Below are positions 1 to 64,000 of a stretch of 64,000 nucleotides of DNA, in pieces; the stretch's first letter is position 1, and each line of letters opens with the position of its first letter. Origin of the DNA: Basidiobolus meristosporus CBS 931.73 (Eukaryota > Basidiobolomycota > Basidiobolomycetes > Basidiobolales > Basidiobolaceae). A program made the position numbers and the translations under genes. The notes beneath the pieces are model-generated. The model saw nothing but the letters and a program-made list of their open reading frames with translations, was not told the DNA's origin and made no database searches. The DNA lies in assembly GCA_002104905.1 (NCBI GenBank), contig MCFE01000175.1, forward strand, positions 78,765-142,764, written 5' to 3'.

Positions 1-455
1 TCTGGAAGTTTCTAGAAGGTAGTAGTCAGCCAATCATGTTGTTGTGTACTAAAAATAGCTCAAATTCTTGGCAGATTGCACCATGAAACATAATAATACC
101 TAGCCAATCAGATAGTGGTAATATGAGACCTCTGTGTCATATAGTTACCTCATGTGGTAGTAGGATAGGAGGGTTATGATACCAGGATGGTCACATGATA
201 TAGGCACTGTTGGGGGTACTGGCCTTATATGGTAACTATCTTATCTTGGCATCTTGGCAAGGAATAGAATAGCTTGTGCAATGGGTTAATAGTGACAAAT
301 AGTTTGCCAGGTCATATAGTAATAATCACATACGCAGATAGAAAATATTGCAATTTGGGATGATATTAATATAGGGGGGTAATCCTTTTTAGGGAAGTGA
401 ACGTATGGGAATGAGCACCTCTGCCTGTGGGTGTCACTGTGACCCCGCTAAACCA
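1..455 (-). mobile_element. Gypsy-type LTR fragment, family LTR-B
   Basis: Long terminal repeat piece in minus orientation. It ends in a motif (GGGTGTCACTGTGACCCC) that recurs at 2,745-2,766, and the body aligns loosely with 2,100-2,766 and with the reverse complement of the complete LTR at 30,814-31,614. It abuts a fragment of the CACTA ORF A at about 456, so it was probably inserted into that gene. Its other end lies outside the window. Confidence 0.55.
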
Positions 456-1116
456 CCCATATTAGCAGGCATGCTATCCACTTGTATTAAAGTATGAACA
501 AGGAAATTAGGTGGAGTGGCTTCTAGGATAGATGCAATGGCCTAGAAAAATCAGGGATCAGTCCAGTCACAGGATGAGCAGACAACACATGTAGAGCAAT
601 CATTATTGGAGGTAGCAAATGCAGTATCTAGAATGCAGGTAGACAACGCAGTATCTTTGCTGCAACATTGTAACTCAAGTAGCACAGTGTTACAGAAAAC
701 AGTTGAGCCATTTCCCAATGAAGCTACAGAGAAGCACTGTACAGTCTTTGACGCACAACAACAGTGCCCAAAGATTAAGCTCACACAACAACCCATCACA
801 GCATGGGAGAGAGAGAGCATAGTGCTCATGCCTAAGCCTAGAAATCAAAAGATGTTGAGATCCATGAAGCCATTGAGTGCAATGATGACCAGTGGGCTAA
901 TATTTGAGAAGGTATGAGAAGTAGAGCATGGAACTACCTTAAGGCCAGCACACCATGGGACCATTAGGAGCTCTAAACCAAGCAACACATGCTTGACCTG
1001 TTCCATGTGAGCTATATTGAATTCAAGTGAGCAAATGGAATTTGGGCCAGCATTGGTTCAGTATGAGAGTATCTCAGCAGTAGCAGAAACTATCAAATGC
1101 AGAAAAACAAGGGTAT
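456..1116 (+). pseudogene. Fragment of CACTA accessory protein ORF A
   Basis: This stretch reads in pieces as the middle of the ORF A protein found intact-like near 13.2-14.0, 20.3-21.5 and 32.9-33.7 kb. Shared blocks are a coiled-coil-like segment (VDNAVSLLQ), a QQQCPKIK block and a KPRNQK block. An open stretch of 103 codons covers 606-917; beyond it the homology continues with stops to about 1,116. Both ends are cut by LTR sequence. No known domain is recognised. It is a relic of an element copy, not a functional gene. Confidence 0.6.
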
Positions 1117-1215
1117 TTGTATGCATTTTACCAGATTAATTGCTGAATAATCTTATCTGCTAATTTAGTATGTGGCTGATGACTCATTTGATTGTGTTAT
1201 GATCTATTGCTTGAA
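1117..1215 (-). repeat. Remnant of Gypsy-2 3' LTR
   Basis: About 100 bases align with 4,485-4,570 inside the other LTR of the same element (shared TTTACCAGAT, ATTGCTGA and GTGGCTGAT blocks) in the same orientation. It lies just beyond the reverse transcriptase piece, where the downstream LTR of a minus-strand element belongs. Confidence 0.45.
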
Positions 1216-1289
1216 TTTTAAGGCAGTCTCACAGGCTATGTCCCACAATAGGGTATTGTCTTTCTTAGGTATATCAGCTTACATCAAGG

Positions 1290-1740
1290 TCATGAGTGTT
1301 GCAGGGGCATTGGTGAGGGCAAGACCCATGACCAAGTAATCATGGTGTTCCTATCTGGCCTTGAATGCTGTTTTAGGGATGTCTTCTGGTTCAACCTTTT
1401 TCTGGTTGTATCCTGACATGAGGTCAATCTTGCTGAAAATAGTGGCTCCATTGTGTTGTTACAATGCTCATCAACCCAAGGTATGGGGTACTTATTATTC
1501 ATGGTAACAGAGCTAAGGGCTCTGTAGTCAAAGCATCCTAAGTGTTCCATCCTTCTTTTTTACAAAAGTACTGGTGCTCCCCAAGGAGACTTGCTGGGTC
1601 TGATATATTCTTGCTCCAGTATCTAATCTATTTGCCTCTTCATCTCTTTTAACTCCAATAAACTCATTCTGTTCAATATCTTGCTCACTGGTGCGGTGTG
1701 GTGGTGTATAGGTCCAAGGGAGAGTTACGTCCAACACTTC
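1290..1740 (-). pseudogene. Gypsy-2 reverse transcriptase fragment
   Basis: Two overlapping minus-strand frames together give the start of a Ty3/Gypsy reverse transcriptase: a degenerate SPLELDE-type entry block, then VKKKDGTLRML, then the FDYRALSSVT and NKYPIPWVDE blocks that match the conserved 'KKDGTLRMCVDYRALNSVT..KYPIPRVDEL' region. A frameshift lies between the two frames near 1,530-1,550. The catalytic YxDD part and everything downstream are missing. It belongs with the gag-protease at 2.8-4.4 kb and was separated from it by an LTR insertion. Confidence 0.75.
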
Positions 1741-2099
1741 TCAAGTGTTTTGTGTGTGGGGTGTTCACTGGGTGCGATAACCTCTGGCAAAAGCTTGCTA
1801 GGAATACTTGGGTTCTGTCTCTAATCTAATGTGAAGGGGAATAAAGCCACAAGCTTGTCAAGGGAAAACTATTGAGCTACAATCCCCAACTTAGTTGGCG
1901 TCTTAACAAAAGTATGTGCTGGGTTCAGCGTCCTTTGAGATGACAATGTACTAAAGCTTCCAAAGTCAAAACAACTGTAAACTCCACCAGCAGGGACTTG
2001 ATAAGAATGCAGCTGTGGTCAATAGTTACAAAGACAGAAAAGTATCTTTGCCTGTACAAGAACAAACTTGGGAGAGAATCAAATATAATAAAAGATACC
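1741..2099 (-). other. Degenerate Gypsy-derived sequence without an open frame
   Basis: The minus strand reads as linker sequence upstream of the reverse transcriptase block but with several stops. No separate gene or site was recognised. Confidence 0.3.
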
Positions 2100-2766
2100 T
2101 ACTCTGAGTATTCCTCACAAGTAGTGCCTCCAAGGTCAGTTGGCTGTCAGCGCGGTTTCCTGAAAGTGTCCTGTGGTCTGGGGTTGGAAGTTCAGGTAGC
2201 AGCAGGTAGCAGTGATCACACTAATCAACAAGTCGGTATATTGATAAAAGGGATGATGATTTATTGTTGAGGGATAGCCTCCCTTATATACTTTTCTTAC
2301 TGGCTAAGTGATTACTAATCATGGTGTTCCAGAAGGTTCCGGATATCAATAGAAATCTTAATGACATCAGAATGACCTAAGAATGTTCTAAGTAGGTGCC
2401 GGAAGGTTCTAAGAGGCACAGCACATCCAACCAATCAGGAATCAGTATTCTGAAACGTGTGTAACATGGGGATACCATATATGGTATGGAAATGGTAGGG
2501 ATGGTGACACGGGTTGATCATGTGTCACAGGTACTGGCGCGGGTACTTGCCTAATATAGAAGCACTTGTAACTAGTAATCTTACAAAAAGTGAGGGGTAA
2601 CTTATGCAATAAGGTAAGCAGGTGTGATAGTCAACCGGCTTATGGGATAGTACTGATTGGGTAAGACAAATGGGATAAAACTAAAATGAGTGTAGTAGGG
2701 ATATAGGGAAGTAGAAAATAAGGGAATGAGCACATCTGTCAGTGGGTGTCACTGTCACCCCACTAC
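2100..2766 (-). mobile_element. LTR-B copy inserted in Gypsy-2
   Basis: Minus-strand LTR beginning TGTAGTGGGGTGAC. It shares many blocks with the complete LTR at 30,814-31,614 (for example CCATATATGGTAT, TTGGTTGGATGTGCTGTGCC and AGTAATCACTT). It separates the Gypsy-2 protease/linker at 2.77 kb from its reverse transcriptase at 1.74 kb. The low-coordinate boundary is approximate. It keeps more CpG than its surroundings, suggesting a later insertion. Confidence 0.6.
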
Positions 2767-4438
2767 AGCGGTATCTCCTATGTCAATGGCATGATCCATA
2801 TCTCTGACTTGTGGTAACTGTAGACACATTTCAATATTCCTTCAAAAGAGTCAGGGGCTTTTGGAGTACTGTAGTAGGTAAATCATCCTGTAATACTGTC
2901 ATAAGGAATATCTGAGTACCATTTCTAAGCGCTCTACAGAGCTGTGTCTTGCCAAATTCTCTTATTTAACACACACTAAATTGGCCAAGTTAATATCCAG
3001 TCTGGCAAGTACTATTTCATAAGACTGGTTGTTGTTTGGTTCTAGGTGGCATGGGTTCTCCAATTGATTGATAGATTACAACAAATAGCCATGTTTTCCC
3101 AAGTACAAGGTCAAGCTTGCAGCTCCCAGATAGTAGGCCTGTAGGTCCTCATCATAGTCATTGATCTTCAATTTTACTGGCTAAGAAATAAGGTTAGTTG
3201 TGTTAGAGTTCCCTTCAGCCATTGAGACTGAAGTTGATTTGGTGGGCTCCAAGTTGATTCCAGCTCTCAAAGCAAATTGCCCTGCCATGTACTCATTGGA
3301 TGCTCCGGAGTTAATCATAAATTTGACAGGTACTCCATTGATTACCCCATTCCAGAATAGTAGCTTTCCTGAGCATGAGATCATATGCAATAAGTGATTT
3401 TCTGTCATATGGAGGGTAAGTTCTGAGTCTTCCTCAAGTTCATTCTCCATGTTACTATGCTCAAGGGCTTCAATGTCATTGAAGGTTTTTGTAGGCTGGT
3501 GTCCATTTCTTCTCTGAGGGCAGTCCTTTGCAATATGTCCCTGCTGGTAGCAATTAGTGGAAAGTTGCTTCTTCTTACATTCTTCTGAGATGAAATTCTT
3601 CTGCATAGCATCTATTTCCATTGGCACTACTTCTGATTGTCTTCTCTCACTGTGATAGATGCCTCTCCAACTAATCATTTTGAGTTTCCTAACTGTAAAC
3701 ATAGCTGAGCCATAGTCAATGGCTAAGCTGATGGCTTCTTTAGTAGTCTGAGGTCTCTGATAATTCACTTCATTACAAGTTCTTTCCTTCAACCCATCAA
3801 TAAGGTAATCAGCTTGATCCATGGACTATTCTTTCAATTTGTACAGGTAGACATCTACACTCACAGATATATTGTTCAACCATTTCTTTCTGACTGAGTG
3901 TCTTCAACTTCCTTCTTGGTAGTGTGTGCTCTTGAGGAAATTTAGAAGCATCCTGATTTTCAAATACAAACTCATCCCATGTAGTGATTAAAGAGCATCC
4001 CATCATAATAGCTGATCTGATCTTGTTGTTGGACCACTGTAAAGCTGCATCTGCTCAGTAAGAAGCTGCATAATGCAACTTGCTTTCTGGAGCAATTCAT
4101 TTAGCCTCACAAGCTACCTCAATCTAGAAGAGCCTAACTCCCAGGTTTTTGTTGACTCTGCCATGACACTGGTCAACCTTCATACTGAAGTTACTCTTGA
4201 CAGAGTTTTGCTGGCTCAGGGCCCTGGTGGTCAATTCTTGTTGCTACTGGCCAAGGATCAGGAGTTATTGTTGCTGTCAAGTAGGGATTTACTGCATAGC
4301 ACTCTTCCATTCTTGATTTCTGACATCTAGAGAGAAGCTTCTTTGTCCATCAGCAGGGAGGCTTCTGATTGTGTGCTGCTACCAAAGTTACAAGCCTTGA
4401 TCTAACTATTGTAGAGGGATGTAGCATTTAGCCAGTAT
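2767..4438 (-). pseudogene. Gypsy-2 gag and protease, broken
   Basis: The minus strand encodes in order a retrotransposon gag block (about 4,006-3,800; WDEFV start and LSQKEMVEQYICECRCLP core), a gag tail, a zinc knuckle with CYQQGHIAKDC (3,545-3,510), and an aspartic protease. The knuckle has lost its first cysteine, and the protease signature reads INSGAS where the family has D-S-G-A, so the catalytic aspartate is gone. Decayed protease and linker sequence continues to a DHAIDIGD block at about 2,790, which normally just precedes reverse transcriptase. Frameshifts occur near 3,820. Clearly dead. Confidence 0.75.
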
Positions 4439-4748
4439 TGTTGTCACCAATACTTGAACAACTTTTATTGAGGTTCAAGCAGCTCCTTATATACATTTAC
4501 CAGATCAATTGCTGACAAATCGTATTTCCTATTGTATATTGTGGCTGATAATTCATCTGATGGCATCATCATACCCAATTAAATATTACTTCAATATTTG
4601 CTTCTGTCCAGTTAGGATCTGCTGATTCAACTGCTGACTAATATCACAGATTTGATATACAACATAGATGTACTGATAGGTTGATCATAAAACCAACTGA
4701 CTTGATTAAAACTAATCTAACTATATATTCAGGTGGTAGATCATAACA
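4439..4748 (-). mobile_element. Gypsy-2 5' LTR
   Basis: A 310-base segment with TG...CA ends (TGTTGTCACC ... GATCATAACA on the plus strand). It lies directly upstream, in minus-strand sense, of the Gypsy-2 gag, and part of it is repeated beyond the other end of the element at 1,117-1,215. Confidence 0.55.
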
Positions 4749-5290
4749 CTAGTAAGGGACAGGCAGGCAGAAACAGATGCATCAGTGCAGTACTTATCAA
4801 GGAAAAATAAAGTTCAGTAAAAGAAGCACTCAGTCTCAGTAGCAGTCAAGGAATTGACATTGATAGAACACCTGCAGATTTCTCAGGGGCCCACTACAAG
4901 CAGGGCTAGAAGCTATTAACAAGTGGCAAAGGAATATCAGGTTGTTAGGAAAGTGCCAGCAAGGGACAAGCAGGCAAAAACAGATGCACTGGTATAGGTT
5001 TCATCAAGCAGAAAGCATAATTCAATACTAGAGGTACTTGGTCATGGTGGCAGTGAAGGACTATATATTGACAGCAACAGCAGCTTTCTCAGGTGCACAT
5101 CACAAGCAGGGCTGAGAATTCCAAATATGCAGTAAATAAATGTTAGGTTACCAGAAGGGTTCTGGCAAGGGACAAGCGGGCAAAAATGGATGCACCAGTG
5201 TATCATTAACCAAGGAGAAAGCAGAGTACTATATAAGAGGCACCCAGCAAAAGTAGCAGTGAAATACTGAGGAACTTGTAAGCCTACCAC
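4749..5290 (+). pseudogene. Three tandem modules of CACTA ORF A
   Basis: Three degenerate head-to-tail copies (near 4,750, 4,960 and 5,165; spacing about 200-220 bases) of the ORF A module. Each shows an R-D-x-Q-A-x-T-D-A block followed by LSRK-like and SSS-rich stretches. Single copies occur at 12.8-13.1 kb and double copies at 25.6-26.1 and 31.6-32.1 kb. Stops interrupt every frame. The segment is joined to a Gypsy reverse transcriptase on its right. Confidence 0.5.
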
Positions 5291-5301
5291 CTTTCAGAGA
5301 T

Positions 5302-5851
5302 ATGTATCATGCCATTGACCCAGGAGATAGACCCCCAGTGAGTAAGACACCTAACAGAATGAGTCCATTGGAGTTGGATGAAATAAAAATACAAATACAT
5401 CAGTTATCGGAGCAAGGATATATCAGATCCAGCAAGTCAGCTTGGAGAGCATTAGTACTTTTTGTGAGAAAGAAGGATGGAATACTTAGAATGTGCAATG
5501 ACTATCAAGCCCTTAGCTCAGTCACCCTGAAGAGTACATATCCTATGCACAGGAGTGATGAGCTTCTGAGCCAGCTCAAAGGAGCTACCATATTTAACAA
5601 GATTGACCTCTTGTCAGGATACAACCAAATTTGGGTGAAATACAAAGACACCCCTATGACAGCATTTTGGACCAGATATGGATATCACAAGTACTTAGTC
5701 ATAAGCTTTGATCTTAACAATGCTCCTGCAACAAACATGGCCTTGATGAATACACTCTTCCAGGAATACTTAGACAAGTTTGCGGTAATCTACCTAAATG
5801 ATATATTGCTAAACAGCAAGACAGAGCAGCAACACTTTGTCAACATTGAAA
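5302..5851 (+). pseudogene. Gypsy-3 reverse transcriptase, truncated
   Basis: One open frame gives the first 180 or so residues of a Ty3/Gypsy reverse transcriptase: DHAIDPGD-like entry, MSPLELDEIK, FVRKKDGILRMCNDYQALSSVT, ATIFNKIDLLSGYNQI (catalytic D present), and FDLNNAPAT. The catalytic box reads YLNDILL where YxDD is expected, so the second catalytic aspartate pair is damaged. The frame is cut at the TG of an LTR at 5,852. It is a second lineage, closer to consensus than Gypsy-2. The upstream M at 5,302 is simply the first ATG. Confidence 0.8.
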
Positions 5852-6313
5852 TGTTGGAATATTGAACTATTTGGCATCATTCAGCAGCTGAAAATTTACT
5901 TAACAATTCTAAACTAGTCTTGGTTACTGTAGAACTAATTCACAACCCTTATTTTGCCAGTTTCTGTTAAAATAATTAGGAATCCACCTAATTGTTAATA
6001 TGTTATGAACTAGCACTAAGTTAAGTGATGTATTTCAGATAATTAACTTAAAAATTTGTTTGTAAGATATTTGCTAATGATTAGGAATTAGTGAAGTACA
6101 GAATTTTGAGAAAATCAGAAACTGGTCCAAATAAGCTGAAACTTGGTACATGTACTCCTGAGATTCCCCTTATAATGACCAAATAGTTGTATGTATGTAG
6201 TTCTGCAATAAGTATAAATACTGTGTTGCAACTTAAAAAAATAACAAGTGAATATCATGTAAATCTTCTAATTCTCCAATTCACTTCCAGTATATCTCTC
6301 TAATATTTCAACA
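5852..6313. mobile_element. Solo-type LTR, family LTR-C
   Basis: The 462-base segment has inverted ends TGTTGGAATATT ... AATATTTCAACA. Its start is homologous to the reverse complement of the solo LTR ending at 9,942. It truncates the Gypsy-3 reverse transcriptase on the left and the Gypsy-1 LTR on the right. No matching target duplication is visible. Confidence 0.6.
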
Positions 6314-6744
6314 GTTTCTTCAGTAAAGTCCACTTGAGAGACCACTACCAGAAGCCCCTTTGCACTAAAGACACCCCTTTAGGTCTAAAGACCCCTCTAG
6401 AGACTTCTACACCAAACCACTTTAGGATAAAGGGGAGCTCAGAATTTCCATACTAAGAAATATTTTCTCAGAAAGGAAAGTGACTCCCAAATAGGGAATG
6501 CTACTGTAAAAAATAAATAAGCCCAATAGTCAACAGAAGGTCAGAACACTGCTGTAGAAGTGAGAATCACTTCCTATAGTGTATTTTGAGCCCAAGATTG
6601 AGGATATTAGTAAAAGTTATATCATAAATTGGTATATTAAACACTCAATAAACTATTTCAGTATTGGCATACTGGAAGTTGTTGTATACTGTTGATTAGC
6701 TTCTACATTGTAGAACAAGCCCCCATACTGGCCATAATACAACA
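6314..6744 (+). mobile_element. Gypsy-1 5' LTR, 3' part, with CTTTAG-rich repeats
   Basis: This is the 3' half of the LTR seen complete at 28,733-29,773 and partly at 10,152-10,964. It contains the degenerate CCCCTTTAG / CTAAAG tandem block and ends in AATACAACA. The internal region follows at once with TTTGGTGGAGGACC, which may include the primer-binding site. Confidence 0.7.
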
Positions 6745-7600
6745 TAACAAGAATTTGGTGGAGGACCTGGTTAGTTTGAACCTTTCACTATACAAGCATC
6801 AGGAAATGTTACAAGAATGACCAATACACCACTCCCAGAGTTAATAGCCACTTTAAAGATGCTATTCCGGTAAGAATCTCAGGAGAGAATGTTACTCAGT
6901 TTCTGGAAGAGTCCAATGATATGGCTGCAGCATTTGAGCTATCACACAAGAACAAAATCCAGTTGTCTCCCTTTCTCTGTGCAGTTGAACTATCAAGATT
7001 CTTACAAAGTTTGGATCCATTTAAGATATCAGTTGGAGCTAACTATAACAGGGACACTGCTCAACAGGCTATTTTAGCTGAGTACCAAAAGGAAGCACAG
7101 TTTGTTGCACTAAATGAGCCAGAAATGCCTTACAACAAGACCCAACCCTTGCAAAAGTACATTCAAGGTTTGAGTCAAAAGCAAGGCATGTTGAAGCAGC
7201 TATTGGAATTCCAAGATTTTATCAGAGAAACTATTTTCTGAAGAATATGCCTCCTGAGATAAATAATGCCATTAGCCACCAAGTTCAGGCTACAGGCTCC
7301 TATAACAATGTTAAACAAATGGTGCTAAATTATCAGTCAGGGAGACAGGTCATGGATTCCATTAAAAGCCAAATGAGGATTTCTACTGCAGTTAAATAAA
7401 TTCTTCATTGCACAAATAACCCACAAAATGATCAGGTTAATGAATTAATTGATGCATTGGGAAAATTGACGCTCAAGTTGGACTCTCAAGGTGTACCATC
7501 ATCAAGCATCAGCAAAGCAAGACCAGAAAATCCCAAAACAACTAGTAATTATCCACAGCAAACAAAATATTGAGTGTACTGTGAGTCTGCAGCACATAGC
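6745..7600 (+). pseudogene. Gypsy-1 gag
   Basis: The leader after the LTR is followed by a gag-like frame. 6,889-7,241 overlaps two frames; the better one reads MAAAFELSHKNKIQLSPFL then helical, Q/K-rich sequence. Homologous helical sequence continues to about 7,570 after a frameshift near 7,240, with one stop. No zinc knuckle is evident. The assignment rests on position between LTR and protease rather than on a strong domain match. Confidence 0.5.
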
Positions 7601-8410
7601 CATTATGGTTGTTAAATATTGAGTATTGATATTAACTGTCATAAATTTATGATTGATTGCTATGGGAAGATCTGTGATACTACTGGAAACCCTTTACCTA
7701 TCAACAGAGGTTATGGTGGAATGAAGTCCTATATACTTGCTCAAGAAGTACCAAGTAAAAGCACCACAACATCAAATTTTATACAAATCCAACAGACTGC
7801 AAAAGTTCCAAGCAATGAACATTATATACTAGCAATATCAGGCCCATCAGGGCAGGTCCAAGAAAATCTAATGGAAAAAGAGGAAGTCAAAGAGTTTAAT
7901 TGCCTTATTGATAACAGAAAATATGTCTCTACCAAGAACAATCCTAAAAAGGTCAACTACTACCAGATATTGTTGAGCCAATCAGCAGATCTATCCTTAT
8001 GAATTATCAAGAACACTCTTCAACAATGTTATCATGTGAACAACTACAATTTGAAGTGGAAAAAGCCATTTACTCTATTACAACAGGAAGCTATGCTGAT
8101 ACAATCTACAATGTTGAGGTGGAATGTTTTTTTGATTCTGGACCAGAAATCAATGCTATCACCCCTATGACTTCTAGAAAAATCAAATTGCCACTGACAG
8201 AAGTTGACTGGAGTATGAGAACTGCTATAGGTGCAACAGAGAACATGCTTAGACCTTGTCACTCTGTACCAATTGAAGTAGGAGGAATAGGGGTTACTCC
8301 TCCCTTTTTCATTGTTGCCAATGGACCCACTTTTGAGGTATTATTGAGACAATCATATGAGAGAAAATCTCTTCTACCAGCTGATAACAAAGCCGACGGA
8401 AGTTTATGAC
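7601..8410 (+). pseudogene. Gypsy-1 linker and aspartic protease
   Basis: Two open frames (7,619-8,002 and 7,999-8,409) overlap by four bases. The second carries a retropepsin-like core: ECFFDSGPEINAITP (Asp-Ser-Gly), then a beta-rich stretch ending GGIGVTPPFFIVANGPTF and a conserved LL-R block, about 95 residues as usual for Gypsy proteases. The active-site triad reads DSG, so this protease region is better preserved than its neighbours. Confidence 0.65.
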
Positions 8411-8425
8411 TGACAATCACATCTG

Positions 8426-9574
8426 ATGATCAAAAAAGAAGGGCAACCTTTTGTGCAGCAGAAGAGAATAATCCAAGAAATGCAGACTCAATTCCAGTAC
8501 AAAATATTCAGGTTCATAATGATATATATAGCTTATGATCAACATCTCATTCTGCTGACAATAAGTATGACAAATACCAAATATAAGCCAGTTGCATTGA
8601 AAGCAAAGCCAGTATCTACTGAAATCTCATCATCTGCCCACAACACTCCTCAAATGGAGCCTTTGCACAAATATGAGAGAATCAGACTCACAGAAGAGAA
8701 GTTCAAGGAGTTAGCTCTTGGGACTACTCTTACCACTGAGGAGAAAAGTTTCTTTTTGACTATGCTACAACTCTACAACAATGTCTTTGCAGTTAATGAT
8801 GCACAAAGAGGATGTTTATCCATAGAGCTATTTCCACCAATCAAGATCCATACCATTGAACATACACCATGAGCACTGAGATCATATCCTATTCCCTCAA
8901 GATTACTGACCAAAGTAACTGAAATGTAACAACCAAGATTTTAAAGTGGAGTCATTGAATATAGCTATGGACCTTATTGTAATCCCTGGTTTACACCATT
9001 GAAGAAAAATGGTAGTCTATGGCTTTTGCCTGATTCTATTCTGGCGCAGTGGATATCATACATCCAGATCTTTGACTTTGTGCTACAACACATACTAGGA
9101 GCCAATCACAAAGGACCAGATGCCTTTTCCAGAAAGCAATCAAACTCACTGTACTTGACTGATGATGATGGAACAAGGCTTATACATACAACACCATATC
9201 ACCCACAAGCATATTCACCAGTTAAATGTGGACATTCTGCTTTTGCAAATACATTAGCAAAGCTTAGATATTTTTGAGATCATGACAACATCAGAACTTT
9301 TGCTAGCAAGAGTACAACAGATTCAACAAGCAAACACTCTGCAAAAGAATACAATAGAAAACCTGAAGAAATCCAGAATGGCTGGCAAGGAGTACTTTGA
9401 TGCTCAAAAATGCGTTAGAAGAGCATTGCTAGAAGTAGGTGAATTGATACTACTTCACAACACTAAGAGCCAAAGAAACAAGGCATCCAGGCTGGATATG
9501 CAATGGCAAGGTCCCTACAAGATCATACATGCAAACAAAAGTGGATCTTACAAATTAGCAAAACTTGACAGTAC
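8426..9574 (+). pseudogene. Gypsy-1 pol, collapsed by internal deletion
   Basis: Reading 5'->3': 8,426-8,872 is a pre-RT spacer. A short reverse transcriptase start (GVIEYSYGPYCNPWFTP, KKNGS) runs to about 9,020. It is fused straight to the end of RNase H (FDFVLQHILGANHKGPDAFSR) and then to the integrase core end (TTPYHPQAYSPVK). 9,282-9,587 is the integrase C-terminal region (KYFDAQ-like, VGELILLHN, WQGPYKI). Most of reverse transcriptase, RNase H and the integrase core are missing. It is a non-autonomous deletion derivative, interrupted at its end by a solo LTR. Confidence 0.8.
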
Positions 9575-9942
9575 TGTTGCAACTTAAGAAGTGATTTGGA
9601 TATAAGGAACTTATCAAGAAATAGTGATAATAGTTGAACTGTTGTTTATTCATAAAGAAGCTCAGTATTTATACCTTTGTAAAAGTAGTACAGCTGTAAC
9701 ACTAATTAGGGAGGGTTTCTCAATATTCAGGAGCATTCTGTAACAGTTTCAGGGTTAGTACATAATGTTTGGTAATAGTGCTAATTTGATCCTGACTATA
9801 GGGGAATAGTCATAAGATCATATATCTGGAGAAAGTGGCAAAGTTAAGGCAGTAAATGAGTCCTACAGTGACTAAGACTAGTCTAGAATTGTAAGTAAAT
9901 TTTTAGCTGCTGAATGATACCAAATAGTCCAACATTTCAACA
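9575..9942 (-). mobile_element. Solo LTR with perfect 5-bp target duplication
   Basis: The 368-base segment has TGTTGCAACT ... ATTTCAACA ends. It is flanked by AGTAC at 9,570-9,574 and AGTAC at 9,943-9,947, a clean integrase-made duplication. It is homologous in reverse complement to the start of the LTR at 5,852. It sits in the last codons of the Gypsy-1 integrase, so it is younger than Gypsy-1. No internal region remains, as expected after LTR-LTR recombination. Confidence 0.9.
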
Positions 9943-10151
9943 AGTACACCACCTACACTTGCACAACCTGGTAGCAGATTGTAGAAGTTCCATGTCAGAG
10001 GTAGTAATGAGGACATTCTCAATGTTAGGGGAGACTTGCGGTAATGGTCAAAGATCAAGAATTTACAACTTTGAAGGAAAATTACTCTGGACCCTGACAA
10101 GCAATCCACCCAAGAATATTACGTCATATAGAACATAGAGTAGCCAATACA
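9943..10151 (+). pseudogene. Gypsy-1 pol tail and pre-LTR region
   Basis: This is the continuation of the Gypsy-1 internal region after the solo LTR. It shares its last 90 or so bases (from AAGATCAAGAATTT to the LTR start) with the sequence preceding the 28,733 LTR, confirming it lies just inside the 3' LTR. It contains a short open stretch of 74 codons without a recognised domain. Confidence 0.6.
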
Positions 10152-10964
10152 TGTTTCAAATCAAAGCATATTTGAAACAGTAATTAACTGGTTGTAACTA
10201 AAGAGTTTAATTATTATTTATACTATGCCTCTATTACTAGGATTACTATGGTGACTTGAATGTGTGTAACTTTCAGACCAGCCAATCAAATAATGTGAAA
10301 TTCTCACAGGTGCTGCACCTATGTCAGATCTGCGCCACTGCATAATTTCAGCTTTGCATTATATGTATTGCTTGTGTAATTGCCCAAAAACTTTGATCCT
10401 GCCAAATTTTTAAATATACAACTTCCCTAGCTGAAAAATGAAGAAAGAGCCTCACTTTCTGGAATCACCACACTACAATTACAAGTCTAAAGGTTGTAAG
10501 ATTTTCCCTGCATCACTTGCACTGTTGAGTATTCTGACTTTGATTGGTACTATATCAGTAAAGAGACTGCAATGCTCACAAGAGTCCAATCTAAGTTCTA
10601 CAAGAAAACTACCACTTTTCTGTTGGTAAGTCCCCTCTAAGTAGCCTCTTTACTCTAAAGACACCCCTTTACTTGAAAGTAGCCTCTTTAGGCACCCTTT
10701 TATAGTAAAGTTCACTTTAGCGACCACTATAAGAAGCTCCTTTACTCTAATGACACTTCTTTATTCACCCCTTTAGGTCTTAGAACCACTTTAGAGACTT
10801 CTACACTGAACTCCTTTAGGTTAAAGGGGAGTTCAAAATTTCCATAGTAGGTAATATTTTCACAGAAAGGAAAGTGGCTCTCAAATAGGGCAAACTTACT
10901 ATAGAATAAATAAGCCCAATAGTGAACAGAAGGTTAGAACACGGCTGTAGAAGTGAAATCCACC
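10152..10964 (+). mobile_element. Gypsy-1 3' LTR, truncated
   Basis: Starts TGTTTCAAAT and follows the LTR at 28,733 through the CTTTAG/CTAAAG tandem block (10,625-10,830). Similarity breaks at about 10,965, where a Harbinger-like sequence begins. With 6,314-6,744 it brackets the Gypsy-1 internal region. Confidence 0.75.
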
Positions 10965-12571
10965 GCAATCAAGCAGTATATCATAACAGCCATACATCTG
11001 CAGTAGTAAAGAACAATCAGATGCAAAGCTGTAGCTACCAGTTTACAGGATTACTCCTGGACAATTTTGCACTATGTAGGAGGATCCTGTACACTATGGC
11101 ACAATCTGACACAATGAGGTTAGCACATATAATTGTGCCAACTTTTTATCTTGAGATATGTGTGCAAAGATACCACAGTTATGATAGGTAAAATGCAGTA
11201 ATTGGATATTTTTCTTTTATGTGAAGTTAAATAAATGTATATCACACTAAAAACTGTGCTGCTACTTACTATTTTTGCTATCAACACCCCAAATAGACAC
11301 AATGTCAATGCCTAAATGGTCAATGTATATCCTGTACCTGTGAGCCCCCAAAGCTTCCCTTGATCATTACACCATCTACCTGATTTGCCATCAAATTTCC
11401 CATTCTGACTAATGAGCTAGTGAATCCATAAACTGAGTGATTGCAGAAGGTATCATAGCTAACCTGCCACCAATCAGAAGGGTGCCAAGCAGAGCAAATA
11501 GCTGCACTGGTCTTACAGATGATATATAAGTATGAAGGATATTTGTTTCTAGGGTTTTGTCTCAGATGTGAGACAACCTTGATATTACTTATATTTAAAT
11601 ATATGGATCATGGGTTTGCAACAACTTGATTTGAATCACAAAAAAACTGTGCTGCTTGTTCACAACATATGATAGCAATTCAATGAAATTGCAGCATATT
11701 CTCTTAGGTCTTTTTTCTCACCTGGATTACTACTAAAGCATTTGGCAGTAATCACTTTGCACACCTAAAATACCTCTATGTTGACTATCCTCTTTGCTAC
11801 TTGTGTACTTGTTGGTATTTTGCCTCCTGGCTGATGAGTACAGTGCTGCAGCTTGATCACACTGAGCTGCAGTAGACAATGTTACAGAACCAGCATTAAG
11901 GGACATGTGCTAACACATTCTTTTACTTATTAAAGGATTCAGTGGGGAAGGTTCTTCCACTGGGTCATAGTTGGTCAGCTCTCCAGAACAACATTGCTGA
12001 AGGTCAGGTCTAATTGTCCATACAGGCATAATTAATGTATTAGTAAGGGCCTTGACTGAGTTTGATGTAATGCCACATATTGATGCAATTTGGCTGGCTC
12101 CAATGGACTTGTGTCCAATTAAGTAGTTTGGCAAGTTCTAGTAGTTTTGCTCTGAACCATGTGTATTCATGCCATATGTGGTGCTCTTATGAAGGGTGTT
12201 GGTGTAAACTGTACTGACATGCACCAATGTGTTGGCATTGCAAGGATGATAAGGAATTCAGCAAGGCATGAAGGTGGAAGCAGACTCAATTGCCTGCAGT
12301 CTGTACTTTTCCTCTTGAAATTCCCTTATGGATTCCTCAAGGTAGTCACTATCCTCTGTCTAATACCTTGAAATTGTTGCCTTGATGAGTCCTGGGTATA
12401 CTGCTCTTGGAAGCCACTCAGCTCTGCCAATGTATCTTGCAATACACTAGTCATCCAAGGCAATATTCATTAGAAATCTCCTTGGCTCCCAAAGCTGAGG
12501 CACAAATAGAGGCATCCAATCTTTACTGAACAAATTGAGCATGGAGTTGTTTGCATGCATCTTCCTAATTT
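10965..12571 (-). pseudogene. Old PIF/Harbinger-like copy (H1), CpG-depleted
   Basis: Aligns along its length with 35,190-36,815 of the young element H2. It covers the region downstream of ORF1 and most of ORF1 itself on the minus strand (short frame 12,134-11,910, SPLNPLISKRMC versus PLASKRTRQRM in H2). Nearly every CpG of H2 appears here as TpG or CpA, and the reading frame is destroyed. The copy is truncated at about 12,571, before the start of ORF1, and has no transposase. It interrupts the Gypsy-1 3' LTR. Confidence 0.7.
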
Positions 12572-12599
12572 AAGCTTAAATTTTGATGCACAACACTGT

Positions 12600-14033
12600 T
12601 GTTGGGATCTCGACTCAATCAATAATGGAGGATCTTGAGGCTGTGGCAGTCAAACCACCTTTCACTGCCAACTCATCTACCCCACTGAAGTGTAGCTCAA
12701 CTTGTTCTGCTTCAAACTCTAGTCAAAGAAGCTGTTAACATGTTGGTAATTCCTCTTGGCTATGATGGGATTCTGTCTGTTCCAGGCTTATGGCATTTAT
12801 TGGCAAGAACTGCAGTTTTTTTTGCATGCTTCCCTGTCTCAGGCTTGGGTAGACATTCTTGCATTACCTGTTCCTTTATAACTTCCAAATTTTCAATGCT
12901 ACTTTGACTGAATGCTTCTTGAGTGGCACTATGCTTTTTCCTTGATAAATGTTGTGCTGGTACATCTTTGTCTGCCTGCCTGTCCCTTTTTGGCACTCTT
13001 CCAGCTGCCTGATGCCTCTTTAATGCTTGTTTGGAGCTTTTAGCCCTGCTTGTAATGAGCTCTTGAGGAAGACACTGGTTTTTAGCCATGGTACCCTTGT
13101 TTTTCTGTCTTTGATAGTTTCTGCTGTTCCTAAGATACTTTCTTAGCATACTAATGCTGGCACATAATCCATTTGCCCATTTGCATCAAGGGTAATATAG
13201 ATGTAATATGTCAAGCACATTTTGCTTGGCCTTGAGTTCCTGATAGCCTCATGATATGTCACCCTCAAGGCAATGGCATGTCAGACTTCTGATGGCCTCT
13301 TGAATGTTAGCCCATTCTTCATTACTGCACTCAACAGCTTTACCAATCTTCAATGTCTTATGGTTTTTAGGCTGTGATATAAACACCACATTGTCTCCCT
13401 CCCATGCAGAGATAAGCTTTTCTGTGGGCTTTATCTTTGGATATTGTTGCAGCGCCTCAAAGATTGTATGGTACTCCTCTGCTGTTACATCATGAAATGG
13501 CTTGATTCTTGGCTGTGACATTGAGCTACACGGGTACCTTCTTTGCAGCAAAGAGACTGCTTTCTCTACCTGCAATATTGGTTGCTCTTCACACGTAATC
13601 TGCTCATCCTGCTTCTGGACTACTTCCTGATTTCTCTGGGCAATTGCATCTGTCCTATCAGCCACTACACCTGGTTACTTCATGAACACTTTGATATGAG
13701 CTAACAACATACTTGTTAATATGGGTGGGGGGATGTTTTGATGGCCACTTGCTGGTCTTCAACTGAAAATATTACATTTGCTAAACCCTCATCTTCCTGA
13801 GCATAACTGTCAGCTTGCGGCTCTGCAGAGGTTCTCAATTACCCACTGACTGAGAGCCTGGGAGTCTGCATTATTACCCTCAATGGGCACACTGTCAACA
13901 TGACCTTTTTGGATGTAGCCCTGCTTGTTGCAATGAATGCCAAAGCAAGATGTTGTCCAACTGTTGTTCTGCTGCCATTGGCAGTAGGGTTTGGTTGAGA
14001 ATCAGACAACATTGCTTTATTTCTTGGGGGCAT
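12600..14033 (-). pseudogene. ORF A of CACTA copy C1
   Basis: Reads from an ATG at 14,033 (MPPRNKAMLSDSQPNP). A frameshift after about 45 codons is followed by a coiled-coil-like region (13,665-13,500; VQKQDEQI, VEKAVSLLQRR), the conserved QYPKIKPTEKLISAWEG and QPKNHKTLKIGKAVEC blocks, and a basic module (13,149-12,760; SRAKSSKQALKRHQAAGRV, then AQHLSRKKHSATQEA). The C-terminal part is traceable in another frame to about 12,600. There are no cysteine clusters and no known enzyme motif. Low-complexity basic and Ser/Thr-rich composition suggests a nucleic-acid-binding accessory protein, comparable in role but not in sequence to plant TNPA; this is inference. Confidence 0.55.
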
Positions 14034-14439
14034 ATATATGGAAGAGAGCTAAATCAAACACAAAAAAGTGTTACATATACATAGGTATGTGGTGCCACAT
14101 CTTTACTTATAATGCTTACTATGGTGGGTGATCATTGATTCTTACATTTATGTAGGTGCAATGTCTTGAATACAGGACTGTCTTAAATTCTCATGAGTAT
14201 TGACTAAAAAGGGATAAAATAGTGTTATGTTGTTAAAGGTCAAACTGTTTGCCCCATGGATGAGACTACTGTGATTTAATGCTGTAAAAGAAGAGGATAA
14301 AGACCATATGGCTATTGATGCAAGCCTCTCAGCCATGAAGCACACAGACAGCTTGGGAAGATTACAAGGATCACAGCCAGTGTTTTGCCCAACAAATCAT
14401 ATTTGACCATTCATCAGTCACTATGGTACCAAGATTATC

Positions 14440-15140
14440 ATGCAGGTCAGTTGATACTTCATATTGGCACTTGGCTGTCTTGGTAACCTTGCGCAAACTG
14501 AGTTAGATGAGTTTATGATGACTTTAGGCTCACCTCAGCCCTCTGAATATGGCACACAGAGTGATTGCTCTGATAAAGAAGGATCACTGATGGATTGTGG
14601 CCTATATCCCTTAGCAACAGTACCACTCATGAACCTGGTTAAATCCTAATATACAATGAGACAGCACACATTGAAACAAGTACCAAGGATACTTTATGGA
14701 GCCAAGTGGGCCCAGTAATCCATCTACTGGTGAATGATACAATATATTGGCTAGATAAGTGGTATGTTTCTACTAATATCAGTAATGTGGGCTCTGAGGA
14801 CTTACTACTACTTTGTGCCAATATCATTCTGGGATGTAACTTATCATGTACATGGTACAAGTGGACAAGCTTCAGGCAGCTTGCAACATATGACCCAAAG
14901 AATGTCCTGATTCCTGCATATGTCAACAGTTGCATGGCATTCACACCAAAAAATTCCACCATTGCAATGTGTTTGTAGAGGTCATTAAGTAGGAGGCTAT
15001 AGTTGTTTTTGATTCAAACTATTTGTGAAATACCCAAGGCAGTAGCAGGTAGGCAAATATAGAGGGGTAATTCTACAGTGGTATATATGAATTACACAAG
15101 CAGATGTAGAAAAAGGAAATACCATTTGGTAAATTGGTAT
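14440..15140 (+). pseudogene. Transposase N- and C-terminal pieces, CACTA copy C1
   Basis: Blocks shared with copies C2 and C3: ALGCLGNLAQTELDEF, SEYGTQSDCSDKEGS, DTLWSQV.PVIHLLVNDT, EDLLLL.ANIILG, and LATYDPKNVLIPAYVNSC, leading into the cysteine-rich zone. After the internal deletion near 14,970 come IPKAVAGRQI and RKRKYH, matching the C-terminus at 40,030-40,150 of C3. Stops are present. The region upstream of 14,440 (to ORF A at 14,034) is conserved between copies and probably holds the shared promoter and perhaps a first exon. Confidence 0.6.
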
Positions 15141-15506
15141 GGTATCATTGTACAGTACTAGCTGTAGGCTGCAATACTGCTATGATATTGCCATCAGAGG
15201 CCTACAATGGGGCCTTCAAAACACCGTCAAGTTTCTTGCCATATAAGACAATTTGATGTACTGGCCAGTTAGATTCATTTTGAAATAGTTGCAGAGCGCA
15301 TTAACATTGCAACAATGCCATGTAATTATTGCTACAGCACCAATCCAACCCTGTTAAGTTTTTAACTTTATTCAAAAGTAAAAATAACTAAATGCTGATG
15401 TGATCCCATCATGAGATTGTTAAGAGTGTTGCTAATTCTAAGCTGCTGGTATTATGATGGTCTCCAAATTGGATCCTGTTAGCTGATCAGGATCAGATCC
15501 ACTGGT

Positions 15507-15530
15507 GGGACTAAACAATTTTTCATAGGG
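15507..15530 (-). repeat. Right terminal repeat of CACTA copy C1
   Basis: Reverse complement begins CCCTATGAAAAATTGTTTAG. Compare left ends at 22,429 (reverse) and 26,138, which begin CCCTATGAGAAATTATTGTG, and the right end of C4 at 26,421 (CCCTAGGAAAAATAATTTGG). Confidence 0.6.
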
Positions 15531-16365
15531 TCTGAGTATGAACTCATTACTTATGAATATCTTACTAAGTGGAAGTACTGTAACTGTTGGGTTGTAACTT
15601 GGATATTCAAGCTAACTTAGTCATGAAGATCTTATTCTGTGATTAGCAATCCATCTTGACCAAGCTTTTAGTTTTTGATTTACTTGGAATATCTTCACTA
15701 AAAACATCAGGTACCACTAACATGAGATTTTCAAAGTTTTTCAAAAGTCCCCAGACCTTGCACAAATACTGTTTGGATCTTCCTTAACAAACTCTATATG
15801 TTTATCTGTCTTAATCTATCAAAAATATAGGTACCATATTTTTCATCAATAAATCTAAACATGAATAACATATGAATCTTCCAGTTGTCCAGGTCACCTT
15901 CAGTGCTCCTTAGAATACTTCCACAAATTAAGCAACTTCTACACTGTGTACATTGTGAGCCTTGGGATACTAATATAGTCACTTCTGAAATATTCCCAGG
16001 TACTGTTTCAGGATAGACCAAGGTAGTAAGGTCCTCTGCTAACAAATCTCTGACTTGATCAATCTCTGCTTTAGTCTTGTACACTTGGTATACCTTACTC
16101 TGATGATAGTATCCAAAAGATATGGATTTTATACTATTGATCATACTCACACTGATAATCAGACAACTTCCTCCTGGTGCTCCACAACCAGGTATTCCTT
16201 GGTCCCAATCAAATGGCACTTTTTACTGCACTTTTGGATCTTGTAGCCAGTGTTGTATTATGGATTGAATTTGGCTCCAACTGTGAGCAATGACTACTTG
16301 CTAAGAATGGTTGAGTATTCCCCACCAGGGTATAAGAGAATGTTTGGACTCACTACAAGTATTGC
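15531..16365 (+). mobile_element. Copia LTR fragment and degenerate Copia sequence
   Basis: 15,594-15,800 aligns with the sense strand of the Copia LTR (TGTTGGGTTGTAA, CTTGGAATATCTTCACTAAAA, TCAGGTACC, TTTTCAAAGTTTTTCAAA). Adjoining minus-strand sequence to about 16,219 has one open stretch of 141 codons whose FGYYHQSKVYQVY block resembles the Copia 'FLGYCNESKAYRLY' segment. 16,220-16,365 shows nothing recognisable. Confidence 0.5.
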
Positions 16366-17585
16366 TGTAAGAGTCTTGGAGATAGTGGAAGTGGTTGGGA
16401 GAACAAGTAGAATATATGGTTTGCACTGACTGATTTATTGATTGTAAATGTAGTTTTTATACTTTTCTATAGCTTTAGTATAACAAACATGTAAAATGGG
16501 CTTAGGAAGGTCTCAAGAATATGTGTACCCAGTTTGGAGCTGTTTGAACAACTTTGAGAATTTTCACACTATGGGTACCTGGTATATTGGTGAAGATATT
16601 TTACGTAAGTCCCTACAAGGAATTTGATCAGTGTTCTCTAAGCTTTGTAAGTAATGGTCTAAGTGACTAAGGTAGGGGAGTATTAAGGTGGAATTACAAA
16701 TTTTTACAACACTCCCACTCAGCCAAATGTTCATATTGACTAATCCTAATTCTGACCTAAGATATATTGAAATATGTCTCTGGCCAATGGTTGAGTAAAT
16801 ATATCTGCCATCATTTCATCTGTAGGACTGTAAACTAAGCTGACTAAGTTATTTTCTTTGGCTTTACATATGGAAAGGTTTCCAATATTGATATGCTTAG
16901 TTCTAGCATGAAAAGCTGGCTTTCTACCTGATTGTATACAACCATAATTATTCTGAAATAAAGTGATGGGTGTTTTTCAACTCAAGTCTAAGTCTTCAAA
17001 AATCTTTCCTAACCACATTACTTCTTGGTAGTCTCACAAGCTATCATATGCTCTGTATCTGTGGTAAAATGTGCTACAGTTGGTTACTTGAACTCCATGA
17101 GATTGCTCCTTTACAATAAAGAAAGGTGTAATATGTGGTGAATCTTCTGTCTTTCAAATTATGTGCCCAGCCAGCTTCAGAGTATCCCACAATGTTGCTC
17201 TGAATCATCATAGGTACATCTTAGGCAAATATCAGCTGTCATTTTAGGTATCTAAAAATCCACTCAACTGCTGTAATATAAACAAATCTATAGCTTTGAT
17301 TATGCTGGCTCACAACTGCTGCCAAATATGAGATATCAGGATGTATTGCAAGCATGAGGTATATGAGATATCTGTCTATAGATTGATAAGATGAGTCAGT
17401 GCTTTTAGATGGCATCAAGCACTCTTGAGTTGGTTGAGTTTTGACCAACTGGAGGTTTGTCTCCATTGGAGTAGCAGCCGGTTTAGAGACTTCCATTTAG
17501 TACTTCATTAGTGTATCTTGAATATATTTGGATTTGCCAAGGTTGATGGTCCAGGTACTTCTGCCTATGGGTAACTTTATTCCAT
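16366..17585 (-). mobile_element. Copia-1: 3' LTR plus end of reverse transcriptase and RNase H
   Basis: The LTR is 16,366-16,711 (TGTAAGAGTCTTGGAG ... TTTTTACAACA on plus). Minus-strand coding follows: RNase H end with many breaks, then 17,496-17,239 (KPAATPMETNLQLVKTQPTQE, SYLAAVVSQHNQSYR, RIFRYLK-like) and the preceding LGKSKYIQDTLMKY block, as in the intact copy at 61.3-62.3 kb. The 5' part is missing; at about 17,585 it is joined to the C-terminus of a CACTA transposase. Confidence 0.8.
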
Positions 17586-19920
17586 ATATATATCTTGCAA
17601 ACATATGCTTGGTTGCCACCACTTCTACCATGAATACCTCCTGAAAATCCGCAAAGAGCTTCTTGGTATTTAGCTTATATATCCCTTCTCCATGCTGGAT
17701 TCTAGTCCCCCTTATAGGTGAACTCTGGCTCTTGTATGTGTGAATTCTGTAATGAATGGTGTAGAAGTTGGCTTGTGACCAAGAGAAACCCGGCATGTTT
17801 TGTATACGCTTTCCTAATAAAGAATAGTTATTTGTTGCACCCAACTAAACTTTGCAGTAATTAACTGATTACCCACAGAGTAGGGCTGCTTAGCTTCTTT
17901 GTTCCATAGGTATAGGTGTCTCCATGTGTATATCTGTCCTTGGTAGTTGCAAACTCTGCCTGGCTGTCTTCCATATACCAATTCATCACATTCATCACAG
18001 ACTTGATGGTAATATTCCTGATGAGATTGGGATATGGTAGTACCTGCGTGCTGACTTGTCTTCCTATATCCCCATACATCTGCTCTGTAGGAAACTCCCA
18101 ACAGGTGAAGCAAGGCCCAATATTCTTCACACACCAAGCAAGATGGAGTACAGAATTAATATAGTGGCAGCAGAGATCTATGCATTCATCTTCATGGATG
18201 TAGTATAGCCGCTCAAATCCTGTAACAAACTCCTTGCACAACAGCTGTAGATGTGTCAATTTAGCATTGGTGATCAGCTTCTGGATAAATATTGCGGCAT
18301 TGTCCACATATGACTCCCAATGATTCCAATGTACTTATGGCAGAATTGGCTTCAGAACACCACTTGAATAAATAGGTATTCAGTTCATCCACTCTTTGCA
18401 TTTGTATTGATGCATATATGTATGAATATTGATTAGAGCCTGTGAGAGGTACTTAAGGTAGCAGATACTCTGCAATATCTGGCCAATTCTTTCAAGTATT
18501 TCTGGTATCTCTAGGAGCTCATTCAGCCTGAAATGCCCCATGTACTACTCAGTCTTCAATTCAGGGATATTGTTCAAAAAAGTAGATGCATTGCTCCCAG
18601 TGGAAAGCCTTTGGTCCAAGAAATACCCTTTATTGTAGTATCTCAAGTTTCAAATTGACTACCTGTTCTGGCCCATGGCTCATTGTTTGCCAACTTTGCT
18701 ACAGCTGCCTGCTGACTTCTATATATTCCCTCTGTGTAAAGATGATATTCATAGTGCTAGTGTTTGGGTAATAATAATGTGTATGAGTTATGGAGTAAAT
18801 CACTTGGATGTTGCCCACTCAATAGTAATACTATCCATTGTGCCCAGAAAAGCCTGCTATCTTGCTGATGGCTGGGGTATCTCCAATGCAAATAATAATA
18901 TGCCCTTTGACACAATGGCCATTTACTATTATCATACTGGCAAACACACAAAATGCATTCAGTAATGGATGCAGATAGATATTCAGGTTGGACAGTGATT
19001 TAGGCCCATATACCAGTGAGACTATCATCTAATTTCTGCTCTGGTAATGTAAGTTAGGTGGCAGTTTCAGGTTGATGAAAATATGTGGCCAGCAGGATTA
19101 GCTTGTAGAGTACCTGTTTAACAAGAGTCCATCAAGTGCTAAGACAAAGGCATGGTCATACATATGTTCAAAGTAGCCCTGGCTTCTTGGCTGTTTGCAA
19201 TGTTTAACATCAAATATACTTGATATGTTTGCACCTGATTGATACTGATTGTGGTACTTTATAGCTTTGCCATATTTGTCAGGCTGCATGAGCTTTGTTA
19301 GACATGGTGTTACTGGAATGTATCTACAGTGTCAACAACATATTCCCTCAATGGTAGTGGATTCCTGACAATTTGGACACATTGCAGTGGTGGCATTTTT
19401 AGATGTGAATGCCATGCAACTGTTGGCACATGCTGGAATCAGGACAGTCTCTGGGTCATATGTTGCATACTGCATGATGGTTGTCCACTTGTGCCCTGTA
19501 CATGGTAGCTTGTATCCTGGAATGATTTTGGCAAGAAGTAGCATTAAGTCCCCAAAGCTGGCATTACTTATATTAGTGGAAATGCACCACTTCTCTAGTC
19601 AAACCATTACATCATTCACCAATAGATGGATTACTGGGCTCACTTGGCAGTATGAGGTGTCCTTGGCATTTGCTTCAATGGATGTTGTCTCATTGCATTT
19701 TAGGATTTGACTGGGCTCATCCATGCTACTGTTGTTAGGGGAGATAGGCTTCCAATCCATCAGTGAGCCTTCTTTGTCACAACTATACTCAGCATGCCAT
19801 ATTCAGAGGGCTGGGGTGAGCCTAAAGGCAACACAAAATCATCTGACTCAGTTTGCACAAGGTTATAAATACAGCCAGGTGCCATATAGAAATATCAACT
19901 AGCCAGCAAGATAATGTTGG
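17586..19920 (-). pseudogene. Transposase of CACTA copy C2
   Basis: Minus-strand blocks in order: LATYDPETVLIPACANSC and CMAFTSKNATTAMCPNC (19,544-19,350, putative zinc-binding cysteines), the partly decayed FDVKHCKQPRSQGYFEHMY and LDGLLLNRYSTS segments, LINLNLPP- and GPKSLSNLNIYL-like blocks, CIGDTPAISKIAGFSGHNG (about 18,890-18,840), a helical middle, then QLLCKEFVTGFERLYYIHED, CFTCWEFPTEQM and LPYPNLIRNITIKSV (18,250-17,990), and the LFADFQEVFMVEVVATKHMF tail (17,660-17,600). The series matches fungal EnSpm/CACTA ('Plavaka'-type) transposases, which carry NLP..R..N, GPK.P and D-PA-RK-GF blocks and a GP..W.FP.ER segment. Stops and frameshifts are frequent. Confidence 0.65.
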
Positions 19921-20310
19921 TTCAGAAGTTACTGATGAATGGTCAGATATGACTTGTGTGGCAAAACACTTGCCATGATCCTTCCAATACTACCTATGCT
20001 GTCTGCATGCTTCATGGCTGAGAGGCTTGTTACAATAGCCACATGGTCTTTATTTTCTTCTCTGATTGTGTTGAATCAAAGTAGTGCTGTCCATGGGGCA
20101 AACAGTGAGACCTTCAACAACAAAATGCTACTATATCACCTTTTGGTCAATACTCATGATAATTCAAGACAGTCTTGTATTTGAGACATTGCACCTACAC
20201 GAATGTAAGATTCAATGACAACCCACCATTGTGAGCATTATAAATAAAGTTTTGGCACCAAATACTCACATATATGTAGCACTATTTCCCCTTTGGTTTG
20301 ACTCACTTCC

Positions 20311-21975
20311 ATGTATATGCTGCAAAAAACTAAAGCCAAGCTCTGTGGTCCCCAACCAAACCCCACTGCTGATGGCAGCAGAAGAATGGTTGGACAACAG
20401 CTTGCTTTGATATCCAGCGCAACAAGCAGGGCTGCATCCAAAAAAGGTCATATTTATAGTGTGCCCACTGAAGGTGGAAATGTGGACTCCTTAGGCTCTC
20501 AGTCAAGTAGCAATTAAGACCTCTGCAGAGCCACAAGCTGACTGTTATGCTCAGGCAGATGAAAGTGTAGCAAATGCAGTACCTCCAGTTGAAGACCAGC
20601 AAGTTGCTGTCATAAGAGCACCACCACACATATTAGCAAGTATGTTGTCAGATCATACTAAAGCATCAATGAGGCAATTAGGTGCAGTGGCTGATAGGAT
20701 AGATGCAATGGCCCAGAATACTCAGGAAATAGTCCAGCAACAGGATGAGTGGATAATATATGTAGAACAGTCAATATCTCAGGTAGAGAAAGCAGTCTCT
20801 TTGCTGCAAAGAAAGAGCTCAAGTAGCTCTATGTCCCAGCCAAGAATTGAGTCATTTCCCAATGTACAGCACAGGATCACTGTACAGTCTGTGAAGCACA
20901 ACAACAGTGCCCAAAGATAAAACCTACAGAAAAACCTATCATAGTATGGGAGGGAGACATTGTGGTGTTTATATCAAAGTCTTAAAATCAAATCACACTG
21001 AGGCTCTGTAAAGCCATTGAGTGCAATAATGAAAAGTGGGCTAATATTCAAGAAGCTGTCAGAAGTCTAGCATGCCATTACTTTAAGGCTGGCATACCAT
21101 GAGACCATCAGGAACTCAAGGCCAAGCAGGATGAGCTTGCCTTGTTCCATGAGCATTATCCTTGATTCAAACAGCCCAACAGATCTTGGGCCAGCATTGG
21201 AATGCTTAGAAAGTATATTAAGAAAAGCAGAAACTATCAATGGCAGAAGCACAAGGGTGCCATGGCTAAAAACCAGCAGCTTCTTCAAGAGCGCATAACA
21301 AGCAGGGCCAAAAGCTCTAAACAAGCATCAGAGAGATGTCAGGTAGCTGGAAGAGTGCAAATTAGGGACCAGCAGGCAAACACAGATACACCTGCACAAC
21401 ATTTATCAAGGAAAAAGTGTAGTAACACTCAAGAAGGACTAAGTCCCAGTAGCAGTGAAGGACCAACAGTGATAAAAACCAGCAACTCTTTTAGGAGCAT
21501 GTCCCAACTATGGCTGGCAGCCCACTGATGCCTAGAATCTTCTAGAACCTTGTCATTAGTAATCACTTGGCAATCAGCAAAATTGTTTAAGGGAAAGAAA
21601 TCCTTCATCGATAAATCATCCCTTTTATAGGTAACACTTCTACCTTATTGATTAGCAATTGATCACTGCACCTGCCTTCAACAGTACATCTCAGACCTGC
21701 CATCAAGGAGCTTTTCAGGGTAGTCCACAAGACACACAGAGATCTTTGGAGACACTTGGAGCACCTAGGAAGCTAGAGAAGCAGGAGCTTTTACCATAGT
21801 GACATATTGACAAAGACACCAGCAGTTTAGAAACTGAGGTTATTGCACCCATCAGACACCTCACTCACCTTGAGTTGTGTAGCTTCTCCCAGGAGTACCT
21901 CTACACCACCACACTGTTAGGTTCCCACTGGAGTCATGGAAACAGAGCATTACACCAGAAATACTTATTGAGTGG
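20311..21975 (+). pseudogene. ORF A of CACTA copy C2
   Basis: Starts in the shared KLCGPQPNPTADGSRRMVGQ block, then ATSRAASKKGHIYSVPTEG. The coiled-coil-like part follows at 20,642-20,870 (AVADRIDAMAQNTQEIVQQQ, VEKAVSLLQRKSSSSSMSQP), then a decayed conserved middle, the basic module at 21,202-21,480 (ITSRAKSSKQASERCQVAGR, PAQHLSRKKCSNTQEG), an LTR insertion, and the last codons at 21,914-21,975. Frameshifts separate the frames. Same protein family as 32.7-33.7 and 13.2-14.0 kb. Confidence 0.6.
21525..21913 (+). mobile_element. LTR-B fragment in ORF A of C2
   Basis: Near-identical to 31,226-31,614 at the 3' half of the complete LTR-B (CACTGATGCCTAGAATC ... CACCACCACA). The 5' half is absent. 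After it ORF A resumes. Confidence 0.75.
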
Positions 21976-22405
21976 CGGATTTTAATGGAGTTACTTGTTG
22001 AGTGTGGGGTTGGGGTTAATGTAAGTGTAGGGTATAGGGACCTTCATAGGTCAATACAATTGGCAATTGAGGTACAACTGAAGTTTCAATGGAAATAAAC
22101 CAAGTTGTATGCATAAATAGTAAGAGAAATGGTTGAGTTAGCAAGTAAGGGACATGAAAAAGAGGCAATAGCCAATCAATGTACACAATTTTAGGAAGTA
22201 TTCAATTTTCCAGGATCAGAGAGTGAGCAAATTAGCAGGAAACTAATCAAAAGACAGTAATATATTGTTGTGATGAAAAATTTTGAACAAGTTTTTTGTG
22301 AAATCTGGGGTGCAATTTTTTTTCAGCAGTCTCTGCACAGTGTCATGATAGGATTGGTACCTCTTAGTCATGCGGCTTTAGTTCTATAACAGCCTTTTTA
22401 CAGGA

Positions 22406-22429
22406 TCATCACAATAATTTCTCATAGGG
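22406..22429 (-). repeat. Left terminal repeat of CACTA copy C2
   Basis: Reverse complement begins CCCTATGAGAAATTATTGTG, the same as the plus strand at 26,138. It marks the end of the element; Copia integrase sequence follows. Confidence 0.6.
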
Positions 22430-22436
22430 TGCTGGA

Positions 22437-23085
22437 ATGATCACCATTGGTATATTCCTGGGCACTGATTCAGTCTCTTCCATAGTGTTGATATCTTCTG
22501 GAGTGAAAAAATTTCAATTATTTTCTCTTAGGCAATCCCGACTATTGGTGGACTTGAGAGCAGATTTCTGTCAGCATTATACGTTATATTTTGTAAAAGT
22601 ACTTGAATATTTTCAAACAACACATCCCTGAACTTGATCAGCTTCTTTGCTTTGGGGTTGTAGAGTCTGTATGCCTTACTCTCATTACAGTAGCCCAAAA
22701 ACATACATTTTATACTATTCAGCTCAAAGCTTGACTGATTTCCAGGCTTTTTCCTTGCATATACTATACATCCAGATATTCTTTGATGTTTTGCACTTGA
22801 TCTGTATTGGTGTCATGCTTTGTATGGAGCAGAATCACAGAGTATTCAGTTAAAACTCCAACTTTCAATGTATACAGTTGTGGCAATTGATTCTGCCCTA
22901 AAGTCATAAGACAATCTTTGATCATGGATTATAGATTCTGCCAAATCACTTATTGATCTGTTTGCTTGTTCAGCCACTTCATTTTTCTGTGGGGAGTATA
23001 ATACAGTAGTCTCTTGCTTTATCCCATGAATTTTGCAGAAGCGGATGAAGAGTTTTGAGGTATATTCTGCTTTAAAGTTCTGTAG
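22437..23085 (-). pseudogene. Copia-2 integrase fragment
   Basis: The minus strand reads ELQNFKAEYTSKLFIRFCKI, GIKQETTVLYSPQKNEVAEQ, NRSISDLAESIIHDQ (Copia integrase core with the P-Q-x-N-x-V-A-E box), then after frameshifts KCMFLGYCNESKAYRLYNPK. The N-terminal zinc-binding region and the reverse transcriptase are absent. Confidence 0.8.
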
Positions 23086-23413
23086 TTCCACCTAGCTATT
23101 CATCTAACTTGGTCACTTAGATCATCACCTTCAAATCTTAGAGAATACTGATTAAATTTCTTGTTGGTACTTAATTGGAATTTTCTCACCAAGATATCAG
23201 GTGCTCAGAACATAAAAATTCTCAAAGTTGTCCAAACAGCCCTTAGCTTTGCACACATGTTCTTAGGATCTTCCTATGCTTATTCTATATGGTTGCTATG
23301 CTAAGACCATGTCAAAGTACAGAAACTACTCTTACATTCAATAAATCATTAAGAGAAAATCACATAATCTACTTGTTGTCCCAATCACTTTAAATATCTC
23401 CTAGACTCTTACA
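23086..23413 (+). mobile_element. Copia LTR, sense orientation
   Basis: Matches the reverse complement of the LTR at 60,763-61,111 from TCCACCTA to GACTCTTACA. The first 20 or so bases are missing. It is followed by a primer-binding site and gag. Confidence 0.8.
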
Positions 23414-23415
23414 TC

Positions 23416-23430
23416 AGGTTATGAGCCCTG
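23416..23430 (+). promoter_or_regulatory. Copia primer-binding site matching half initiator-Met tRNA
   Basis: AGGTTATGAGCCCTG lies two bases after the LTR. Its complement is CAGGGCTCATAACC, the anticodon stem-loop of eukaryotic initiator tRNA-Met (anticodon CAT). Use of a tRNA cut in its anticodon loop is known for Drosophila copia and yeast Ty5 (hemiviruses). Related sites lie at 45,225-45,236 and, decayed, at 45,956-45,967. Confidence 0.7.
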
Positions 23431-24300
23431 AGCTGTCACTCTACTCAATGTCTTACTGCTATTGCTGGAGCTTTTCCCTCTGCTGAAATACTGGATGGAT
23501 ATAGTTACCAAGTGCAGAAGATGAAGATGAAGATGCTGCTACAAGAATGAGGCCTTTGGGATATTGTCATGGGAGAAGAATGCCCTCCTAAAGATGTGCA
23601 AGTGATATCATTAGAGTATCAGAAGACAGAACAAAGTGCCTTTAACTACATTTGCCTTAATGTCAAAGACAAATTGTTAACTCAATGCTCAAGAGCAAAA
23701 ACAGCAAAGAATGCCTGAAATGCATCAGAGGACACCCACCAGTCATGAAAAAATCTCCTTACTACAAAGATGCTGCCAGAAGAAGAAAGAAAAATCTAAT
23801 CCACCAAATTACCCTGCTGGTGGATGAGATGTATTCTGTGGACATACCAACTACTGATGGGGATGTAATAGTTACCATCCTGAATAGCCTGTTTGACAGG
23901 CTTCATGGCCTTGTATCAGCCCTAGAGTCCAGAACTGAAGATTTGACCTTAAATTAGGTATATGAAAGGCACCTGGATGTAGAATTAAGAAAATCAAGTG
24001 CCAATTAGAAGGAAGAGGGAAATGCTTTGATAAGCTATAATAGCCAGCAAAGAAGATACCAATGACCTTTTAAAGGCAACACCAACCTGTTTTGCAGCTA
24101 CTGCAAAAGAAAAGGACTCACATCAGATCAGTGCTTCAAAAAGGGAGATAGTCAGCAGAAAATGCTTGAATATGGAAATGCTGCAAAAACTGCTGACAGA
24201 CTATTCAAATCTGCATTATATATTACCACAGACAAGGATTCTCAGAAGTGGTATTATGACTCTGGAGCATCTCAACACTTTACACACCAATAAGACCTTT
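23431..24300 (+). pseudogene. Copia gag and protease start
   Basis: Plus-strand Copia gag (UBN2-type) with many breaks: QRQIVNSMLKSKNSK, then the open stretch 23,685-23,957 (DEMYSVDIPTTDGDVIVTI, LFDRLHGLVSALESRTEDLT), a zinc knuckle CSYCKRKGLTSDQC at about 24,095-24,135, and a DSGASQHFTHQ protease block near 24,258. It is truncated at about 24,300 where CACTA terminal sequence begins. Confidence 0.75.
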
Positions 24301-26137
24301 TACTCAACACCCCAGATTTCACAAAAAACTTAGTCAAAATGTTTCATCACTGCAATACAAATGTGGCTTTGGATTGGTTATCTGCCAATTTTCTCACTTT
24401 CTGATCCCAGACACTCTATCTGATCCTATCTTTGTGCATATTGCTTGGCTATTGCCTCTTTTTCACACTCTCTGGTTCCTGACTCAACCATTTCTCCACA
24501 TTTCATGCATTCATATTGATTTATTTCTGCTGAAACTTCTGTTATACCCTAACTGCCAATTGTCTCAACCAATAAAAGTCCCTGCACCCTACACTAATGC
24601 TAAGCCCAGCCCCACACTCAATAAGTCACTCCCTTAAAATCCACCACTCAACAAGTATTTCTGCTGTACAGAACTGTTTCTGTGACTTTAGCAGGAACGA
24701 TACAGCTTTATGCCACTGCTCATTCACAATTTCCCATATGTCCTGGTCTTCATCCAGCACTTCAGGGGCTAGCACCTGATCTGCCAGTCTTTGCAATCAA
24801 TCCTTGCAACATTCAAGTGTATTTTCTTGAGCACTGCTCTTGAAGAAGTGCTGCTACCTTTTAGTGTGCCTGTTATTGTCCCAAAATCTTACCGAAGGCA
24901 TTGTGATAACCTTGTGAGCTCTTAACATTGCACATTGTCTGTCTATTGGCTCCAGTTTAAAAGTGTAATAAGACTCCTGAATGGCTTAGCTGAACCTAGG
25001 TGACAACTAAGTGCAGGATCTCAGATGTGTCAGAGCATGGCAGAATTATTAGCCAAGAAGTTCTGGCTTAATATTGGCCTTGTATAAAGCTAGGTTTGGC
25101 TATAAAGGCAACACAGTTGGTTTTGTCTGCAAACCATACTTGATGTTCTTGGGTGTGCTAGGTATGCTAGGCTTAGGTAGAAACTGAAGCATAATTGTTG
25201 AGTTCTTGATTTTTCCAAGACACATTCTTAATTTTGTTGAGACACAAACTACACCAAAAGGTTCAGTAAGCTTTATTCATACTTCTTTCATGAAGTTGAG
25301 TTAGTAAGCACTAAGTGACTGCACAAGCTGAAGTCTATTGGGATGCTGATAGGTGCATAAGATAAGTGAAAATTGCATCATTAATCAGCTGATGTCTTGG
25401 CAACTATGAAGTTCTAAGATAGATCTCAGATGACAAATCACCTGGTAAGGCTTGGTAGATAAGTTGATAATATAATGGCAACATGAGAATTGATCAAGTG
25501 TGACAGATAATGATTGGTTCTGAGATGACATAAAAGAAGCCATAACTGGGATAAGCTATGTTTGGGTTGGGGAAAATCAGTTAGAGTACTACATTCTCTC
25601 TCAGTGTAAAATATGCCAAGTGTAAATGTTGGAACACAATACTGTTGGCAAGACTCTTGTGCTTCCCTGTCACTGGTTTGGGCAAATCTTTCTCTCTTTA
25701 CCTCTTCCTCTATCACTGCCTGGTCTTTTACTTCACATTGTCTCAGTGGTTCTTGTATTGAACTATGCTTTCTCCTTGATATATGCTGCTCTGATACATC
25801 TGTTTTGGCATGCTTGTCTCTTGCTGGCACTCTGCTGGCAACCTAACGCTTTTTTGCAGCTGCTCTGAGCTCTCAATGCATGCTATGACACACTCTGGAG
25901 GTAGCTGCTGCTTTTATCACTGCCAGGTCCTATGCTGCTACTTTGACTGGGTACTCCTTAAGTGGAACTACACTTTTTCCATGATACATGTTGTGCTAGT
26001 TCAGCTGTATCTGTCTGCTTTTCCCATATTGACACTCTTCCAGCTACTTGATCTCTCTTTGATGCTTGTTTGGAGCTTTCAGCCCTGCTTGCAAGGGGCT
26101 CTTGAGGAAGCCACTGGTTTGTAGCCATTGCATCTTT
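24301..26137 (-). mobile_element. CACTA copy C5: ORF A 3' half and left terminal region
   Basis: Minus-strand ORF A runs from 26,130 through two basic modules (WLPQEPLASRAESSKQASKR; then ARDKHAKTDVSEQHISRRKH) to about 25,640. An LTR interrupts it (24,966-25,640). It resumes to its C-terminal block (DEDQDIWEIVNEQWHKAVSF, about 24,750-24,690). The left terminal region (24,305-24,690, reverse complement of 21,976-22,350) follows. No transposase is present. Confidence 0.55.
24966..25640. mobile_element. LTR-E copy in ORF A of C5
   Basis: About 675 bases starting TGTAATAAGACTCC, homologous along its length to 32,095-32,755 (shared GGCAACTAAGTGCAG, GGCTATAAAGGCAAC and ATTAATCAGCTGATGTC). Both copies interrupt ORF A, at different modules. 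The TATAAAGG near 25,098 is a plausible LTR promoter element. Confidence 0.6.
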
Positions 26138-26420
26138 CCCTATGAGAAATTATTGTGATGACCCTGTCAAAAGGCTGTCACAGAATTAAAGCCACATGAC
26201 TAAGAGGTACTGAGCCCATCACAACACCATGCAGAGACTGTTGAAAAATAATTGCACCCCAGGTTTCACAAAAAACTTGGTCAAAATCTTTCATCATAAC
26301 AGTACATTAGTGGCTATTGATTGGTCTCTGCCAATCTGCTCACTTTCTGATCCTGGACACTTGATCACATCCTAAGTTAGTGTACAATGATTGGCTATTG
26401 CCTCTGTATCACACTCCTCA
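26138..26420 (+). mobile_element. Left-end fragment of another CACTA copy
   Basis: Begins with the terminal repeat CCCTATGAGAAATTATTGTG and continues about 280 bases into the left terminal region. It is inserted in the start of the C5 ORF A module and is cut by the right end of copy C4 at 26,421. Confidence 0.6.
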
Positions 26421-29400
26421 CCCTAGGAAAAATAATTTGGTCCTACAGGTGGATCCAACCTGGATCAGCCATCAGGATCCCACTCACAGACCATCATTAT
26501 ACCAGTACTTGGAATTAGTGACCTTCTGGACAATCTTATAACAGGATGACTACAGTGTATTGCTGATTTTACTGTCAAATAAAGTTATGAAACTTGACCA
26601 GGTTTGATTGATGCTGTGACAGTTATTGGATGGCATTGTTGCAGTCTTGTAGCGCTCTACAACAATTTCAAATGGATCTAACCAGCCAGGACATCCAATT
26701 GCCTTATATGGCAAAAAACTTAACAGTCTATCAATGGCCTGACAGCAAGAGTCAGAAGGCATTATTGAGGCAGTATGGAGGCATACAGTTAGCTTTGTAT
26801 AATGCCACCATACCAATTAACTTAATGGTATTTTGTTTTTCTACCACCCCTTGTACAATTCACATATTCCACTGTGAGATCACCCATCTTTATTTGCCTA
26901 CCCACTACAACCTTGGGTATTACACATATAGCTTGAGTCAAAAAAACTATGGCCTCCTGCTTACTAACCTCTACAAGCATGCAAACTTGCTGCAATTGAC
27001 ATACTTCTATCACCTCAACTTTACAGCTTTTTAGTGTGATACTTGCAAAGTTGCCATATACCTTGTACTGCTGGTAACATATAGATCTTGCAAACATATG
27101 CTTGGTTGGTGCCACTTCTGCCATGAATACCTCCTGAAAATCCGCAAAGAGCTTCTTGGTATTTAGCTAATATATTCCTTCTTCCTGCTGGATTTTAGTC
27201 CCCCTTATAGGTGCGCTCTGGCTCCTGTTTGCATGAATTCTGAATTGAATGATGTAGAAGTTGGCTTGTGACCAAGAGAAACCCAGCATACCTTGGTAGA
27301 GCTTTCCTAATAAAATTTAGTTGCTTGTTGCACCCAACCCAACTTGCATTACTTAACTGATTATCCATGCATTGGGGCTGATTAGCTTCTTAATGCCATA
27401 GGCATAGGTGTCTCCATGTGTGCATCTGTCCTCAATATTTTCCAACTCTTCCTGGCTGTCCTCCATGTGCCAACTCATCACATCCATGATGGACTTGAAG
27501 ATAATATTCTTGATGAGATTGGATATGGTAGTACCGGCAAGTTGACTTGTCTTTGTATATCCCCACACATTTGCTCCATAGGAAACTCCCATAAGGTGAA
27601 GCAAGGACCAATATTCTCCACACACTGAGCAAGATGGAGTAGAGAATGGGTACAGTACCAGCAGAGATCTATGCGCTCAGCTTTATGTTTGTAGTATAGC
27701 CCTCAAATCCCATTACAAACTCCTCTCACAACAGCTGTAGATGTTTCAAGTTGGCATTAGTGAATTGCTTCTGGTTAAATATTCCTACAATCTCCACATA
27801 TGACTCCCAATGCTCCCAATGTACTCTTGGTGTGAACGGCTTTGGAACACCACTTGAATAAATACCTATCCAGTTCATCTAGTCTTTGCATTTGTATTGT
27901 TGAGTATGCGTATGAATATTGATTGGAGCCTGTGAGAAGTACCTAGGGTGGTGGATACTTTGTAATATCTTGCCAATTCTTTCAAATTTCTCTGGTATCC
28001 CAAAAGGCTCATTTTGCTTGAAATGCTGCTTATATAACTTGGTCATTAGTATAGGAATATTGCTGAAAAGCAGATGCATTGCTCCCTGTGGAAAGTTTTT
28101 GCTCCAGCAGATGCCCACTATCTTAAGTATCTCCAGTTTCCAGTTGATTCTGTATTCCAGTCAATGGCTTATGGCTTGCCAACTTTGCTGCAATTGCATG
28201 CTGACTTCTGTATGTTCTCTCTGTGGGAAGATGATGCTCTTAGTGTTGGTGTTTGGGTAATAATAATGTGTGTGAGTTATGGAGTAAATCCCCTGGATCT
28301 CACACATTTGACAGCAATGCCATCCATTGTGCCTAAAAAAAACCTGCTATTTTGCAGATAGCTGGGGTATCACCAATGCAGATAATTAGATGTGCATTTA
28401 GATATCAGGCATTTACTGTCATCCCACGGGAAAGCATAAATATTCATCCAGCAATGGATACAGGTAGCTATCCAGGTTGGACAGTAATTTAGGTCCAGAT
28501 ACCAGCAAGACTACCATCAGATTTTTGCTCTGATATGTGGTAATGGAAAGTATTCCATTACTACAATATCTCTAAACCAATATTGCACTCATTTCTTTAT
28601 TTTGCTTTTTGCTATCGTAACATACAAGAGAAAGATCAAGAATTTCCAACTTTGAAGAGCAAATGCTCCAGACCCTGACAAGCAATCCACCCAAGAATAT
28701 TATGTCATACAGAACACGTAGTAGCCAACACATGTTTCAAATTACAGCTCATTTGAAGCAGTACTTAAGGAGTTATGACCAAAAGAGTCCAACTATTATA
28801 TATACTATGCCTTATTGCTAGGATTACTATGGTGACTTTGATCGCGTGTAACTTTTGAACCAGCCAATCAAATCACGTGAGATTCTCACAGGTGCTGCGC
28901 CTATGTCCGATCTGCGCCACTGCAAAATTATAGCTTCGTATCACGTGTATTGCTTGCGCAATTACCCAAAAACTTTGATCCTTCAAAATTTTCATATATA
29001 TGACTTCCCCAGCTGAAAAATAAAGGGAGAGCCTCTCTTTCCAGAATCTCCACACTACGATTACAAGTTTAAAGGTTATAAGACTTCCCCTGCATCACTT
29101 GCACTGTTGAGTATTCTGACTTTGATTGGTACTACATCAGTAAAGAGACTGCAAAGCTCACAAGAATCCAATCTAAGTTCTACAAGAAACTACCACTTTT
29201 CTGTCGGAAAAGTCCCCTCTAAGAAACCCCTTTACTCTAAAGACACCCCTTTAGACACCCCTTTAGTCTAAAGACCCCTTTAGAGACCCCTTTAAGAAAC
29301 CCCTTTACTCTAAAGAAGCCCCTTTAGGCACCCCTTTAGTGTAAAGTCCACTTTAGAGACCACTACAAGAAGCCCCTTTACTCTAAAGACACCCCTTTAG

Positions 29401-30335
29401 ACACCCCTTTAGGTCTAAAGACCCCTTTAGAGACTTCTATAACACACCCCTTTAGGTTAAAGGGGAGTTCAGAGTTTCCATATTAGGAAATATTTTCTCA
29501 GAAAGGAAAGTGACTTCCAAATAAGGAAAAGTTACTATAAAAGTAAATAAGCCCATTAGTCGACAGAAGGTCAGAACACTGCTGTAGAAGTGATAAACAC
29601 TGCCTACAGTATATTTTGAGCCCAAGATTGAGGAAATTAGTGAAAGTTATATCTTCTAACGGTATATCAAACTCCCAATAAATTATTTCAGTATTAGCAT
29701 ACTGGAAGTTGTTGTATATTGTTGATTAGCCTCTACATTGTAGAACAAGCCCCAAACTAATCATAATACAACACAACAGATATTGTAAGATAGGTGGCAG
29801 ATTCAGATTGATGAGAATTAGTGGCCAGCAGGATGTGCTGGTAGAGTACTTGTTTAATGAGAATCCATCCAGTGATAAGGCAAAGGCATGGTCATATACA
29901 TTTTCAGAGTAGCCTTTGCTTCTTAGCTGTTTTTGATGTTTGTCATCAAATATACTGGGCATGTTTGAACTTGATTGATACTTAGTGTGGTACTGAATAG
30001 CTTTGCATTATTTGTTGAACCACATAAGCTTCTATAGACAGGGTATTATTGGAATGTATCTGGAGTGTGAACAATATTTTCCCTTAATGGTGGTGAATTC
30101 TTGACAATTTGGACACATTTCAATGGTAGCATTTCTGGATGTGAATGCCATGCAACTGTCAACACATGCTGGAATCAGGACAGTCTCTGGGTCACATGTT
30201 GCCAGCCACATGACAGTTGTCCACTCATAGCATATTCATGGTAAGTTGTATCCTGGTATGATTTTGGCAAGAAGTAGTAATAAATCCTCAAAGCCCCTGC
30301 TACTAATATCAGTGAAAACAGTCAATTAGTATTTC
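26421..30335 (-). pseudogene. CACTA copy C4: transposase, 5'-truncated
   Basis: The minus strand carries most of the transposase: EDLLLLLAKIIPGY (about 30,290), VLIPACVDSCMAFTS, MCPNCQEFTTIKGKY, FDDKHQKQLRSKGYSENVYD, YSTSTSCWPLILINLNLPP (29,800). A 1.2-kb Gypsy-1 insertion follows, then GPKLLSNLDSYLYPLLDE (about 28,480), CIGDTPAICKIAGF (28,350), the helical middle, ENIGPCFTLWEFPMEQMCGD (27,600), LPYPISSRI, and the C-terminal EVAPTKHMFARSIC and SKQEAIVFLTQAICVIPKVV (27,120-26,890). It ends in the right terminal region and the repeat CCCTAGGAAAAATAATTTGG at 26,421. Numerous stops. It begins mid-gene, joined to the end of ORF A of copy C3. Confidence 0.65.
28549..29786 (+). mobile_element. Gypsy-1 3' end and LTR inserted in CACTA C4
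   Basis: 28,620-28,732 repeats the pre-LTR sequence of Gypsy-1 (compare 10,040-10,151). 28,733-29,773 is a complete LTR (TGTTTCAAAT ... AATACAACA). A block of CCCCTTTAG / CTAAAG repeats covers 29,205-29,465. The insertion splits the transposase between NLNLPP and the GPK block; a TTAC-like sequence flanks it on both sides. It keeps more CpG than the copy at 10.2 kb. Confidence 0.7.
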
Positions 30336-30813
30336 TGCTGTAACACTCTAGTTCCATGACTCTAGCAGGAACCCAATGGCTTTATGCCACTGTTCATTCA
30401 CTGTTTCCCACACATCCTGGTCTTCAGTCTGCACTTCAAGGTTTAGCACCTCATCTGCCAGTCTTTGCAATAAATCCAGGCAATATTCTAGTGCATTTTC
30501 TTGTGCACTACTCTTAAAGAAGTGCTCCAACCTTTTGGTGTGCCTATTAATGTTCCAAAATTCTACTGAAGGCATTGTAATAGTCTTTTGAGTTCTTAAC
30601 ATTGTAGCCTTGCATGTCAGTTGGATCTCCACGCTGTCAACAATGGAGTATGTGGAGGCTGTGGTAGTCAAATTACCTTTCTCTGAAGACTCATCTACCT
30701 TGCTGGAGTGTAGCTCAACTGCCTGTGCTTCCAACTCTTGTGAAAACAGCTGTTTTTTTGTTGGTAATGCTTCTTGGCTATGATGGGATTCAGTCTGTTC
30801 CAGGCTTACGGTG

Positions 30814-31614
30814 TGGTAGGGTAAACATACCTCCCACAGACAAGTTTACTCATATAGTCATTATGATATACTTATCCATATTTTATCTTATCAGTATTAT
30901 CCCATTCATCTTTTGCCCATATTATCAGTATTATCCCCATATGATGTTTACCCTGATTAGTTATTAGCATTAGTTATCCCAGATGTTATTCAGCTTTGTG
31001 ATCATTATATGTATCTACATATGGCAAGTACCGCATCACTACCCATGACACATGACCTAGGTCTGTGTTACCATCCCTACCATTTCAATACCATATATGG
31101 TATTTCCATGTTGTTCAGGTTTCAGACTACTGATTCCTGATTGGTTGGATGTGCTGTGCCTTTTAGAACCTTCCAGGACATTCTTGGCATATTTTTAGCT
31201 CATAGTGATGTCATCAAGAATTCCACTGATGCCTAGAATCTTCTAGAACCTTGTCATTAGTAATCACTTGGCAATCAGGAAAAGTATTTAAGGGAAAGCA
31301 ATCTCTCATCAATATATCATCCCTTCTATCAGTAACACTTCTACCTTATTGATTAGCAGTTGATCACTGCACCTGCCTTCAACAGTACATCTCAGATCTG
31401 CCATCAAGGAGCTTTTCAGGGTAGTGGACAAGACACACAGAGGCCTTTGGAGACACTTGGAGCACCTAGGAAGCTAGAGAAGCAGGAGCTTTTACCATAG
31501 TAAAATATTGACAAAGACACCAGCAGTTTAGACACAGAGGTTATTGCACCCATCAGACTCCTCACACACCTTGAGTTGTGTAGCTTCTCCCAGGAGTACC
31601 TCTACACCACCACA
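30814..31614 (+). mobile_element. Solo LTR-B with 6-bp target duplication
   Basis: 801 bases with TGGTAGGG ... CCACCACA ends, flanked by ACGGTG at 30,808-30,813 and 31,615-31,620. ORF A sequence is continuous if the LTR and one ACGGTG are left out. It is the reference copy for the fragments at 1, 2.1 and 21.5 kb. It contains the palindromic block CCATATATGGTAT near 31,090. Confidence 0.85.
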
Positions 31615-32094
31615 ACGGTGTTAATTATCAAGAACTGCTGCTTTTTTTGCATGCTTCTCTTTCTCAGGATTGGGTAGACATTTTCCCCTTACCTTTTCCT
31701 TTCTCACTACCAGGTCTCACACTGCTACTTTGAGTTTTTCTTGAAATGAGCTACATTTTCTCCTTGATAAATTCTGCTCTGATGCATCTGTTTTGGCCTC
31801 CTTGTCCCTTGCTGGTACTCTTCTGGCAACCTGATGCTTCTTGGTCACTTGTCTTGAGCTCTCAGTCATAGTTGTTACAGGCCCCTGAGAAAGCTGCTAG
31901 CTTCTATCACTGTCAGGTCCTTCACTACTACTATAACTGAGTGCTTCTTGAGTACTACTACGCTCCTTCCTTGAGGAATGTTGTGCTGGTGTATCTGTGT
32001 TGGCCTGCCTTTCCCTTATTGGCACTCTTCCAGCTACCTGACATCTCTTTGATGCTTGTTTGGATCTTTCAACACTTGTTGTATCCAAGAGAAA

Positions 32095-32755
32095 AGTGTA
32101 ATAAAACTCTTGAATGAGTTAACTGAACCTAAGTGGCAACTAAGTGCAGAAACTTAGAATTGTCAAGAGTGCCAGAAATATTAGCAGAGAGTTCTGTTCA
32201 AATATTGGTCTTATATATAGCTGAGTTGGGCTATAAAGGCAACAGAGTAGGTTTGCTATGCAGGCTAGGCTTGGTGTTCTTGAGAGTGCTAGATATACTA
32301 AGCTTGGATAGAAACTAGAATGGATTTGTCAAATTCTTGATTTTATTGAGACACACATCAAACCAAAAGGTTCAGTAGACTTTGCTTATACATTTCTGAT
32401 TGAGTTACATTAGTAAGCACCAAGAGACTGGACTAATTGAAATCTGTTGGGGTGTTGCTAGGTGCATAAGATAAATGAAAAATTGCATCATTAATCAGCT
32501 GATGTCTTGGCAACTGCTAAGTGGTTGGATAAATCTCAGATGACTAATCACTTGGAAAGGCTTAGCAGATCAGTTGAGGACGTAATGTGCACATGAAAAT
32601 TGATCAGGTGGGACAGCCAAAAAAAGATTCCGAGAAGTGATAAAATAAACCATAACAGGGATTAGTTATGTTTGGGTTAGGAAAAATCAGTTAGGGTACT
32701 AGATTTTCTAATGGAGTGATATTGGCCAAGTTTTAAATGTTGATGCACAACAAAA
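32095..32755. mobile_element. LTR-E copy in ORF A of C3
   Basis: Starts TGTAATAAAACTC and ends near GATGCACAACA. Homologous to 24,966-25,640. It separates the conserved middle of ORF A from its basic modules. Boundaries are within about five bases. Confidence 0.6.
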
Positions 32756-35700
32756 CTGCTTCAAACAGGCTCTTGAGGAAGCTGCTGGTTTTTAGCCATG
32801 GCTCCCTTGTTCTTCTGCCATTCTTGAGATACTTTCTTAGCATTCCAGTGCTGGCCCAAAATCTGTTTGCCCAGTTGAATCCAGGATAATGCTCATGGCA
32901 CAAGTCAAGCGCATTCTGCTTGGCCTTGAGTTCCTGATGTACCCATGATATGATGGCCTAAAGGTGATAGTGTGCTAGACTTCTGACAGCCATGTAAATA
33001 GTAGCCCACTCCTCATTATTGCACTCAGCAGCTTCACAAATCTTCAATGTCTTTTGATTTTTAGGCTTTGGTATAAATGCTACATTCTCTCCCACATGTG
33101 TTGAGATAGGTTTTTCTGTGGGTTTTATCTTTGGGCACTGTTGTTGTGCTTCACAGACTGTACGGTGATCCTCTGCTGTTACATTGGGAAATGGCTCAAA
33201 TCTTGCCTGGGACATTGAGCTACTTGAGCTCTTAGTTTACAGCAACAAGACTGCTTTCTCTACCTGAGATATTGACTGCTCTACAAATACTATCTGCTCA
33301 TCCTGTTTCTGGACTATTTCCTGAGTTTTCTGGGCCATTGCATCTATCCTATCAACTACTGCACCTAATTACCTCATTGAAGCTTTAGTATGAGCTGACA
33401 GCATACTTGCTAATATGGGTGGTGGTGTTGTTATGACAGCAACTTGCTGGTCTTCAACTGAAGGTACTGCATTTGCAACACTCTGAACTGCCTGAGCATA
33501 ACAGTCAGTTTGCGGCTGTGCAGAGGTTCTCAATTGCCCATTTGACTGAGAGCTAGAGGAGTCCACAGTTTTACCTTCAGTGGGCACAGAGTCAATATGG
33601 CCTTTTTTGGATGTAGCCCTGCTTGTTGCACTGAATGTCAAATCAAGCTGTTGTCCAACCATTCTTCTGCTGCAATCAGTGGTGGGGCTTGGTTGGAAAT
33701 TGGACAACTTTGCTTTATTCTTTGACCGCATATATGTGGAAGTGAGTAAATCCTAGGGGGAAATAGCATTACATATATGTGGGTATGTGGTGCCATAACT
33801 TTATTTATAAAACTTACTGTGATGGGTTATCATTGAATTTTACACTCATGTAGGTACAATGCCTCAAGTACAAGACTGTCAGAAATTCTCATTAGTATTG
33901 ACCAAAAAGGGATATATTAGTGTTATGTTTTTGAAGTTCACACTGTTTGCCCCATGGACAAGACTACTTTGATTCAACACCATAAGAGAAGAGAATAAAG
34001 GCCATGTGGCTATTGTAGCTAGCCTCTCAGCCATGAAGCATACCCACAGAATAGGAAGTATTACAATGATCATGGCCAGTGTTTTGCTACACTAGTCATA
34101 TTTGACCATCCATCTGTCACTACTGTACCAACATTATCTTGCTGGCTAGCTGTTACTTCTATATTGGCACCTGGCTGTCTTTGTAACCATGCGCAAACTG
34201 AGTCAGATGAGTTTGTGTTGCCTTTAGGCTCACCTCAGACTTCTGAATATGGTGCGCAGAGTGATAGTTCTGACAAAGTAGGCTCACCAATGAATAGTGG
34301 GCCTATCTCCCCAAACAACAGTACCATGTATGAGCCCAGTCAAATCCTAATATGCAAAGAGAGAACAACAATTGAAACAAATGCCAAGGATACTTTATGG
34401 AGCCAAGTTAGCCTAGTAATCTATCTACTGGTGACTGATGTAATGTTGTGGCTAGAGAAGTGGTGTGTTTCCACTAATACCAGTAATGGGGGCTTTGAGG
34501 ATTTACTACTACATCTTGCCAAAATCATTCTGGGATGCAAATTATAGCTTATATGTTACAAGTGAGTAACTGTCATGCAGCTGGCAACATATGACCCAAA
34601 GACTCTCCTAATTTCAGCATTTGTTAGTAGTTGCATGGCATTCACATCCAAAAATGCCACCATTGTAACATGTCTAAATTGTCAGGAATCCACCACCATA
34701 GAGGGAAAATATCATTCACATTGCAGATATATTCTATTAATACCCTGTCTAGAGAAGCCCATGCAGTCCAGCAAATACTGCAAAGCTATAAAGTACTGCA
34801 CTTGGTATCAATCAAGCTCAAACATATCCAATTTATTCTGTGGCAAACATTACAAACAGCTAAGAAGCAAGGGCTACATTCAAGGTAAATATGACCATGT
34901 CTTTACCTTAGCATCAGAAGGATTCTCATTAAGAAAGTACTATACCAGCAAATCCTGCTGGCCACTGATTCTCATCAACCTGAATCTGCTGCCTATCATA
35001 TGGTATCAGAGCAAAAATCTGATGGTAGTCTCACTGGTATTGGGGCCTAAATCACTCTCCAACCTGGATAGCTATCTGTAACCAGTGCTGGATAAACTTT
35101 TATGCTTTTCAGCAGGATAACAGTCAAAGGCTGCCATATCAAAGCATATGTCAATAGAATTGTTCCATCGTACCGTGCCAGGGTGCGCGGCGCGATCCGC
35201 GGTTGCAAAGAACAATCGGGCGCAATATTATAGCTACCAGAAGGCAGGATCGTTCTTGGACGATTTTGCACTATGCGGGACAATCTCGCACACTATGGCA
35301 CAATCTGACACAATGAGGTTGGCGCGGATGATTGCGCCAACTTGTAATGATTGCATCACGTGCGCGATCGGATACCGCTATAATGGCAGGTAAAATCCGG
35401 TATTTGGATATGTTTCTTTAATGTAAATGGAAATAAATGTGTATCACACTATAAACTACACTGATACTTACCATTTTGGCTACCCTCACTCCAATTGGAC
35501 GGTATCTCAGTGGTTAATTGGTCCAAAAGTATCCTGAAGCTGGCAGCCCCCAATTGGCTCATTGACTACTGAAAAAGCTACCTGATTTGCCATCAAATAT
35601 CCCATTTTGCCCATTGAGCAAGTAAATCCCTGATCCTAGTGATTGGGCAAGGTGTCATAGCTAGCACTCAAGCGATTGTGTAGGTGCAAAACAGATCCAA

Positions 35701-35898
35701 TAGCTGCACTGGTATTACAGATGATGTATATATATGCAGGGTGTTTATTTATAGGGGTTCTGTCTCAAATGTGAGACAACCTTGATATTACTTATATCAA
35801 AAATTTGATGATCACTGATTTGCAATGGCTCGATTCGGATCGCAAAAAAAAAGGGTTGTCGGGATCATTACAAATGTGAGCAATTCAAAGCAATCGCA

Positions 35899-37155
35899 TC
35901 ATCTTCTCCTGGGTTTTTTTCTCACAGGGATTACTACTGAAGCATTTGGTAGTGACTCACTTTGCACACCTATACTACTTCCTGGCTGACTATCATCTTG
36001 GCTACTTGTGTATTTGTAGTCAGTATTTTGCCTCCTAGTTGATGAGTGCAATGCTGCAGCTTGGCCGCGCTGAATTGCTCCGACTGAACCAACTGAACCA
36101 ACTGAACCGGCCTGTAGTGCCATGCGCTGACGCGTTCTTTTACTTGCCAAGGGCTCTGGTGGTTGAGTCACTTCATGTTGGTCATCATCAGTCAGTTCAC
36201 CATAAGTAACTCGCTGATGGTCAGGCAAAACGGCATGCGCAGGCACGCCTTGACGCGTTGAGATGGCCCTTGGCTGAGTTTGATGTGATGCTGCATGTTG
36301 ACGCGACTCGGTCTGCTCCAATGGACTTGTGTCTAAATGAGCAGTTTGGCGAGTTCTGGTAGTTTTGCTCTGAAGCACGCGCGTTGACTCGACGCGCGTT
36401 GACTTGACGCGGGGCGTTCTGGTAAAGGGTGTTGGCGTGGTCTGGACTGATGTGCGCCGGTGCGCTGTGGTTGCAAGAGATGGTAGGGAATCCAGCAAGG
36501 CGTGCTGGCGTGATCTGGACAATGTTGCTCGCGGTCTGTATTCTTCCTCCTGAAGCTCACCATCTGATTCCTCAAGGTATTCACTTACCCTCTGTCTGAT
36601 ACTTTGGAGCTGTTGCCTGGATGAGTCCTGTGTATATTGCTCTCGGAAGCCACTTAGCTCTACTAATATATCACGTAGTACATTAGTCATTTGAGGCAAA
36701 AACTCATTCAAAATCTCTTTGGTTCCCAAAGTTGAGGCACGAACGGACGCGTCCGGCCCGTACTGTGCAAATTGCGCGCGAAATTGTTCCCGCATGGCTT
36801 CCTCATCAAATCCCCTCACTCTCAGCTTATTCTTGATTTCAATACTTGTCTTGTTATATATCTTTTTACATACATCGGCTGGCATCTTGATGTAGAACTC
36901 ATGCCACAGCTTTCTACTCAAATTCTTCCATCTTTGTCAACTCTCTGAGGTATCTAGTTCTGCTAGATTAATCAGTAGTGCCCAAATATCTGTATGAAGG
37001 CTCATCATAGACACTTGGGCCATACTAAAATCATTTGGCAAGAACTCAAACGGATCCGACATTGACTTTTCCGGTCCGGACCACGCTTGTGAGCTGGGGG
37101 ATGGGTTTTGTCTGGGTTGTACTAAAGATGAGTTGAGGCTTGGTATGGGGACCAT
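35899..37155 (-). pseudogene. Harbinger-type partner protein (ORF1), one in-frame stop
   Basis: The frame is continuous from ATG at 37,155 to a stop at 35,899 except for TGA at 36,937-36,939. The N-terminal 72 codons (MVPIPSLNSSLVQPRQ) lead into a helical zone with DIWALLINLAEL, then QRWKNLSRKLWHEFY and TSIEIKNKLRVRGFDEEAMR, a plausible Myb/SANT-like DNA-binding unit as in Harbinger partner proteins. The rest is disordered, Ser/Thr/Arg/Gln-rich, with small repeats (VKSTRVESTRV, GSVGSVGSVG). The TGA could derive from CGA by one CpG transition; an intron is a less likely alternative. Function inferred: nuclear import and DNA binding for the transposase. H1 holds a ruined homologue. Confidence 0.6.
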
Positions 37156-37514
37156 AGCAACGGATTTGGATACTTATACAGCAGTATATTGGCATCAACC
37201 TGGTCTTATATGAAATATATATGAAAACTAAAGTGATTGTTGAATTTTCCATATATTATGCATGATGCATCTTGGATCGCGTTGACACGGATCAGATCAC
37301 ATCAATCGCAGATTTCCTATTTGATTATAGACCTATGATTAAAGCATCAATAAAAGTACCAAGGCATTGTTTGCGGATGATTTTTGCAACATAATGATGG
37401 GATACATGGCAATTGATGGAGATTTAACCATAATGTGTTAAAAATCAGATAAATAACGCAGATCGCGCCGAATCAATTCAAACCGCCTCCATACGATCAT
37501 CCATCAATTTTAAT

Positions 37515-38399
37515 ATGACTTACTCATCTGAATGGTCTTTTCTCATCAATCCCATCACTACCACTGGATTTCCTTTTGACACACTGGAGGAGATCTATTC
37601 CTAGTACTGTGGACCATCAACCCCAATCTACTTAAGGAGATCCCTTGTTAAGCTTCTCTGCTATTACAAGAACTATTGCCCTACAAGGTCTCATCCCACC
37701 ATCCATGGCAACAAAAGTCCTAGAAGCTTTCATTCCCAGCTGACAGCAATGGAGAACCACCTTGCAGAGGGTATGAATGACTTAGAGCAAGCTTGGAATA
37801 CTAGGTTCAGAAGCTCCAATAGACTTCCATATCCCAGAGTGTTCAGCAACAGGTTCCATATCAGGAGTGTTTTGGATACCTTCCCAGTGAGGATTAACAG
37901 ACCTTCTAGAGGGCAGAGGCACTTTTATTCTGGCAAGTACAAGGCACACTGTGTGAAGTTTCAAGCACTGTCTGACATTGAGGGTAACATCATCTGGTTT
38001 AGTGGGCCATTTGCTGGAAGTAGGCATGACAAAGCACTCTGGGTAGAGAATCATCCTGAATTCAGTAGAGGGGAGAAATGTATGGCAGACTTGGCCTATA
38101 TAGGAGAGGATTGTCAGAGATTAGGATGTATTACAGCTTATAGGAAGCCAAGGAATGGTGTGCTTAGCAGGAAGCAGAAGCTCTACAATGAGATATTTAA
38201 TCATTTCAGAGTAAGGGTAGAGCACACATTTGGATATCTGAAGAGATTCAGCATATTGGCAGGTAAATACAGAGGAAAGTCATATATAGGAGAAAACAGC
38301 AGAATAGGTAAAATAGTTAAGATACTTATCAATGCACAGTATGTTCATACAAGAAGACATCCACTGAGAGAAATGTGTCTGGAGCATTATGAAGAGTAA
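37515..38399 (+). pseudogene. Harbinger-type DDE transposase, one in-frame stop
   Basis: The open part starts at 37,749; the same frame extends back to ATG 37,515 with a single TAG at 37,602. It belongs to the DDE_4 superfamily of PIF/Harbinger by: SVLDTFPVRINRP (first Asp), FYSGKYKAHCVKFQALSD, WFSGPFAGSRHDKALW (second Asp), MADLAYIGEDCQRLG, and FNHFRVRVEHTFGYLKRF (catalytic Glu), ending YVHTRRHPLREMCLEHYEE. All three acidic residues are present. At about 290 residues including the part before the stop it is shorter than typical (350-450), so an upstream exon or N-terminal loss is possible. TAG could be a C-to-T change of CAG. Confidence 0.75.
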
Positions 38400-40372
38400 A
38401 TAAAGCAAGGAAAGCACTATTCTGAGCAACATAAGTAAGATTGAGTAAAATTACCAGTAACTGTATCATACCACTGGCATCATGGTAGAAATTATAGTGC
38501 CAGATAGTGCCGTAGAGTGCCAGATTGATCCGGCACTATAAACCGGCTGGCACTATGTGCCACTATCCAACAGAACAAGTCTAATATCTGCATTGGAGAC
38601 ACCTCAGCCATCAGCAAGCCAGCCGGCTTTTCTGTGCACAGTGGATGGTATTGCTGTTGAATGTGCAAGATCTAGGGGATTCATTCCATATCTGTCACAT
38701 ATTATTATTACCCAAACACCAACACTAGACACATGATCTTCCCGCAGCAAGAATGTACAGAAGTCAGCATGCAATTGCAGCAAAGCTTGAAAGCTATAAG
38801 CCAGTGGCCAGAATATGGAATCACTTCAAGACTGGAGATACCTAAGATAGAAGGTATCTATTGGAGCAAAAGCTTTCCACTGGGAGCAACACATCTGCTT
38901 TTCAATAACATGCTTAAACTAATGACTAAGTTGTACAAGGCGCATTTCAAGCTAAATGAGCCCTTTGAGATAGCAGAGAAATTTGAAAGAATTGGCAAGA
39001 TACTACAGAGTATCTGCTACTCTAAGTACTTCTCACAGGCTCCTCCCAACATTCATACATATACTCAATAATACAAATGCAAAGACTGGATTAACCAGAT
39101 ATGTATTTATTCAAGTGGTGTTCTGAAGCCATTCCCACTAGGAGTACATTGGAAGCATTGGGAGTCATATATTGACATTGTAGGAGTATACATCCAGAAG
39201 TAGATCACCAATGCCAACTTGACACATCTACAGCTGCTGTGCAAGGAGTTTGTAAAGGATTTGAGTGGCTATACTACAAACATAAAGCTGAATGCATAGA
39301 TCTCTGCCACTACTGTATCCATTTTCTACTCCATCTTGCTTGGCAAGTGGAGAATATAGGGTGTTGCTTCACCTGTTGGGAGTCTCCTATGGAGTGGAGG
39401 TGTGGGGAGATAGGAAGACAAGTTGCATGTACTACCATATCCCAATCTCATTAAGAATATTACCTTCAAGTCTGTGAAGGATCTGATGAGTTGGTACATG
39501 GTGGATAGCCCAGAAGAGTTGGAGAATACTGAGGACAGATGTGCACATGGAGACACCTATGCCCATGGCATTAGGAAGCTAAACAGCCCCACATCATGGG
39601 TAATCAGTTAAGTAATGCAAGTTGGGTTGAGTGCAACAAGCAACCAATTTTTATTAGGAATGCTCTACCAAAGTATGACAGGTTTCTCTTGGTTGCAAGA
39701 CACCATCTACATCATTCAATATGAAATTCACACAAACAAGAGCCAGAGCAAACCTATAAGAGGGACTAGAATCCAGCAGGGAGAAGGGATATATTGGCCA
39801 AATACCACAAAGTTCTTTGCGGATTTTCAGGAGGTATTCATGGTAGAAGTGGTGGCAACCAAGCATATGTTTGCAAGATGCATATGTTACCAGTAGTACA
39901 AGGTAAATGGCAACTTTGCAAGTATCACGCTACAAAGCTGTAAAGTTGAGGTAATAGAGGCATGTCAATTGCAGCAGGTGTGCACATTTGTAGAGGTAAG
40001 TAAGCAGGAGGCCATAGTTTTTTTTACTTGTATTTTATGGGGAATACCCAAGGTGGTAGTGGGTAAGCAAATTAAGAGGGGTGATTCTATAGTGGAATAT
40101 ATGAATAGCACAAGGGGAGATAGAAAAAGGAAATACAGTTTTGTAAATTGAAAAGGTGGCATTCTACAGAAGTAGCTATAGGCCACCATACTACCATTGT
40201 AGCACTATCAGAGGCTTGCAATGAGGCTATAAAAACACCATCAAATTATTTGCCATATATTGTAATTGGATGTGCTAGCCAGTTAGATCCACTCAAATAG
40301 TTGTAGAGGACATTGACACCACAGTAATGCCATGCCACCATTGGCAAAACACTGCCCAAACACCATTATGTG

Positions 40373-43246
40373 TTTCAGTTTCAGCTTTGGCAATTTTGGA
40401 TGCAGGATCACTGATTAGAATGGTGCTCATATTGCTTTGGGTATCAGAGATGAGAGTCTGTATAAGTTGACTTATATTGCATCATATCTGGAAGCCTATA
40501 TAAGCAAATTATATGAAGAAACACCAATGTCTTGGCACAGGAGATTTGGACATGTCAATTTTGATTATTTGTGCAAAATTATCAAAGATCTGCTAATTTC
40601 CAGAGAAAAAATTGATCCCCCAGCTAACATAGAGCACTCTGAAGCCTGTATATATGGGAAATGTGCCAGACAACTGCTCAAGAGCTCTGGGTTAATCAAA
40701 ACTCAGAAAAAACCAGATCTAATTCACTCAGATCTCTGTGGACCTATGCAAAATTTATCCATAGGAGGGATGAAGTATTTATTCACCTTGATTGATATAT
40801 ATACAAGAAACATGTGGGTCTACTTCATGGAGAGAATGGAAGAAGCTCTTTCTAAGCTGGTACAGTCTAAAGCCATGGCAGAGAGAGAAACTGGTGAAAA
40901 ATCAAGAAAATATGCTCTGACAGTAGTGACAAATATGCTGCAAAACTCTTCATCCACTTCTGCAAAATACACGGGATAGAGTAAGACACTACTCTACCAC
41001 GCTCCCCCCCCCAACAAAATGGAGTAGCAGAACATGCAAACAGATCAATGATTGATATGGCATGATCTATGATCTGTTATCAAAAATTATCCTATGATTT
41101 TTGGATGGATTCAGTTGCCACAGCTGTATAGCTTAATTATAGGAGTTTTAACAGAGTACTTTGTGATTTTACTCCATTTGAAGCATGGCATGGATACAGA
41201 CCAAGTGCAGAGCATCTAAGAATATTTGGGTGTATGTTATATGCCAAGAAACTGCCCAGAAATCAGTAAGGATTTGAGCCAAAAAGTGTAAAATGCATAT
41301 TTTGGGGCCACTGCAATGAGAGTAAAGCATACAGACTATACAATGCTAAAGCAAAGCTGTTGATCAAGTCCAGGGATGTGTTATTTGATTAAAATTCAAG
41401 ATTTCCACAAAAAATGACATCAGATGAAGACAAAAATCTGATCTAGAGTCCACCAATTGTCAAGATTGAATAAAAGCCAAACAATGAGATTTTTTTAACT
41501 TTGGAGGACTCTACAACCATGCTTCAGCCTGAATCAGTGCCCCAAAATCTCCCAGAAGTGGCTGCTCCCATAACAAATGCCAGGAGATCCCAACAGACAA
41601 TAAATAGCCTAAATTACCATATCAATGAGGGTACAAACTTAGCCTATGCCTATTCAGTTCATATTGATGAGCCCTAGACTGTAAAAGAGAACCTATATAG
41701 CCTTCTGACAAAGTTTTGGAGATCTGCAAAGGCTGAGCAATATCAGCCATAATGGAAAATCAAACTTAGGACATAATCAAATTACCAAGCCAGCAACAAC
41801 CAATTGAAAGCAGATGGGTCTTTACAACAAAGTACAAGGCTGATGGTACAGTTGAAACACACAAAGCAAGACTTGTGGCCAAAAGATACTCTCAGATAGA
41901 AGGACTTGACTATACTGAGACCTTGGCATCAGTAGCCAAGTTTAGTTCCATCAGATTAATATTGTCTATTGCAGCCAAATATGAGTTTTTTATACATCAA
42001 ATGTATGTAGAAACTGCACTTTTGAATGATGAACCTGATAAAGATGTGTGTATGGACCAGCCTGATGGGTTTGCTGACCAAGATAACCCCCATTTGTCAG
42101 CAAGCTTAAAAATCTCTATATAGTCTCAAACAATCACTGAGAGACTGGAATTGCAAGATAGATTCTTATTTGAAATCTTTGAGTTTCAAAAGGAGTAATG
42201 CTGACTGTAGTATATACTATTTGCCAGATGGTGCAAATCCAGTTCTATTAGCCCTATATGTGGATGATCTTATTATAGCCATCAATAACCTAGAAACCTT
42301 GGAAGAAACTAGAGTCAGCCTATCTGAATAGTTCAAGATGTTTAATCTAGGAGAACTAAGTTACTACTTACAGATAAAGCTCCCCATGGACATAGGTACC
42401 CACACTATCACCCTAAGCCAATCCAGTATACCCAAGATATACTAAAGAAGTACCAAATGAAAGACTGTAAACCAGCAGCTACCTTACTGGAGACAAACCT
42501 CAACTTAGTCAAAACTCAACCAAATCAACAGAGCTTGATGCCATCTGAAAGCCCCAACTTTCCTTATCTATCTAGGGTCAGCAGATTGATGTATATCATG
42601 CTTGGAACATGTCAAGATATCTCATATTTTGTGGGAGCTGTCAGCCAGTATAATCAGAGTTATGGATCTTAACTTATTGCAGCAGTTAAGCAGATTTTTA
42701 AATACCTAAAAGGAACTGTTGATATCTGCTTATGGTAAATTGATAAGGATTCATAACAAGATCTTGTAGGATAGTCTGATTCTGATTGGGGATAAAATTT
42801 AAAAGACAAAAGATCTACCACAGGATACACCTTTTTCTACTACAAAGGAGCAATTTCAGGAAATTCAAGAAAGCAACCTACTGTAGCACTTTCTACCACA
42901 GAGACAGTGTATATGGCTGCCTGTGAAGCACAAAAGAGACCATGTGGCTAAGAAAGCTCTTTAAAGATTTAGGCTTATGTCAAAAAATGTCTATTACTTT
43001 ATTTCCAGATAATCCAAGATGTTTACAATTAGGTAGAATTCCAACTTTTCATGCTAGAACTAAGCATATAGATATTAGACACCATTTCATACATGGAGCT
43101 ATAGAAAATAGCTTGGCTAACTTAGCTTACTGTCCTACAGATGAAATGATTGCCAACATATTCACCAAACCATTAGCCAGAGACAAGCTTGGATATCTTA
43201 GGTCAAAGTTAGGACTAGTTGGTATGAACATTTACTTGAATGAGAG
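40373..43246 (+). pseudogene. Copia-3 pol, degenerate, 5'-truncated
   Basis: Plus-strand blocks: gag-pre-integrase zinc region (SWHRRFGHVNFDYLCKII, ACIYGKCARQ, 40,520-40,670), integrase core start (DLIHSDLCGPM, LFTLIDIYTR), decayed integrase (40,980-41,400), reverse transcriptase (WVFTTKYKADGTVETHKARL, CMDQPDGFADQDNPHL), catalytic LALYVDDLII at about 42,250, then KPAATLLETNLNLVKTQPNQ and RNase H (PTFHARTKHIDIRHHFIHGA, TDEMIANIFTKPLARDKLGY). Stops and frameshifts throughout. gag and the 5' LTR are missing; it abuts the CACTA C3 right region. Confidence 0.8.
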
Positions 43247-43593
43247 TGTTGTAAGAAGTTGTAATCTCACCTAAATATTCACCAAACTTTGCCACTTGGA
43301 TCATTACCTTCAAAGCCTAGAGAAAAATGACCAAATTCCTTGCTTGGATTTACTGGAATATCTCACCCAAATACCAGGTACCCAGAACATGAAAATTCTC
43401 AAAGTTGTCCAAACTTCCCCAAACTTTCCATACATTTTCTTGCAACCCTCCTACACCTATTCTACATGCATGTTACATCAAGACCATGTGAATGTATAAA
43501 TATCACTTTTGCATTCAATAAATTGCCAAGGGAATACAACATAATCTACTAGTTCTCCTAATCACATAAAATATCTCCATGACTCTTAGAACA
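43247..43593 (+). mobile_element. Copia-3 3' LTR
   Basis: Sense-orientation LTR (TGTTGTAAGAAG ... GACTCTTAGAACA) following the FTKPLARDK RNase H end. It interrupts the integrase of the neighbouring minus-strand Copia-4 within its SDNGGEY box. Confidence 0.8.
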
Positions 43594-45239
43594 TACTCTC
43601 CACCATTGTCAGAGCATATTTTCTTGATTCTTTCATCACTTTCTCTCTCCACCATGGCTTTAGACACCCAGAGCTTAGACAGAGCTACTTTCTTTCTGTC
43701 CAAGAAGTGGACGCATGTGTATCTTGTATTATCAACAATAGAAATGAGTAAATACTTCATCCTGCCTAAGGATATGTTTTGCATAGGTCCACACAGATTA
43801 GAGTTAGATCTAGCTTTTTCTAGTTTTTACCAATCCAGAGCTCTTGAACAATTGTCTGGCTTACCTCCCATATATGCAGGCTTCACAGTGCTCTAAATTG
43901 GCTGGGGGATCTCTTTTTACTCCAGAAGTTAGCTGATCTTTGATCATTTTGCACTAATGATCAAAATTGATGTGTCCAAATCTCCTGTGCCAAAGCTTTG
44001 ATGATTCTTCATTTAAGTTACTTATATAGGCTTCCAGATTTACAGATTCTGATCTCTGATACCCAAAGCAATATGAGCACCATTTTGATCAGTGATCCTG
44101 CATCCAGAATTGACAAAGCTGAAACTGAGTCTTTCTGCTGTGGCCTTGCTTACAGATAGAAGGTTCTTGGCTATTTCTGGAACATAGAGTACTACTTGGA
44201 GGATAAGTGTGTGGCTTTGCTCACTGCTTCTAAGGCTTACTTGGATAGTTCCTTCTCCCACTGTAACAAGTGTTGCATCATCATCTATCAAAACCTTCTT
44301 AATTGGAATATCTTGATATTGGGTGAAAAGTTTTTTTTGGTGTGTTAAGTGTTGAGATGCTCCAGAGTCAATATACCATATCTGAGAATCCTTGTTTATG
44401 GTCATGCTTGGTGTAGATATATATAGTCTATCTTCAGATGTTGCAGTTTTTCATATTCAGTCTTCTTTGCTGATTATCTCTCTTTTTGGGACACCTGTCT
44501 GATATGTGTCCTTTCCTTTTGCAGTAGTTGCGAAACAGGTTGCTATCACCTTTGAAAGGTCTTGGGTATCTCCTTTGTTGGTTATCATTGCTTATTGAAG
44601 CATTTTCTTCTTCCATCTTATTGGCACTTGATTTTCTTAATTCTTCATCCAGGAGCCTTCCATATACGTAATATAAGGTCAAATCATCAGTTCTGGACTC
44701 TAGGGCTGATACAAGGCCCTGAAACTTGTCTGTCAGGCTATTTAGGATGGTAACTATCACATCCTCATCAGTAGTTGGTATGCCCACAGATTCCATTTCA
44801 TCCACCAGCAGGGTGTTTCTGTTAATCAGATTTTATATTTCTTCCCCTGGCTGCATCTTTGTAGTAAAGAGTTTTTGTCTCAGATACATTTCTTAGCAGC
44901 TGATCATGACTGATAGGTGTCTTCTAATGCCTTCCACACATTCTTTGCTGTTTTTGCACTTGAGCATTGAATTAGCAATTTGTCTTTAACATTAAGGCAA
45001 ATGCAGTTGAAGGCACCTTGTTCTTTCTTCTGGTGCTTTAAGGCTTCCTCTCCCTCTTTTTTAGGAGGGCATTCTTCTCCCATGATAATATCCCAAAGGC
45101 CTCTTTCTTGTAGCAGCATCTTCATCTTCACCTTCCACACTGATAGTTAGATCCATCCAACTTTTCAGCAGAAGGAAAAATCCCAGTACTAGCAGTAGTA
45201 GGCATTGTGGAGAGTGACGGCTTGGGGCTCATAGCCTAT
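43594..45239 (-). pseudogene. Copia-4: gag, protease and integrase start
   Basis: Minus strand, N to C: gag start KVKMKMLLQERGLWDI (45,140-44,904), gag body to VDEMESVGIPTTDEDVIVTI (44,805-44,600), zinc knuckle NYCKRKGHISDRC with the first Cys replaced by Arg (about 44,520), protease IDSGASQHLTHQ (44,370) with NLLSVSK, pre-integrase region (decayed, 44,040-43,860), and integrase QNISLGRMKYLLISIVDNT through KICSDNGGEYV, where LTR sequence cuts it. The primer site GGGCTCATAGCC (plus strand 45,225-45,236) adjoins the LTR. Confidence 0.8.
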
Positions 45240-45575
45240 TGTAACAGTCATGGAGATATTGGAAGTTATTTGGAAGGACAAGTAGTTTATGTGGTTTTCA
45301 CTTTGTGATATATTGAATGTAAAAGTAGTATTTATACTTTTACATGGTCTTGGCATTACAAGCATGTAGAATACGTTAAGGAAGGGTTCATCAACATGTG
45401 TGCAAAGTTTGGGGCTGTTTGGACAACCCAGAGTATTCTCACAAAAATACCAGATACCCAGAACATGAAAATTCTCAAAGTAGGAATTTGGTCAGTATTC
45501 TCTAGGATTTGATGGTAATGATCTAAGTGACTAAGTTAGGTAAGTATTTAGGTGGAATTCCAAATTTTTACAACA
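45240..45575 (-). mobile_element. Copia-4 5' LTR with internal micro-inversion
   Basis: Plus strand TGTAACAGTC ... TTTTTACAACA. Collinear with the 60,763 LTR except that about 54 bases (45,427-45,480) are present in reverse complement (CCAGATACCCAGAACATGAA instead of TTCATGTTCTGGGTACCTGG). Confidence 0.8.
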
Positions 45576-45967
45576 GTATCTTTGTAGTAAAGAGTTTTTG
45601 TCTAAGATACATTTTCTTGGCAGCTGGACATGACTGTTAGGTGTCTTCTAATGCCTTCCAGGCATTATTTGATGTTTTTGCTCTTGAGCATTGAATTAGC
45701 AATTTGTCTTTGACATTGGAGCAAATGAGGTTAAAGGCACTTTGCTCTTCCTTCTGGTACTTTAAGGATTCCTCTCCTACATTTTTAGGAGGGCATTCTT
45801 CTCCTGTGACAATCTCCCAAAGGCCTCTTTCTTGTAGCAGCATCTTCACCTTCACCTTCACCTTCCACACATGGTAGTTAGATCCATTCCACTTTTCATC
45901 AGAGGGAGAAGTTCCAGTAATAGCAGCTGTAGATATTGCAGAGAGTGACAGCTTGAGGCTCCTAACC
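45576..45967 (-). pseudogene. Copia-5 gag N-terminus
   Basis: Open for 117 codons (45,990-45,637): SLSAISTAAITGTSPSDEKW, GSNYHVWKVKVKVKMLLQER, ECPPKNVGEESLKYQKEEQS, IQCSRAKTSNNAWKALEDT. This is the best-preserved Copia gag start in the window; the first codons run into the LTR/primer site (45,956-45,967). KVKVKV reflects a small in-frame duplication relative to Copia-4 (KVKM). It is cut at about 45,580 by the LTR of Copia-4. Confidence 0.75.
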
Positions 45968-46318
45968 TGTTGTAAGAGTCTTGGAGACATCGGAAGTGAT
46001 TAGGAGAATGAGTAGATTATGTATTTATCACTTATTGATCAATTGAATGTAAGAGTAGGATTGATACTTTTACATGATCTTGGTGTAGCAAACATGTAGA
46101 ATAGGAGTAGGGAGATTCCAAGAACATGTGTGCAAAGTTTGGGGCTGTTTGAACAACTTTGAGAATTCTCATGTTCTGGGTACCTGGTATTGTGGTGAGA
46201 GTATTCCAAGTAAATCCCAACCAGGAATTTGGTCAGTATTCTCTAGGGTTTGAGGGAATTGACCCAAGTGACTAAGCTAGGTGAATATTCAGGTGGAATT
46301 TTCGAATTTTTGCAACCA
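45968..46318 (-). mobile_element. Copia-5 5' LTR
   Basis: Plus strand TGTTGTAAGAGTCTTGGAGA ... TTTTTGCAACCA. About 85-90% similar by eye to 60,763-61,111. Confidence 0.8.
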
Positions 46319-46720
46319 ATATTACAAGCAACTTTGATGGCAGTATTTGTAGTACCAGATTGATTATCATTCTATATAGCATTTGAAAGTAGTTTGATGC
46401 CTATGTTCTTGTAAATAGGAATATCTGGAGGACAATGTTCTGGGTACCTGGTGTTTTGGTGAGAATACTCACAGTGCCAACAAGGAACCTGGTTAGAAAC
46501 CCCTAAGATTTGTAGGCAAAATCCAAGTGATCAAGTTGGGTGAATATCTGGGTGTAATACAAGATCCACAACACTCCCACCAAACCATGACCCTAACATG
46601 GCTAATGTGCTCCACGCAGGCAGACCTGCCCATTCCAACACTACTGTATAAGATAGTGGGTGACAAGCCTTGTTACAAGGTTGGGGGTGGAATGAGGAGC
46701 TTGGTTGGTATTCATATGAC
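46319..46720 (-). mobile_element. Copia LTR fragment and border sequence
   Basis: 46,436-46,581 is the second half of a Copia LTR (TGTTCTGGGTACCTGG ... CACAACA), followed by CTCCCACCAAACCATG, the sequence that normally follows this LTR in minus-strand elements. 46,319-46,435 and 46,600-46,720 show no recognisable feature. Base composition changes to GC-rich at about 46,720. Confidence 0.6.
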
Positions 46721-47207
46721 TGCAGCCTGAACTGGCCACTCTCGGAGATTCCCCAGTCACCGTGTTCTGGTCAGCGGTGGGCATGGGTCCGAGTGCCACT
46801 CGTCCACTGGAGACCCCACGGTGCGGACGGTACGATCCGGGAGCAATTCTCTCTGGACTGCCGGCTGTTGAGGCCCACGCTGGACGGACCCGAACACCTC
46901 CCGGCTTCCCCTTCCCCCCCCCCTCCTCCACACTCCGTATCGAGGGGCCAGTGAACCACCTGCGCATCTCGTCTCTCCAAACCCATCATCCCCCATGGAC
47001 TCAACCCTAGCCTACCTCCCCTCGAGTATTCACCCCGTCGATGGGATCCGGTCGGGACCACCACTAGGTCGTTCCATTTCGGGGGAATCCCGTCGTGGGT
47101 CGGCGGCGGGCAATACCACGTAGGCGTTCCGGTTGGCAGGGAACATGATCAGTTCGTGTGGGAGTGTATGTTTACGGGTAGGTGAGTTCACGTGGATCCT
47201 TCTATGT

Positions 47208-47266
47208 TTACATCGGTATGTGTGTGCGTGTGCGTGTGCGGGCGTTGGTGTGTGTATGTATATGTA

Positions 47267-47311
<45 letters not shown>
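47208..47311. repeat. (TG)n microsatellite
   Basis: Imperfect TGTGCG/TGTA repeats lead into an uninterrupted TG run of about 39 bases (47,271-47,309), then GCGCACGCGCGC. Alternating purine-pyrimidine with Z-DNA potential. Confidence 0.95.
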
Positions 47312-47313
<2 letters not shown>

Positions 47314-47464
47314 GCACGCGCGCACATTCGCCAACCAATCAAGAGGAGACGAGATGGCATGGACACCACTACCACGTAAGGCCTACCGGGGGTTTCAAGG
47401 CCGCTCACCGCCTCCGGGAAGCCGTAAAAATAGCCACTCGACGGACCTATCGATGGGGAGGAGG

Positions 47465-47500
47465 AGTACGTGTACGTGTACGTGTACATGTACATGTACG
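47465..47500. repeat. GTACGT/GTACAT hexamer repeat
   Basis: About six copies of GTAC(G/A)T, self-complementary in its GTAC core. Confidence 0.9.
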
Positions 47501-48308
47501 AAGGTGTGAGCGAGGAAAGTTGGACGACCGATCTGGTTTGGGCCGAATCATCCCTGGAGGACACCATCCAATCGACCAAGCCCTGGGCGGACCAGCCGGG
47601 ACTCGAGCAAGTCGGAACTGGCCACTGTCGACCACGGAGTGGCCTTTCACCGGTCCCTCCCCACGGGAATCTCGCAAAACCAACGACTCCAGGAAACCAC
47701 GCTCTCGTGCAGCCATAACCTTCCTCACGAGAGTGACCAGGTCGGTTCACAGTCCGGGTCGCGGTGGGTTACGATGCCGAGAATTCCGGCCGTTCTCTCT
47801 TTATTTTTCGTTCAATAGAAGGAGGGGGAGTGAACAGGTGAGGAGGGAGGAGGGAGGGGGACCTCCTCGGGGTCGGCCATCGGGATACGTGTATCTGCAT
47901 CAACTTGTTATCAAGAAACTGGGATATAGAGCGAAAGAAACCAGTCCACGGCAAAAAAGAATCAGGGAGGGGGGTTGTGGAAGCGAGGTAGGCTTGGCCT
48001 AGGCGTTGCATGAATCAAAAAGAAAAGAAAGGGTGGAGGCGAGGCTGAGGGTGGAGTGGAAGGTGAAGAGTGGCAAAGGTAAAAGCGGGATCGGAGAGGG
48101 AGCAGGTATGGCTTGGCCAGAGCTCGAGTAGACTTCTCGGTGCGCGCGAGCATTAATAAGGAAGGTGGGATGCTAAGCAGAAGGTAAAAGGCAAATGGAA
48201 AGGAAAGGAAAGGAAAAGGAGGGGGAAGGAAGAAGAGGAAAAGGTCCTCAAAGAGAACAACCACTGACATGGATGAGCTCTTGGTACCTAGGGGGGAGGA
48301 GGAGGTTT

Positions 48309-49016
48309 TTAAAGCAGAATACAACAGCCCTGGCTACTGGCTTTGGTGGAAACCTTGGTAACCGACTTTCGGTTCTGAATCTTGCGCATAATCTCAGTAT
48401 ATACTTGCTCTACATTTTCCCTAGTCTTTGCACTGGTCTCCACGTAAGGACAACCCCACTCCTGGGCCTTGGCCTCGGCCTCTTCACGGCTGACCTTACG
48501 AAGATGATCCAGATCGGTTTTGTTGCCTACCAAGATGAACGGTATCTGGGGAGAGGGAAGGGGGTTAGTCTTGCAACGAGAGAGGGCCAGTTATCCCGGA
48601 AGACTTGCTTACCGAAGAGTCGTCCAACACACGAAGGATCTGGTCACGGAAATCGTCTGCATGCTGGAAAGATTCGTGTTCGCAAATGGAAAACACACAC
48701 AGGAAGCCTTCTCCGGAGCGGTAGTAGTTATCACGAATCTAACGTTCACAAGAAGCTTAGTGGGAACGGTCTACGTTACGGCAAGGGTGGCGGGGATACT
48801 TACGGCAGCATATTCTTCTTGACCAGCAGTATCAAGAATATCAATTTGGCATTCGCTTCCGTCCAGGACAACCTTCTTGCGGTAGGAGTCTGCCTTTGTC
48901 GGGTCGTACTCTTCTACGAAATCCCCGTACATGAACTGCAGGGTCAAGGCAGATTTTCCTACACCACCACTGCCTACCATGATGACTTTATGGAGGGGGA
49001 CAACAGGCTTACTCAT
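48309..49016 (-). CDS. Ral-type Ras-superfamily small GTPase, three exons
   Basis: Exons 49,016-48,804, 48,738-48,613 and 48,545-48,309 join in frame to 191 residues; introns of 65 and 67 nt have GTAAGT/GTAAGC donors and TTAG/CCAG acceptors. G1 is GSGGVGKS (15-22), switch [12 protein letters not shown] (38-48), switch [12 protein letters not shown] (62-71), NKTD 121-124, ETSAK 149-153. The [13 protein letters not shown] effector region and [18 protein letters not shown] are the signature of Ral rather than Ras or Rap/Rsr1. The C-terminus GCCILL gives a CILL prenylation box (Leu end favours geranylgeranyl) with an extra Cys. Expected role: membrane-bound GTP switch, by analogy with animal Ral acting on exocyst and vesicle traffic. 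All key residues are intact. Confidence 0.93.
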
Positions 49017-49080
49017 GGCGATATTCTAGAGACTGGATAGGTGGGGATCGTTGGCTGGTGGAAAGAAAAAAGCGTAGTTT

Positions 49081-49103
49081 GGGAGGGGCGGGGCGGGGCG
49101 GGG
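49081..49103 (-). promoter_or_regulatory. GC-box cluster upstream of the Ral-type gene
   Basis: Three tandem GGGGCGGGG-type motifs 65-87 bases upstream of the start codon, in a region otherwise of average composition. A plausible core-promoter element; function inferred from position only. Confidence 0.4.
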
Positions 49104-51010
49104 AAGAAAAGTGGGAAGTAGTTGGTCAAAGAAGGCAAAATAAGGAAGACAAAAAGGTAAAGAAATGGTCAAGTGGAATCAATGCGATTTGTTTATATTA
49201 ATATTAAGGACTCTTTCACAATCCTGGTAGACTGGTCGGAAGAATTGATTCACAGTATTCTACCCTCTGGGTGGAATGTTAGGAATCCATTTTTAAGACA
49301 GCATTGATTTAGGATAAATAAGCGGCCATAAGCCATGGCAGCGTACAATTCAATTGGGATGCAATTATGTACATTGCACAAGCTCCAATCATGTCCTAAT
49401 TTCCTCAATATTCCCGACGATTTATATATATGGATGGCAGCATCCTATTCAGCAGGATCCATTGTCATCAGCGACATCCAATGGGCGGTGCAAGCGGGTG
49501 ATCGCAATTCTGTTTAGAATGGTCTCGAGAGTGTCTGATGTCAGTGATATCATTGCATTATGTGAATCCCATGCATGAGATGAATGTTGCACATATTAGC
49601 TGCGCAGCTGATTCGCTCTGCGTGAAAGTGAGGGTAGATCAACGAGCACATTCAAACTCGCGTACATATGGAAACGGGTTTGCGGTCCAACTATATCGAG
49701 AAATAAGATTTTCAGGGCCAATCAAGCGCAGCCCTTGGGTTACACCGCCTGCTTCAATGATGAGATCCACTAGAGCATTATCTCGCAAATGCCTTCGAAT
49801 CACGGTGGCACTGTGATTACCAGTTGGCCTTTCCCCAGGACGACGCTGGGTTTGGTGCGGCATGTAGCAGGGCTGCTTTAGGAAGCCCCATTGTCTGAAT
49901 TCCATCCTTGCCGGCGATGGAAGGGAAGCTCCGGGGGCCATTCCGTGTGCGGGATAGGCCGGCCAACCTGCCGGGGCATGCATGGACAACAAAGAAACCC
50001 AAGTCTTCATACTCTGGAGCAGATGCGATACAGGCGCAGCCGAGCTTTGCTGAATGCTGCGCTGCAAAGCCCAGGGATGGGCAAAGGGTAGCTGGAGGTG
50101 GCCCTGAAGGGCAGCAGTATGTAGCGTGGCTCCGATTGTTCCAGGCCCCACTCTTGCGAAGTCCCTGTTGAAACAAACCATGGCATCGTCACAGCAACAA
50201 CATCCAGTTCGTCACTAGATACATCCTATTGGAGCCGAGAACGATTCCTGTTGGATAAGATCATATAGCAAATATAGCCAGATCTGACATTTGGCTTAAT
50301 GGAAATGAAATTAAATGGCATTGTGTAACACAGAATCACACATGCTACATTTGTGCCAACCCGCTAATCTAATCGCATTCTAGAGGTGAGTAGATTGGCC
50401 GTGTTGGCAGGAGGTGAAGTGGAATTGCACCACTTGCGCCGCCCCGGCTTATGAAGCCCGGCATCTCTCAGCACCAAGCCTTGTGAGCACGCTCGAGGTG
50501 CAGTATGGATGGAGTCTTGGAGCTGCCAGGCTGGGTAAAATGAAGTAGCCGCCCCTTTGATCTCGCCGGAGGAGCGCAGCGCAGTATTGCTCTACAGCGG
50601 GCCCATCTGTTGGCCCCCAATTCCCAGACCCTACAACCAAGCTGGTGGTGGGCCATCGATATTGGTCTGTTGGTGGACATGGGATGGGCGTGGACGATTT
50701 CCATGTATTGATGGATCACATGTGTACATCGCTAGTGGGTCCCTGAATGGACTTGGGGTCGGTATGTTCGGGGATCAGAAATGATCAACAGAGCGTCATA
50801 GAAGTTGATGACGGACTACCGATTTTGGTTAAGAATGGTGAAGAGTACAGGACTGGGTGTGGGTACTAGTATCTAAGCAGCTGGCAAGCAGGAATAGCGC
50901 TGCCCGAGAACTCATCATTGGCTGCTATCTTCGATTCTGGATATTTCTCCATGGCCTCATCGTTACGCTTGCATGATTGTGTGCCACCAAATTATCACTG
51001 ATCTCAATGC
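49104..51010. other. No recognisable gene
   Basis: Mixed-composition sequence. The longest frame is minus 50,181-49,639 (180 codons from an ATG, Pro/His/Arg-rich, no domain), overlapped by frames on both strands; I do not consider it supported. No LTRs or transposon blocks recognised. It could hold untranslated regions or a fast-evolving gene. Confidence 0.4.
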
Positions 51011-51096
51011 TTAGGGTTAGGGTTGGGATGATCTTAGGGTTAGGTCACTTGTACTTCCTGCTTACACTTCCACGCCCAGAGGGTGGGTTAGGGTTT
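51011..51096 (+). promoter_or_regulatory. Interstitial telomere-like motifs
   Basis: TTAGGGTTAGGGTTGGG (51,011-51,027), TTAGGGTTAGG (about 51,034-51,045) and GGGTTAGGGTTT (about 51,084-51,096) occur 220-300 bases beyond the 3' end of eL13. TTAGGG-type 'telo boxes' are bound by Tbf1/TRF-like factors in many fungi. Could be regulatory or scars of repair. Confidence 0.45.
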
Positions 51097-51282
51097 GGTA
51101 AATGACCTTGATACAAGCAGGATCTGACCCATTAAACACAAGCCGTCCGTCTAACCCACTTAGCCCCATCCTGATGCTCCTCTCACACCAACTCTGACTT
51201 GGTGGTCTCTAAGCATGCTGCTCGACTGTTGCACACTACGTTTGGGCAGGGTGTATGTTACAACTCAACACATTTGAAAGTC

Positions 51283-51288
51283 ATTTAT
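51283..51288 (-). terminator. Poly(A) signal of eL13
   Basis: AATAAA on the minus strand, 24 bases after the stop codon of the ribosomal protein gene. Confidence 0.6.
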
Positions 51289-51311
51289 TGCTTAGTAACT
51301 TGAAAAGTGGC

Positions 51312-51944
51312 TCATTTCTTAACCTTTTGGGCTTCCTCTTCGGCCTTGAGCTTGGCACGCTTTTCACGAATACCACGGTAACGTTGCTCGGAGCGGACGT
51401 TACGAAGGGTGGCGTAGGCGGAAGCGGTCTTCTCCTCATCAGTAACCTTGCGGGCCTTCTCCTTCTTGATCACCTGGGTAACAGGCATGACGGGTCCGGA
51501 GATTTGCTTGGCCTCGGCGGTTTCGGCGGCCTCACTGTCACCCTTCTTGGGCTTGCCAGCCTTCTTGGGGAAGACAATGAGCTTGGCCTTGTAAGCCTTG
51601 AGACGTTGGACGTTCAAGTTGAGAGACTCCTCGGACTTGTTGCGACGACGGTGGTCGACGGAGATGCCGATGGTGAGAGCCTCCTTGCGTCTGATACCAG
51701 CGCTCTTGAGCTCCTCCAAGGTGAAACCCTTGCCGGCTCTGAGCTTGGTGTTGTATTTGATGGTGGGGCATCTGACGGCAGGTCTGAGAAGACCGTCGAC
51801 GGGGCGAGGGGCGATGCGGGCAGCCTTTTGGACACGATTGAGTCTTCTGCGCTTCTTGCGTCCGGCTTGATCGAACCAGGTCTTGACACGCAATTGCCAG
51901 TCCTTACGGAAGTGGTTGTTCGGCAACTGATTGTTGTGCTTCAT
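51312..51944 (-). CDS. RPL13: 60S ribosomal protein eL13
   Basis: 210 residues, matching the usual 200-211 of the family. Diagnostic blocks: [20 protein letters not shown] near the start, [83 protein letters not shown], and a basic C-terminus [16 protein letters not shown]. Single exon from ATG 51,944 to TGA 51,312. A CATAG just before the ATG might be the acceptor of a 5'-UTR intron. It is a structural component of the large cytosolic ribosomal subunit. Fully intact, CpG-rich, and clearly under selection despite its place between transposon blocks. Confidence 0.96.
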
Positions 51945-52467
51945 TTCCTATGAATGGAGAGTTAGGGACAAATGACCAACAGGGGATGGTGCAGCGATTG
52001 GATGGCTGGGCAGCGCAAAAAGGATACGGTTGTTTTAGAACAACAAGGACTTGAAGGAAAGAGAAGGAAACCAGTCGCCTCACGAAGACTTTTTTATAAA
52101 GGGATCTCAACAAATCCACGAGCCGCCATTTTCTATTGGTGTAGCGGATGGAAAATTTGCTCCTCCTCTGATGGCGCTGAGGCTGATGAGAAATTTTTTC
52201 CATTTTTTCCCGGGGGTTGGGCAGAGGGGCGCTGATGTGGGATTTCAACTCTCACTGACCCCGCCGGCGTGCGTTGTCGCTTCCCTGGTTGCGTTGGATG
52301 CCACTGGACGCCCACTCCGCTCTGATCCGCATTGACTACAGGTCTATACGACTCTGCTCTGCCTGGCCGACAGAGCTGGCGGCGGTGTGATGGACAATGG
52401 GTGGATTTCAGCTCCAGTGTTTATTAATGTTCATGTGATATGTGGTTGGTCAACGATGGCTACAGTA

Positions 52468-52869
52468 TTAGTGCTCTTGGATGCGAAGTCTGGTGTTGGC
52501 GTTGGCTTTGGTAACCTTGGCGTTCGGTTGCTGCGCACGCTCCACAATGGCAATGCGGCTCTTGGTGCTGGTATTGTGAGCAATCTCAGCAGCGTACGTG
52601 CGGTTCTGCATCAACGGGACCTCCGGCTCTCACACGTTGGAGACGACGAACTCCCTGAACCCGCTGGGCATGAGGTGACAGGTCTTTTGGTTGGAGTCGT
52701 ACCCGGTCTTGGGGATGGGGATTTGTCCCTTGAATCGGCGACGAACTCGATTCTCAATACCCTTGGGCTTTCTTCACGACTCTTTGGCAGTCTTGTAGCA
52801 GCCAGATTGGTGACGCTTGAAGGACTTGGTACGTTTTCTGACGGCCGCGACTCGGTTGGTGGGGGCCAT
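52468..52869 (-). pseudogene. RPL32: Ribosomal protein eL32 pseudogene, two nonsense codons
   Basis: Full-length (134 codons) and colinear with eL32, starting [36 protein letters not shown], the [20 protein letters not shown] block and RLRIQEH end are clear. In-frame stops replace residue 32 (KES*RKPKG, where Trp is conserved) and residue 76 (SNV*EPEV). Several otherwise conserved residues are changed (e.g. [15 protein letters not shown]). No indels and no introns. Either a retrocopy or a decayed native duplicate; a functional eL32 must exist elsewhere. A telomere-like motif lies about 280 bases upstream. Confidence 0.85.
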
Positions 52870-53147
52870 GGTCTATTTGGCATCGAACGATTTGCCGTTA
52901 GTACATCTCGTTCTAGGCTCTCTGCATGCAGTCTTTTCGCAGAGGGTGTCGAAGTTTCGGGGGCAGGATGGTTATCATGTGGATAGATTCGTGTGCAACG
53001 CGATATGGATTCAAATTCCCTTGCTCACCATTCCAAGCAATTCTCCGCAACGAGGGTGCTGGGGGGTGAATAATGTCTACTACTGGCTTTCCAGAAAATC
53101 ATCCATGACTCTGGATTTGGCGTATTACGAATTTGTGCAGTTCGTGC

Positions 53148-53172
53148 TTAGGGTTAGGGCTAGGGTTGATGT
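53148..53172 (+). promoter_or_regulatory. Telomere-like motif upstream of eL32 pseudogene
   Basis: TTAGGGTTAGGGCTAGGG, about 280 bases upstream of the eL32 start. In several fungi Tbf1/Rap1-type factors bind such boxes in ribosomal protein promoters; here only position supports that role. Confidence 0.4.
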
Positions 53173-54381
53173 GGCGAGCATTTGTTTACCGTCCAGCCCG
53201 TGAGCAAAGTTTTTAGCTGCTTCTGGGCGAAATATGGGGTTGTTGCCTAGTGAATTCGATGGTTGGTGCTTGTGCGGGTTTTCAATACTGGTGGTAGAGA
53301 CAAATGATCTCAAAGGTGAGGTGTCAACGCAGTAGGTCGATATGTTGTCTCCGTGAATCCCTTAATATCTTGATCACGAATCTGTGCAAGCACCATTTCG
53401 GTTGCTAGTGTTTACTAGCCAGCTTTGCACAATAATGGCTGATGGTTTAGCGCGGTACTGCCGACATACTTTAACCCTCTGCTCACCAATCCATTGGAAT
53501 CTTCCTGTGACAAACCCCCATGTTTCTTATTTACTCCAACCAACATTACGTCAGTAGTTCGAAATATACCCTGCTGGGATTTTTTGGAGGGCATCATCCA
53601 TATCAATTGGGAGCAATCCAATTTGTATCGAGCTTTAGGCTTTCAAAAAATCATGGTGAGGGACAAAACGCTATCTTGATGCTATTCGCAACGCCTAGGT
53701 CTTCGAAGATCATGGCCATGCGCAAATTATGGATCCTAATCACTAGTGTTTGTACGGGTTGTGAGCTGTGCACATCTTCGGATGATAGTGGTGGGATGTT
53801 TATGAGCGCGTAGTGAACAGGTGGGGAGATCAGCAAAAAATCCATCAGAGTCAAGTGTGGAAATTTTTGGGATGGGTTTGTGAAGATGCTGAACAACCAG
53901 ATATCTGACCTCATCAAAATCGAACAGTAGCCTTATCACGTAGTCCATACACATACTAGCCAATTGTGCATGGTAATAGCATGGTACAGATCGATGAACG
54001 CTAACCTACCAGTTAAATTGGAATTTCTATTACGAAGTGATCTCCGCATATTATTTGGGTACTGAAGGATCAGAGAACTCATTTCCACATATACTATCCA
54101 TCATAGTATAGTTGCTGGCATCATTTCTCTAGGTTTTCAGATCAAAGCAGCATCTTCGTTATTTGCGTTGAGCAATCACTAAGCCAGGGAGTATAATGTA
54201 TGCCGGATTTGTTTTGCACAACATTGGCTAGACTAAACATGCCAGATTGTACCAGGTGGTTACATACGCTTCTCACAGCTCACTAGGATCTTCTGGGCAC
54301 CTAACTGATACAGGCACACAATTCCACTACAAGTGCAGATGCTATGTTACTGTTGCAAATAGTGCGTATAGGACCTAATCA
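53173..54381. other. No recognisable gene
   Basis: Moderate-GC sequence with only short overlapping frames and no familiar motif on either strand. Confidence 0.4.
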
Positions 54382-54685
54382 TGTTATGAGACTTTTGGAG
54401 GGATCGGAAGTGATTGGGAGAGCTAGTAAAATAAGCGGTTTTCACTTGATGATTTATTGAGTGTAAAAAAGGTATTTATAATTTTACGAGATCCCAAGAA
54501 CATGTGTGCAAAGTTTGGGGGGGGGTTGGGCAGCTTCGAGAATTTGCATTTTCTGGGCGCCTGACGCTTTGGTGAAAATAAGTAAATGATGACTGAATTT
54601 AGACAGGAAATTGCAAGTCAACAAGCTATGATTTAAGTGGCAGAGTTGATGTGGATATTTGGGCGTAATTACGAAATTTCCAACA
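54382..54685 (-). mobile_element. Solo Copia LTR inside the gene island
   Basis: TGTTATGAGACTTTTGGAG ... AAATTTCCAACA, collinear with the Copia LTR family (AACATGTGTGCAAAGTTTGG, TTTTCTGGGCGCCTGA), with a run of nine G at about 54,517. Flanks AATCA and AATTG are not a clear duplication. It retains CpG dinucleotides that the copies in the AT-rich blocks have lost. Confidence 0.75.
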
Positions 54686-55541
54686 AATTGTTCATGTACT
54701 TAGATATGATGCTGTCTTTATAGCGAACACATATTAACTTAGAGTTGACTTTGGTATTCACTGATTGTCGGAAATACTGGGAATACCGGAAGTTGCCAAT
54801 TTTATCCGACGCATCTGAAGATTCCAAACTCTGCGCACTACTCTGTAGGGCCTTTTCAGAACATTCTTGTCGTTGAATTTGCAAAGCTCACACGGGAGGA
54901 TGAATTCGTCTCAGTAAATCCGCAAGGAAAGAACCATACTTTCTTCGCAATGCTTCAAATCACTGCCATGTTCCACTGTCACCTCCTATATACTACCGAT
55001 TCTCTATACTTCAAGTAACCCTCTTCTCACACGTACCGCTAACATGATCCAGAAATTTGAGGATATGTATGCACCCCGAGTAAGTTGGTCAAGGCATGGT
55101 GTCCAACCTGGACATATATGGGCACGTTGCTCACAGGGAAATTGCCCAGTGATTCCATTGGTAGGGATTTCATTCTACTAGGCTCAGTGGCATGGCACTA
55201 GCATGAAAGTATATGCGGGTGCTGACGTCATGGGGGATGGGTGCGAATCACGCGAGCCACCGATAACTATATCATGAATTTCCACGTGCTGTGGCAACCC
55301 TCCACATGGACCGAATTTCTTTACAGAGGCAGTGGAATTTGACGCTTAACCGGAATGGGTTATCTGCTAAAACAAGAAGGTCCGTTTTGGTGGCATGAAA
55401 GTTTACGCTGAGCATGTAAAGGGTGCATGGGCGGTTGGGATGGAACTTTCCGGGTTACTTTGGGTGGGTGGTACACTATATAGTAAAGCAGTCTGGCGTG
55501 AACGTTGTAGCCATCGCTTATCTTGAGTCCAAGAGTCCCCC
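54686..55541. other. Intergenic region, no gene recognised
   Basis: Promoter side of the membrane-protein gene at 55,542; nothing specific identified. Confidence 0.4.
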
Positions 55542-56645
55542 ATGAAAACCTCGATAATTACCCTCCTGTTGGTGAGAGTTCTGGAAAGATACGCGCTGGA
55601 GAGAATCCAAAATGTCCCAAGAAGTTTCAGTATAGGCAGACTGTTTATTGCGTACTTCAACACCTTTGCCATGCCTATGATTGCTGTTAGAGGCATCCTC
55701 ACCCAATGGGTGGAGATTCGCTTGACGAAAGACAACCAAAGCCACCTGGAGTCTGCACTCAGGTCGACCTACGATGGAACTGCGTTCTGGGTGAATGCCT
55801 GTCCGAAAACCAGGTCAGCCCAAGTAATTCGTAGGGAAGAGCTCCACCTTGATGCGACCTCCTGGAAGAAAACCGTTCTCGATTATTTCCAACGGCCTAC
55901 GATCTGTCTCCCATCCCATTGCGAGGTCTTAACCAAGATCCATAAAGAGGATATACCACTTCTGCTGAAATACAAGATCCGCGTCTCTCAGGATTACATC
56001 ACGAAGGATCGCTCCATCACCACCAAGATGTGCTTCATCGTTATTGCTCTCTACTGGGCATACATCTTCGGCAAGTACGCCTATTGTCTTTGGATGTTCC
56101 GCCACATCCCGAAAAGTTACCAAGCGTTCTACATGTTCCCCCCAAGCATGTTGATCCCATTCCTGTACACCTCGGGTAAATGCGAGGGTCCAGTGTTTGT
56201 CTCCGTGGAATCGGACGGCCATTCCCTGCGAAAGGACTTTATGCTATTCGGTGCGACGAACCTTGTCAGTGAGGATGTCTACGTTGAAAAGATCTCGGAG
56301 GCCAAGGACGCTGTTCGCGAGAAGATACTGAAGCGGCATTGGGTTGAGCAAGTCTTAGGATCCGTGCTCTATCTGTTTTTGCAGTTCGGAATAACTTATG
56401 GAATGAGCAAATTGGTCCGCATTGGGGCGGAAGGGGTCCATCCAGCTAAGGCTCCCTCCTCACGGATGGTCGCAGTGTTTCTGGCAGTTAATCTGGAGGC
56501 CTTGATACACAGCGTTTTCTGCATAGTCAATCTCGGATGGGTCTTCGTTTCTAATTGGCTTCCCTCGATGCTACTTTCTCTTATCAGCGCAATCTTGGTC
56601 GGCATTTTCCTCCTAACCGAGTTAGTTTTTGTACCGTACGTGTAG
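55542..56645 (+). CDS. Multi-pass membrane protein of unknown function
   Basis: An uninterrupted 367-codon frame with gene-like base use, from ATG 55,542 to TAG. I do not recognise a family. Predicted membrane segments by hydrophobicity: about 163-186 (MCFIVIALYWAYIFG), 194-211, 270-289 (VLGSVLYLFLQFGITYG), 309-333 and 337-362 (MLLSLISAILVGIFLLTELV). The N-terminal 150 residues are mixed and possibly amphipathic, with Trp/Cys-rich stretches. The C-terminus ends in the last membrane segment. No ATP-binding, catalytic or transporter motif is seen. Antisense frames here are shadows. An upstream exon cannot be excluded. Lies alone between non-coding stretches in the gene island. Confidence 0.75.
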   Translation: MKTSIITLLLVRVLERYALERIQNVPRSFSIGRLFIAYFNTFAMPMIAVRGILTQWVEIRLTKDNQSHLESALRSTYDGTAFWVNACPKTRSAQVIRREELHLDATSWKKTVLDYFQRPTICLPSHCEVLTKIHKEDIPLLLKYKIRVSQDYITKDRSITTKMCFIVIALYWAYIFGKYAYCLWMFRHIPKSYQAFYMFPPSMLIPFLYTSGKCEGPVFVSVESDGHSLRKDFMLFGATNLVSEDVYVEKISEAKDAVREKILKRHWVEQVLGSVLYLFLQFGITYGMSKLVRIGAEGVHPAKAPSSRMVAVFLAVNLEALIHSVFCIVNLGWVFVSNWLPSMLLSLISAILVGIFLLTELVFVPYV

Positions 56646-57750
56646 TTGCGGATTTGCGCCTTTTTGAGAGATGTAGATTCCAAGCATGTAACACCAGACG
56701 GCTATCCCCTGTCTAGTGGCTGCTTCGCGTGTCCAATTTTGTCTGATAAAAATAAACCGGGATTCGCTACCTTGCTCTTCGACTGACCAGGCCCTCTCCC
56801 TTGGTGAGGATGTACTATGAAGGTGGTTCGGTCTGGGGTAGGATCTGCCGCCGAAAACACCGCGCAGCTGCGCCAAGGAATACTAGGAATGAGGCTAGAG
56901 GAGGCTGTGAAAGACAACACAAATGATTGATGCAGAAACAACTGAGCCATACTGCTTCCCATATCAAGTATATGGCAAACCGTCCATTTAGGCTTGTTGC
57001 TATCGGGGCACGCACTGCGGATGAGTAAGACACGGTGGGAAAGGCTGAGCGTATGGAAACTGCAGCGTGGTGGAGCTCTGATCCAATTACCACGACAACG
57101 AAGCCAAGCACAACTGCAGAGTACATAGATACTTTGCTTCCGTTCATACATCCCAAGCAACCACAAGGCGGACCCCGGGTATGCAATTTGGGCTCGTGAA
57201 TGGATATGAATGAGCGTCCAACACGTATCCGAGGGGAAATATCCTTAAGGCTGATTGTACAGTGCACATTATATACCCGCCACCGATCAAGTTCATCATT
57301 CTAGGCGACCTGGGGTATTTGTGGACAGAGCATCAGGCCAGCACCATGCGTCTTTGCAGTAAAGTTGTCGATCAGTGGGAGATGGGGCAACCAGGCCTCG
57401 TACAGGGTATTCTTTGAACCAGAAAAGCTGAGATAGATGTCACAGCCTGGCTATCATAGAGCACTTCCTACAAATCATGCACCGAGCGGGATGCACGGTA
57501 TTCTTTGCATGCATCATGTATACCCAGCCTGCTACATTGGTGGGAAGCTTATGAGATAGCCCCACTCAGATTTATAACAGTAATCATTCATTCCTATATC
57601 TATAAAACAACGATGGTAGGTTGTTGTAACTTCAGGTTGAAGTTGAGTTTTGTTTACTCGAAATACGGCTCCTAGAGCACACTAATCATATGGACTACGC
57701 TAACAAGCAATCGCTGGTGTTTTACCGACCAGCTTGTCCATCCTAACCCT
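56646..57750. other. No recognisable gene
   Basis: Two overlapping minus-strand frames of 150-154 codons (57,267-56,702) have no domain and unlikely composition (Ser/Arg/Cys-rich). The region may include the 3' UTR of the membrane protein gene. Confidence 0.35.
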
Positions 57751-58287
57751 TCAATCCTTTCTGTGGGCAGAGCATATATGCCATGCCGGTTGGAGAGTGG
57801 CGTAGTCCTTTATCCCCAGCACCTTCAGCGCCATGCGAGCAGTCTTGATATGGGGATTGGCCAATTTCTCCACATCTTTCATCATGTTCCTTTGGAACAT
57901 AACGCCCTCTGGGAGCTCACAAGCCAAGGAGAACTGTGCAAAATACAGGTATGGAAGGACCTTCCAGCCGTCGTAATTGGCATCGCCAAGCTTATCAAAT
58001 CGGAACTTGAACTCGCCTGGGATTGAAATGCCATACATGGATAATTCATCTTCCTCCTCAGGGCGATCACGTTTCCCAAGGACGGTTTTTCTGTTAACGT
58101 CCGAGGAGCCAGCGAGATTCACATCCTCCTTCATCAGCCTCTGGCACTCTGGGCTTGACCTCCAGAAGTCCATTAAAGCTGTCGGTTCTGGATAGTCGCC
58201 GCAACATTCCAGCCTTGTAAGGTGCTTTGCGTACTTGGTGAGATCAAATCCATAATAGAATATAGCGTAGCCTACGTGCATTCCCAT
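57751..58287 (-). CDS. Hypothetical 178-residue protein
   Basis: ATG at 58,287 (MGMHVGYAIFYYGFDLTKYA) to a stop at 57,751, uninterrupted. Features: aromatic-rich N-terminus, a nuclear-signal-like GKRDRPEEEDE stretch (about 71-81), GEFKFRFDKLGDANYDGWKV, then a helical region and a polar end. No family recognised. Length, codon composition and the lack of a comparably good opposing frame suggest a real gene, possibly one exon of a larger one. No membrane segment or signal peptide is clear. Confidence 0.5.
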   Translation of the reverse strand: MGMHVGYAIFYYGFDLTKYAKHLTRLECCGDYPEPTALMDFWRSSPECQRLMKEDVNLAGSSDVNRKTVLGKRDRPEEEDELSMYGISIPGEFKFRFDKLGDANYDGWKVLPYLYFAQFSLACELPEGVMFQRNMMKDVEKLANPHIKTARMALKVLGIKDYATLQPAWHICSAHRKD

Positions 58288-59628
58288 TGTTCAAATTAGT
58301 CTTGGGAGGGGTGTCACTCATACGTTGCTTATGTACTCAACCGCTCAACACCCATATTTATGGGATTATGGAAAACTATTCCTGCGTGCCCCAGTTTCAG
58401 TACACCGTCATGTTCGCTCTCACAAGAGGCTGCGGCAGATCTGTCCCTACTGAGGCAGTCAACATCACGGAGCCGCCCGATTGGCTTACTATACTGTTCT
58501 CCACGGCTTTTGACCCATTCAAATCTTACCGTAATTAACTGTCCCACCCAAGACGGTCACCTCAGGCCTCATATGGGTGCTAATTTGTCATTTTGCTGTA
58601 CGGCAGGTATTCACACCACCTAGATGACAGGGATATCTATCATATGCTCTGACACGGAGACCTTCTGCTTCAGTGGGATATTATATCACTTTGAGAAATA
58701 CTCATTATCAGTGTGGCATTATGCTACAATGCAATCGAGGCAGAGCCATATCATACAATACTGGCTATTGCTTTGAGTGTGTTGTGGGTTACATGTTTAC
58801 TTCAAAGTATTTCTGTTGATTAAACACCCCCAAAGTAACTTAGGTGAAGATGGGGTAATAGGGATAGCAATCATCAATAGGTGAGATCCTATCCCAAACA
58901 CTTAAAGTATAGTGATCAAGTACTCTAAGGTCAGCTCTTTGCAAGTGAATTAACACAATGGCTATTTCAAGAAAGCCTCCAAGAAGGGCTGCAAAGTTCA
59001 GAAGGAGTCAAAGCAAAGGTAAGCGGCATTAGGGGAATACCTTGCAGAAGTAGTAGCTTGTCAACAACTGCCAGCAAGTGGGACAAGTGAGGTCTAGAAA
59101 CAAAAAAGTTGGAGAACAGCAACTGAATTGCCTCCTCCAGAAGTGGTGATAAAGGTGAGGCTGAAAGGTAGTAATTTGGAGCCATGGCATACATGCAATA
59201 AGTAGCAAACCTGTCAACCTTAATGTTGTTCTATGCTGATAATCAAGGTGGAGCAGGACTAAGCTTCAGCATTGAGAATACACAGTGCATTAGAGTCACA
59301 AACCATTAAGTGTGGATTTGTTGGTGGAGTAATGACCATTGGCTTGTGTAGTGCTTGTCTGGCCAATTGAAATCTACTTAAGAGTGAGCATTGCAGCCAA
59401 TGTCATCATGTTGAAATGAAGATTCAAGGTTGGTAGCCCACTGTACTAGACAGAGCTGCCCATAGCTAAGCTGCAGTGGCCTACAAAAAATACCCTTCAC
59501 AATCTTACAAAAGGCCATCACAAAGCTGAGAACCCATGACTAGGAAGCATTGATGCCATAAGGTAATTGTTTAAGAATCACCCAAATCAAATTACACCCT
59601 TAAGGTACAAGAGAGCATGCTAAAAGTG
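58288..59628. other. Transition from gene island to transposon debris
   Basis: CpG content falls after about 58.6 kb. 59,495-59,620 weakly resembles the left terminal region of the CACTA element (ATCTTACAAAAGGC, CATGACTAGGAAGC, AAATTACACCC). Otherwise nothing recognised; a GTAAGC after a basic stretch at 58,960-59,020 is not enough to call an exon. Confidence 0.4.
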
Positions 59629-60128
59629 TTTTAAGAGTCTTGGAGATATTAGAAGTTATTGGGAGAGCAAGTCAATTATGCAGTTTCACTTAATGATTTA
59701 TTTGATGTTAAAGCAATATTTATACTATTACATGGTCCTGGCAAAATAAGCATGTAGGATATATTTAGGAAGATCCAAACTGTTGCAATATTTTGAGAAG
59801 TATGGGTAATGATGTGGAGAACTAAAGGATTTACAAATTATTCATTTGTTGATGAGTTGATCAAAAGTATGGTACTTGTACTTCTGATAAAGTAGAGTTA
59901 GCAAACAAATAGAGTTTTTAAGGAAGGTCTCAAGTATATGTGTGCAATGTTTGAGGGCTTTTGGACAACTTTGAGAAAGATCATAATCTGGGAATCTGAT
60001 AATTTGGTGACAATCTTCCAAGTAAATCCCAACTAGTAATTAGGGTGAGACAGAATACTAATCAAAGAGTAAGATCTATGTGACTAATTTAGCATTAGTA
60101 TTTAGGGGACAACTTAATAATTACAACA
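59629..60128 (-). mobile_element. Copia LTR with internal insertion
   Basis: TGTTTTAAGAGTCTTGGAG ... AATTACAACA. Collinear with the family at both ends but about 150 bases longer, with extra sequence at roughly 59,790-59,905. Confidence 0.65.
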
Positions 60129-60190
60129 CCAACAACATGTGTGCAAGGTTTGGGGCTGTTTGGACAATTTAGAGAATATTCATGTTCTGA
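60129..60190 (-). mobile_element. Copia LTR middle fragment
   Basis: AACATGTGTGCAAGGTTTGG through TTCATGTTCTGA matches the LTR interior and stops abruptly where a G-run and the 3' end of a telomere-type element begin. Confidence 0.65.
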
Positions 60191-60631
60191 GGGGGGGGGA
60201 GACAGTCACCAACAGGTGAAATCTTTATTTCAGTTGAAACAAAGAAGCCAGCGCTACTGTTGTAGCTTTGATACAAGAGTGTGTAGCTGAGGGGAATCTG
60301 TAGATAAGTTAATAAGAAGTGATGATAGTCCTTCAGTGCTCAAGACACTGTTCAGTGGGATGGGGGGTAGCAAGAGGGGTAAGAATGATTTGTGAGCAAC
60401 ATTAATGAGGGGAATATGATCAGGATTCATGTTCATCCTAAAGTGAGTGTGCTGCTTCACATATTGCTGCCAAAGGTCTGTCAAGTACTTCAGGTAGGCC
60501 AGCTTGGGTTTTTCTGACTGCATAATATAGTGAGCAAACTTCTTGACTTCAGGATCTCCAAGTATAGTTCTCCAGTAGGATCCAGGTGTAGTGTGGTGTG
60601 TTCTCTTCCAGGCCTTGATCATGTTGTAAAA
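60191..60631 (-). mobile_element. Telomere-type element T1: 3' end with distinct ORF
   Basis: The minus-strand frame ending at 60,254 gives about 125 residues before it runs into LTR sequence (FYNMIKAWKRTHHTTPGSYW, EVKKFAHYIMQSEKPKLAYL, PLLLPPIPLNSVLSTEGLSS). It is basic and helical; I do not recognise it, but position suggests the end of the main (possibly reverse-transcriptase) ORF. The 3' UTR holds GCTGGCTTCTTTG, AAATAAAGATTTCACC and a stem-loop, shared with the elements at 62.3 and 63.6 kb, and ends in a C-run (sense). Truncated at the 5' side by a Copia LTR piece. Confidence 0.55.
60206..60219 (-). repeat. 3'-terminal stem-loop of T1
   Basis: TCACC-AACA-GGTGA: five-base stem, four-base loop. 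The same stem with a six-base loop recurs at 62,339-62,354 and about 63,593-63,608. Confidence 0.6.
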
Positions 60632-60762
60632 TCTTGTAATCCCACCTAAATATTCACCTAACTTAGCCACTTAGATCATTACCTTCAAATCCTAGAGAAT
60701 ACTGACCAAATTCCTTGTCGGGATTTACTTAGAATATTTTCACCAAGATACTGGGTACCCAG
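60632..60762 (+). mobile_element. Copia LTR fragment, opposite orientation
   Basis: Sense-strand LTR start (TGTTGTAAAATCTTGTAATC ... CTGGGTACCCAG) joined tail to head to the next LTR at 60,763, a sign of rearrangement between LTRs. Confidence 0.7.
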
Positions 60763-61111
60763 TGTTGTAAGAGTCTTGGAGATATTGGAAGTAATTTGGA
60801 GAACAAGTAGATTATGTGGTTTTCACTTAATGATTTATTGAATGTAAAAGTGGTATTTATACTTTTACCTGGTCTTGGCATTACAAACATGTAGAATAGG
60901 TTAAGAAAGGTCCCAAGAACATGTGTGCAAAGTTTGGGGCTGTTTGGACAACTTTGAGAATTTTCATGTTCTGGGTACCTGGTATTTTGGTGAAAATATT
61001 CTAAGTAAATCCCAACAAGGAATTTGGTCAGTATTCTCTAGGATTTGAAGGTGATGATCTAAGTGACTAGGTTAGGTGAGTATTTAGGTGGAAATACAAA
61101 ATTTTACAACA
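60763..61111 (-). mobile_element. Copia-6 3' LTR (reference copy)
   Basis: 349 bases, TGTTGTAAGAGTCTTGG ... ATTTTACAACA. Followed on the minus-strand element side by the RNase H coding end; best-preserved LTR of the family. Confidence 0.85.
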
Positions 61112-62310
61112 CTCCCACTCAGCTAAATGTTCATACTGACTAGTCCTAATTTTGACCTAAGATATTCAAACTTGTCTCTAGCTAATGGTTTGGTAAATAT
61201 GTCTGCAATCATTTCATCTGTAGAACAGTAAACTAAGCTAGCTAAGTTATTCTCTATAGCTTCACGTATGAAATGATGTCTAATATCTATGTGCTTGGTT
61301 CTAGCATGAAAAGTTGGATTTCTACCTAGTTGTATACATCCTTGATTATCTTGAAATAAAGTAATAGGCGTTTTTTTGACATAGGCCTAAATCTGCAAAG
61401 AGCTTTCTTAACCACATTGCTTCTTTTGTAGCTTCACAGGCTGCCATATACTCTGTCTCTGTAGTAGAAAGTGCTACGGTTGGTTGCTTTCTTGAATTCC
61501 ATGAAATGGCTCCTTTACAGTAAAGAAAGGTGTATCCTGTGGTGGATCTTCTGTCTTCTATATTTCGTCCCCAATCAGCATCAGAGTATCCCACAAGATC
61601 CTGTTCTGAATCCTTATAAGTGTATCTTAAGCAGATATCAGCAGTTCCTTTTAGGTATCTAAAAATCCGCTTAACTGCTGCAATATGATCAGATCCATAA
61701 TTCTGATTATGTTGGCTGACAACTCCCACTGAATATGAGATACCTGGATGTGTTCCAAGCATAATATACATCAGTCTGCTGACCCTAGATTGATAAGGAA
61801 AGTCAGGGCTTTCAGATGGCACCAAGCTCTCTTGATTTGGTTGAGTTTTGACAAAGTTAAGGTTTGTCTCCATTGGGGTAGCTGCCGGTTTACAGTCTTC
61901 CATTTGGTACTTCTTTAGTATATCTTGAATATACTTGGATTGGCTTAGGGTGATAGTCTGGGTACTTCTGTCTATGGAGAACTTAATCCCTAAGTAGTAA
62001 CTGAGTTCTCCTAGATCGGACATCTTAAACTCCTTAGATAGGCTGGATTTAGTCTCTTCCAATGTTTCTAGGTTATTGGCGGCTATAATAAGATCATCCA
62101 CATATAGAGCTAATAGAACTGGATTTGCTCTATCTGGCTTATAGTATATACTATAGTCAGCATTACTCCTTTTGAAACTCAAAGATTCCAAATATGAATC
62201 TATCTTGCAATTCCAGGCTCTTGGTGATTGTTTGAGACCATATAGTGACTTTTTAAGCTTGCAGACCAAATGGGGGTTATCTTGGTCAACAAACCCATCA
62301 GGCTGGTCCA
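61112..62310 (-). pseudogene. Copia-6 reverse transcriptase and RNase H, cut at telomere repeats
   Basis: 321 codons are open (62,311-61,346): DQPDGFVDQDNPHLVCKLKK, LYGLKQSPRAW, LLALYVDDLIIAANN (YVDD intact), LGELSYYLGIKFSIDRSTQT, KPAATPMETNLNFVKTQPNQ, VKRIFRYLKGTADICLRYTY, GYSDADWGRNIEDRRSTTGY (RNase H Asp), ALSTTETEYMAACEATKEAM. A one-base slip in an A-run (sense strand) at about 61,372-61,378 then shifts the frame; RNase H continues with FHARTKHIDIRHHFI and DIFTKPLARDK to the LTR. The best-preserved Copia polymerase here. Its 5' side ends abruptly at TTAGGG repeats, so gag, integrase and half of RT are lost. Confidence 0.88.
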
Positions 62311-62311
62311 C

Positions 62312-62329
62312 TTAGGGTTAGGGTTAGGG
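62312..62329 (+). repeat. Internal telomere tract, three TTAGGG repeats
   Basis: TTAGGG x3 at the exact end of the Copia-6 homology and the start of the telomere-type element. Interpreted as an earlier chromosome end. Confidence 0.95.
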
Positions 62330-62338
62330 GAGGGAAAG

Positions 62339-62354
62339 TCACCAAGGTAGGTGA
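62339..62354 (-). repeat. 3'-terminal stem-loop of copy A
   Basis: TCACC-AAGGTA-GGTGA on plus. Same five-base stem as in T1 with a different loop; lies eight to ten bases from the telomere junction. Confidence 0.6.
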
Positions 62355-62452
62355 AATCTTTATTTGATTACAGACAAGTCTAACTACAAATAAAGAAGCC
62401 AGCTGGGAATAGAAGATTCCCAAAGTAAACACTAAGTTGAATATGAATAAAT

Positions 62453-63181
62453 CTAAGCTAAAGTTAAGGCAGTATCCCAGAGTACACTGGAGTTCAGGTT
62501 CATGGGGGAGTGAAGTAGATAAGCTTGAGAGATATAATAATCTTTAAGGAAGTGGGTAACAGCAGGTGAAGGGGAGTTTTTGATAAGTGAAGTGAATCTT
62601 GAGAGCAGAGATTCCTCTAATGAGAAGGTCTTGTAAACTGGAGAATCAGGAAACTCTTTAAAGGCATGGTTAGTAGGTTCCCAGTAAAACTGGTCAGAGA
62701 CATTTTGAGAGAATTGTGTAGCAATACTTTTGTCAAGTACTACCTCCAGAGTGTGATTGTTGATAAATCTCATGTTAACAATCTTGGATAAATTATAACC
62801 TCGTTGCTTGAGATACATCCTATGCTCAGATATAGGAATAAACTCCACATTGGCAAAGTAGCAGACAGCCCAGTCAGTAGCAGGAGGCAAATCAGAAGTA
62901 GCAGGAAACTTTCTTTTAGTCTTGGGAGGAGCAGCAGGATGTCTTGAGGAAGCAGGTACAGGCTTTTTGACAGCTTCAGAGTAGGAAGAGTGAGCAGGAG
63001 CAGATGATTCTTGGGGAGTCTTGTTGACAGGAACAGCTGGCAGAGAGACAATAGATTCTTGCAGATCAGAGAAGGCAGAAAACAGCTTTTGAACTTGTTT
63101 CTTGAGTAAAGCATTTTCAGCTTCAACAAGTGCAAGCCTTTCCTCAAGGAAGGAAATCTGAAGGGAATGGAGTGAAGGCAT
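62453..63181 (-). CDS. Coiled-coil protein of telomere-type element, unknown function
   Basis: 242 residues from ATG 63,181 (MPSLHSLQISFLEERLALVE) to TAG/TAA-type stop at 62,453. The frame is open further upstream, but that part is the repeat zone without ATG. Residues about 8-45 form a leucine-zipper-like coiled coil (LEERLALVEAENALLKKQVQ). About 55-105 is a Pro/Ser/Lys-rich linker with KPVPASSRHPAAPPKTKRKF. 108-242 looks folded (TDWAVCYFANVEFIPISEHR, KIVNMRFINNHTLEVVLDKS). Coiled coil, then basic linker, then folded domain, is how many LINE ORF1 proteins are built, so an ORF1-like RNA-binding role is inferred. The frame is undamaged, unlike nearly all other element genes here. Confidence 0.6.
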   Translation of the reverse strand: MPSLHSLQISFLEERLALVEAENALLKKQVQKLFSAFSDLQESIVSLPAVPVNKTPQESSAPAHSSYSEAVKKPVPASSRHPAAPPKTKRKFPATSDLPPATDWAVCYFANVEFIPISEHRMYLKQRGYNLSKIVNMRFINNHTLEVVLDKSIATQFSQNVSDQFYWEPTNHAFKEFPDSPVYKTFSLEESLLSRFTSLIKNSPSPAVTHFLKDYYISQAYLLHSPMNLNSSVLWDTALTLA

Positions 63182-63223
63182 AAGAAATAAGAAGAAGAGG
63201 GTGAGATGGGGTGGGTGGGAGGG

Positions 63224-63557
63224 AAAATTAGCAGGGAGAAGAGAAGGAAGGAGCAAAAATTCCAGAAGTCAGAATTTATAGATGGATGGACAAGGGTAGA
63301 TGGATGGATTATTCCTGGGTTAGGAAAATTAGCAGGGAGAAGAGAAGGAAGGAGCAAAAATTCCAGAAGTCAGAATTTATAGATGGATGGACAAGGGTAG
63401 ATGGATGGATTATTCCTGGGTTAGGAAAATTAGCAGGGAGAAGAGAAGGAAGGAGCAAAAATTCCAGAAGTCAGAATTTATAGATGGATGGACAAGGGTA
63501 GATGGATGGATTATTCCTGGGTTAGGAAAATTAGCAGGGAGAAGAGAAGGAAGGAGC
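63224..63557. repeat. 101-bp tandem repeat, 3.3 copies
   Basis: Units start AAAATTAGCAGGGAGAAG at 63,224, 63,325, 63,426 and 63,527 (partial), essentially identical. Each unit holds GATGGATGGACAAGGGTAGA and the telomere-like CCTGGGTTAGG. They lie in the 5' part of copy A (sense minus). Confidence 0.95.
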
Positions 63558-63560
63558 AGG

Positions 63561-63582
63561 GGGGAGACAGGGTTAGGGGGGG
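63561..63582 (+). repeat. Junction of variant telomere-like sequence
   Basis: GGGGGGAGACAGGGTTAGGG plus further G. The GGGGGGAGACAG part also adjoins the 3' end of T1 at 60,193-60,204. It separates copy A from copy B. Confidence 0.6.
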
Positions 63583-63748
63583 AGGGAAAGTCACCAAGGT
63601 AGGTGAAATCTTTATTTGATTGCAGACAAGTCTAACTACAAATAAAGAAGCCAGCTGGGAATAGAAGATTCCCAAAGTAAACACTAAGTTGAATATGAAT
63701 AAATCTAAGCTAAAGTTAAAGCAGTATCCCAGAGTACACTGGAGTTCA
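63583..63748 (-). mobile_element. Telomere-targeting element, copy B, 5'-truncated
   Basis: About 165 bases identical to the 3' end of copy A except for two substitutions (ATTGCAGAC for ATTACAGAC; TTAAAGCAG for TTAAGGCAG). It includes the stem-loop (about 63,593-63,608). It breaks at GGAGTTCAGG and runs straight into the terminal TTAGGG array. Confidence 0.75.
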
Positions 63749-64000
63749 GGGTTAGGGTTAGGGTTAGGGTTAGGGTTAGGGTTAGGGTTAGGGTTAGGGT
63801 TAGGGTTAGGGTTAGGGTTAGGGTTAGGGTTAGGGTTAGGGTTAGGGTTAGGGTTAGGGTTAGGGTTAGGGTTAGGGTTAGGGTTAGGGTTAGGGTTAGG
63901 GTTAGGGTTAGGGTTAGGGTTAGGTTAGGGTTAGGGTTAGGGTTAGGGTTAGGGTTAGGGTTAGGGTTAGGGTTAGGGTTAGGGTTAGGGTTAGGGTTAG
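63749..64000 (+). repeat. Terminal telomere array (TTAGGG)n
   Basis: About 42 repeats to the window edge with one TTAGG variant near 63,921. G-rich strand reads outward, so this is the right chromosome end. Long Gly-Leu frames read through it are artefacts. Confidence 0.98.

Follow-up and report, generated by a model that had tools for sequence, protein, structure and literature searches.

The window, meaning the whole stretch of 64,000 bases analysed here, ends with a 142,764-base Basidiobolus contig (C397:142764) from an assembly of 89 Mb in 1,311 contigs. Reading outward, an interstitial (TTAGGG)3 on the plus strand (62312–62329) lies between a copia fragment and element A, a 1.23-kb ORF1-only non-LTR retroelement on the minus strand whose 3' end points inward and whose 5' end points outward (copy 1, 62330–63558). 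A plus-strand joint follows (63559–63578), made of 12 bases identical with the 3' terminus of family B and a short telomeric stretch, then a second minus-strand copy of A, 5'-truncated about 170 bases from its own 3' end (about 63579–63750), and finally the terminal plus-strand TTAGGG array, which runs to the contig end (63748–64000). This confirms at 62312–64000 the order given in the initial annotation, that is (TTAGGG)3, a 1.23-kb unit on the CCCTAA strand, a G-rich joint, a truncated copy and a TTAGGG array. The two differences it counted between the copies were found as well, within 172 bases (98.8% identity). Copy 1 contains, all on the minus strand, a 3' tail of two hairpins (62339–62396; stem 2 at 62339–62354, stem 1 at 62357–62396), an ORF1 of 242 residues (62453–63181) and a 5' region consisting of a perfect 101-bp tandem repeat present 3.3 times (63222–63558).

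The G-rich junction starts at 63559–63570 with GGGGGGAGACAG, which equals 60194–60205, where the RT-encoding family B has its 3' end; judged by this identity, the 12-base stub may be what is left of a B copy after extreme truncation. A longer 5'-truncated copy of B occupies 60191–60622 on the minus strand, with its 3' tail from 60191 and the RT domain absent. Positions 60257–60622 encode the C-terminal 122 residues of ORF2, which match B ORF2 at 87% identity and are closed by a stop codon at 60254–60256. The reverse transcriptase had been placed outside the window; this holds for the RT domain of A's relatives, but a truncated piece of an RT-encoding family does lie inside. The Ty1-copia RT/RNaseH fragment (61346–62311, minus strand; RVT_2, E = 7e-42) is broken off at 62311, where TTAGGG begins, and its cut edge probably marks a former truncated chromosome end. 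A 141-bp inverted repeat (92%; 60622–60762 and 60971–61111) begins at the end of the truncated B copy and perhaps consists of copia LTR pieces. Ribosomal protein genes were seen on the minus strand at about 51000–53200, RPL13 (about 51–52 kb) and, by reading, an RPL32-like sequence, in a region that otherwise reads largely as decayed transposon ORFs. RPL13 identifies the host as Basidiobolus: it shares 95–97% identity with three proteins of B. meristosporus CBS 931.73 and 89–93% with six of B. ranarum, and the next match is at 78%.

Element A recurs at dozens of contig ends with its 5' side outward and its 3' tail inward, so that the polarity noted for the window extends to other ends. It encodes ORF1 only. 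The dN/dS of this ORF is 0.29, indicating purifying selection, and 31 of 31 copies are stop-free, in a sample of best DNA matches that is biased to intact copies. The predicted order of the protein is a coiled coil, a disordered linker, an RRM-like domain and a helical C-terminus, and it shares 35% identity over 142 residues with ORF1 of B. Other A copies terminate inside the 101-bp repeat at the joint GAGAAGG/GTTAGGG. A second ORF1-only element, E, carries a 103-bp repeat. The telomere-like sequence GGGTTAGG occurs inside the 101-bp repeat of A (63222–63558) and the 103-bp repeat of E (L073:6819–7152).

Longer relatives at other contig ends, where the initial annotation had recommended looking, do encode a reverse transcriptase together with an endonuclease, and there too the identical 3' tail adjoins TTAGGG. 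Family B (L033, L072) has an ORF1 followed by an ORF2 that encodes both an endonuclease and an RT (RVT_1, E = 2e-25; Exo_endo_phos_2, E = 3e-4, under the Pfam cut-off). Family D (L032, L073) is laid out in the same way, its ORF2 being 47% identical to that of B (RVT_1, E = 1e-20). The RT is of the LINE type, LINE-1 ORF2p being named in four of the five best solved-structure matches. N-terminal to it lies an APE-type endonuclease, recognized by the weak Pfam match in B and by motif columns; PF14529 was recorded for the relative P0009. When the genome was searched with B ORF2, 49 of 1,398 candidates were scored, the query's own place included; these are 98–100% identical over 929–930 residues. 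TAG appears in 48 of the 49, and in five of these that were fetched it is the stop after residue 922; one copy has a second TAG and two have an additional TAA. Six fetched copies show 99.6% identity and a pN/pS of 0.20. Searching the protein database with B ORF2 gave five close relatives (48–80%), situated on contigs of 3.9–5.7 kb; all other matches are at 23–39% identity, the nearest named ones being RTs at 24–39%, one of them called jockey. By reading, ORF1 of D (L073:3263–4753) and of B (L072:3929–4432) starts with a four-cysteine zinc-ribbon-like motif that is missing from A and E.

B, D and their relatives retain the endonuclease motifs N, Y, GD-N and SDH. Where a glutamate (ET) is usual, the residue is D (LCLIDV/LLIDV) in all 6 B copies compared, in L073 of family D and in the relatives P0005 and P0007. 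We take the glutamate at this position of an APE-type endonuclease to bind metal; since it reads D in the B/D endonuclease, nick-free priming becomes plausible on sequence grounds, which is short of proof, as the D might still serve. The zinc motif of a restriction-like endonuclease behind the RT was absent from all five ORF2 proteins checked. A third RT lineage, C (L032:492–3421, minus strand; L029 near 2625), has APE-like and RT ORFs and retains E at the position in question (FLAETW). Its RT is 29% identical to that of B, and it has another 3' tail, which stands beside TTAGGG at one joint. All 19 measured copies lie at most 19 kb from the contig end they face; 12 of these are 92–100% and 7 are 56–60% identical to the query, and four sit on contigs of less than 30 kb.

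Elements A, B, D and E and a further, SINE-like element, S, end in ...AAATAAAGATTTCACC(n)GGTGA... with small variants, followed by a C-run, and we refer to them as a guild. The exact tail pattern occurs 1,539 times genome-wide (1,412 + 127), against 0 for the reversed control; 216 tails are of the A type and 423 of the S type. Folding 20 distinct tails singly gave one two-hairpin layout, with an internal loop in stem 1 of S; this set took in A, D, E and S, the tails of B lying outside the pattern used. In a 12-row alignment that includes B, 97.2% of cells are paired and six cells are changed on both sides, pair column 14/36 being seen as GC, AU, CG and UG. The covariation score and the number of two-sided cells beat 500 of 500 shuffles and all slides, while two of the five measures stayed within the range of the shuffles, at 407/500 for pairs with two-sided change and 114/500 for further pair types. 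Ten of the 15 pairs are invariant and a single pair holds all two-sided changes, so the covariation backing for the tail structure is real but narrow.

Ten distinct copies of S, picked by both ends, measure 521–524 bp, and their longest stop-free stretch is at most 74 codons. Each of them carries the Pol III boxes of a SINE, an A-box-like site at position 12 and a perfect B box at position 55; a perfect B box arose in 11 of 20,000 shuffles. The head of S was not recognized as a tRNA, with no Rfam match up to E 1 in L027, L073, L032 and L033 and no ARAGORN hit at five loci, and we therefore withhold the label "tRNA-derived".

Positions were taken from 100 listed of the 1,539 tails; the other scans scored 40 of 486 and 150 of 555 candidates. 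On 11 contigs longer than 100 kb, 38 tails all lie 0.4–22.2 kb from the end faced by their 5' side, where uniform placement would put 12% within 25 kb; the contigs of the remaining 62 do not exceed about 20 kb, which makes these tails little informative. All of 45 hand-picked A units lie at most 11.6 kb from the faced end. For B ORF2, 45 of 46 copies with known contig extent are within 8 kb of the faced end; two further copies, on C971 and C291, agree with this when reckoned by hand, and the distances do not include C309. The exception, C726:56456–59245, faces inward about 10 kb from the right end and has an extra stop; it is perhaps an inverted or internalised relic. The initial annotation had named a mostly non-telomeric location of the copies as an outcome that would count against it. 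We found the opposite: where contigs measure 40 kb or more, all 33 A units are within 15 kb of the faced end (15% expected) and, for B ORF2, 38 of 39 copies are within 25 kb of it. Seen from the telomeres, 19 contigs that have a TTAGGG array were taken in list order. In 15 of them a guild element stands no more than about 1.5 kb from the array, and the other four (C35, C58, C81, C114) have none nearby; the first-found array is interstitial in at least C35, C95 and C110. The telomere pattern itself occurs 326 times forward and 4 times in reverse, so that the assembly seems to orient contigs with the telomere to the right, and strand counts alone are neither to be taken for biology nor independent evidence. 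As a control, the 66 copia candidates scored out of 10,358 divide 33:33 between the strands. Five of them have a known contig extent and a start beyond 25 kb; four of these are 41–83 kb from any end and one is at an end.

We then compared the joints between elements and telomeric repeats. The set comprised 86 distinct 3' joints. Five or more telomeric bases adjoin the inner side directly in 78 of them, against 6.2% of 2,038 other G-runs, and the remaining 8 tails have fewer than 5. The register at the 3' joint is TTAGGG/G, and the G-run counts 4–10 (two have 2), a variation as slippage on the C-run would give. Apart from the C726 copy and these 8 joints, the elements thus stand in one polarity beside telomeric repeats, as is characteristic of telomere-specific elements. 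The telomeric tract between elements has a median of 8 bases and reaches at least 24 in 2 of 86 cases, compared with a median of 213.5 for 20 terminal arrays. Elements are therefore rarely found behind a long telomere, which means either that they attach to eroded ends or that longer inner tracts are lost by breakage. The 3' end is constant and the 5' ends are truncated, at points that differ among ends and are joined directly to TTAGGG. At 48 truncated 5' joints (B, D, S) a mean of 1.48 bases is common with TTAGGG, against 0.78 in simulation, and 12 of the 48 share at least 3 bases (6.1% simulated), a surplus that repeat addition at matching ends, by telomerase or in a repair step, would give. 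The TERT RNA-binding domain was found in the genome as two neighbouring matches, which score 40.5 and 34.7 bits against a cut-off of 25; one of the two runs across a stop.

It is very likely, in our judgement, that the end of the window is a stack of telomere-targeted non-LTR retroelements in which A is an ORF1-only guild member that borrows its RT. The copies examined lie at ends in one polarity, are joined by their tails in one register, are truncated on TTAGGG and have conserved ORFs; the guild elements presumably reached the ends by transposition. Tail sharing is what suggests that A, E and S use the RT of B or D in trans. The telomere-targeting non-LTR lineage in an early-diverging fungus that had been postulated from this window is supported by the tail and the RT-encoding relatives that Basidiobolus ends carry, and is refined in that A would be an ORF1-only derivative that must borrow its RT. 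A Y'-type subtelomeric block, named beforehand as the counter-reading if the sequence had no RT-encoding relative, was rejected on account of the RT relatives, the 5' truncations and the structured common tail.

Broadly, the guild falls among the telomere-specific LINEs whose endonuclease domain is of the APE type. The endonuclease of SART/TRAS is likewise of the APE type, and in HAL1-type LINE derivatives ORF1 is kept and ORF2 lost. A resembles the latter in being ORF1-only and differs in being telomere-associated with an ORF1 under selection. SART/TRAS of Bombyx are described as having two ORFs, ORF2 with EN and RT, and as inserted in telomeric repeats, and MoTeR1 is given as the fungal example in a 2023 survey (PMC10088271). 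The silkworm elements at telomeres have been reported to be full length, whereas Basidiobolus copies are often 5'-truncated, and the guild, unlike SART/TRAS, adds ORF1-only and SINE-like elements. Accounts of MoTeR/FoTeR describe fungal telomeric LINEs in TTAGGG with 5' ends outward and a restriction-like endonuclease behind the RT, and MoTeR2 as a short partner with the same 3' end, much like the short members in Basidiobolus (PMC12857005, PMC8381367, PMC7367193). The 5' repeats of A and E recall the telomere-like 5' repeats of MoTeR, FoTeR having 5' VNTRs, and the interstitial tracts that are stable in MoTeR are short as they are in Basidiobolus (PMC7367193). In contrast to MoTeR/FoTeR, the Basidiobolus elements have an APE-type domain before the RT.

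The Drosophila elements are found at ends only and in tandem, HeT-A encoding a Gag-like protein only and TART/TAHRE Gag and RT (PMC3776773). In this division of labour A (and E) would correspond to HeT-A and B and D to TART/TAHRE, an ORF1-only element standing beside ORF1+RT elements at chromosome ends in Basidiobolus as well. The tails differ, C-runs beside GGG in Basidiobolus and an oligo(A) tract in HeT-A/TART-type LINEs (PMC3776773), as do the presence of a SINE-like member and that of a TERT domain and TTAGGG arrays in a host that has thus not lost telomerase and short repeats. The kinship with SART and MoTeR suggested initially therefore stands for the class of telomere-targeted non-LTR elements, but the closest functional parallel is the HeT-A/TART pair, not a single SART- or MoTeR-like element. 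Within the open-access literature, with long result lists covered partly and subscription papers outside this scope, we noticed no report of a telomeric retroelement in Basidiobolus and no APE-type telomeric LINE in fungi.

As to mechanism, the likeliest course is reverse transcription of a C-ending RNA tail from the GGG-3' end of a telomere, with RT provided in trans and a final cap from telomerase. ORF2 of B or D would bind the common tail on the RNA of any guild member; A's ORF1 protein presumably packages or targets A RNA. The telomeric ...TTAGGG 3' end would pair with the terminal C-run of the RNA and prime the first strand outward, with synthesis halting at the RNA 5' end or sooner. The 3' end of the cDNA would then be the new chromosome 3' end, to which telomerase would add TTAGGG, and repeated rounds would pile the elements head to tail. 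More tentatively, we put forward a wider reading in which eroded ends are also extended by this HeT-A-like guild despite telomerase. The shared tail and C-run would serve autonomous LINEs, two ORF1-only elements and a SINE as ticket, and the TTAGGG-3' end would prime without a nick, the endonuclease having lost its catalytic glutamate, before telomerase caps the product.

Coming close to an even chance is endonuclease-driven insertion into full-length telomeres in the manner of SART or MoTeR, with short tracts as survivors of breakage and healing; the elements would still be telomere-targeted LINEs and the priming alone would differ. The endonuclease domain is kept in B, D and relatives with N, Y, GD-N and SDH, the insertion register is fixed, and in Magnaporthe, according to PMC7367193, tracts of at least 3 repeats break and stable ones have at most 2. 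Against this, the usual glutamate reads D in all B/D-clade sequences that reach the position, and almost no telomere adjoins 8 of the 86 tails. The tract lengths given above (median 8 and 2 of 86 of at least 24, against 213.5 at the termini) reject uniform insertion alone and are compatible with insertion followed by filtering. We consider it unlikely that exchange among ends, by recombination or break-induced replication as in Y', is now the main way in which the stacks spread from a few old insertions. Many copies are 95–100% identical, their arrangement offers homology for exchange, and Magnaporthe arrays expand by such a route (PMC7367193), but the 5' truncation points vary by end with direct TTAGGG joints, the tail is common to five bodies of which one is non-coding, the ORFs are under purifying selection, and different inner sequences adjoin the copies on different contigs. 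That the position is an assembly effect of repeats breaking contigs is highly improbable, since, for all the fragmentation (1,311 contigs for 89 Mb) and the non-random 326:4 orientation, the high-copy copia is 33:33 in strand with 4 of 5 distance-checked copies 41–83 kb from ends, and nearness to the faced end, TTAGGG joints and guild elements at 15 of 19 arrays are impossible from contig breaking.

The guild points to a Drosophila-like division of labour, Gag-only elements with RT donors, in a fungus that retains telomerase, and a SINE-like element that appears aimed at telomeres is added to the picture. Because TERT coexists with many young end-directed copies, one could test directly in Basidiobolus how chromosome ends come to be served or exploited by retroelements, and whether a natural end can take the place of a nick for a LINE.

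Other sequences were also seen to begin directly at TTAGGG: TGTAGGTGTTATAGTAAGG... at three loci (L005:2726, L013:1315 and L019:3085) and TTCTAGTGCTTTATTGG... at one (L004:3755). They are possibly further telomere-associated families.
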